In this document: positions 1-40,268 of the stretch, piece after piece
How positions within the stretch are numbered: position 1 is the stretch's first letter
How the letters are laid out: each line of letters starts with the position of its first letter
Assembly: GCA_018058545.1 (NCBI GenBank)
Contig: JAGOZU010000022.1
Span: 1 to 40,268, forward strand
Origin: Promineifilum sp.
GTDB lineage: Bacteria > Chloroflexota > Anaerolineae > Promineifilales > Promineifilaceae
Reading direction: 5' to 3'
Length of the DNA stretch: 40,268 nucleotides
Position numbers and translations under genes: made by a program
The notes under the pieces: generated by a model
The model's database searches: none
What the model was told of the DNA's origin: nothing
Seen by the model: the letters and a program-made list of their open reading frames with translations, nothing else

Positions 1-471
1 GATAGCATGGAGGCTTGTCTCGGTCACCAAAAAGAGATCCTCGGCCTCAAGGCGAAGGCGCTCGGCTCGCATCTTGATTTGCCGGGCGCTCTCCTCGCCG
101 GAGACATAAAGGACCGGGCCGTGGAGATTGGCAGTCAGGCCGGCGATTTCCAGCAGCAGGGTGGACTTGCCGATGCCGGGGTCGCCGCCGACGAGGATGA
201 GAGAGCCGGGAACAAGGCCGCCGCCAAGCACGCGCGAAAATTCCTGGACGGGCAAGGCGAGACGATCCAGGCCGTCGGCTTCCACCTCTCGCAGGCGGAC
301 GGGGCGCGAGGTGGTTAAGCTGCCCGATTTTCGGCCACTCGCGGCCGATTCCGATTCAATCAGCTGCTCGACCATGGTGTCAAATTCGCCACAGCGCGGG
401 CAGCGACCCATATAGACCGGGGTGGTGCGGCCGCAACTCTGGCATACGTATTGTGTTTGTCGTTTAGCCAT
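1..471 (-). CDS. radA: DNA repair protein RadA (Sms), N-terminal part, cut by the window edge
   Basis: RadA is a RecA-like ATPase that helps process recombination intermediates and promotes branch migration in the cytoplasm. The 157 visible residues start with a four-cysteine zinc finger (C10, C13, C24, C27) and continue into a RecA-type core with Walker A GGDPGIGKST at residues 95-104 and the family segment LYVSGEES near 121-128. The family is usually about 450 residues, so roughly two thirds lies outside the window. The ATG at 471 is chosen because the zinc finger begins right after it and a -10 box (TATACT) lies six bases upstream. The gene diverges from the plus-strand gene at 606. Identification is secure from the zinc finger plus Walker A order. 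Confidence 0.95.
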   Translation of the reverse strand, partial: MAKRQTQYVCQSCGRTTPVYMGRCPRCGEFDTMVEQLIESESAASGRKSGSLTTSRPVRLREVEADGLDRLALPVQEFSRVLGGGLVPGSLILVGGDPGIGKSTLLLEIAGLTANLHGPVLYVSGEESARQIKMRAERLRLEAEDLFLVTETSLHAI

Positions 472-477
472 ATTCCT

Positions 478-483
478 AGTATA
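478..483 (-). promoter_or_regulatory. Putative -10 box for radA (leaderless type)
   Basis: TATACT reads on the minus strand at 483-478, six bases before the radA ATG at 471, which would put the transcription start at or next to the start codon. No convincing -35 hexamer is seen at 16-18 bases. AGGA also sits between the box and the ATG, but a transcript starting near 471 would not contain it. Confidence 0.45.
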
Positions 484-540
484 CCTTAAACGCAGCGGCA
501 ACAGCGTTCGTGCCTGGCCCTGCTGAACATACGAGGACTT

Positions 541-579
541 CCGGAGAATATTAACGTTAACTGTTCGGTTTGTCTCCGG
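541..579. repeat. Nested dyad symmetry between radA and the gene at 606
   Basis: CCGGAGA at 541-547 is repeated inverted as TCTCCGG at 573-579, and between the arms lies the perfect 10-base palindrome TTAACGTTAA (551-560). The structure ends ten bases before the plus-strand -10 box at 589. It could be an operator for the divergent pair, but the sequence does not prove this. Confidence 0.4.
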
Positions 580-585
580 TGCCGG

Positions 586-594
586 TGTTATAAT
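586..594 (+). promoter_or_regulatory. Extended -10 promoter for the gene at 606
   Basis: TG at 586-587, one base, then TATAAT at 589-594 form a consensus extended -10 element. The predicted start of transcription is near 601, leaving only about five bases before the ATG at 606. No good -35 is visible, which is acceptable for an extended -10 promoter. Confidence 0.6.
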
Positions 595-605
595 GCCGGA
601 GTATT

Positions 606-908
606 ATGATCAACTGGCTATCGGTAATCGCCAACAGCTTCTGGATTGTCGGGCTGGCTCTCATGCTGGCCGGTCTCAGTTACTACCATTGGGTTGCGGG
701 TCAACTCGACCTTCCTTTTCGGCAGGTGATGGGCAAGCCGCGCTTTCAGGCGATCATCGTGGGCGGCTTGTTGCTGGTGGGCATTGGCCTGGCCGTCACC
801 GCCGGCGATCTCTTGCAGGCAATCCCCGCCGTCGCCCTCATCATGGTGTGTCTTGTGGCGCTGTTTACCCTGTTCCGGAGCGGGCAAGTCCATCGACCCG
901 GAAAATAA
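606..908 (+). CDS. Small membrane protein of unknown function, three predicted membrane helices
   Basis: This 100-residue protein is not recognised. It is almost entirely hydrophobic: a helix at about residues 8-28, a short polar stretch with LPFRQVMGKPRFQ near 36-48, a helix at about 50-68 and another at about 70-92, then a basic tail. The ATG at 606 follows a consensus extended -10 promoter by 11 bases, so the mRNA is probably nearly leaderless. It heads the plus-strand run that leads into the glycan genes and is six bases ahead of the next gene, so cotranscription is likely. A role in the envelope is only an inference from location. Confidence 0.7.
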   Translation: MINWLSVIANSFWIVGLALMLAGLSYYHWVAGQLDLPFRQVMGKPRFQAIIVGGLLLVGIGLAVTAGDLLQAIPAVALIMVCLVALFTLFRSGQVHRPGK

Positions 909-914
909 ATATCC

Positions 915-1325
915 ATGCAACGAGCTAAAACACTGTCGGGCATCCTCATTTGTCTGTTTTTTCTGGCGATCGGTCTGATGATGGCGCGGGCGGCATCGGC
1001 CACCGGGCAAAGGCAGGAGGGATACCCGCCACCCAGTGAGGCCGCGACCGAGACCCTTGCTATTGAGCCGGCGGCCATCCAGCCTACCGCCCTGCCCTAC
1101 CCACCGGCCGGGACAGACCTTAACCAACCGACCCCCATACCGATTGGCTCGCAAGCGATCGAGGAGGCGACGGGCGGCAATTCGGCCACGGACATTCCCA
1201 ATGCCCAACAAGAGAGCGGCCGCGGGATTCTCTTCCTGTGGCTCGGTTTCCTGGCCACGATCCTTATCCTCCTGACGAGTGTGGTTGGAGCGGTCATCCT
1301 CTTCACCCGGCGCAACGAGTCCTGA
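915..1325 (+). CDS. Small secreted or membrane-anchored protein, unknown function
   Basis: The 136-residue product begins with a hydrophobic signal segment (about residues 8-29, ending ARAASA), continues with a Pro/Thr/Ala-rich, low-complexity extracytoplasmic stretch of about 70 residues, and ends with a strong hydrophobic helix (about 104-130) followed by the positive tail TRRNES. This predicts an outside-facing linker held by two membrane segments, or a cleaved precursor anchored at its C-terminus. No catalytic motif is seen. It follows the 606 gene by six bases and precedes the LPG-synthase-like gene by 27 bases, so it is probably in the same transcript. Confidence 0.7.
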   Translation: MQRAKTLSGILICLFFLAIGLMMARAASATGQRQEGYPPPSEAATETLAIEPAAIQPTALPYPPAGTDLNQPTPIPIGSQAIEEATGGNSATDIPNAQQESGRGILFLWLGFLATILILLTSVVGAVILFTRRNES

Positions 1326-1352
1326 TGGAACAGATCGGCAAGACGGATTGAT

Positions 1353-2405
1353 TTGATCACGGAGAACTCGACCACCCCGGCAAGCGAATCATGGCGACGA
1401 TACCTACCGTGGCTCAATCTTGGTCTGGCGGTGTTCCTCGCCGTCGCTGGATTATGGTTCCTCTCCAGTCGCGTCAGCCTGGCGGCCGTCGGCACGGTAC
1501 TCATGGAAGCATCGCCGGGCTACATCGCTCTGGCCGCGGCTATCATGGTGCTGACGATCGTTCTCAAGGCGTGGCGCTGGCAATTGATGTTTCGGCCGCC
1601 GGTTTCTCTCGGCGCGGCCTTTTGGGCAGCAGCGCTTGGCCAGTATGTGAACCTGGTAATCCCCTTTCTGCGGCTGGGCGAGGTGGCCCGCCTCTACGCC
1701 TTGAATCAGGAGAGCGGCACGAGGGGCGGCCGCGCGCTGGGCACATTGGTAGTGGAAAAAACGCTTGACCTTATCTTCTTTGGCCTGACGATCGTCTTCG
1801 TCCTGCCTTTCGTCGTTTTACCCGATTTCGCCGAGCGGCCGGGCGCGTTGTCGCTGATCCTGCCCCTGGCCTTTCTGGCCGTGCTTTATCTGCTGGCCTT
1901 TCAAACAGATACCGTCATCCGGCTCTGGCGCAAGGTCATCCGCCCTCTGCCCCAACGTCTTCAGGGCTGGTTGATCAAGCTTGCGGTCGCGGGACTGGAG
2001 GGGTTGGTCGCGCTGCGAGACCGTCGCCTGACCTTGTGGCTGCTGGTTCTCAGCCTGATGATCGCCGTTTTGGCGGTCGCCTTGCCTTACAGCCTCTTTC
2101 CGGCTCTCCATTTGCCCTTTACCCTGCTGGACGCGGCGCTGATCCACATCGTCGTCACCATCGCCATCGTGCCGCCCAGCACCCCGGCCAAGATAGGCGT
2201 CCTCAACGGGGCGGCCGCGCTGGCCTTATGGCAGCTTGGCCTGACGGACGAGAGCGCTATCGCCGGTTACGCGATCCTGTTGTATCTGGTCGTCGTCGTC
2301 CCCCAGCTCATCCTGGGCCTGATCGCCGCCTCGCGCAGCAAATGGCGATGGCAAAGCGCCATGACGCCCGCCGGTCACGCCGCCGGCGAATCCTCGCTCC
2401 CATGA
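1353..2405 (+). CDS. Lysylphosphatidylglycerol synthase-type transmembrane protein (UPF0104 family)
   Basis: The 350-residue protein has about eight to nine hydrophobic helices and the family features of the LPG-synthase membrane domain: an early WRWQLMF segment, the segment AALGQYVNLVIPFLRLGEVARLY near residues 91-114, and a late VTIAIVPPSTPAKIGVLNGAA segment. Proteins of this fold act at the cytoplasmic membrane as flippases or membrane partners for lipid-linked substrates, often beside glycosyltransferases. The exact substrate cannot be read here. The start is a TTG at 1353; no in-frame ATG precedes the first membrane helix. Its stop overlaps the next gene's ATG by four bases (ATGA), so the two are translationally coupled. 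Confidence 0.88.
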   Translation: MITENSTTPASESWRRYLPWLNLGLAVFLAVAGLWFLSSRVSLAAVGTVLMEASPGYIALAAAIMVLTIVLKAWRWQLMFRPPVSLGAAFWAAALGQYVNLVIPFLRLGEVARLYALNQESGTRGGRALGTLVVEKTLDLIFFGLTIVFVLPFVVLPDFAERPGALSLILPLAFLAVLYLLAFQTDTVIRLWRKVIRPLPQRLQGWLIKLAVAGLEGLVALRDRRLTLWLLVLSLMIAVLAVALPYSLFPALHLPFTLLDAALIHIVVTIAIVPPSTPAKIGVLNGAAALALWQLGLTDESAIAGYAILLYLVVVVPQLILGLIAASRSKWRWQSAMTPAGHAAGESSLP

Positions 2406-4024
2406 CAGCCGAAGTATCTGTCATCGTCCCCGCCTATAACGCCGAAAGTACCATCGAGGCCTGCGTGGCCGCCTTGCAAGGCCAACAGTTCGACCGGCCG
2501 TATGAAATCATCGTCGTCGATGACGGATCGACGGATACCACGGCCGCGCGGGCCGCGGAAGCCGGAGCCACTGTGATCACTACGGGGCGTGGCCGACCGG
2601 CAGCGGCCCGAAACGCCGGCATCCGCGCCGCATCGGGGGCGATCATCTGCTGCACCGACGCCGACTGTGTGCCCCATCCCGACTGGCTGCGTCAAATGTG
2701 CCTGCCCTTTGATGATCGGAAAATCGCCGCCTGCAAGGGAATTTATGCAACCCGCCAGCGCTCGCTCGTCGCGCGTTTCGTCCAGCTGGAGTACGAAGAT
2801 AAATACGATCTCCTGCGCCTGCATGAAGCGATTGACTTCATCGACACCTATTCGGCCGCTTATCGCCGCGACATCCTGTTGGACAATGGCGGATTCGATG
2901 AACGGTTCGACTATCTCGAAGATCAGGAGCTTTCTTTCCGGCTGGCCGAGCGCGGCTATCGCCTGATGTTCCAGGAAACGGCCGTCGTCGATCATCTCCA
3001 TAGCGCCACACCGGCCACCTATCTGCGCAAGAAGATGACCATCGGCTATTGGAAGGCCCAGGTCGTCCGTCGTTTTCCGGGCAAGGCGGCCGGGGATTCG
3101 CACACACCCCGAGTGATGAAGATCCAGATGCTGTTGGTCATGGCTTTCGTCGCCGCTCTGACCGTGGCGACGCTCGCCATAGTCGGAGGATTCGGCCGTT
3201 GGGGAAGCACGATATGGCTATCCCTGCTATTGCCCATCGCCCTGATACCGGCCTTCCTGGCCACAACTATCCCGTTCATCCGCAAGGCATGGAGCAAGGA
3301 TCGCGCCGTGGCCATCATCTCGCCGCTTTTGTTGTTCGGCCGGGCGGCCGCCCTGAGCGTGGGTTATGTGTTGGGTGTCATTTGGCCGCGCCGTGACATC
3401 AGCTCCGGAATCGCGCCCGGCAGCTTCAGATCTCCTCTCAAGAGGGGGCTGGACCTGTTTGGGGCGACACTCGGCCTGTTATTCACGTTGGTTATATGGC
3501 CTCTCATCGCCCTGCTAATTAAACTGGACTCCAAAGGGCCGGTTTTGTTCAAGCAAGAGCGGGTCGGCGAGCATGGCCGGACGTTCATCATGTATAAATT
3601 CCGAACGATGCAGGTTGACGCGGCCGAACGCTGGCCGGAACTGGTGACATCCCTCGGCTTGACCGAACCGGTGCTCAAACTGGCGGATGATCCGCGCCTC
3701 ACTTCTGCCGGTCGCTTCCTGCGTCGCTGGAGCCTGGATGAGTTGCCCCAGTTCTGGAACGTGATCCGGGGCGACATGAGCCTGGTGGGTCCGCGTCCGG
3801 AAGAGCCGCGCATCGTGGCCTACTATTCCGACCGGCATCGGCGGCGGCTGGCCGTCAGGCCGGGGATGACGGGGCCGATGCAGATCAACAACCGGGCCGA
3901 TCTGCCTCTGGATGAGCGGGTCGATCTGGACCTGGACTATATCGAGCATTACTCTTTCCGTCGCGATCTAGGCATACTGGCGCGCACCATCCCGGTTGTG
4001 CTGCGCGGCAAGGGAGCTCGTTAA
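2402..4024 (+). CDS. Fused GT2 glycosyltransferase and polyprenyl-phosphate phosphoglycosyl transferase
   Basis: This 540-residue protein joins two enzymes. Residues 1-225 are a GT-A family 2 transferase, with VVDDGS at 38-43, a DAD metal motif at 86-88 and an ED pair at 173-174. Two to three hydrophobic helices follow (about 240-330). Residues 345-540 are a bacterial sugar transferase (monotopic phosphoglycosyl transferase): KRGLDLFGATLG re-entrant helix, KFRTM at 399-403, the catalytic Asp-Glu dyad in SLDELPQ (D446, E447) and LVGPRP. The second half should transfer a sugar phosphate from a nucleotide sugar to a polyprenyl phosphate; the first half could add the next sugar. The open frame extends upstream to 2036, but the ATG at 2402 overlapping the previous stop is the credible start. 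No frameshift is needed, so this is a true fusion. Confidence 0.92.
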   Translation: MTAEVSVIVPAYNAESTIEACVAALQGQQFDRPYEIIVVDDGSTDTTAARAAEAGATVITTGRGRPAAARNAGIRAASGAIICCTDADCVPHPDWLRQMCLPFDDRKIAACKGIYATRQRSLVARFVQLEYEDKYDLLRLHEAIDFIDTYSAAYRRDILLDNGGFDERFDYLEDQELSFRLAERGYRLMFQETAVVDHLHSATPATYLRKKMTIGYWKAQVVRRFPGKAAGDSHTPRVMKIQMLLVMAFVAALTVATLAIVGGFGRWGSTIWLSLLLPIALIPAFLATTIPFIRKAWSKDRAVAIISPLLLFGRAAALSVGYVLGVIWPRRDISSGIAPGSFRSPLKRGLDLFGATLGLLFTLVIWPLIALLIKLDSKGPVLFKQERVGEHGRTFIMYKFRTMQVDAAERWPELVTSLGLTEPVLKLADDPRLTSAGRFLRRWSLDELPQFWNVIRGDMSLVGPRPEEPRIVAYYSDRHRRRLAVRPGMTGPMQINNRADLPLDERVDLDLDYIEHYSFRRDLGILARTIPVVLRGKGAR

Positions 4025-4032
4025 CCGTCGAT

Positions 4033-5538
4033 ATGGCCCAATTCCACGAGATAGCGCAACCATCCCTCAGCCCTGCCCACGAGGCAACTTCCGGTGACCC
4101 GGCCAGATTTCACCGACAGGCGTTGGCTTCCGCTCTCATCGCACTGGGCGTCTACGTCCTCACCCTGGCGCCCGATCTGAGTTGGGCCAACGGAGCCTAT
4201 GACGGAGCCGAACTCATCACCGCCTCGGTGACGCTGGGGATTCCTCACCCGCCGGGGTACCCGACCTATGTCCTGTTGGGAAAACTATTTAGCCTGCTGC
4301 CGATGGGGACCGTGGCGTTCCGCTACAATCTGTTCTCGGCCATCTGCGCGGCCGCGGCCGTGGGTCTGGTCGTATTGACCATTGGCGCTCTACAGCCCCG
4401 GATACGGCCGGCGGCGGCCGTGAGCGCCGCGTTGCTCTTCGGCTTTACCCCTCTGGTTTGGAGCCAGGCCGTTGTCGCCGAGGTGTATAGCCTGAACCTG
4501 CTCATGATCGCAGCCTTCCTGCTGGTCTGGAGCCGGCGGGGAGCGGGCGCCTCAAGCAGCTTGCTGCTCGGTCTGGCCATCACAACGCACCTGACATCCC
4601 TCTTCTGGCTGCCGGCGTTCTTCATCAGCGGCCGTCGTCAGTGGAGTAGGATAGCCGTCGGGCTGGCGCTGGGCCTGTCGCCGTTGCTGCTCTTGCCCTG
4701 GCTGGCAGCGGGCGATAGCGCAATCATCTGGGGACGGCCGACCAATTCGGCCGGATGGTGGCAGCTTGTCAGCGGGCAGCTTTACGCGGCCTATTTCCAG
4801 CCGGCGATCGACGCCGAGCGTTGGCTCAACCTGCTACAGGCAGTCGCACTTGGGCCGGCAGCTTTTCTGGCCGGGGCCGGTCTGCGTGGCTATCCATCCA
4901 ATGAAGATGAACACCTGCACGTCCATGCGGCAGGGACTATTTCCCGTCCGACGCCGATCCTCCTGGCCGCGACGTCGCTCCTCTATATCGCGTTTTCTCT
5001 CTCGTACAACACCTCGGACGCGGCGATTTTGCTTCTGCCTGTGTTTCTGATCCTGGCTCTGCTCGTCGCGCCCATGTTGCAGCGGCCGGGCGCGGCCGCC
5101 CTTCTGCTCCCACTCGTTCTGGTGCTTCTGACCTATGGCGCGCGCGATCTGCGGCGGCAGCCAACAGCGCGCACATATGCGGCAGATATCCTGCGATCTG
5201 CCCCGGAAAACGCGATCTTGCTCACGCCCGGCGATCACACTATCTTTACGCTCTTGTACTTCCAGCAAGTGGAAGGGTATCGGCCCGATTTAAGCCTGGT
5301 GGATGGTAATTTGTTCGCGTTCGACTGGTACCGAAACCGCCTTCTGGAGCGATACCCGGACATAGTGATGCCGACGGGAGATGATCTGGTCGCACTGCGT
5401 CTTGAAAACAAAAGCAAACGGCCTTTTTGCCTGGTGGGTCTTGTTTCTTCGTCGGTGCCACCCATCTCCATGACCGGCGGCCGCTTTGAGACAGGGGACG
5501 GCGCACCTTATGTTTTATGCGCCGAGGAAGCAAATTGA
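4033..5538 (+). CDS. DUF2723 family GT-C membrane glycosyltransferase-like protein
   Basis: The 501-residue product has about ten membrane helices. The first extracytoplasmic loop holds the family signature: YDGAELITA at about residues 56-64 with acidic residues D57 and E60, and GIPHPPGYPTY at 69-79. This matches DUF2723, a family related to protein O-mannosyltransferases that use polyprenyl-phosphate sugars. The soluble C-terminal part (about 380-501) contains ENAILLTPGDHTIF, typical of the family. The enzyme would act on the outer face of the cytoplasmic membrane, but donor and acceptor are not known. It follows the fusion gene by eight bases and overlaps the following gene. Confidence 0.88.
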   Translation: MAQFHEIAQPSLSPAHEATSGDPARFHRQALASALIALGVYVLTLAPDLSWANGAYDGAELITASVTLGIPHPPGYPTYVLLGKLFSLLPMGTVAFRYNLFSAICAAAAVGLVVLTIGALQPRIRPAAAVSAALLFGFTPLVWSQAVVAEVYSLNLLMIAAFLLVWSRRGAGASSSLLLGLAITTHLTSLFWLPAFFISGRRQWSRIAVGLALGLSPLLLLPWLAAGDSAIIWGRPTNSAGWWQLVSGQLYAAYFQPAIDAERWLNLLQAVALGPAAFLAGAGLRGYPSNEDEHLHVHAAGTISRPTPILLAATSLLYIAFSLSYNTSDAAILLLPVFLILALLVAPMLQRPGAAALLLPLVLVLLTYGARDLRRQPTARTYAADILRSAPENAILLTPGDHTIFTLLYFQQVEGYRPDLSLVDGNLFAFDWYRNRLLERYPDIVMPTGDDLVALRLENKSKRPFCLVGLVSSSVPPISMTGGRFETGDGAPYVLCAEEAN

Positions 5539-7586
5539 CTTCAGGAAATCGATATTCATCACCGCCATCCTGGCCGGACGAGACGCCCGAGCCGGCCAAC
5601 CAACCGGCATCCGGCGCTCCAACCAGACGGATCGCTCGCATTTTGCTGCTCTTCGGCCTGGCGATTCTGCTGTTCTGGTTGGGCTTCAAGGCCTGGCGCG
5701 TCTATCAGGCGACACAATCGCTCATGACCGTCGAGGCCGAGGCGCGAGCGTTGATGGCTGGTGGAATCTCCCAGCTCGACCCCAACGCGGCCGAAGCGTT
5801 GGTGCTGGGCGCGCGATCCAACATCGCCATGCTGCACGATGAGTTGAGCTTCATCCGGCCGTTTGCCCCCTATCTCGGCTGGATCCCCAAACTGGGGCCG
5901 ACGCTCGTCGCTTCACCCTACTTGCTGGACATGGCCGATGCCGGGTCAGAGGCGGGTGCGCTAGCCGTCAGCAGCCTGAAACCGGCGCTGGCGATCTTCC
6001 AGCGCGACGATTTCAGCGCCATGCGGCTGGGTGAACTGCTGCCCGTATTTTCGGCCGCCGCGCCGGATTTGGAGGCCGCCACGGACGCGCTCCGGCGCTA
6101 TTCGGCCGCCAGAGAGGAACTGGATGGCGCCATCGAGGCCGAAGCGTTGCCGTGGCGCGTGCGCCAACTGCTGCAACTCTCGGACAAATGGATGCCGGCG
6201 GCCGAGGGCGGGCTGTCCCTGGCACCCTACCTGCCCGAACTGCTTGGGCAAAACGGCGTGCGACAATACCTCATCATGGCTCAGAATGAGGATGAATTGC
6301 GGGCCACAGGCGGCTTCCTGACCGGCGTGGGCCTGCTCACCGTCGAAAACGGTCAGATTCAAGACCTTGATTTCGGAGACGCCAATCAGGTCGACAATTG
6401 GCGAGAAAAGCCGTACGGATTCCCGCCTCAGCCATTTTATGATTTCATGGGGCTGGAATTATTCCTGTTCCGTGACGCCAACTACTGGCCGGATTTCCCC
6501 ACCTCCGCCCGGAAAGCGCTGGAACTCTATGCCTACGGCCGGGATGTTCCCCTGCCCGATGGCGCCATCGCCATCGATCAGGAGTTCATGCGTATTCTCG
6601 TCGATGCCACCGGCCCGGTGCCCATCCCTGGTACAGACCAGACCATTACGGCCGATAATCTGCTGCAAACATTAAGGCAAGCCCGTGACATTCAGGAAGG
6701 GCAAGAAGTTAGAGAGTGGGTAAACGATCGCAAGGCTTTCCTGAGCGGGTTCGCCGCGGCCATTCTGGCCAAGGTGGAGATGGATTTCGGCTCGATCGAT
6801 CCGGTCAAGCTGGCTGAGAGCATGACCGGAGCTATCCAAAACAGGCACCTGTCGATCTACATGCGCGATACCGAAATCGCCGGCGCTCTGGGCGCAACCG
6901 GATGGGATGGCCACCTTCCGCAGTCGCCGCCAGGAGATTTCTGGATGGCCGTCGATACCAATATGGGCTATAACAAAGCCAATATCCTGATCGAACGCGC
7001 CTTTACCTATGACGTCGCTTTGGGAAATCAGCCCGCGGCGGCGTTGACTATCGATTATCGCCACACCGGCCCGGCCGGCGAAGAACCGTGCATGCAAGGC
7101 GTGGAGGATGAGTTTGAATTGGCGGCCGATTATCTGGCTCTGGCCGATCAATGCTACTGGAACTTCCTGAGGGTATACGCACCTCTGGGCAGCAAGTTGC
7201 TCGATTCAAGTCACCATGTCGTGCCCAAGGAAACACTCCTTGTCAGCGACACTTGGGATAGCGATGGACAGGTGATCGATGATCTGCCGTGGTTGACGAC
7301 ATTCGCTAACTTTCTCCTGCTGCCGCGGGGCGAGACAGCGTCGGCTTACTTCCATTATGAGCTGCCGGCTGGAATCATTGAATCGGATGGCGCTGATTCG
7401 ATTTACAACCTGTCCATATATAAGCAACCCGGAACAAGGGCGGAGCCGTTACGACTGACGATCACCTTGCCCGAAGGCGTTTCGCCGCTGGAAACACATC
7501 CGGCTCCGGTGCAGGTCGGGGGGAATCGCCTTGTTTTTGACATAGAATTGAACGCCAATACCGAGATAAACATCCGCTATCGCTAA
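5535..7586 (+). CDS. DUF4012 domain protein, membrane-anchored
   Basis: The product is 683 residues from a TTG at 5535. I prefer this start because GAGGA at 5524-5528 lies six bases ahead and the TTG overlaps the previous stop (TTGA); an ATG at 5517 in the same frame lacks a ribosome site. A short Pro-rich cytoplasmic stretch precedes one membrane helix (about residues 32-52); the rest is predicted outside. The DUF4012 signature QNEDELRATGGFLTG lies near residue 255, followed by VENGQIQDL. DUF4012 proteins often sit in exopolysaccharide clusters and their biochemical activity is not established. The position between a GT-C enzyme and an SH3 protein supports an envelope glycan role. Confidence 0.85.
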   Translation: MTSGNRYSSPPSWPDETPEPANQPASGAPTRRIARILLLFGLAILLFWLGFKAWRVYQATQSLMTVEAEARALMAGGISQLDPNAAEALVLGARSNIAMLHDELSFIRPFAPYLGWIPKLGPTLVASPYLLDMADAGSEAGALAVSSLKPALAIFQRDDFSAMRLGELLPVFSAAAPDLEAATDALRRYSAAREELDGAIEAEALPWRVRQLLQLSDKWMPAAEGGLSLAPYLPELLGQNGVRQYLIMAQNEDELRATGGFLTGVGLLTVENGQIQDLDFGDANQVDNWREKPYGFPPQPFYDFMGLELFLFRDANYWPDFPTSARKALELYAYGRDVPLPDGAIAIDQEFMRILVDATGPVPIPGTDQTITADNLLQTLRQARDIQEGQEVREWVNDRKAFLSGFAAAILAKVEMDFGSIDPVKLAESMTGAIQNRHLSIYMRDTEIAGALGATGWDGHLPQSPPGDFWMAVDTNMGYNKANILIERAFTYDVALGNQPAAALTIDYRHTGPAGEEPCMQGVEDEFELAADYLALADQCYWNFLRVYAPLGSKLLDSSHHVVPKETLLVSDTWDSDGQVIDDLPWLTTFANFLLLPRGETASAYFHYELPAGIIESDGADSIYNLSIYKQPGTRAEPLRLTITLPEGVSPLETHPAPVQVGGNRLVFDIELNANTEINIRYR

Positions 7587-7626
7587 TGGTCATGAGGAGT
7601 TGCAATCGGTTTGGAGGAAAATGAAG

Positions 7627-8706
7627 ATGTTTAAACGCAACCTGTTAACTATCCTGATGGCGCTGATCATGGCGTTCGTCCTCGCCGGTATTCCTGCGGT
7701 TTGGGCGCAAACTATCCCGCCACGAACGCCGACCCCCGATCCGAATAAGCCTGGCCCAACGCCATCCGCGACATCGGTCGATCCCGGCGCAAAACCTTCG
7801 CCCAATGCGACCGAGCCGTCCAGCCCCGGCCAGGGTGCCACTCCCGATGCGAGTGCCACCTCCGCACCCGGAGCCCCACCGGCCACGACCGCGCCGGGCA
7901 GCGGACCGGGATTGCCGGCAGCCACAGTTCCCTCCAGTCAACCGGGCACGGGACCGGGTGGTGTAAACCCGCCAGGCGCAGGCGGCTACGTGCCCGGCAC
8001 GGGACAGCAGCCCGGCACCGGCGCGGCTGGAACATGCGACGAGACGCCCTACGTCAAGGCGATTGCGACCGTGACCGTCTTTGCCGGGCCAGGTACAGAT
8101 TACCCGGTGGTCGCCGAACTCGGAGCCGAGGATATGCGGCCGATCATCGGCCGTCCCTTTTATGCCCCATGGTGGCAAATTCAATTTGACCAAGAGACGG
8201 CAGGATGGGTGGCTGACGCCGAAGTAAACGAATTCGGCAATACAGCTCTGGTTCCGCTGGTTGACACGCCGCCGATTAATGGCAATACCCCCACTCCCGG
8301 AGCGATCTGGAACCCGACGCCGCTGCCGCTATTAACCTGCGTGCCGACGCCGACACCAACGCCGTCTCCAACCCCTTCGGCCTTAACGGGCGAAGCCTCG
8401 CCATCCGGCGGCGCCGGAACCCAGGGCGATGCTCAGCCGGAGCCACCCGTGGGCATGGTCTCGGCCGAAGTTGGCGGCAGCGCGCCGGTGACCGGAGAGA
8501 CAGCCGAGACCTCCGATAGCCCGTCCGGCTCGGGCATTAGCTCGCGAAGTGCCGAAGCTTCCCGGGCCGCATCGCCCACCAGCGCGATGAATTTAATCCT
8601 GCCGCTGGCCGGTTTGGCGTTAATCAGCGGTGGCATCATCCTGGCCCTGACCTCGCGCAAACAGAGCGGGGCGAAGACGGACACTACCGACACCACCGTT
8701 AAATAA
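7627..8706 (+). CDS. Secreted SH3-like domain protein with Pro/Thr-rich linkers and C-terminal anchor
   Basis: The 359-residue protein starts with a signal peptide (MFKRN, then a hydrophobic core, ending AVWAQ), followed by about 100 residues rich in Pro, Thr, Gly and Ser. A compact domain at about residues 137-212 contains ATVTVFAGPGTDYPVVAELG and GWVADAEV, the pattern of a bacterial SH3-like (SH3b) fold. A second Pro/Thr stretch and a C-terminal helix (about 320-345) followed by SRK complete it. It would be displayed on the cell surface, perhaps binding cell wall or glycan. GGAGG at 7613-7617 is nine bases before the ATG at 7627 and only three before the ATG at 7621, so I chose 7627. The protein ends one base from the convergent gene. 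Confidence 0.82.
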   Translation: MFKRNLLTILMALIMAFVLAGIPAVWAQTIPPRTPTPDPNKPGPTPSATSVDPGAKPSPNATEPSSPGQGATPDASATSAPGAPPATTAPGSGPGLPAATVPSSQPGTGPGGVNPPGAGGYVPGTGQQPGTGAAGTCDETPYVKAIATVTVFAGPGTDYPVVAELGAEDMRPIIGRPFYAPWWQIQFDQETAGWVADAEVNEFGNTALVPLVDTPPINGNTPTPGAIWNPTPLPLLTCVPTPTPTPSPTPSALTGEASPSGGAGTQGDAQPEPPVGMVSAEVGGSAPVTGETAETSDSPSGSGISSRSAEASRAASPTSAMNLILPLAGLALISGGIILALTSRKQSGAKTDTTDTTVK

Positions 8707-8707
8707 T

Positions 8708-11533
8708 TCAGGGCGCAGCTTCGACCCGGATCGCAAGCGGCAAGCGATAACTGTCGGAACCATCGGCCGTCGTCAATCGGCGGCCGGTGGTGGAATCATA
8801 CAGACCAACGACCAGTTGTGCCGCTCCGCGATAGTCAGGGTCGCGCCAGGCCAGCTCGTGCGGGTCGATGATATATTCTCCCGGCAGCCATTCATCGGTC
8901 GGCCGCCGGCCATTATCCGGCAGGGAGTCGTGCTGGGCGATGAGCGCCCCGTCCTCGCCGACCAGGTGAATGAACACGGTGTAGCTGGTCGGGATCGCTC
9001 CCTGGCTCGAGTTCCAATAAAGGGTGATCGGTATGGGGCCGGTGGTGGTGACGGTATCCGGTGGAGAGTCAACGCCGATTAACGTAATACCATGCTCGAA
9101 TCGGGCATCGGCCAAATTCTGAACAGCCGGTCGCTCAAATAGAACATCCGAACCGGAGATCGTCACCTCTCCGAGATTCTCAACCCGGCCATCGACCACG
9201 ATCGCCAGATTGGCCTTGCCTTCAACCCCGGCCGGAATCCGAACATCGCGAACCTCATGAACGATCTCACCCCGTTGCCAGTTGTCGGTTGGGTACCGCC
9301 CGTTGGCCAGAGCATCACTATTCTCGGCCAGAACCTCGCCATTTTGTTCCAGCCGCAATGAGGGTCGCAGATCGGGCAGAGCATCAGCCGTCGAGCGCCA
9401 CGTCAACCCCACGCGAACCGCCTGCCCGGGCCGATAAGGGCCGGGACCAAGCGATGCGCCAACCAATTGCAAACCGTCGGCCATCTCGACGGGCGTATCC
9501 CACAGCGGTGGCGGGAACGCTTCATAGGGGCTTGGGCCCAATCCGATGGGGGCAGATAGCGCTACGGAACCCAATGGGATCAATCGGCCGACAGGACTGT
9601 TCCCCGCATCAAGGCCTTCCAGCGGGGTCATCGCAGCATCATCCTCCCGATAGACGACCAGCTCCAGCAACATCTCAACCGGCGGCGTCCCAGGCGAGAG
9701 CGGCAAGAGGTGATAAGTGACGACGACCTCGCCGGGCTTCCAATGCTCGGCCGTTGCTCCGGCATCGTTGAGCAAGGTCGTATCGAGTTGCGAGACGCGC
9801 TCGCTTGTTACCGGGTCGCGCAGCATGAGACCGGCCCGGTAAGGACGTGCTTGCGACCCGTCCTCCCCTGCCTCAGACATCCGCCAGCAGAGAGCCACCG
9901 CCACAGCCGTATCCGACTCTGCCCCCTGCTCAATCCAGACCGATTCCAGATGCAGCCCATCAAAATGCATCGCAGGGCGCGTCAGGCCAGATGAGCCACA
10001 GTCAGGCAGTGGACCTGGTCGTTGGGACAAACGATACTCGTGCAAGCTCACATCATTGAAAGGGGTCACGCCCAGCCGATAGCCACGACGCTCCAATTCA
10101 AACGGCAACCGGCCCTGCCAATCCCTCATGCTGCGCGGATACTCAACCGTGTAGACGCGGCCGGTCTCGGCGCAGGGTTTCTCTCCCGTACAATCCAAAG
10201 CGCTTAACAAAGGGGAAGCCGGGTCATGGGGGGAACTCGGCAGATTGGGCATCAGAACGGCCGCTTCACCGCTGTATTCAAACGGCAACGACCAATCGGT
10301 ATCGGGGATAAATACCACATCGCCGGGCTCAGTGACCGATTCAAGATAGGACGCCACCCCCCGGATATCGGGCTTGGCCGTCGAAGAGTCGAAGAAGTAG
10401 TGGCCGAGGCCATAGAGGCTCAGGGACACGACCCCCATCGCTAGGGCCAGGCTCGCCAGCCGCCCAGCCCAATGACGAGCGGGATACACGAGGAAGGCGG
10501 CCAGCGGAACCAGCATCGCGGCAAACATGGCGATGTAGCGAGGGTGCGAGAACGAGCGCACGTTCCAGACAAAAAGCGCGGCCAGGAGGGGTACAAGCCA
10601 GTGAGCCGACAACATGGAAACGGCCGTCCAATGCAACCGCCTCGACCGCAAAATATGGTACGCTATCAGGCCGACGGTCAGGAACGCCGTCGCACAGGCT
10701 GTCAGCCGCACGAATCCATCGACCAGTGACCCGGCCAGCCCCGTCAGATGAAACACCCACACTTGCGAGAGCAGATACGAGAGCGGCACGGGATCGGTGG
10801 TGAACGTTCCCGCGCCGGCCTCGGCCCGGACGGCCGCCCAGTTGACCGCGACGCCGATAAGCCAGGGCAGACAGGCGAAAGCCACGGCGATATGAGCAAC
10901 GATCCAGCGACGCGCTCCCGTCCAATCTCGCCGCCGAAGGAACGTCAGAAGCCCCCAAAGAGCGATATAAACCACGCCGAAGACGACGATATAATGCAGG
11001 TGCAGGCCGATCCATTCGATGACAACCAGATAGACTAACGGACGGGTGCCCACCTTCCCGGCCGCTATCAGCCGCCCGGCCAGCAAGAGGGCCGCGATAT
11101 AGATCAGGGGCAGCATGGCATAGACGCGGATCTCCTGCCCGTAGATGACCGACAGCGGCGACAGAAGCATCAGGACGCCGCCAATCCAGGGCAATGCGGA
11201 TCGGCGCGAACTCCCGCTCCAATGACGGACGGCCGTAAAGACCAAAGCCACCTGCGTCAGGCTGGCCAACGCGCTCAGATAACGGCCGGTGAACGGCGAC
11301 ACGCCAACAAGAGCGAGCCAGCCCTTAAGGAGGAAGAAGTAGAGAGGCGGGTGGATGTTGTCGAGCCGGTCGCGGATGATCTCGGCCCAACTGGACGTCG
11401 CCAAATGCAGGCTGATGCCCTCGTCCCACCACAGGCTTTGAAAGTCAAGCCGAAACAGTCGCAGGGCAAACGCCGCCAACAACAGCGCGACGAGAAGATA
11501 GAGAGAATGGGTTCGCCGTTTGTCTGGCATCAT
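8708..11533 (-). CDS. GT39-like GT-C glycosyltransferase with three C-terminal beta modules
   Basis: The 941-residue protein has a multi-helix GT-C domain (residues 1-385). The first outer loop holds the acidic motif WWDEGIS (D37, E38), followed by HPPLYF at 61-66 and YGQEIRVYAMLPL near 131-143, as in the PMT_2/GT39 group that transfers sugars from polyprenyl-phosphate donors on the outer membrane face. Residues 400-505 are an extracytoplasmic domain and residues 522-935 hold three beta-sandwich-like modules, the last with YTVFIHLVGEDG, RPTDEW and VVGLYDSTTGRRL. It lies seven bases after the other GT39-like gene and is probably cotranscribed. The acceptor is unknown. A length of over 900 residues is well above the usual 450-600 because of the added modules. 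Confidence 0.85.
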   Translation of the reverse strand: MMPDKRRTHSLYLLVALLLAAFALRLFRLDFQSLWWDEGISLHLATSSWAEIIRDRLDNIHPPLYFFLLKGWLALVGVSPFTGRYLSALASLTQVALVFTAVRHWSGSSRRSALPWIGGVLMLLSPLSVIYGQEIRVYAMLPLIYIAALLLAGRLIAAGKVGTRPLVYLVVIEWIGLHLHYIVVFGVVYIALWGLLTFLRRRDWTGARRWIVAHIAVAFACLPWLIGVAVNWAAVRAEAGAGTFTTDPVPLSYLLSQVWVFHLTGLAGSLVDGFVRLTACATAFLTVGLIAYHILRSRRLHWTAVSMLSAHWLVPLLAALFVWNVRSFSHPRYIAMFAAMLVPLAAFLVYPARHWAGRLASLALAMGVVSLSLYGLGHYFFDSSTAKPDIRGVASYLESVTEPGDVVFIPDTDWSLPFEYSGEAAVLMPNLPSSPHDPASPLLSALDCTGEKPCAETGRVYTVEYPRSMRDWQGRLPFELERRGYRLGVTPFNDVSLHEYRLSQRPGPLPDCGSSGLTRPAMHFDGLHLESVWIEQGAESDTAVAVALCWRMSEAGEDGSQARPYRAGLMLRDPVTSERVSQLDTTLLNDAGATAEHWKPGEVVVTYHLLPLSPGTPPVEMLLELVVYREDDAAMTPLEGLDAGNSPVGRLIPLGSVALSAPIGLGPSPYEAFPPPLWDTPVEMADGLQLVGASLGPGPYRPGQAVRVGLTWRSTADALPDLRPSLRLEQNGEVLAENSDALANGRYPTDNWQRGEIVHEVRDVRIPAGVEGKANLAIVVDGRVENLGEVTISGSDVLFERPAVQNLADARFEHGITLIGVDSPPDTVTTTGPIPITLYWNSSQGAIPTSYTVFIHLVGEDGALIAQHDSLPDNGRRPTDEWLPGEYIIDPHELAWRDPDYRGAAQLVVGLYDSTTGRRLTTADGSDSYRLPLAIRVEAAP

Positions 11534-11540
11534 TATCGGC

Positions 11541-14498
11541 TCAGGGCGAGGTCACGCGAATGACCAGCGGGAGGATGACGTAATCCTCTCCCACAAACCC
11601 GTCGCCGCTCTCCACAAACGAATAGGCCGGCAGGCGCGCTCCGCTCTCGGCCGAATAAAGCCCCACGCGGAGGCGATAATCTCCCGGCGACAGATCGGGC
11701 GGCAGAGGGATCGGGAAGCGGTCGATGACGATCTGTCCGGCATCCAAAATATCGGTCGGCAACCCGCCGGGCCAATGATCAGCAACCTGGACGATATTGT
11801 CATCGTCGTCGAGCAAGTGGACGAAGACGGTGAATACCTCGCCATGCGCCGCATATTTTCGCCAGAAAAGGGTCAACTCCGGCGATTCACCCGGCCTGGC
11901 CGACAGCTCGGTTGTGTCAAGCCCGAGCAAATCCAGCGCGCTAAAACTCACAAGGTAGGACACCGGGACATCAACCTCGTACAGCCGATCGATATTATTG
12001 ATCTGAATCTCACCCAGCGTTTGCGATTCGCCAAGCGGAGAGCCGTCAGTCGGACCAACCATCAGGGTATAGCGACCGGGAAGCAGATCCGGCGGTAACG
12101 GGACGCGATATTTCTCCTGAATGGTCTCGCCGACGCGCCACAGGCCGGTATCATAACGGCTGAGCGGCCCCAGGTGGATGATGCGGGTCTCCTCCCCCTC
12201 CGATTGCCGAAGGCCCCAGGCAAGGTTTAAGCCGGCGGAAAGCGATCCCTCCGGCACGTGCCAGAACAGATCGACGGTTAGTTCGCCCCCGGCCAACGCC
12301 TCTGGTGGAATCTCCCCGTGACCCAACAACCTCAACTGCCCATCCAGCCAGCTCGTTTCGACGAAATGCGGGACTTGCAGGCGCGACGCCGATATAACCT
12401 GTTCCGGCGGCGACACGGTAATCTCGCCCGCCTTGAAAGCAACCCCCTGGAACCCTTCTTCCCCGACGTGCACCGGCAGCCGCCCGGCCGTCTGGGCATC
12501 GATGACCGACAGAGCGATCTGATAGCTCGCGGGGGGGATGCCCGGCGGCAACTCCAGCAGGTAGCGAACGACACCGGTCTCAACGGCCGGCCAGTCGCCC
12601 GGATAAAAGTGAAACTCATTCAACAGGTCCGTCTCCAGGGAAGTCCAGACATTGCCGTATTCATCCGCGACAACTATGCGCAATAAAAGACGGAAATCGG
12701 GCGGCGCGGGAGCCGGGAGCCGCCAGCGGACGGCAAGCGTGACCACATCGTCAGCGATCGCTTGCGAGTACGCCGTAAGATCGATGCGGTCGCCAAATGA
12801 GACCGGAGCGGCAAGAACGGGTGGCATGGCGGCCGCAGCGGGCGATGGGTTGCGATAGACCCAGGCCTGATCCAGCCCACCAAATTGAACCGTATGGATT
12901 AACTCCAGTCCTCGTGTCTGGTCATCCCAATCCGCCGGGTTAAGCTGGCGGCCGCCGAGGGTGACGATAGCATAGTCGGCCGACTCAGGATCATCCAGAC
13001 CATCCACAAGCGTGGTTCCGGTGAAAAAGGGAGCCAGGGCGGGAACGATCCCGGCGATGGCCCGCTCGCTCTCGACCGCCGGTTGGGTTTGAGTCAGCCA
13101 TCGGCCGCCCGCGCCGATCCCCTCCCCCCAGCCGGCGGGCAGAACGGCGACGGCCGTCCGCGGCCCACCGACGAGCGGATTATAGGCCGCCAGCGGATAG
13201 GCGGCGTAAACCAGCCAGTAGGCGACATGGCCGAGAATCGCCAGCATCAATACCCGGCGGCCGATCCGCCAATCGCGACCCGCCCATTTAGCCCAGACGA
13301 CGGCCGCCGCCACCAGCAGCGCGGGCACGACGGGCAGGATATAGCGGTCGAATTTCTTGGCCGCGGGGGTGATGGCCACCAGAAACAAAACGGCCCAAAC
13401 CAGGAGCAACAGGATCGGGCAGGCGCCGGAATTCGCCTTGCGGCGATCTTTCCGCCGGTCTATCAGCAGCGCCGCCGCCGGAAATAGCGCCAACCACACG
13501 ACAGGGCCGAGTCGCCAGAGAAGCGTCACCGGGTAGAACAGGGGGCCATGGTCAAAGGCAACCCGGCCGAGGAAAAATGTCTCGCGCAGGGCTTCCTCCA
13601 GATGGCGATTGGCGCTGCCGCCGACCGTGGCCAGAACGGCCGCCGGGGAAACCCACAAGGCGGGATAGAGGGCAAGGATGACGACCAGACACGCCGCACC
13701 CCAGGTGATACCGTTGCGCAGCAAGGCAGCCACACGAGCCATCGTAGGTCGCCCACTATCGCGCAATCGAACCCATAGCATGGCCAGCCCGCTTACCGGC
13801 AGAAGCAGGAGCGTGGGGGTCTTGGTTAGGACGGCCAGGCCGGCCAACGCCCCGGCTGCGGCCAACCAGGGCCACGCTCTCTTCCCTGCTACGTCAGGCA
13901 TCAGGCCACCGGCCAGCGTCAGCAACGACAGGGTGACAAACGTGGCGCTGAGTCCGTCCACATGGAGCAGCCCGGACAACCCAACCAGAAAGGGATCGAG
14001 GGCCAGAAACAACCCGACGACGGCCGCCGCCCTGCGCCCCCAGAGGTGACGGGCCAGAAAACAGGCGGCGACGATACCGAGGCTGTTGACCAACGCCACC
14101 GCAACGCGGCCGCCGGTCAACAGGACGGCCAGATGGCGGAACGCCTCGACATTGTCAGGCGTCAGGGTAGCCATCCTGGTCAGCCAGTCGTAGGATTCGC
14201 GCGCGCTGCCGGTGAGCCAAAGCTGGACGGTCATGCCCGCCGCGCCAAGCCACGTGGTCGTCACGCCCGGATGCCCGGCGATGAGTGTGTCCGCCCAACG
14301 GCCGTCGAACAGCGCCTCGCGAAATTGGAGCGAACGATAGACCCAGATCGACTCATCAGGGGTGATGTAGCGGTCGATGGCCACCAGGCGAGGAAGGAGT
14401 GCCAGCACAAAAATGAGAACAGGAAATAGCTGGAACAACCATTTTGGCGCGTTTCGGCGCTCCATTCCATCGGAAATTTTTGCTCGTCCAGCCATCAC
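11541..14498 (-). CDS. GT39-like GT-C glycosyltransferase with three C-terminal beta modules (second copy)
   Basis: The 985-residue product has a GT-C membrane domain (about residues 20-440) with the acidic motif PDESIWVYRS (D48, E49), GHPGVTTTW near 75-83 and the conserved LDPFLVGLSGLLHVDGL at 167-183, which is typical of PMT_2/GT39 proteins. After an outer domain (445-555), residues 567-982 carry three modules of the same beta type as its neighbour, the last with FTVFVHLLDD and YRLRVGLYSAESGARLP. The start is GTG at 14498 or ATG at 14495. A good promoter places transcription start at 14497-14498, so the mRNA is likely leaderless. It heads a two-gene minus-strand unit and diverges from the S1 gene. 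Confidence 0.85.
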   Translation of the reverse strand: MMAGRAKISDGMERRNAPKWLFQLFPVLIFVLALLPRLVAIDRYITPDESIWVYRSLQFREALFDGRWADTLIAGHPGVTTTWLGAAGMTVQLWLTGSARESYDWLTRMATLTPDNVEAFRHLAVLLTGGRVAVALVNSLGIVAACFLARHLWGRRAAAVVGLFLALDPFLVGLSGLLHVDGLSATFVTLSLLTLAGGLMPDVAGKRAWPWLAAAGALAGLAVLTKTPTLLLLPVSGLAMLWVRLRDSGRPTMARVAALLRNGITWGAACLVVILALYPALWVSPAAVLATVGGSANRHLEEALRETFFLGRVAFDHGPLFYPVTLLWRLGPVVWLALFPAAALLIDRRKDRRKANSGACPILLLLVWAVLFLVAITPAAKKFDRYILPVVPALLVAAAVVWAKWAGRDWRIGRRVLMLAILGHVAYWLVYAAYPLAAYNPLVGGPRTAVAVLPAGWGEGIGAGGRWLTQTQPAVESERAIAGIVPALAPFFTGTTLVDGLDDPESADYAIVTLGGRQLNPADWDDQTRGLELIHTVQFGGLDQAWVYRNPSPAAAAMPPVLAAPVSFGDRIDLTAYSQAIADDVVTLAVRWRLPAPAPPDFRLLLRIVVADEYGNVWTSLETDLLNEFHFYPGDWPAVETGVVRYLLELPPGIPPASYQIALSVIDAQTAGRLPVHVGEEGFQGVAFKAGEITVSPPEQVISASRLQVPHFVETSWLDGQLRLLGHGEIPPEALAGGELTVDLFWHVPEGSLSAGLNLAWGLRQSEGEETRIIHLGPLSRYDTGLWRVGETIQEKYRVPLPPDLLPGRYTLMVGPTDGSPLGESQTLGEIQINNIDRLYEVDVPVSYLVSFSALDLLGLDTTELSARPGESPELTLFWRKYAAHGEVFTVFVHLLDDDDNIVQVADHWPGGLPTDILDAGQIVIDRFPIPLPPDLSPGDYRLRVGLYSAESGARLPAYSFVESGDGFVGEDYVILPLVIRVTSP

Positions 14499-14503
14499 CG
14501 CAA

Positions 14504-14532
14504 CGTATACAATACATTAGTTTTATTGCCAA
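14504..14532 (-). promoter_or_regulatory. Promoter for the GT39-like operon, leaderless
   Basis: On the minus strand TTGGCA (14532-14527) and TATACG (14509-14504) are separated by 17 bases. The expected start of transcription falls on the start codon itself. The -35 box overlaps that of the plus-strand promoter because TTGCCAA reads as a -35 on both strands. Confidence 0.65.
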
Positions 14533-14553
14533 GTGACCCAAACCAAGTATAAT
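14526..14553 (+). promoter_or_regulatory. Sigma-70 type promoter for the S1 gene
   Basis: TTGCCA (14526-14531), a 16-base spacer and a perfect TATAAT (14548-14553). The transcript would start near 14560, about 30 bases ahead of the GTG at 14592 and 50 ahead of the ATG at 14610. Confidence 0.75.
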
Positions 14554-14591
14554 CCGTCAAAATTGGGCGCTGGGGAGTACCTCTGGCGCAG

Positions 14592-15761
14592 GTGGGTATT
14601 TTAGGAAAAATGATTGACTCCGAATTTGGTGACGCCGAACACCCCATGAACTTTCTCCTCAACGAGGAAGTGTATTTTCCAACCGCCGGAGAGATCCGGT
14701 CGGGCCGTATCGTTGAGTTTCGTAACAACGAAATCCTCGTCGATATCGGGGCCAAGTCCGAGGGGCTTATTCCCAGCCAGGAAACGGCGGGATTTGACTC
14801 AGCAACTCGGGCGCTGTTGCAGGAAGGAGAGGAGATCCTCGTCTTTATTGCCAACCCGGAAGACAACAATGGCAATATTATTCTTTCCTATCGTCGCGCG
14901 GCCGAAGAGCAGGATTGGCAACTCGCCGGCGAGCTTCTGGAATCCCAGGAAGCGATAGACACCGAGATCGTCGGCTTCAACAAGGGCGGCGTGCTCGTCG
15001 GTGTTGGCCAGTTGCGTGGCTTCGTGCCCAATTCCCAACTGCGCCGCGACCGCATGCCCGAAGGCGACCCTGATAACCGCCAACGCTCCTATCAATCACT
15101 GGTCGGTCAACCCATGTTGGCCAAGGTGATCGAGGTCGATCGACCGCGCAATCGCCTGATCCTGTCCGAGCAAGCCGCCTCGCGAGAAATTCGCCAGGCG
15201 CGCAAGAGCGAACTCTTCTCCTCTCTGGAGGAAGGCGCGGTCTTTGATGGACATGTCGTCAATCTGGCCGATTTCGGCGCGTTCGTCGATATCGGCGGGG
15301 TCGAAGGGCTGGTGCATCTGTCGGAGATGAGCTGGAAGCGCATCCAGAAGCCGGGCGACATGTTGCAAAAGGGTGACGCCGTGAAGGTGCAAATCCTCAG
15401 CGTCGACCAGGATCGCCAGCGTGTAGCCCTCAGCATGAAGCGGCTGGAATCAGACCCGTGGACGCGCATTGAGGACCTCTATCGTGTCGGGCAGCTCGTC
15501 GAGGCGGAGATCACCCGCCTGACCAAGTTTGGAGCGTTCGCCCGCGTGAATGATGACTACCAGTTGGAAGGACTGATCCATATCTCCGAGTTGGCTGAAG
15601 ACCGCGTCGAGCAGGCGCGGGATGTCGTCAAGCCCGGCGACAAGATCACCGTCCGTATCATTCGTCTGGACCCCAAGCTGCGGCAAGTCGGCCTGAGTCT
15701 GCGCCAGGTGGCTTCAGATAAATATATCGAAGAAGACCTGGCCATGCTGAATACGATGTAA
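14592..15761 (+). CDS. rpsA: S1 RNA-binding domain protein, ribosomal protein S1-like, four S1 domains
   Basis: The 389-residue protein carries four S1 (OB-fold) repeats at about residues 34-102, 117-194, 214-285 and 300-372. The third and fourth are closest to consensus (GHVVNLADFGAFVDIGGVEGL followed by VHLSEMSW; KFGAFARVN and EGLIHISELAEDRV). Such proteins bind mRNA on the 30S subunit to help initiation. With four domains it resembles the shorter S1 proteins of Gram-positive and related phyla rather than the six-domain proteobacterial form. The start is uncertain: GTG at 14592 or ATG at 14610, which has AGGA just three bases ahead. It is followed 58 bases later by clpC. Confidence 0.88.
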   Translation: MGILGKMIDSEFGDAEHPMNFLLNEEVYFPTAGEIRSGRIVEFRNNEILVDIGAKSEGLIPSQETAGFDSATRALLQEGEEILVFIANPEDNNGNIILSYRRAAEEQDWQLAGELLESQEAIDTEIVGFNKGGVLVGVGQLRGFVPNSQLRRDRMPEGDPDNRQRSYQSLVGQPMLAKVIEVDRPRNRLILSEQAASREIRQARKSELFSSLEEGAVFDGHVVNLADFGAFVDIGGVEGLVHLSEMSWKRIQKPGDMLQKGDAVKVQILSVDQDRQRVALSMKRLESDPWTRIEDLYRVGQLVEAEITRLTKFGAFARVNDDYQLEGLIHISELAEDRVEQARDVVKPGDKITVRIIRLDPKLRQVGLSLRQVASDKYIEEDLAMLNTM

Positions 15762-15770
15762 TTGGCTTCG

Positions 15771-15799
15771 TTGCACGAGGGTCCTTGTATCCGTATGAA
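15771..15799 (+). promoter_or_regulatory. Possible promoter for clpC
   Basis: TTGCAC (15771-15776), 17 bases, then TATGAA (15794-15799) lie between the S1 stop and clpC. A start near 15806 would leave a leader of about 14 bases that just includes the ribosome site. The -10 is a weak match, so cotranscription with the S1 gene is also possible. Confidence 0.35.
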
Positions 15800-15819
15800 T
15801 TTCCCTGAGGTGGAAAGCC

Positions 15820-18342
15820 GTGAACTCTAAGAATTGGGAACGATTCACTCAACGCGCTCGCAAGGTGTTGAGTCTGGCCCAGGATGAGGCGGAACGTCTC
15901 AACCACAGTTATATCGGCAGTGAACACGTATTGATCGGCCTGTTGCTGGAAGACGGCGGCGTTGCCGGTCGCGTTCTGCGCGAGCTTGGCCTCGAGGTGA
16001 CGCGCGTGCAGGCCATGGTCGAGCGTCTTTCCGGCGGTCAGGGAACCCGCACCCCCTTCTCGAAGACCGAGCTTTCCCCCAGCACCAAGCGGATCCTGGA
16101 ATACGCCATCGAAGAAGCGCGGCGGATGAGCCAGCATTACATCAGCACGGAGCACCTGCTCCTCGGTCTGGCTCGCCAGAATGAGGGGCTGGCCATCGAC
16201 GTGCTGCGCAAATTCGGCATCAGCGCCGAGCAGATCCGGCGGCAAACGCGCCGCATGCTGAAGGAAAGCTCCACCACGACGGCCGAGGGGCAGCCGCAGC
16301 AACAACAGCAGCAACGCCGGCAACAACAGCCGGCCAAGAAAGAAAAGAGCAAGACGCCGTTGGTTGATCAGTTGGCGACGGACCTGACCGCGCTGGCGCA
16401 GGAGTACGCGCTGGACCCGGTCATCGGCCGCCAAACGGAGATCGAGCGCGTCATCCAGATCCTGGCCCGCCGGACGAAGAACAACCCGGCCCTCATCGGC
16501 CAACCCGGCGTGGGCAAGACGGCCATCGTCGAAGGGTTGGCGCAACGTATCGTCGATGGACAGGTTCCTGAATCGCTGCATAACAAGCGCGTCCTGCAGC
16601 TGGACGTGGGCAGCCTGGTGGCGGGCACGATGTATCGCGGCCAGTTCGAGGAACGCCTCAAACGAGTCATCGAAGAACTGAAATCGAGCGATGCCATCCT
16701 CTTCATCGACGAGGTACACATGCTGGTGGGGGCCGGATCGGCGGGCAGTTCCGTCGACGCAGCCAACATCCTCAAGCCCTCGCTGGCCAGAGGTGAATTG
16801 CAATGCATCGGCGCGACGACGCTGGATGAGTACCGCAAGTACATCGAAAGCGACGCCGCCCTCGAGCGTCGCTTCCAGCCGGTGCATGTGGACGAACCCA
16901 GCGCCGAAGAGACGGTGCAGATCCTGAAGGGGATCAAGGGCGCTTACGAGCAGCACCACAACCTGTTGATATCGGACGAGGCCATCGAAGCGGCCGTGTT
17001 CCTATCCACGCGCTATGTGACCGAGCGTTTCCTGCCCGACAAGGCCATCGACCTGATCGACGAGGGAGCATCGCGTGTGCGCATGTACCGGGTGCAACAG
17101 CCGACCGACGTGCGCGAGGCGTATGACACGCTGCGCAACCTGCGCACCCAGCGCAACGAGGCCGTCGAGGCCGGTCGCTATGACGACGCCACGCGCATCC
17201 GCGAGCAGGAAGACGATATCCAGGAGCAACTCAATGAGTTGCGTGCCGGAACGACGAACGGCGACGACTCGCCGGTGCTGACCGCCGAAGACGTGGCCGA
17301 GGTGCTGTCGATGTGGACCGGCATCCCGGTCTACCAGTTGACGGAAGAGGAAAGTGCGCGCCTCCTGCGAATGGAAGAGGAGATGGAGAAGGCCATCGTC
17401 GGGCAGAAAGACGCCATCGTAGCCATCTCCAAGGCGGTTCGCCGCGCTCGCGCCGGATTAAAAGACCCTCGGCGGCCGATCGGCTCGTTCATGTTCCTCG
17501 GCCCCACAGGCGTAGGCAAGACGGAGCTGACCAAGGCGCTGGCCACCTTCCTGTTCGGCAGCGAGGATGCTCTGGTGCAACTCGACATGTCAGAATTCAT
17601 GGAGCGCCACAACGTCGCTCGTCTCGTCGGCTCGCCGCCCGGCTACGTCGGCTACGAGGACGCGGGCCAGCTGACCGAAGCGGTGCGTCGCCGCCCCTAC
17701 TCCATCGTCGTCTTCGACGAGATCGAGAAAGCGCACCCGGAGGCGTTCAACCTGCTCCTGCAAATCATGGAAGAGGGACACCTCTCCGACGCCAAGGGCC
17801 AGAAGGTGAACTTCCGCAACGCGATCATCATCCTGACCTCCAACGTCGGCGCGGACATGATCAAGAAAGGCGGTGGGCTGGGCTTCAACTTCAAGCAGGA
17901 TTCGGCCGTTCTCGTGGAAGAGAGCTACCGCGACATGCAGAAGAAGCTCATGGAGCAGCTGAAACGCAGCTTCCGCCCCGAGTTCCTGAACCGACTTGAC
18001 AGCGTCATCGTCTTCCGCCAGTTACAACCGGAGGACATCCGGCAGATCGTCGATATCGTCATCGAGGATGTCAACGAACGCATGGATGAGCACTTCCTGG
18101 TGCTGGAGGCGACCGACGCGGCCAAGGACTGGCTGGCGAAGAACGGCTATGACTCCGAATACGGGGCGCGGCCGTTGCGCCGTCTCGTGCAGCAGACGGT
18201 GGAAGACAAGCTGTCCGATGCCGTGCTGGCCGGGGAGTTCCAGGAAGGCGAGACGGTCATCATCGACGTCGAAGATGACCAGATCGTGCTGCGACACCCG
18301 ACGCCGGCGGAGACGGAAGAGGAGTTGTTGCCGGCGATTTAG
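15820..18342 (+). CDS. clpC: ClpC, AAA+ unfoldase subunit of the Clp protease
   Basis: ClpC is a two-ring AAA+ unfoldase that feeds proteins to ClpP. The 840 residues show all parts: two Clp-N repeats (about 1-75 and 80-147), D1 with Walker A GQPGVGKT at 227-234 and Walker B LFIDE at 294-298, a UVR-type middle segment at about 440-478 ([17 protein letters not shown]), D2 with Walker A GPTGVGKT at 561-568, and LGF at 687-689 at the place of the ClpP-docking loop. The middle domain is the short form of ClpC, not the long coiled coil of ClpB. The start is GTG at 15820 with GAGGTGG six bases ahead. The linker at 158-171 is unusually glutamine-rich. No ctsR or mcsAB genes are adjacent. Confidence 0.96.
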
Positions 18343-18377
18343 CGAGTGTTTCTCAACCGGTAGCGATTCAACAAATG

Positions 18378-18414
18378 AAAAGCGGGGCTGGAATTACTTC
18401 CAGCCCCGCTTTTT
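18378..18414 (+). terminator. Intrinsic terminator after clpC, bidirectional
   Basis: A 16-base perfect stem (left arm 18378-18393, right arm 18398-18413) with loop TTAC has a GC-rich core GCGGGGCTGG and ends in TTTTT on the plus strand. The left arm begins AAAA, which gives a U-tract in the other direction, so it can also stop the convergent GT39-like transcript that ends at 18455. Confidence 0.93.
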
Positions 18415-18454
18415 ATTGTGGAGACTCATCCATCTGAGATGGCGTCATCGCCCC

Positions 18455-20374
18455 TTATTCCTCGACCGTCACACGCCCCAACGACAGGCTATCCCCATCC
18501 TCAACCGGCAGCCGCACCGACGGATCAAAGGCATCGTAAAGCCCCATCCGCAACTCATACGATCCCGCCGGCAACGCCAACGGCAGCAGCACGCCGTGCT
18601 GATCCACGATGGTCTCGCCTGCCGCCCAGCTCGTCGTCGGTCGCGAACCGCCGACCGGCTCGGAATCCCGCTGGGTCACGACCGCTCCGGTCTCGTTCAG
18701 CACGTGGATGAACACCTTGTATGGCCGGGCCGAGGTCGTCTCCGCCCGCCACACCAGCCGCACGCCGACGACATCCCCCGGTCTCGCCTGTTCCGGCCCC
18801 ACGGCATACGACTCCAGGGTAATGGTCTCGCCGTCCAGCCCCGCGAACTGCGCCCCGCTCGGCTTTGGCTCCGCCGTCCATCCTTCTCCGGCCACGGCAT
18901 AGACCACAAACCGGACATCTCCCACCCATTCCTCGGCCGCCTTAAACGTGTGCGCGTCCAGCCAGTGTTCCACCACGCGGTCGGGGTCGCGTTGCGCCTC
19001 GCCCCAGTACAAGGCGTAGATGCGGTCGTGAGTTGCGACGATCTGCTCCAGTTCGGCCGAGAGCATCGCCGGGTCGGGATTGCCGCGCGGCAACGGGTAG
19101 ACCGGCGCGCCGTCGCGATGGTAATAGGTGAATGCCTCCCACTGGTTGGGAGCCACCAGCACGACGGCCGCGTTCGGATGTCCTTCAGCGGCGATCCGCG
19201 CCGCCATCGCCCGATAGTCCGCCCGCGCGAACGCCGGATCATGATACAGATGCCCCAGCGACAGCAGGCTGCCGGCCAACATCGCCACGGTCAACCCGCC
19301 AGGGACGACAGGCCACAAACCTCGTCTTGCCTCCCCGCCATCGCTATTCCAGGCCAGCCCGGCCAACAACGCCATAAATGGAGCCGACACCAGCAAAAAC
19401 TTGAAAAATGCCGGGTCCGTCGCTCCCAAGGCGGCGGCCGCGCCAACCGGCACGACAGCCATGGCCAAGGCCACGACCGACCGCCGCCAGCCGGCCGCCA
19501 ACCCGATCAGCGCCAAAGCCGCGGCGGCAACCAGCGCCCACCCGGCCTCGGCCGCGGGCATCGTGCCGCCCAACACCAGCCAGCGCCCGGCGGCGGCCAT
19601 AAATGCGGCCGCTCCCCCGCTTGCCCCGGCCCGCCCGCCCATCTGTCGAATAAACACAGGCAACCACGGCCCGTAGAGGGCTGCGGCGACGGCCGCCATC
19701 CCCGCCCAGGTCAACAGCCGCCGGATCGTTCCTCGGCCGTCATCCCGCATCCACATCCACGACAGCCCGACGACCAAACCCTGCGCCGCCATCACCGCCG
19801 GGAAAAAATAATGCGTATACAGTCCCGCCGCCAATAATCCGGTATAGACCACCATCCAACGCCGCCGGTCCGTATCCAGCCAGTTCAACAGCGACCAGGT
19901 CGAGGCCACGGCCAGCAGAGCCAGCAGTGCGTACATCCTCGTCTCCTGGCTATAGTAGACCAGCGCCGGATTGACCGTTGCTAATAACCCGGCAAGGGCA
20001 ACAGCCAGCGGTACACGCCTCCCAGTGTCTCGCCTCCGCCTCTCCACGGGAAGACCTGTCGAGGCCATAGCCCATCGAGCCAGCGACATCGTCACCGCCA
20101 CGGTCAGCACCCCGGCGAAGGCCGATAGCGCCCGCAGCGCAAACTCCGTCTCCCCCGCAGGCACTCGCCAGCCGCGCAATAACAGGTAGTACAGTGGCGG
20201 ATGTACGTCGGAGGCCGTCCCCTCAATGATGGCCGGGATCGACCGCTCGCTCAAGCGGGCGCTGTTGCCCTCATCGTTCCAGAACGATTGCGCCCCCAGC
20301 AGGTGGAAGCGAAGGGCGGCCGCCAACAGCAGAACCAGCACGGCCGCAGGCAGGATAGCGCGTCGCTTCATCAT
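18455..20374 (-). CDS. GT39-like GT-C glycosyltransferase with one C-terminal beta module
   Basis: The 639-residue protein has a GT-C membrane domain (about residues 8-375) with acidic motif FWNDEGNSA (D34, E35), HPPLYYLLLRGW at 58-69 and YYSQETRMYALLALLAV at 140-156, close in layout to the 941-residue protein at 8708. An outer domain follows and residues 508-638 form one beta module with YKVFIHVLNETG, SRPTTSW and YELRMGLYDAF. It should transfer a polyprenyl-linked sugar at the outer membrane face; the acceptor is not known. Its ATG overlaps the stop of the glycoside hydrolase-like gene by four bases (ATGA), so the two proteins are made together. Confidence 0.85.
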   Translation of the reverse strand: MMKRRAILPAAVLVLLLAAALRFHLLGAQSFWNDEGNSARLSERSIPAIIEGTASDVHPPLYYLLLRGWRVPAGETEFALRALSAFAGVLTVAVTMSLARWAMASTGLPVERRRRDTGRRVPLAVALAGLLATVNPALVYYSQETRMYALLALLAVASTWSLLNWLDTDRRRWMVVYTGLLAAGLYTHYFFPAVMAAQGLVVGLSWMWMRDDGRGTIRRLLTWAGMAAVAAALYGPWLPVFIRQMGGRAGASGGAAAFMAAAGRWLVLGGTMPAAEAGWALVAAAALALIGLAAGWRRSVVALAMAVVPVGAAAALGATDPAFFKFLLVSAPFMALLAGLAWNSDGGEARRGLWPVVPGGLTVAMLAGSLLSLGHLYHDPAFARADYRAMAARIAAEGHPNAAVVLVAPNQWEAFTYYHRDGAPVYPLPRGNPDPAMLSAELEQIVATHDRIYALYWGEAQRDPDRVVEHWLDAHTFKAAEEWVGDVRFVVYAVAGEGWTAEPKPSGAQFAGLDGETITLESYAVGPEQARPGDVVGVRLVWRAETTSARPYKVFIHVLNETGAVVTQRDSEPVGGSRPTTSWAAGETIVDQHGVLLPLALPAGSYELRMGLYDAFDPSVRLPVEDGDSLSLGRVTVEE

Positions 20375-21759
20375 TCAGTACGTGGGACCAGTCCCCGCAG
20401 CAGAGCGAAAAACAACACCGCCGCCCCAAACGCAAACAACCCTGGCCGCGCGCGCATCCAGCCGTCCTTCCAGCCCGGACGCGGCGACAGGTTCGGCTCG
20501 CCGGTGGCGTATTCGGCCACCGCCTCATACACCGGCAGCGGCGTGAAATCCGGTTCCAGCATCCGGAAATAGTACCAGGCCTGGTCGATCTCCCAGTCGG
20601 CCGGCCGCTTCAGGAACCAGTAGCTGTTCACACCAATCCACGGCCATTCCTCCTGCGCCCGCCGGAAAGCGCCCACCGCGTAGCGCCCCTGCTGCTCCTC
20701 CGTCACGCGGCCAAAATCCGGCCGCACATGCTCCGGGGCCACGTTCCAGCCCATCTCGCTAATCCAGATCGGCTTGCTCGCGTCGCCGTTGCGCACCATG
20801 ATATCACGCAGAAACAGGTTGTGGGGATAATTGATGACCGTCGGCCGCAATCGTTGGTCGGTCGGCCCTGACCACAGGCCGTAACCCTGAGCCGAGAACA
20901 CGTCGAAGCAGTCGCCCGCCCCGGCGTCGTACATGCGCTGCAGGAAGATGAGGTCGTTCATGTGGCGGCCGTCGTTGGCCACGGTCGGCGTCAGCGCTCC
21001 AGCCAGCACCACCGCCTCCGGATCGGCCGCCTTGATGCGCCGGTAGGCCACACAGAGCAATTCCGTGAACGCCTCGGGGTCCACATCGCGCAAGCCCCAC
21101 TCCTCATTGCCATTTGGCTCGTTCCACACCTGGTAGTAGCGAATACGGCCGCGGTAGCGCTCGGCCACGGCCGCCGCAAAGTCGCCGAAATCGTTGAAGT
21201 CATCGGGCGGCGCTTTCTCGCCCGGCTCATCGCCTGCCTCACGGCTCCAGGCGGGCGGGTTGCTCAACCGGGCGATGATCGACAGGCCCCGCTCTTCGGT
21301 CAGATCGACGATATGATCATACTTAAGCCAGGCATCCACCCCGGCCGGGTCGTTTCGTCGGTCAACGAAATCCCCCTTGCCGTGAATCTCGATATCTTCC
21401 CAGGTAAACTCCTGCCGGATGAAGCCTAACCCGGCCTCATCGACCAGGTCCAGGCTGCGGGCGCGCTTGATCTCCTCCGCCTCTTGCTGCAGAAAGGTGT
21501 TGACGCCAAAGGCCGAGACGGCCGGGAAAGTATGGGGCGAATTGGCTACGGCTTCCGGGCGCAAATCGGGTTGCGGCCGTACGGCCGTATTGAACCAGTG
21601 AACGACGCCCGCGACCTGCCCCCGCAACTGTTCCTCGCCGGTCAGATCGTATAGCGAGCGAGCGTCGGGCCAGAGAGCAGCCAGCAGCGACAGCCCGGCC
21701 GCCACCAGCAAAACACGCCAGGCCCAACGCCGGCAGCCGTTCCCTTCGTTAGATGTCAT
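20371..21759 (-). CDS. Membrane-anchored glycoside hydrolase-like protein, clan GH-A fold
   Basis: The 462-residue product has an N-terminal membrane helix (about 13-30), a TIM-barrel-type domain (about 78-420) and a C-terminal helix (about 439-457). The acid/base signature VWNEPNG gives E214, and WISEMGW gives a candidate nucleophile E335, the two-glutamate arrangement of clan GH-A retaining enzymes (GH5/GH39-like). The family number and substrate cannot be fixed from the sequence. The domain would face outside, where it may trim or rearrange surface glycan made by the coupled GT39-like protein. The start ATG lies eight bases after a TATAAT box, so the mRNA may be leaderless. Confidence 0.8.
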   Translation of the reverse strand: MTSNEGNGCRRWAWRVLLVAAGLSLLAALWPDARSLYDLTGEEQLRGQVAGVVHWFNTAVRPQPDLRPEAVANSPHTFPAVSAFGVNTFLQQEAEEIKRARSLDLVDEAGLGFIRQEFTWEDIEIHGKGDFVDRRNDPAGVDAWLKYDHIVDLTEERGLSIIARLSNPPAWSREAGDEPGEKAPPDDFNDFGDFAAAVAERYRGRIRYYQVWNEPNGNEEWGLRDVDPEAFTELLCVAYRRIKAADPEAVVLAGALTPTVANDGRHMNDLIFLQRMYDAGAGDCFDVFSAQGYGLWSGPTDQRLRPTVINYPHNLFLRDIMVRNGDASKPIWISEMGWNVAPEHVRPDFGRVTEEQQGRYAVGAFRRAQEEWPWIGVNSYWFLKRPADWEIDQAWYYFRMLEPDFTPLPVYEAVAEYATGEPNLSPRPGWKDGWMRARPGLFAFGAAVLFFALLRGLVPRTE

Positions 21760-21767
21760 AGCGCCCG

Positions 21768-21773
21768 ATTATA
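21768..21773 (-). promoter_or_regulatory. -10 box for the glycoside hydrolase-GT39 unit, leaderless type
   Basis: A perfect TATAAT on the minus strand (21773-21768) ends eight bases before the ATG at 21759. Transcription would start at about 21761, nearly on the start codon. No convincing -35 is seen; TTGACG at 21788-21783 is too close (nine bases). Confidence 0.55.
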
Positions 21774-21914
21774 CCGGACTGCCGTCAAAACGGTCGCCGT
21801 TAATCCTACGCCAGACCTGTTTTTCACAATCAGATCCGAGGTCGGCTTGCCATCACTCACGTCTTATTCGGGGGTATTTCAGTTGATCTTCGCCCCACAA
21901 GCCAATTCACCGAC

Positions 21915-23555
21915 TTAGTCGGGCAGCCGGATCAATAGAACCGACAGGTCAACCTCCCGATGCGGGTCGCCGTTGATGTGGAAACGATAGGCCAGCCGCG
22001 AGCCGCTGCGATAGCCTTCAAAGCCCAGGTAGCCGGGGTGATGGGGCATGGCCTGGACGATGGCGTTGATGATGAGCGACGGCTCCCGGTCGCGGATAAT
22101 CACCACGGCCACCGCGCTGGAATTGTCGCCGGTCAGCGAGCCCAGCAGGGAATCAACCGTCTGTAAATGAGCCTTCTGCCCATGCCAGGTGTTGCATTCG
22201 GCGACGAACACATTCCGGCCCGCGACTCGCACCAATATGTCGGAATTATTCGTCGTAGCGAATGCGCCATTGAGTCCGGCATCCGGCAAATCGGCGCGCA
22301 GCGCGTCCAGCAAAGTATCACGCAACGCTTCATCGCCTCGATGGTGATAGCTCTCCGGATCGCGCTCGATCGCTTGCCCAACATCCTCAGCGATCCCCAC
22401 CAGACGCTCGCCAAGATCCATACCCGGCATGGGGATCGCTCCGGCCACGGGCTGATCGGCACCATAGTAGGACGGCAACGCGGAAGGCATCGGCCGCGCC
22501 CTTTTGACCTGTTTCACATACTCCTGCAACCACTGATCGAACAAATGGCTGTCCGGCCACAGGCGATCCCCCGTCCGGGCCAGCACGCCATAATGACACA
22601 GCCGGGCGACGGCCTCATCGATCTCCGGTTGCTCATAGGGCAAGCGAGATACAGGCTGTTCCCGGGCCACGGCCGCCAGCACGTCCTCCTCCACGTCGCT
22701 GAAATTGCGCATCCATTGCTCGTAATACGGCCCCATCTCCGACACCAGCCGCTGTGTCACCTCGCGGGTATCAGGCTTGCGTCTCTGATGCTTGTGATTC
22801 AGCCAGACCGCGGCCATCGCTTGCACAAAAAACGGCAGCGTTCCCGCGATATGGCGCACATAAGCCACGTCGTCGTCATCGGCCGTCACCCCTACCCGCC
22901 CTGCCGGCACCTTCACCAGTTCGTCCAGTTCCGCCGGGCCAAGGCCGGAAAGGTAGATGGGTGTGGGATAGAAGATGTTGTAGAAAGGGGACGTAGGCGG
23001 CAGGCCGACGAACTTGCCCAATCGAAATAAATCCCAATAGGACGCCGTCACGTAGGCCAGCTCATAATCCCAAACGCCGGCCAGCGCGCGCAGCTCGACC
23101 ATGAAATCATCGCCGAAATTGGCCGTTCGCAACTGGTCGAATTCATCCATCATGAAGATGACGCGGCGGCCACTGAACTCGTAGAGTGTGGATTCAACCG
23201 TGTAGACATCGGCCGTCGTTCGGGAACGGTCGACACCGGCGGCCGCGCCCGGCAAGGCGTTCAGCAGCTTGTGGTGGACGCGCGTGTAGAAGTCGGCCGA
23301 AGTCTTGCAGGCCGAGACATCGACGTAGATCATCACATAGCGGTTCGAATCCGGCAGATGGGCCGCCATGACTTCGGGATGGGACACGTATTGCAAAAAC
23401 GACGTCTTGCCTGCCCGCCGCAAGCCCAACACGCTGACGCATTGAGCTTGCGGCCCGGCCAGCGCATCAAAGAACTGGCTCGCCTGTCCGGCGCGGCCAA
23501 AAAAGTCATTCGGCCGCTTCACCGGCGGGCCGACCACATAAGGCGTTCTCATCAT
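21915..23555 (-). CDS. P-loop ATPase with winged helix and C-terminal PD-(D/E)xK-like domain
   Basis: The 546-residue protein is a STAND/AAA_16-type ATPase: N-terminal TPYVVGPP...FFGR box, Walker A GLRRAGKTS at 44-52 (K50), Walker B VIFMMDEFDQL near 132-142, then a winged-helix-like segment at about 285-345. After a low-complexity linker, residues 403-546 resemble the restriction-endonuclease-like domains that read DILI...FIAECKFW: here SDILVRV (D439) and VFVAECNTW (E453). The usual lysine after E-x is N455, so nuclease activity may be lost. The final strands (VDLSVLLIRLP) also fit that family. Its ATG overlaps the stop of the upstream ATPase. Function is unknown; sensing or defence is possible but unproven. 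Confidence 0.8.
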   Translation of the reverse strand: MMRTPYVVGPPVKRPNDFFGRAGQASQFFDALAGPQAQCVSVLGLRRAGKTSFLQYVSHPEVMAAHLPDSNRYVMIYVDVSACKTSADFYTRVHHKLLNALPGAAAGVDRSRTTADVYTVESTLYEFSGRRVIFMMDEFDQLRTANFGDDFMVELRALAGVWDYELAYVTASYWDLFRLGKFVGLPPTSPFYNIFYPTPIYLSGLGPAELDELVKVPAGRVGVTADDDDVAYVRHIAGTLPFFVQAMAAVWLNHKHQRRKPDTREVTQRLVSEMGPYYEQWMRNFSDVEEDVLAAVAREQPVSRLPYEQPEIDEAVARLCHYGVLARTGDRLWPDSHLFDQWLQEYVKQVKRARPMPSALPSYYGADQPVAGAIPMPGMDLGERLVGIAEDVGQAIERDPESYHHRGDEALRDTLLDALRADLPDAGLNGAFATTNNSDILVRVAGRNVFVAECNTWHGQKAHLQTVDSLLGSLTGDNSSAVAVVIIRDREPSLIINAIVQAMPHHPGYLGFEGYRSGSRLAYRFHINGDPHREVDLSVLLIRLPD

Positions 23556-24517
23556 TGGGATGCTCCCAGCAAAACAGACGGCAATTGAAAATTCCAGCCG
23601 GACAATTCTTCGCCCAACCGGTCGCGAGTGAAGCCTTCCTGCTCCAGCGCGCGCAAGACATGCTCGACGTCGGCCTGCCGGACAGGCTCGCGTTGGCCAC
23701 GCCGGTTCATCAGACTGACCAAACGGTGGCAGATCGTCTGAATCAGATAGGGATGCCCAGCCGTCTGCCGCCAGATGATGTCGACGGCCGCGTCTTCATA
23801 GGGCAATTTCCCTTCAAGGGGCGTCCGCACCAACGCAGCAGTCCGGCCATAGTCCAGCATACCCAGCTCATAGCGCCCCATCAGATTGACGATGGGGTTC
23901 CAGAACAGCTCCAGCAAGCCCAATGCACCGCTGATGAGGAACGTGATGCGGCGGCGATGCTGAAACTGAGAGCGCAGGAAGGGCAGGATGTCGGGACTTA
24001 GCGATCCGCCTTCAATGCCCGACCGGATCTGTTCAAATTCATCCAAGGCAATGAGGCAATGGTACTCATCCGGCAGGCTTTGCTCCAGATCGTCCAGAGT
24101 GAGGTCAAACAGATCAAAAGCCGATGTTGCGTCAGCCGTGCTGACCGGGTGACTACCCGAAGGCTCGACCTGCCGGCCAATGTCGCGAGCCAGACGACGC
24201 AGCCATTCATCGATCGGCCTCCCCGCGTATCGCTGCAAGTCGATATAAGCGGCGCGGATTGGCCGCACCGTATTCTCGCGCAATGACCGGCCGCGCTCCC
24301 CTTCGACCAGCTGGTACAACGTGGACGTTTTGCCGATGCGCCGCCGCCCGTAGAGCATCAGGGCGTTGGGTTGCCCGGTCGCGATCAGGTTCTCCTCAAG
24401 CCAAGTGAAGGCGTCGTCGCGACCGAAAAAGAGCGCCGACGAAGCCTTCGTCAACGGGCGGCCGACGATGTAAGGGTTGGCTATCAGGTTGCCGTTTCGC
24501 TCGGGCGACGGGTCCAT
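23552..24517 (-). CDS. P-loop ATPase, AAA_16/STAND type, shorter partner
   Basis: The 321-residue protein shares its N-terminal box (NPYIVGRP...LFFGR, about 14-33) with the downstream ATPase. Walker A is GRRRIGKTS at 57-65 (K63), Walker B CLIALDEFEQI at 154-164 with D159 and E160. GHPYLIQTICHRLV near 254-267 is the usual sensor-2-like lid motif of this family. It ends soon after the lid and has no winged helix or effector domain, so it could be a regulatory partner of the larger protein. GAGGAG lies about 12 bases before the ATG at 24517. It heads a two-gene unit with an ATGA overlap and a leader of about 200 bases. Confidence 0.82.
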   Translation of the reverse strand: MDPSPERNGNLIANPYIVGRPLTKASSALFFGRDDAFTWLEENLIATGQPNALMLYGRRRIGKTSTLYQLVEGERGRSLRENTVRPIRAAYIDLQRYAGRPIDEWLRRLARDIGRQVEPSGSHPVSTADATSAFDLFDLTLDDLEQSLPDEYHCLIALDEFEQIRSGIEGGSLSPDILPFLRSQFQHRRRITFLISGALGLLELFWNPIVNLMGRYELGMLDYGRTAALVRTPLEGKLPYEDAAVDIIWRQTAGHPYLIQTICHRLVSLMNRRGQREPVRQADVEHVLRALEQEGFTRDRLGEELSGWNFQLPSVLLGASQ

Positions 24518-24728
24518 ATAATCCGGTTAACTCCTCGTTCGAACGCGACCCCACCCTCAGCGGGCAGGAAAAAGCCACGATCGAATGATGACGTTCAATC
24601 GCCATAGCCCGGTCGTCAACCAATACAAATTTTCGTCACTACCAATAAATCGCTTGCAATCCCGACCCGGGGCGGGCACGGTCGATGTGCCGGCCCGGCA
24701 ACGCGAGCGCGGCAACCATCAGGTCGCC

Positions 24729-24756
24729 ATTATAAGTATTTCAGCCCATTTTGCAA
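24729..24756 (-). promoter_or_regulatory. Promoter for the two-ATPase unit
   Basis: On the minus strand TTGCAA (24756-24751), 16 bases, then a perfect TATAAT (24734-24729). Transcription would start near 24722, giving a leader of about 205 bases before the ATG at 24517. I see no gene in the leader (24518-24722). Confidence 0.6.
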
Positions 24757-24764
24757 GGAAACAA

Positions 24765-25949
24765 TCAGCGGGGATCGGGGGATAACAGCGTGCGATACAG
24801 TGCAGCCAGCTGCCGGGCGGCCGCTTCCCAGCTAAAACGCTTCACCTGATCGAACCCGGCGGCGATCAACCTTCCGCGCAGTTCCGGGTCGCCCAATAGC
24901 CGGATCATCCCTGCCGACCAGGCGGACTCGTCATGGGGCGAAATCAGCATGGCAGCCTCGGACTCCCCGTGTCGGGCCACCTCCGGCAGGCTGGAGGCAT
25001 CGGATGAGATGACCGGCGTGCCGCAGGCCATCGCCTCCAGGAGGGGCAGCCCAAAGCCTTCGTAGAGGCTCGGAAAAGCCAGCAGATCGGCCGCGGAATA
25101 GAGCGCCGGCAGATCGGCGTCATCGATGAAGCCGGCCAGATGCACGCGGCCGCCCAGGCCCTGCCGTTCGATCTCGGCCGGCATCTCCTCCGACATCCAG
25201 CCTCGGCCGCCGGCGATCACCAGCGAATGGGGCAGCCGTTCGGCCACGGGACGAAAGGCACGGATGAGCAGCGGGTAGTTCTTTCGCGGCTGCACCGTAC
25301 CGACAGCCAGGACGAATGGCGCGTCGCCCAAGCCATATCGCTCGCGAACGGCCGCTTTATCACTCTCGTTTGTGACCGGCCGGAATCGCGCGTTGACGCC
25401 ACTGTAAAGGACGGTGATCTTCTCCCCCGGCACCTGCCACAACTCCTGCAGATCACGACTGGTGGCGAGGGAATCGGCCAGCACATGCCGGGCACGCCCG
25501 ACCGACCAGGGCACCACCCGATTGAGGTAGCGCACCAGTTTATCGGGGAACGTCTCCGGATAGTGCGCAAAGGAAAGATCGTGAACGGTCAGGATGGTCG
25601 GGATGCCACCGCTCACGGGCGGCAACACGAAGTCGGGCGAGTGAAACAGGTCAATAGGTCCCGTGAATGTTTGCACCGGCAAGGGCAAGCGCGCGCGATA
25701 CCATAGCCGATAAAGCCAATGTTCATCGATTGGCGCGGGGCGATGGACGACATGGGGCGCGACGGGCAGGGAATTGGGGACGGGCGGAACGACCGGAGGG
25801 CGAGCCGAGAACAGCTTGTACGTGTGTTCCGGCGATTCATGAACGAGAGCGGCGATCAACTCTCGCGTATAACGACCGATGCCGCCTCCCTGGGTCAGGG
25901 CCGCGGTGACATCGAAACCGATGACGCCGGAACCGGTTCGGCCGCCCAT
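24765..25949 (-). CDS. Glycosyltransferase family 4 (GT-B fold)
   Basis: The 394-residue enzyme has a GT-B fold with GGGIGRYTRELI near residue 21, HDLSFAHYPE and VGTVQPRKNYPLLIRAF, and the GT4 donor-site motif EGFGLPLLE at 297-305 (E297, E305) followed by ACGTPVISSDASSLPEV. It transfers a sugar, often mannose or a related hexose, from a nucleotide donor to a glycan on the cytoplasmic side. The frame is open up to a TTG at 25973, but ATG at 25949 overlaps the stop of the GtrA gene (TGATG) and is the natural start. It is the last gene of the four-gene glycan operon. Confidence 0.92.
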   Translation of the reverse strand: MGGRTGSGVIGFDVTAALTQGGGIGRYTRELIAALVHESPEHTYKLFSARPPVVPPVPNSLPVAPHVVHRPAPIDEHWLYRLWYRARLPLPVQTFTGPIDLFHSPDFVLPPVSGGIPTILTVHDLSFAHYPETFPDKLVRYLNRVVPWSVGRARHVLADSLATSRDLQELWQVPGEKITVLYSGVNARFRPVTNESDKAAVRERYGLGDAPFVLAVGTVQPRKNYPLLIRAFRPVAERLPHSLVIAGGRGWMSEEMPAEIERQGLGGRVHLAGFIDDADLPALYSAADLLAFPSLYEGFGLPLLEAMACGTPVISSDASSLPEVARHGESEAAMLISPHDESAWSAGMIRLLGDPELRGRLIAAGFDQVKRFSWEAAARQLAALYRTLLSPDPR

Positions 25950-26512
25950 CAGTCGACGTCGTTGTAGGTCCAATAACGATTGGCGAAGAAGTTCCAGAAG
26001 AGGACGACCAGAACAGCCACGGCCAGAGACAAGTTATCGGCCACGCGCGTGGAATAGGCCTGGAGCGGTCCGAAGTTGTCGACCATCGACCGGAAGATCG
26101 GCGTCATGAAAAACACGATGGGGATGCGAATCAGCACACCGACCGCGCTGACGATGAAAAACATGGTGAACTGGCGGCGACGAGAGCGAGAGCGCGAATC
26201 GGGATAGGTCCAGTACCGGTTCCAAAGGAAGTTACTGCACACGGCGGCGACGAACGAAACGGCCGAGGCGACTGTCGGCCCAAGATGGGTGATGAAGTAT
26301 TCGCTGAATCCCAACCCCATGAGGATGACGTAAACCCCGGTGCCCACCGAGAACAGGGCATTGGCCGGGTCCAGCAACAGATTGAAGATGCCGAAATCGA
26401 CGATGAAACCGATTCCGCCGACGATGAGGAATTTGACGAAGCGCTTGGCCTCTCTGGGGTTCATGCCAAAGCGCGTCGATACTTCCGTGATATATGTTCC
26501 CATTCTTGACAT
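25949..26512 (-). CDS. GtrA-like membrane protein
   Basis: The 187-residue protein shows four membrane helices (about residues 26-48, 55-75, 85-105, 150-175) and the GtrA family marks RFVKFLIVGGIGFIVDFGIF at 24-43, CSNFLWNRYWTY in the middle, and FFANRYWTY at the end. GtrA proteins are thought to help move or present polyprenyl-linked sugars in serotype conversion and cell-wall glycan modification. It starts two bases after the O-antigen ligase-like stop and overlaps the GT4 start. The middle loop has the basic run SRSRSRRR (about 106-113), which fits a cytoplasmic loop. Confidence 0.9.
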   Translation of the reverse strand: MSRMGTYITEVSTRFGMNPREAKRFVKFLIVGGIGFIVDFGIFNLLLDPANALFSVGTGVYVILMGLGFSEYFITHLGPTVASAVSFVAAVCSNFLWNRYWTYPDSRSRSRRRQFTMFFIVSAVGVLIRIPIVFFMTPIFRSMVDNFGPLQAYSTRVADNLSLAVAVLVVLFWNFFANRYWTYNDVD

Positions 26513-26514
26513 TC

Positions 26515-28079
26515 CTAACCGACTCGCGACCCTGTTTCATCAGGCTGCCGGCCGCGCGCATCTTCAACCCAAAACCCGGGCCAAACAAGCAATTGTAACA
26601 GCCCCAGCATCACGCCCAAATGGACGTAAATATTATTCACGTAAAGTTTATCCACCAGATGATGTACCGCCAATGCCACCCATGCCGCCAAAAGTCCGAC
26701 GGCTACCCCACGCTCCGGCCACGCCAACCGCCGAATCAGCCATACGGATTGGCCCATCACGGCCAGCCAGAAGAACATATAGGCCAACAGACCAGGCAGG
26801 CCAACTTCGGCCAGAAGGTTGAGATAATAGTTATGGGCATGGCCAAGGGCCGCCGTGAAATTGATAAGCGCGTAATCGGCGTAAGCAGATTCGTAATTGC
26901 CGAATCCGACGCCGGTCCACAGATCATCGCGGGCCATATCCGTCGCGGCTTGCCAGTGCGCCAGCCGTTCCAGGACGGAGAAGTTGGCGTCGTTGATATC
27001 CACGCCGCGCACGTCGCCGAGGGTGAATTCATCCCGAAACCCGCCCAAACGGTCGATGACGGCTCGCGCCGGACCAATACCGGCCGTCGCGCCAAAGGAC
27101 AGCAGCGCCGACACCATGACCGCGGCGACAAGCAACAGCCCCAAGCCGCGCCGGACGTGACGGGTACTGAACAAGGCAAGGACGGCCACGCCGGCCAAAA
27201 ACCCCAGCCATGCCCCCCGGCTCCAGGACAAGACCAACCCCAATGAAGCCGCCACCGCGCAGACAAGGGTATAGATGAGCCAGCCCGAGAACGGCCGCAA
27301 ATGGTCGCTTTGAAGGCGGTCGTCTCCCGAGCGGCCGCGACGACGTTCCCGCCACACCGCCAGTAGGCCCATGACCGTCCCCAGCGCGAGCATGGCCGTC
27401 AGATTCATGTATCCGCCGAACGGATTAGGCTGCTCAAAGGTTCCGTAAGCCCGATAGAAACGGTCGAGGACCATGAAATGCTCCGGTCCGGTTCCGCGCA
27501 GGCCAAATTGCCAGATGCCGATGAGCGCCTGAACCAGCCCGGCCAGCAGGAGCATGGCCAGTGACAGGCGCATCACGGCCGGGTAGCTCGATGTTGGCCA
27601 TTCGGCGATGTCAAGGATAAGCCACACCAGCAGGGCTATCTCCAACCATTTCAGAAGCTCGGCCAGGCCGGGGGCGATGGCGTAGGCGTCCAGCAGAGAC
27701 AAGGCGGCAATGAAAAAGAACAGGAGCCAGGGCAGATTGAATGTGGTCGCGGGGATGGCCAATCGGCGACGCGCCAGACCTGCGCCGATCCAGGCCAACA
27801 GCGTCACCATGAGGGCGATCTGCCCGCTATCCAGGATCGGATTGCCCAGGATGACGCTCTCCAGCGCGCCAAACGGCCCCAGAAGGAGCGCCACACCCAG
27901 ACCGAACAGCGGCCGGGCCAGTGTGAGCAGCAGGATGGCCGGAAGGACGACCAAGCCCACAGCCGCCGGCAGCGGCAGGCGAGCGATGGCCCACGCCAGG
28001 ACGACGGATATGGCGATCAGCGCCGCTGTCGTCGGGAGCGATTTATCAGCAAACCGGGTCTCTGCGGATTTGGGTGAGA

Positions 28080-28083
<4 letters not shown>
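26515..28083 (-). CDS. O-antigen ligase/polymerase-like membrane protein (Wzy/WaaL superfamily)
   Basis: The 522-residue protein has about eleven to twelve membrane helices and a large outer loop containing the family segment [24 protein letters not shown], typical of the Wzy_C/O-antigen ligase domain, plus [11 protein letters not shown] earlier. These proteins act on polyprenyl-pyrophosphate-linked glycans at the outer face of the membrane, polymerising them or moving them to an acceptor; ligase and polymerase cannot be told apart here. The start is a TTG at 28083 that overlaps the decarboxylase stop (TTGA), the same coupling seen at 5535. It belongs to the minus-strand glycan operon. Confidence 0.88.
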
Positions 28084-29024
<941 letters not shown>

Positions 29025-29067
29025 TGTCTCTCCAGGGTAATGATCGCCGTCCGGAGCCAAATGAGGT

Positions 29068-29147
29068 CGGCCACCGGACGATCCGGATTTCATATCAAGG
29101 TACGCAATTTTACACCCCCTGCCATATGCGGTCGAATCCGGTGGCCG
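29068..29147. repeat. 11-base inverted repeat in the divergent intergenic region
   Basis: CGGCCACCGGA at 29068-29078 is repeated exactly inverted as TCCGGTGGCCG at 29137-29147, 58 bases apart. The right arm abuts the TG of the extended -10 of the isomerase gene; the left arm lies in the leader of the opposing operon. A paired operator for a dimeric regulator is possible. Confidence 0.5.
29107..29136 (-). promoter_or_regulatory. Possible promoter for the glycan operon starting at 29024
   Basis: TTCGAC (29136-29131), 18 bases, and TAAAAT (29112-29107) on the minus strand. Both hexamers are imperfect. The leader would be about 75 bases and would carry the ribosome site GGAGAG. Confidence 0.35.
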
Positions 29148-29156
29148 TGATATAAT
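29148..29156 (+). promoter_or_regulatory. Extended -10 promoter of the isomerase gene, leaderless
   Basis: TGA followed by a perfect TATAAT (29151-29156) ends eight bases before the ATG at 29165, placing the transcription start at about 29163. No clear -35 is present. No ribosome site separates box and start codon. Confidence 0.65.
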
Positions 29157-29164
29157 CCCCGGCA

Positions 29165-30232
29165 ATGAAAAACTCATCCACCTCGACACCCTCACCCGAG
29201 GGCGTCGATATCCACGAGCAGCGCAAAGCCGACCACATCCGCATCAATCTGGAAGAAGATGTCGCCTTCAAGAAAGTGACGAACGGTCTGGAAGACTACT
29301 TTTTTATGCACCAGGCGTTGCCGGAACTCGATCTGGCCAGAGTAGATACATCGGTACGGCTCTTTGGGAAAACACTCAAAACCCCCTTGCTCATCTCGTC
29401 CATGACGGGCGGCACGGCCAAGGCGCGAGAGATCAACCGGACCCTGGCGGCCGCCGCGCAAGAGGTGGGCATGGCCATGGGACTTGGCTCGATGCGCGCC
29501 GGCATCGAAGACCCGTCACTGGAACCAACCTACCAGGTGCGCGACGTCGCGCCCGACATCCTCCTGTTTGCCAATCTGGGGGCGGTCCAGCTCAATTACG
29601 GCTACGGTCTGGCCCAGTGCCAGCGAGCCGTAGACATGATCGAGGCCGATGCGCTCATCCTGCATTTCAACGTTCTGCAAGAGGCGGTTCAACCTGAAGG
29701 CGACGGCAATTTCGCCGGGTTGGTGGACAAGGTGGCGGCCGTCTGTCGTGCCCTGCCCGTACCCGTCATCGCCAAAGAGGTCGGTTGGGGATTTTCACGC
29801 GAGGCTGCCCGTCAGCTGGCTGATGCCGGTGTGGCCGCCATCGACGTGGCCGGCGCGGGGGGCACATCGTGGAGTCAGGTGGAGATGTATCGCGCACCAA
29901 CGCCACGTCACGCCCGCCTCGCCGGAGCGTTCATCGATTGGGGCATCCCGACGGCCGTTTCCGTCGGCTACTGCCGGGAAGCCGCGCCCGACCTGCCCGT
30001 CTTCGCCAGCGGCGGCATCCGCGACGGCATCGAGGCGGCCAAATGTATCGCTCTAGGCGCAACTCTGGTCGGGTTGGCCGGTGAGTTCCTGCGCGTGGCC
30101 GATCGCGACGGCGTGGCCGGCGTCGTCGATCTGGCCGGCGTCATCACCGACGAGTTGCGCGTGGCGATGTTTTGTTCGGCCGCCGGCGACCTGCAAGCTC
30201 TGGCGAAAACCCCCCTGCATCGCGCCTTCTGA
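29165..30232 (+). CDS. fni: Type 2 isopentenyl-diphosphate delta-isomerase
   Basis: This FMN- and NADPH-dependent enzyme interconverts isopentenyl and dimethylallyl diphosphate. The 355-residue TIM barrel has the N-terminal substrate motif RKADHI (R20-I25), SSMTGG at 78-83 and [14 protein letters not shown] at 167-180 with Q172 and E173, K204 in VIAKEVGWG, and FASGGIRDG at 290-298 for phosphate of FMN. Length and motif order match the family. The ATG at 29165 directly follows an extended -10 promoter, so translation probably starts on a leaderless mRNA. A polyprenyl synthase gene follows after 24 bases, forming an isoprenoid unit. Confidence 0.95.
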
Positions 30233-30256
30233 GGACAGGGAAGCCGATTTGACAGC

Positions 30257-31309
30257 ATGTTGGATATGACTATGACCCAGGAATTTAACACCCTGGCGGC
30301 AGAATATCTGCCCGCCATCGAAGCCGAAATGCGCTCCGTCCTGAGGGCGAGCGATCAAACCACCGGCGCGTCCGATCCTTTCTACGGCATGATCCATTAC
30401 CACATGGGTTGGGCAGACACGGGGTTCAACCCGGTGACGATCAAGAGCGGCAAGCGCATTCGCCCGCTCCTCTGCCTGCTGGCCTGCGCGGCGGCCGGTG
30501 GCGACTGGCGGCAAGCGCTTCCGGCGGCGGCGGCGATAGAGATCATCCATAACTTCTCGCTCGTCCATGACGACATCCAGGACAACAGCCCGACGAGGCG
30601 CGGCCGGGCCACGCTTTGGACGATCTGGGGGCAACCGCAGGCCATCAACACCGGGGACGCGATGTTCGCCATGGCCCATCTGGCGTTAGGCCGGCTCACC
30701 GACCGAGGCGTCCCGGCGGGGACCGTAGTGCACGCGCTGCGTCGCTTTGATGAGATGTGCGTCGATCTGACGCGCGGCCAATATACCGACATGAGCTTCG
30801 AGACGCGCGACTCCGGCGTCACGGTGGGCGAATACCTGGCCATGATCACCGGCAAGACGGCCGTCTTGCTGTCCCTGTGCGCGGAACTGGGAGCCCTTGT
30901 GGCCGGGGCAGATGAAACTCACGTAGGTCATTTCGCGAAGTTTGGCCGCGATCTGGGTCTGGCGTTCCAGATTCAGGACGACATCCTGGGCATCTGGGGG
31001 GACGAGGACATCACCGGCAAGTCCGTGGCCACCGACATCGTCACGCGCAAGAAGACTTTGCCCATCCTCTACGGACTGGCAAAAAGCGAGACTTTGCGGG
31101 AGCTTTACGACGACGACAACGGTGAGGGCGAGTTTGTCCATCGCGTGGTCAAGGCACTGGATGAGATCGGCGCGCGACAGTACGCGGTGGATGAGGCGGA
31201 GCGCTACTCCAACGGGGCGCTCACCAGCCTGTCGGCCGCGCAACCTGGCGGCCCGGCGGCCGCGGCGCTTCACCAGTTAACCGATATATTGCTGCAGCGA
31301 AACTTCTGA
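30257..31309 (+). CDS. Polyprenyl (trans-isoprenyl) diphosphate synthase
   Basis: The 350-residue enzyme condenses isopentenyl diphosphate onto an allylic diphosphate. Both aspartate-rich motifs are present: DDIQD at 105-109 with the following RRG, and DDILG at 241-245, plus GKRIRPLL at 65-72 for substrate diphosphate. The sequence alone does not fix product length (C15, C20 or longer). Three in-frame ATGs (30257, 30266, 30272) are possible starts; I give the first. It lies 24 bases after the isomerase gene and is closed by a terminator at 31341. Products could feed carotenoids, quinones or the polyprenyl carriers used by the nearby glycan enzymes. Confidence 0.93.
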   Translation: MLDMTMTQEFNTLAAEYLPAIEAEMRSVLRASDQTTGASDPFYGMIHYHMGWADTGFNPVTIKSGKRIRPLLCLLACAAAGGDWRQALPAAAAIEIIHNFSLVHDDIQDNSPTRRGRATLWTIWGQPQAINTGDAMFAMAHLALGRLTDRGVPAGTVVHALRRFDEMCVDLTRGQYTDMSFETRDSGVTVGEYLAMITGKTAVLLSLCAELGALVAGADETHVGHFAKFGRDLGLAFQIQDDILGIWGDEDITGKSVATDIVTRKKTLPILYGLAKSETLRELYDDDNGEGEFVHRVVKALDEIGARQYAVDEAERYSNGALTSLSAAQPGGPAAAALHQLTDILLQRNF

Positions 31310-31340
31310 TCCCGCCGCGATCGGGACGGCGATGACAATA

Positions 31341-31372
31341 AAAAAGACCGGCACAACAGCCGGTCTTTTTTT
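31341..31372 (+). terminator. Intrinsic terminator between the polyprenyl synthase gene and rpoC, bidirectional
   Basis: A 12-base stem (arms 31341-31352 and 31359-31370, core GACCGGC) with a six-base loop is followed by T's to 31372, giving a seven-base T run. The left arm begins with five A's, so it also terminates rpoC transcription arriving from the right. Confidence 0.9.
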
Positions 31373-31396
31373 ATCTATGGGATCAAACTGGAGGAG

Positions 31397-34300
31397 CTAG
31401 TCTCCCGGCTCTTCCCAGTCTTCTCCTTCCTCATCGCCCTCGACGTCAAGGTCTTCAACATCCTCGTCCTCCCAGGCGCTCTCATCTTCATCCCAATCGC
31501 TCTCCTCGTCCTCGACCTCTTCCTCTTCGCCGACGAGCGCCAGGCGGGAGGCATCGGCGGCCGCGGCGGCGATGGCAGCCAGGATTTCATCGTCGGTGTC
31601 ATCATCGATCAGCGCGCTGCTGGTCAGTCGACCGCCACCCATCAACTCGGGGTTAATGAAGAAGTCATCGGGCAGTTCCATCGGCTCGTCTTCTTCCACG
31701 CGGAAGCCCGTGCCGGCCGGAATCAGCTTGCCGATGATGACGTTTTCCTTCAAGCCGACCAGACGGTCTTCCTTGCCGGCAATGGCCGCGCCGGCCAGCA
31801 CCTTGATCGTGTGCTGGAACGAGCTGGCGGACAGGAAGCTGTCAGTATTCAGCGACGCCTTGGTGATGCCCAGCAACACCGGCTCGGCCTGGGCGGGTTG
31901 ACCGCCTTCGGCCGTCACTTCGTTGTTCTTCTCATGGAAGACCGGCGTATCGACCAGGTCACCGGGCAGCATATCCGTATCGCCCGATTCTGTGACGGAC
32001 ACCTTGCTGAGCATCTTGCGAATGATGACCTCGAAGTGTTTGTCATGGATGTTCTGACCCTGCGGACGGTAGACCTGCTGGACTTCACGCAGCAAATATT
32101 GCGTCACCGCGTCGCGCCCCAGAATCTCCAGGATGCGATGGGGATTGCGCGAACCTTCGGTCAACTGGTCGCCGGCCTGAACATTCTGACCGTCACCAAT
32201 GAGCAAGCGGACGCCGGCGGCGATCTCATAATCACGCTCGTCGCGGCTTTCCCAAGTGACCTTCAAGCCATTTTCATCCAGCGTCACGCGGCCGGGATGG
32301 CGAGCGAAGATGATCTCGTCGCCGCTCTCGGCCAGGGTCTCGCCTACGGCGACTTCCCGGTTATTCTCGACGCGCATCGTCCAGCCCTCAGGGACTTCGT
32401 AGATATCGTCGAGCAGCTTGACGTTGGTGATGAAGGCGTGGCGAACTCCGTCGATAACGCGCAAGTTGGCGATACCTTCGATCTCCGTCATTACCGCCTC
32501 ACCCTTCGGCCGCTGGCGGGCCTCAAACAGTTCCTCCACGCGGGGCAAACCCTGTGTGATGTCACCGCCGGCCGAGGCCGTACCGCCGGTGTGGAAGGTA
32601 CGCAGCGTCAGCTGGGTGCCCGGCTCACCGATGGATTGGGCGGCCACGATGCCGACCGCGACGCCCAGGTCGACCGGCTTGCCGCGAGCCAGGTCCGTGC
32701 CGTAGCATTTACGGCAGATACCCAGTCGCAACTCGCAAGTCATGGGCGAGTAGACATACACCTCGCTCACATTCAAGGCATCGACGGCTTCAGCGTTCTC
32801 AACGGCGAAGTACTCGCCCTCGGAGACGACGATTTCACCCGTCTCAGGGTTGGTGATCGTGTCGGCCGAGACGCGACCGATCAGACGCTCTGACAATGTC
32901 TGCTTGCCGAAGTTATCCGCGCGGCGAACAAAAATACCCTTGTTCGTGCCGCAGTCCTCTTCCATGATGATGATGTCCTGGGCTACGTCGACCAATCGAC
33001 GAGTCAGGTAACCGGCATCGGCCGTTCTCAGTGCGGTGTCGGCCAGACCCTTTCGCGCGCCGTGAGTAGAGATGAAGTACTCCAGCGCCTCCAGGCCTTG
33101 CCGGAAGTTCGACTGGATGGGAACCGGGATGATGCGGCCTTGCGGGTCGGCCATCAGACCACGCATACCCGCCAGCTGGGTGATGGGGCCAAAGCCGCCC
33201 TTGCCCGCGCCGGACATAGCCATGATGGCCAGTGGGCCATTGGGGTCCATCGATTCCTTCACAGCGTCGGCAACCAGGTCCTTGGCGTCGTTCCACTGCT
33301 CGATCGTCCGTTGATACTGCTCTTCCTCGGTCAACAAACCGCGGCGGAACTGGCGGTCGATCTCGTCAACATGCTTGCGAGCCGTGTCAAGAATCGTGGC
33401 CCGTTTCTCCGGAATGGTCAGGTCGGCCACGGCGACGGTCGTGCCGGACACGGTGGCGTAACGAAAGCCGACGTCCTTGATCGCGTCAACCATCTGGATG
33501 GTAGCCTCGTCGCCAAGCACCAAATGGACGCGGTTAATTAAGGCATTGACGCCTCCCTTGTCCAACAAGCGATTAACGAAGCGCGCTTTCTCGGGCAGAG
33601 CCAGGTTGAACAGGACGCGGCCGGGCGATGTATCGATGATGCGCGTGCGCGACTTGCCGTCGGCATAGCGATTGCCGTCTTCCTTCCAGTAGGTCGCTGT
33701 TTGAACCTTGATCCTGGCGTGAATGTCCAGATAACCCAGTTCATAGGCTGTCTCGACTTCTTCCAGACTGCTGTAGATGCCCCCTTCGCCCTTGCGGCCG
33801 TCGCGAATCATGGTGATGTAATAGACACCCAGCACCATATCCTTCGATGGGCCGACGATCGGCTGGCCGTCGGATGGCTTCAGCAGGTTGTGGGTCGCCA
33901 TCATCATCGACTTGGCCTCATTGACGGCCTTGTCGGACAGCGGCACATGGACGGCCATCTGGTCGCCGTCGAAGTCGGCATTGAAGGCGGCGCAGACCAG
34001 CGGGTGCAACTGGATCGCCTTGCCCTCAACCAACTTGGGCATGAAGGCCTGGATACCCAGGCGGTGCAGTGTCGGTGCGCGATTCAGCAAAATGGGGCGA
34101 TCCTGGATGACTTCCTCCAGCACTTCCCAAACCTCGGGTGGCTGACGCTCCATGAATCGTTTGGCGCCCTTCACATTGCTGGCGTGCTCGTACTGCACCA
34201 GCTTGCTGATGACGAACGGCCGGAACAGCTCCAGAGCCATCGTTTTGGGCAAGCCGCACTCGCCCATCTTGAGCTTGGGGCCGACCACGATGACCGAACG

Positions 34301-35848
34301 GCCGGAGTAGTCGACGCGCTTGCCGAGCAGGTTGCGGCGGAAGCGTCCTTTCTTGCCCTTCAGCATATCGGACAGGGATTTCAGCTCGCGGCGGCCGCGA
34401 CGGCTCAGCGCCTTGCCGCGCTGGCTATTGTCGATCAGGCTATCGACGGCTTCCTGCAGCATACGCTTTTCATTGCGGACGATGACATCCGGCGCGCCCA
34501 ACTCCAGCAATCGCTTGAGGCGATTGTTGCGGTTGATGACGCGACGATAGAGGTCGTTGAGGTCGGAGGTGGCGAAACGGCCGCCGTCCAACTGCACCAT
34601 CGGCCGCAGGTCGGGCGGAATGACCGGCAATACGGTCAGGATCATCCATTCGGGCCGGTTGTTGCTGGCGCGCAGGGCTTCGACAACCTGGAGCCGTTTG
34701 GTGGCCCGCTTGGCGGCTTGCTTCGACCGGCTGGTGCGAACTTCCCGCCACAGATCGCGGGAAAGCTTGTCGAGATCCATGTTGCGCAGAATCTCATGGA
34801 AAGCCTCCGCGCCCATGCCGGAACGGAATACATTGCCGAACTTGCTCTTCAATTCGCGGTATTCGTTCTCGGTGAGGAAGGTCATTTGCGACAGGCCTTC
34901 CAGCTGCTCGCGATTGGTCTGAGCCTGTTGGCGCAGCCTGATGAGCTTCTGGTCCATGCGTTCGCGCAGGCCCTCACCAGCATAACCGATCTCGCCTTGC
35001 AGCTCTTCGATCTCGCGGTTCAGCTCGGCCAGTTCCTGCTTCTGATCATCCTCAAAGGTCTTCTGGATGGTCTCCAGCAGTTCTTTGGTGATCTCCTGAA
35101 CCTGAACGGTGTGCTCGCGGCCGACTTTCTCGCCCTTCTGGACGATTAGCTCGCCGGACAGAATGATGTCTTCCGTCGCGGCCGAACCTTTCAGATTGGA
35201 CAGGCGTTGCTCAATGCTCTTGGCTTCCCGCACCAGCTCATCGGTGCGCGCGCTTAGCCGATCGTCAAAGGTGGCGATGAGTTCGTCGCGCGCGGCTTCC
35301 AGTTCGGACAGGCGCACGGAGGCCTCAGCCGTCGTCTCTTCCAGTTGTTCCTTGAGCTTCGACTCAAGCTGAGCCTCGGCTTCCTGGAGTTCTTCGCCCA
35401 GGCGTTTGAGGGCGCGCTGACGAGCATCTTCATCAACGTTGGTGATGACGTATTGGGCGAAGTAGAGGACGCGGTCCAGATTACGGCGTGAAATATTGAG
35501 TAACAGGCCCATATAGCTGGGCACGCGCCGGGTATACCAGACATGGGCCACGGGCGCAGCCAGTTCAATGTGGCCGAGGCGCTCACGCCGCACGGAGGAA
35601 CGGGTGATCTCGACCCCGCACTTGTCGCAAACAATGCCCTTGTAACGAACGTTCTTGTATTTGCCGCAATAACATTGCCAGTCCCGGGTGGGACCGAAAA
35701 TAGCCTCGCAGAAAAGCCCGTCCTTCTCCGGGCGCAATCTGCGATAGTTGATGGTCTCAGGCTTGGTTACCTCGCCATAGGACCAGGAGCGAATTTGCTC
35801 CGGGGACGCCAGACTGACGCGTAGCGAGCGGAAATCGGTTGTCTCCAC
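31397..35848 (-). CDS. rpoC: RNA polymerase beta-prime subunit
   Basis: The 1483-residue catalytic subunit has zinc ligands C59, C61, C74 and C77, the active-site motif NADFDGD at 623-629 with the three magnesium-binding aspartates, [12 protein letters not shown] near 509-520, and the second zinc site ending CRKCYG. Between about residues 140 and 322 it has a charged coiled-coil insertion with a short beta segment ([15 protein letters not shown]); E. coli has only a few residues there, while Thermus has a large non-conserved domain. The last 44 residues are almost all Glu/Asp/Trp. The start is GTG at 35848 with GGGAGG six bases ahead. rpoB is not next to it. Two promoters lie upstream. Confidence 0.98.
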
Positions 35849-35881
35849 TAATGACCTCCCAATATCGTTAAAGCTCCCATC

Positions 35882-35895
35882 CTTTTCATGAAAAG
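35882..35895. repeat. 14-base perfect palindrome in the rpoC leader
   Basis: CTTTTCATGAAAAG is its own reverse complement. It lies between the predicted rpoC transcription start and the ribosome site at 35855-35860, so it may form a small hairpin or a protein-binding site. Confidence 0.45.
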
Positions 35896-35899
35896 TGTG

Positions 35900-35982
35900 A
35901 AGAGCGCCGCACTAATTTAATTCAGGCCAAAGCTCAGTGGCTAAACGCGCAAAAGAGCGACTTGACTTTCGCCAGCGCTCTT
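35900..35982 (-). promoter_or_regulatory. Possible alternative hairpins in the rpoC leader
   Basis: In the minus-strand transcript AAGAGCGC (35982-35975) can pair with CGCTCTT (35959-35953), which is followed by UU, or with GCGCTCTT (35907-35900), eight perfect pairs. The two pairings exclude each other, as in an attenuator. The U-tract is short and no regulator is known, so this is a hypothesis. Confidence 0.35.
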
Positions 35983-36015
35983 GATTACGTCTCGATTGAA
36001 CAAATGATAAAAACA

Positions 36016-36043
36016 ATTATATCGGCAACCGTCGATAGGTCAA
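36016..36043 (-). promoter_or_regulatory. Main rpoC promoter
   Basis: TTGACC (36043-36038), 16 bases, then a perfect TATAAT (36021-36016) on the minus strand. Transcription would start near 36009, giving a leader of about 160 bases. This is one of the best promoter matches in the window. Confidence 0.8.
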
Positions 36044-36083
36044 GCTTGTTAATCTCATTCAAACGTAAGCCATGCGATCTATA

Positions 36084-36111
36084 ATTATCGCACAAACGGG
36101 AGAAAAATCAA
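36084..36111 (-). promoter_or_regulatory. Second, upstream rpoC promoter
   Basis: TTGATT (36111-36106), 16 bases, then GATAAT (36089-36084), with TG one base before the -10 (extended -10). It lies 68 bases upstream of the main promoter in the same direction. Confidence 0.6.
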
Positions 36112-36148
36112 GCCCTGAAGCATCGGTATTCCGTTCGATTCGGCGCTT

Positions 36149-37274
36149 CTACTCGTCATCGGTCCCGGCCGCCATCACCACAGGCGCGCCTTCGCCAACC
36201 CGTTGGCGCAGATAAGCCTCCATGAAATCATCCAGCCGCCCGTCGAGCACCGCCTGGGTGTTGCCGACCTCATGATCGGTGCGATGATCCTTGATCATCT
36301 TGTACGGCTGCAACACATAGGAGCGAATCTGGCTGCCCCAGGCCGCATCGACATCCTCGCCCTTCAGCGCGGCGATCTCGGCGTTCTGGTTGCGGCGAGC
36401 CAGGTCAAACAATTGGGCCTTCAGGATGTTCATCGCCACCTGGGTGTTCTGCGTCAGCGAGCGCTGGTTTTGGCAAGAGACGACGACGCCGGTCGGGATA
36501 TGGGTGATGCGCACGGCCGTCTCGTTCTTTTGCACGTGCTGGCCGCCCGCCCCACTGGCTCGAAAGCGATCGATGCGCAGATCCTTTTCGTCGATCTCGA
36601 TCTCGATATCCTCGGCTACATCGGGCCACACTTCCACCTTGGCAAACGACGTATGGCGACGGCTGGAGCTGTCGTAGGGCGAGATGCGCACCAGCCGATG
36701 GACGCCACGCTCCGACTTGAGCCAGCCATAGGCATAGGGGCCGGCGACAGAGATCATGCAGCTCTTGATCCCCGCCTCGTCACCCGCGCTCTCATCGATG
36801 ATCTCGACCTTCAGGCGATGCTGTTCCGCCCAACGAAGGAACATGCGCTGCAGCATATGGGCCCAATCCTGAGCTTCAGTCCCGCCGGCCCCGGCATGAA
36901 TGGCCAGGATAGCGTCCTCGTTGTCGTAGTCGCCCGACATGAGGGTCTGGAACTCAAGCTGGCGCACTTCGGCCATCAGGCGCTCGACCTCGGCCGAAAG
37001 CTCATCATGCAATTCAGCGTCGTCCAGTTCGGCCAGTTCAAGCGCGTCGCTCAGGGAGCGGCTGACGGGCTGCCACACGGCGACTTGCTCGCGCAAGCGA
37101 GTCAACTCACGCATGACCTTTTGTGATTTGACGGGATCGTTCCAGAAATTCGCGTCGGCGATTTTCTCTTCCAGTTCGGCGATACGGGCTTCCTTGGCGG
37201 CTACGTCAAAGACGCCCCCGGAGCAGGTCGATGATGTGGGTTAATTCGGTCAGCTGATTGACTAGTTCTTCCAT
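36149..37274 (-). CDS. prfB: Peptide chain release factor 2, with programmed +1 frameshift
   Basis: RF2 ends translation at UGA and UAA. The gene begins at ATG 37274 and reads 22 codons to an in-frame TGA at 37208-37206; a +1 shift on CTT TGA C skips T37208 and continues from GAC at 37207 to the stop at 36149, giving 374 residues. The catalytic GGQ is at about 243-245 (GAGGQHVQKNE). The codon-recognition tripeptide, SPF in most RF2, reads SPY at about 198-200 (RISPYDSSSRRHTSF). Annotation as join(37274-37209, 37207-36149) is needed; reading from the ATG at 37114 would lose 53 residues. It is the last gene of the xseB-ftsY-prfB unit. Confidence 0.95.
37205..37223 (-). promoter_or_regulatory. 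Programmed +1 frameshift site of prfB
   Basis: On the minus strand the site reads CTCCGGGGGCGTCTTTGAC. A Shine-Dalgarno-like GGGGG lies three bases before the slippery CTT, and TGA is followed by C, a weak stop context. The spacing is the same as in the E. coli prfB site. Low RF2 slows termination at TGA and lets the ribosome shift, so RF2 limits its own synthesis. Confidence 0.95.
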
Positions 37275-37325
37275 GATGAGTGTACTTGTTTCCTCGGCCA
37301 AACGCCTGGGGCGGCGTCGGTCCGG

Positions 37326-38234
37326 CTATGATTCGTCGAACAAACCGGCGATAAACTGGTCGGCATCAAAGGGGGCCAAATCCTGAATACGCTCGCCGGT
37401 ACCGATGAAACGCACCGGCAAGCCCAATTCACGGTAGATGGCGAAGACCATGCCGCCCTTGGCTGTGCTGTCCAGCTTGGTCAGGATGACGCCGGTGACA
37501 TGGACCGATTCCTTGAATTTGGCGGCCTGGGTCAGGGCGTTCTGTCCCGTGGGCGCGTCAAGCACCAGCAATACTTCGTGGGGCGCGGCATGGACGCTCT
37601 TCTTGCATACGCCATGGACCTTCTCCAATTCCTTCATCAGATTGAATTTGGTGTGCAGGCGGCCGGCGGTGTCGATGAACAACAGATCGAAGCCACGGGC
37701 GCGGGCGGCGCGAATGCCGTCATAAGCAGTCGCGGCCGGATCGCCCCCCGGCTGCCCGGCGATAACCGGCACGTCGGCTCGCTGGCCCCATATGTTCAGC
37801 TGGTCGATGGCCGCGGCGCGAAACGTGTCGGCGGCGGCCAGAATGACCTTGTGACCTTGCTCTTTATAGCGGTGGGCCAGCTTGCCGATCGTGGTGGTCT
37901 TGCCGGAACCGTTGACGCCAACGACCATCACGACCGTCAGAAGTCGTTTCTCTTCCAGTTCAAATGGCGGCGGAGCGACGAGCAAGGCTCGCAGCTCGCT
38001 GCGCAGTGCTCCCAGCAACTGATCGGCCCGGTACAGACCGTCGCGACGCACGCGCTCACGCAGTGTATCTACCAGATAGATGGTCGTCGGTACGCCGACA
38101 TCGGCCTGGATCAGCAAAGCCTCCAGGTCTTCCCATGTCTCCGGGTTAATATCACCCGCACCCAGGGCGCCGGCGATTTGGCCGAACACCGACTGGCGCG
38201 TTCGGTTCAATGACTCACGAATGCTTTTGAACAA
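37326..38234 (-). CDS. ftsY: Signal recognition particle receptor FtsY
   Basis: FtsY is the SRP GTPase receptor that delivers ribosomes making membrane proteins to the translocon. The 302-residue NG domain has P-loop GVNGSGKTT at 106-114, [12 protein letters not shown] near 135-146, DTAGR at 188-192, TKLD at 252-255 and the closing [14 protein letters not shown]. It lacks the long acidic A domain of the E. coli protein, as in many bacteria. It lies between xseB (55 bases upstream) and prfB (51 bases downstream), all in one direction, so cotranscription is likely. Given the many membrane proteins encoded here, a standard role is expected. Confidence 0.97.
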
Positions 38235-38289
38235 AACAGCCTCAAGATTTGAAAACAGATCGGGTTGGTACGGGAGATGCGCGGCCGTT

Positions 38290-38517
38290 TCAGGCGGGCG
38301 GCGTCAGATCGATGATCTCGCCGTCTTCGGTCAATTGTTCAATCCGAAGTTGGGCCTTATCCAGCAACTGCCCGCAATGGGCGGCCAACCGTTGACCTCG
38401 CTCGAACAGACTTAACGATGCTTCCAGGGTCAGGTTCCCGGATTCAAGCTGGGCCACCGTCTCCTCCAATTGGAGCAGCGCCTCCTCAAAGGTCAGGTCG
38501 TGCATGGCATCATCCAT
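38290..38517 (-). CDS. xseB: Exodeoxyribonuclease VII small subunit
   Basis: The 75-residue protein has the XseB pattern LTFEEALLQLEETVAQLESGNLTLEASLSLFERGQRL, a two-helix coiled coil that binds the large subunit XseA to degrade single-stranded DNA. The length matches the family. No xseA is in the window, so the large subunit must be encoded elsewhere or beyond the edge. The ATG at 38517 lies seven bases after a TACAAT box; a second ATG (38505) is possible. It is the first gene of the unit with ftsY and prfB. Confidence 0.9.
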   Translation of the reverse strand: MDDAMHDLTFEEALLQLEETVAQLESGNLTLEASLSLFERGQRLAAHCGQLLDKAQLRIEQLTEDGEIIDLTPPA

Positions 38518-38524
38518 CCGGCTG

Positions 38525-38554
38525 ATTGTATGACAAAATCGACATCCATACCAA
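38525..38554 (-). promoter_or_regulatory. Promoter for xseB-ftsY-prfB, leaderless type
   Basis: TTGGTA (38554-38549), 18 bases, then TACAAT (38530-38525) on the minus strand. The expected start, about 38518, is adjacent to the ATG at 38517. Confidence 0.5.
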
Positions 38555-38626
38555 TTAACTTGTCATAACGTATAACATGGGTATAGCAGATGATCATTGA
38601 TATAAACGGCAGCTAATCCTGGGATC

Positions 38627-38660
38627 AAAAAGAGGAGATCGATTTCACGATCTCCTCTTT
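38627..38660 (-). terminator. Intrinsic terminator after hppA
   Basis: A 13-base perfect stem (arms 38629-38641 and 38648-38660, core GAGGAGATCG) with a six-base loop is followed on the minus strand by a five-base T run (38631-38627). It ends the transcript of the pyrophosphatase gene, whose stop is at 38699. Confidence 0.9.
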
Positions 38661-38698
38661 CTATTCCTACTGTCTTATCGAACCGCTATACGGACCGA

Positions 38699-40268
38699 TT
38701 ATGACTTGGTCGGGGCGCCGATAGCCTGAGCCTCAGCCTTCGACCGCACGATAGCCCAACCCAGGATAGCGACAAGAACCACCGAGGCGATAATCACGCC
38801 GATGGTGCGCTCGCTATACTGCACGATGATGGGAGCAATGATCAGACTGACCAGGTTCACCACCTTGATCATCGGGTTGAGCGCCGGGCCGGCGGTATCC
38901 TTGAGGGGATCGCCCACCGTATCGCCGACGACGGCCGCCTTGTGCCGCTCCGAACCCTTGCCGGTGTTGGCTTCGGGATCGCGCTCCTCATCCTCGATGA
39001 GCTTCTTGGCATTGTCCCAGGCGCCACCGGTGTTGGACATGAAGACCGCCAGAAGCATACCGGAGACGATGATGCCGGCCTGGAAACCACCCAGTGCCTC
39101 AACCTGCAGGAGCAAGCCGACGGCGATGGGCATGACCACGGCCAACACCGCCAGATTGATCAGGTCCCTCTGAGCGGCGACGGTCGAGATGGTGACGGCG
39201 CGAGCATAATCCGGTTTCTTGGTTCCTTCGAGGATGCCGGGGATGCGGAACTGCCGGCGCACTTCTTCCACCATCTGGCCCGCGGCACGGCTGACGGCGC
39301 GGATGGCCAGCGAGGAGAACATCCACGGCAAGGCTCCGCCCAGCAACACACCGACGAAAACCATCGGTTCCGAAACGCGAATGCCATTGGCCAGCGCCTC
39401 GGGATTGACGAGGTTGACGTCGGTGATGAACGAACCGAACAGGGAGACGGCGGCGATGACCGCCGAACCGATGGCGATGCCCTTGGTGATCGCCTTGGTG
39501 GTGTTACCCACCGCATCCAGGTCAGCCATGATCTGGCGGGCCTTCGGCTCCAGCCCGGCCATCTCACCAATACCATTGGCGTTATCGGAGATGGGGCCGA
39601 AGGAGTCCATGGCCACATTGTTGCCCGTCAGGGTCAACATGCCGATGCCGGTCAGGGCAATGCCATACAGAACGAACGTAAACTGGATGAAATCGGGCGA
39701 GAATCGATCGGTGGCAAAGTGATCGGCTGGAATACCGCTGTAGATCAGGATGGCCGCCACAATGGTGGCCGCGATGACGACGACAGACCAGACGGCCGAC
39801 TCATAACCCGACGCCAGGCCGGAGAGGATCGTCGTCGCCGGGCCGCCGGAGGTGCTGTCGCGGATCTCCTTTACCGGTCGGTAGTGCGTACCCGTGAAGT
39901 AATCGGTCAGGCGGTCGATGACGATGGCCAAAGCGACACCCACGGCCGTGGACAGAAAGGGACGGAACCAACCACCCGGCACTGTGTCCATGTAAAACAC
40001 AGCTACGATACCGAACAGGACGACGGAGATCGCCGCCGAGGTCAGGAAGCCACGGAAGATGGCCTGCATCGCGTTGCCGCTGTCGTCGGATTGACCCTTG
40101 ACGCGATAGGTACCGATGATCGACGCCACGACGCCGATACCGCGCACCAGCAGCGGATAGAGGATAAATTCGTTGTGCCCGGTGATCAAGGTCAGGGTCA
40201 CACCCAGGATCAGGGACGAGACGATAGTCACCTCATAGGATTCAAAAATGTCGGCGGCCATACCGGCG
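38699..40268 (-). CDS. hppA: Membrane proton-pumping pyrophosphatase, C-terminal part, cut by the window edge
   Basis: This enzyme couples pyrophosphate hydrolysis to proton transport across the membrane. The frame runs off the window; upstream of the ATG at 40261 the codons still encode family sequence (AGMAADIFESYE), so that ATG is internal. Visible landmarks are DSFGPISDNANGIGEM, GNTTKAITKG, and GDTVGDPLKDTAGPALNPMIK near the end, plus about twelve membrane helices. The Lys in GNTTK (codon 39496-39494) is the residue that marks the potassium-independent subfamily, where potassium-dependent enzymes have Ala. The early catalytic loop (DNVGD) lies outside the window. A terminator follows at 38627. 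Confidence 0.96.
   Translation of the reverse strand, partial: AGMAADIFESYEVTIVSSLILGVTLTLITGHNEFILYPLLVRGIGVVASIIGTYRVKGQSDDSGNAMQAIFRGFLTSAAISVVLFGIVAVFYMDTVPGGWFRPFLSTAVGVALAIVIDRLTDYFTGTHYRPVKEIRDSTSGGPATTILSGLASGYESAVWSVVVIAATIVAAILIYSGIPADHFATDRFSPDFIQFTFVLYGIALTGIGMLTLTGNNVAMDSFGPISDNANGIGEMAGLEPKARQIMADLDAVGNTTKAITKGIAIGSAVIAAVSLFGSFITDVNLVNPEALANGIRVSEPMVFVGVLLGGALPWMFSSLAIRAVSRAAGQMVEEVRRQFRIPGILEGTKKPDYARAVTISTVAAQRDLINLAVLAVVMPIAVGLLLQVEALGGFQAGIIVSGMLLAVFMSNTGGAWDNAKKLIEDEERDPEANTGKGSERHKAAVVGDTVGDPLKDTAGPALNPMIKVVNLVSLIIAPIIVQYSERTIGVIIASVVLVAILGWAIVRSKAEAQAIGAPTKS

Follow-up and report, generated by a model that had tools for sequence, protein, structure and literature searches.

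The analyzed window, a 40,268-nt stretch of Promineifilum sp. DNA (assembly GCA_018058545.1, contig JAGOZU010000022.1, positions 1–40,268, forward strand), encodes at 2402–4024 (+) a 540-aa protein in which a family GT2 glycosyltransferase is followed, in one stop-free frame, by a monotopic phosphoglycosyl transferase (PGT). These coordinates run from an ATG through the stop codon. The frame stays open upstream of this ATG, for 751 codons in all, and homology places the probable start at 2402, where the ATG and the stop of the preceding gene overlap as ATGA. Pfam models match both halves: Glycos_transf_2 (PF00535) at residues 6–159 (E 3.7e-32) and Bac_transf (PF02397) at residues 347–534 (E 3.6e-63; 212.8 bits against a cut-off of 27).

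The fusion gene sits within a conserved cassette: LPG_synthase_TM, fusion, TMEM260-like, DUF4012. All four genes lie on the forward strand. The LPG_synthase_TM/flippase-like membrane protein (PF03706; 1353–2405, from an uncertain TTG start) overlaps the fusion by 4 bp, the gene for a TMEM260-like, GT-C-type membrane protein (PF11028 by Pfam; 4033–5538) starts 8 bp downstream of it, and the DUF4012 gene (PF13196 by Pfam; 5517–7586) overlaps the TMEM260-like gene. This spacing suggests that the four form a single operon. Upstream of the cassette, 606–908 and 915–1325 encode two small proteins with no Pfam match, which occupy the same place in two other genomes (G094 and G035; loci L039 and L058). 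Downstream, the gene at 7600–8706 has no Pfam match, and its SH3 label comes from a reading of the sequence.

By Pfam, structure alignment and residue inspection, the N-terminal half has the GT-A fold (residues 1–198; 2402–2995), a DxD motif (D86-A87-D88; 2657–2665) and an ED motif (E173-D174; 2918–2923), the latter being the general base region of inverting GT2 enzymes. D86, D88, E173 and D174 are kept in all 127 GT2 sequences compared (45/45 fused and 82/82 unfused rows). An amphipathic, interface-type helix follows in the AlphaFold2 model (residues 204–224; 3011–3073; mean of 5.6 K+R per sequence), then two transmembrane helices supported by the model, hydropathy and charges (residues 237–261 and 268–299; 3110–3298), a third hydrophobic helix carrying a conserved arginine, R314 (residues 301–327; 3302–3382), and a flexible linker (residues 328–342; 3383–3427) with pLDDT below 50 at residues 333–342. 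The PGT domain (residues 343–540; 3428–4021) begins with a helix of re-entrant type (343–376) and carries K347-R348, the catalytic dyad D446-E447 (3737–3742; checked in the alignment) and the GPRP residues G463–P466. The sequence-only reading of this locus had already placed DAD at 86–88 and DE at 446–447 within one frame, with membrane helices joining the domains; the residues are found at those positions, and the helices appear between GT2 and PGT in the model.

The AlphaFold2 model of the whole protein (mean pLDDT 88.7, pTM 0.71) was compared with known structures by VIA-align. Residues 2–329 align with Chlorella virus hyaluronan synthase (8snc; Z 26.4, rmsd 3.2, 307 aligned), and the GT2 unit with PcManGT (6yv7; Z 22.9) and BcsA (4p00; Z 21.7). 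Residues 337–535 align with WbaP, a large PGT (8t53; Z 21.1, rmsd 1.9, 38% identity, 160 residues), and the PGT half with PglC, a small PGT (8e37; Z 20.8, 37% identity, 178 residues). The first part thus models as a minimal cellulose/hyaluronan-synthase-like unit and the second as WbaP/PglC-like, with a predicted PGT fold and a putatively re-entrant helix 343–376. Like PcManGT, hyaluronan synthase and BcsA, the fusion pairs a GT-A domain with interface and membrane helices, from residue 1 or 2 to about 330; unlike them, it lacks QxxRW and continues into a PGT, and its GT2 unit has far fewer helices than hyaluronan synthase or BcsA. The absence of QxxRW, read directly from the full 540-aa sequence, led us to reject a processive synthase of the cellulose/hyaluronan type. 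The PGT fold and catalytic residues are shared with WbaP and PglC, but the fusion lacks the four-helix bundle and CoA-binding-like domain of large PGTs, the GT2 unit occupying their position.

The number of membrane spans matters because three true spans would place the PGT outside. Over 27 fused sequences, K+R came to 0.11 in the loop between the first two transmembrane helices, 2.67 after the second and 5.63 after the third hydrophobic helix. By the positive-inside rule, this distribution suggests that both enzyme domains are probably cytosolic, and the charges point to helix 301–327 being interfacial or re-entrant rather than spanning; the arrangement with three spanning helices and an external PGT is correspondingly weakened. 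R314 is kept in 44/45 fused and 77/82 unfused rows, the remaining five unfused rows having a gap or X at this position. The membrane region of PcManGT has been described as three antiparallel helices (PMC10569066).

Conservation and origin of the fusion

A search for proteins with the same domain order, which the sequence-only reading had proposed, returned, for 30 of 199 sampled class genomes (the source genome among them), one uninterrupted match running from the GT2 through the whole PGT. Twenty-nine of these matches span residues ≤6 to ≥538, and the other (G133) begins at residue 58; the 30 matches are 47–69% identical to the fusion protein, the source genome's own match aside. Partial matches occur in three further class genomes, two at contig ends (G112 and G180) and one with a degraded PGT (G086). 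Across a phylum sample of 151 genomes (E ≤ 1e-70), two continuous matches were found, in the source genome and in one genome outside the class (G334). Because continuous matches recur across class genomes, we conclude that the fusion is an old and real architecture, mainly of the Anaerolineae and their relatives. That an assembly or frameshift artefact joined two genes is vanishingly improbable: one same-genus genome (G201, the same sequence as L150) does have the halves in different frames, but the fusion is intact in four of eight same-genus genomes, and its conservation in 30/199 class genomes rules an artefact out. The fused frame of G133 (L065:8553–10097) has a different start from the other aligned fusions, and its first ~57 GT2 residues have no family match.

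Ten residues spanning both halves (D86, D88, E173, D174, K347, R348, D351, R441, R442 and D446) are invariant in an alignment of 27 fused proteins, which omits 4 (L054, L056, L068 and L070) of the 31 fused frames found in the regions fetched, G009 not being among those regions. Between the source sequence and G199, the closest intact pair, dN/dS was 0.116 for the GT2 half and 0.160 for the PGT half, most other pairs being near or beyond saturation. These values indicate that, in intact fusions, both halves are kept under purifying selection.

Homologues of the GT2 half adjoin a separate PGT in Nitrospirota (L163, L169 and L176), Planctomycetota (L173 and L200) and others, though loci outside the Chloroflexota were ranked by total match, which favors loci with a PGT, so that neighbor frequency there is not a rate. 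A Desulfobacterales chromosome (L201) carries the GT2 and a separate PGT as overlapping open frames. In the PGT tree (97 rows), one clade (SH-aLRT 96) holds all but one of the 44 fused domains together with two small PGTs (L150 and L160); its sister group (92) comprises the PGTs of L173, L181, L193, L200 and L201, all of them stand-alone proteins encoded beside this same GT2 in Planctomycetota, Desulfobacterales and two unassigned bacteria. This and the GT2 tree come from quick searches with SH-aLRT support only, from which identical GT2/PGT cores and PGT stretches shorter than 150 aa were dropped. Since the fused PGTs form one clade, sister to stand-alone PGTs beside GT2 genes, an ancestral adjacent pair was probably fused once in the Chloroflexota. 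The GT2 tree, with 127 rows, implies 16 switches of the fused label, or 14 with nine rows set aside (contig-end cuts, except L188, which is in fact unfused with adjacent PGT frames); if the fusion arose once, it must have been lost many times. Such a history, a single fusion and many later losses, fits both trees; alternatively, fusion may have occurred repeatedly or the GT2 half may have been exchanged.

The 44th fused PGT, from L191 (MAG AUK292), falls outside the fused clade on a long branch. Its 847-codon frame (L191:889–3429) has the same order as the fusion described here, the same GT2 unit and then a PGT, but the partner is a complete large PGT, and L191 probably represents a separate, independent fusion.

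Fate of the PGT half

The PGT half is less constant than the GT2 half. Eight genomes of the same genus include four with an intact fusion (G000, G094, G199 and G203), one (G201) with GT2 and PGT in adjacent, different frames and an intact PGT dyad, a split that a one-base sequencing error in the linker could explain, and one whose locus is cut by a contig end (G200). The other two retain remnants: in G035, a 352-aa GT2 gene is followed by a short, degraded PGT remnant lacking the middle of the domain, and in G202 an intact GT2 is followed by stops and a degraded PGT remnant. The possibility raised along with the sequence-only reading, that the halves are separate genes in close relatives and the frame an artefact, therefore holds for one of eight genomes as regards separate adjacent frames and fails as regards the source frame, which is no artefact; we reject the view that the halves are simply separate genes in close relatives, given one split, four fused loci, two remnants and one contig end.

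Decay also occurs with the frame still open. Three of 44 fused PGT rows (L067:9168–10778, L070:8067–9545 and L148:5836–7503) no longer carry the dyad or the GPRP arginine, showing altered dyads (DA, DV and QK) and an altered GPRP, and these domains are possible pseudoenzymes; in L070 and L148, only broken PGT matches remain. The catalytic Glu of L054 reads X owing to an ambiguous base, and L054 is therefore left out of the losses. That the GT2 is kept while the PGT is decayed, split or without its dyad suggests a GT2 function independent of the attached PGT. Most likely, the PGT half serves a purpose in the genomes that keep it but can be replaced, and the constant, indispensable half is the GT2. 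Another PGT of the same genome presumably takes over where the attached one is lost: the source genome has eight PF02397 genes, and each of six genomes searched has 5 to 10 PF02397 matches.

These losses bear on how the two halves might work together. They could act in one pathway at non-consecutive steps, with the GT2 working at a later stage, or on lipid that some other PGT has primed, and the fusion serving only to co-localize them. Both the repeated loss or inactivation of the PGT half with the GT2 kept and the availability of other PGTs would fit this arrangement; however, the recurrence of GT2–PGT gene adjacency across phyla and the second GT2 fusion, to a whole large PGT (L191), favor consecutive steps, and we judge it somewhat unlikely. 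A further possibility, which we regard as unlikely, is that the fusion, ancestrally a bifunctional primer, is an initiation module in turnover, its PGT being discarded or converted to a non-catalytic membrane anchor or regulator time and again across lineages while the GT2 uses lipid primed elsewhere, and that together with the LCP-like DUF4012 protein it defines an undescribed envelope-glycopolymer pathway of the Chloroflexota.

Possible role in lipid-linked glycan assembly

The cassette accompanies the GT2 with or without an attached PGT. Eighteen fused loci have 5 kb or more of flanking sequence on each side; at 17 of them, at least one cassette neighbor lies within 7 kb (LPG_synthase_TM at 11, TMEM260-like at 14 and DUF4012 at 14 of the 18), and 10 of 13 well-flanked unfused loci likewise have at least one (LPG_synthase_TM at 9, TMEM260-like at 8 and DUF4012 at 8). 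Its presence at both kinds of locus ties the cassette to the GT2 rather than to the fusion. Five of 28 unfused class loci have a separate PGT no more than 7 kb away, the 28 being the best-E-value part of the listed GT2-only matches plus two weaker ones (L097 and L098) and the same-genus L058; about 0.5 would be expected from PF02397 density (47 matches in about 32.2 Mb of six genomes), though glycan genes cluster anyway.

The DUF4012 protein may be an LCP-type ligase. Its model contains an LCP-like domain at about residues 246–461 and a C-terminal beta domain at 487–689, the latter resembling ribophorin/OST1 (6ezn; Z 12.5). LCP structures align with the model at Z 10.6 (5v8c) and Z 10.2 (6uex, LcpA with octaprenyl-PP-GlcNAc; rmsd 3.0, 165 aligned), scores that are tied with those of other folds; the top Foldseek PDB rows are inter-alpha-inhibitor, M1 peptidase and FMO chains, with LCP chains at E 0.003 to 0.014. 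When the DUF4012 and LCP profiles were compared, they gave a weak 41-column match (probability 9.7, E 0.0033). The gene is single-copy in each of three same-genus genomes searched. In Bifidobacterium longum, a DUF4012 gene comes after the priming PGT (PMC5412050), and a passage of another paper adds only a repeat of the DUF4012 annotation in Bifidobacterium (PMC6744442).

On balance, we favor a role for the fusion as a membrane-bound bifunctional enzyme that initiates a lipid-linked surface glycan, with the PGT priming, the GT2 extending, and the cassette exporting and attaching the product. The PGT half would prime polyprenyl phosphate with a sugar-1-phosphate, and the GT2 half would then add the next sugar or sugars, non-processively, to the lipid-PP-sugar. 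The cassette proteins (LPG_synthase_TM, TMEM260-like and DUF4012) would flip this product, or use it in a GT-C step, and attach it to the envelope. We infer both activities, the order of the steps, the identity of the acceptor, the flipping and the attachment. The proposal that the first two steps of lipid-linked glycan assembly occur in one protein, already made in the sequence-only reading, is plausible because GT2 and PGT are neighboring separate genes in other phyla and both domains are predicted to be cytosolic. What stands of that proposal is a conserved single-chain fusion with intact catalytic residues; the notion of an obligatory pair is weakened by PGT loss with the GT2 kept. The strongest support for a bifunctional enzyme is the recurrent pairing of this GT2 with a PGT, adjacent or fused, and the strongest objection is the repeated loss of the PGT.

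Alternatively, the GT2 might make a polyprenyl-P-sugar donor, in the style of dolichol-P-mannose synthase, for the TMEM260-like GT-C protein, with the PGT making the acceptor lipid. GT-C enzymes of this kind generally use polyprenyl-P-sugars, and a TMEM260-like gene lies beside the fusion at 14 of 18 well-flanked loci. However, polyprenyl-P-sugar synthases match no more than about residues 2–105, whereas the profiles of MftF (3–257) and EpsD (5–235) and the structures of hyaluronan synthase, PcManGT and BcsA cover the whole GT2 unit. Because the synthase matches stop near residue 105, donor synthesis is less likely than a bifunctional initiating enzyme, and we consider it very unlikely.

Fusions of glycosyltransferases to PGTs are a known class, to which the present protein belongs: O'Toole and colleagues reportedly described GT–PGT fusions in 2021, with GTs among the common fusions in their monoPGT network. 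Bi-PGTs have functional domains attached N- or C-terminally to the monoPGT core (PMC10942596, eLife 2024). The fusion likewise couples its PGT core to another functional domain in a single chain, at the N terminus; its GT2 partner with membrane helices of its own, its conservation within a DUF4012 cassette in the Anaerolineae and its recurrent PGT loss set it apart. The GT2–PGT family is undescribed in the open-access literature searched, and a description may exist elsewhere; the available portions of two further articles contain nothing on GT–PGT fusions (PMC11340318 and PMC12802240).

Fused enzymes serve as an argument for the physical coupling of two pathway steps, and the occurrence of intact, split and decayed fusions at the same locus in one genus makes GT2–PGT coupling directly testable. 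The locus further connects the GT2, the PGT and a TMEM260-like protein with the uncharacterized DUF4012 family as parts of a single candidate pathway for envelope glycans in the Chloroflexota, and specialists may find the PGT-loss series and the DUF4012 link worth following.

Elsewhere in the window, a pair of neighboring genes (21915–24517, −), whose products have nSTAND2/AAA and ATPase_2 domains, lies near a Cellulase-like gene. A further glycan gene, encoding a Wzy_C/O-antigen-ligase-like membrane protein (26515–28083, −), lies far from the cassette.
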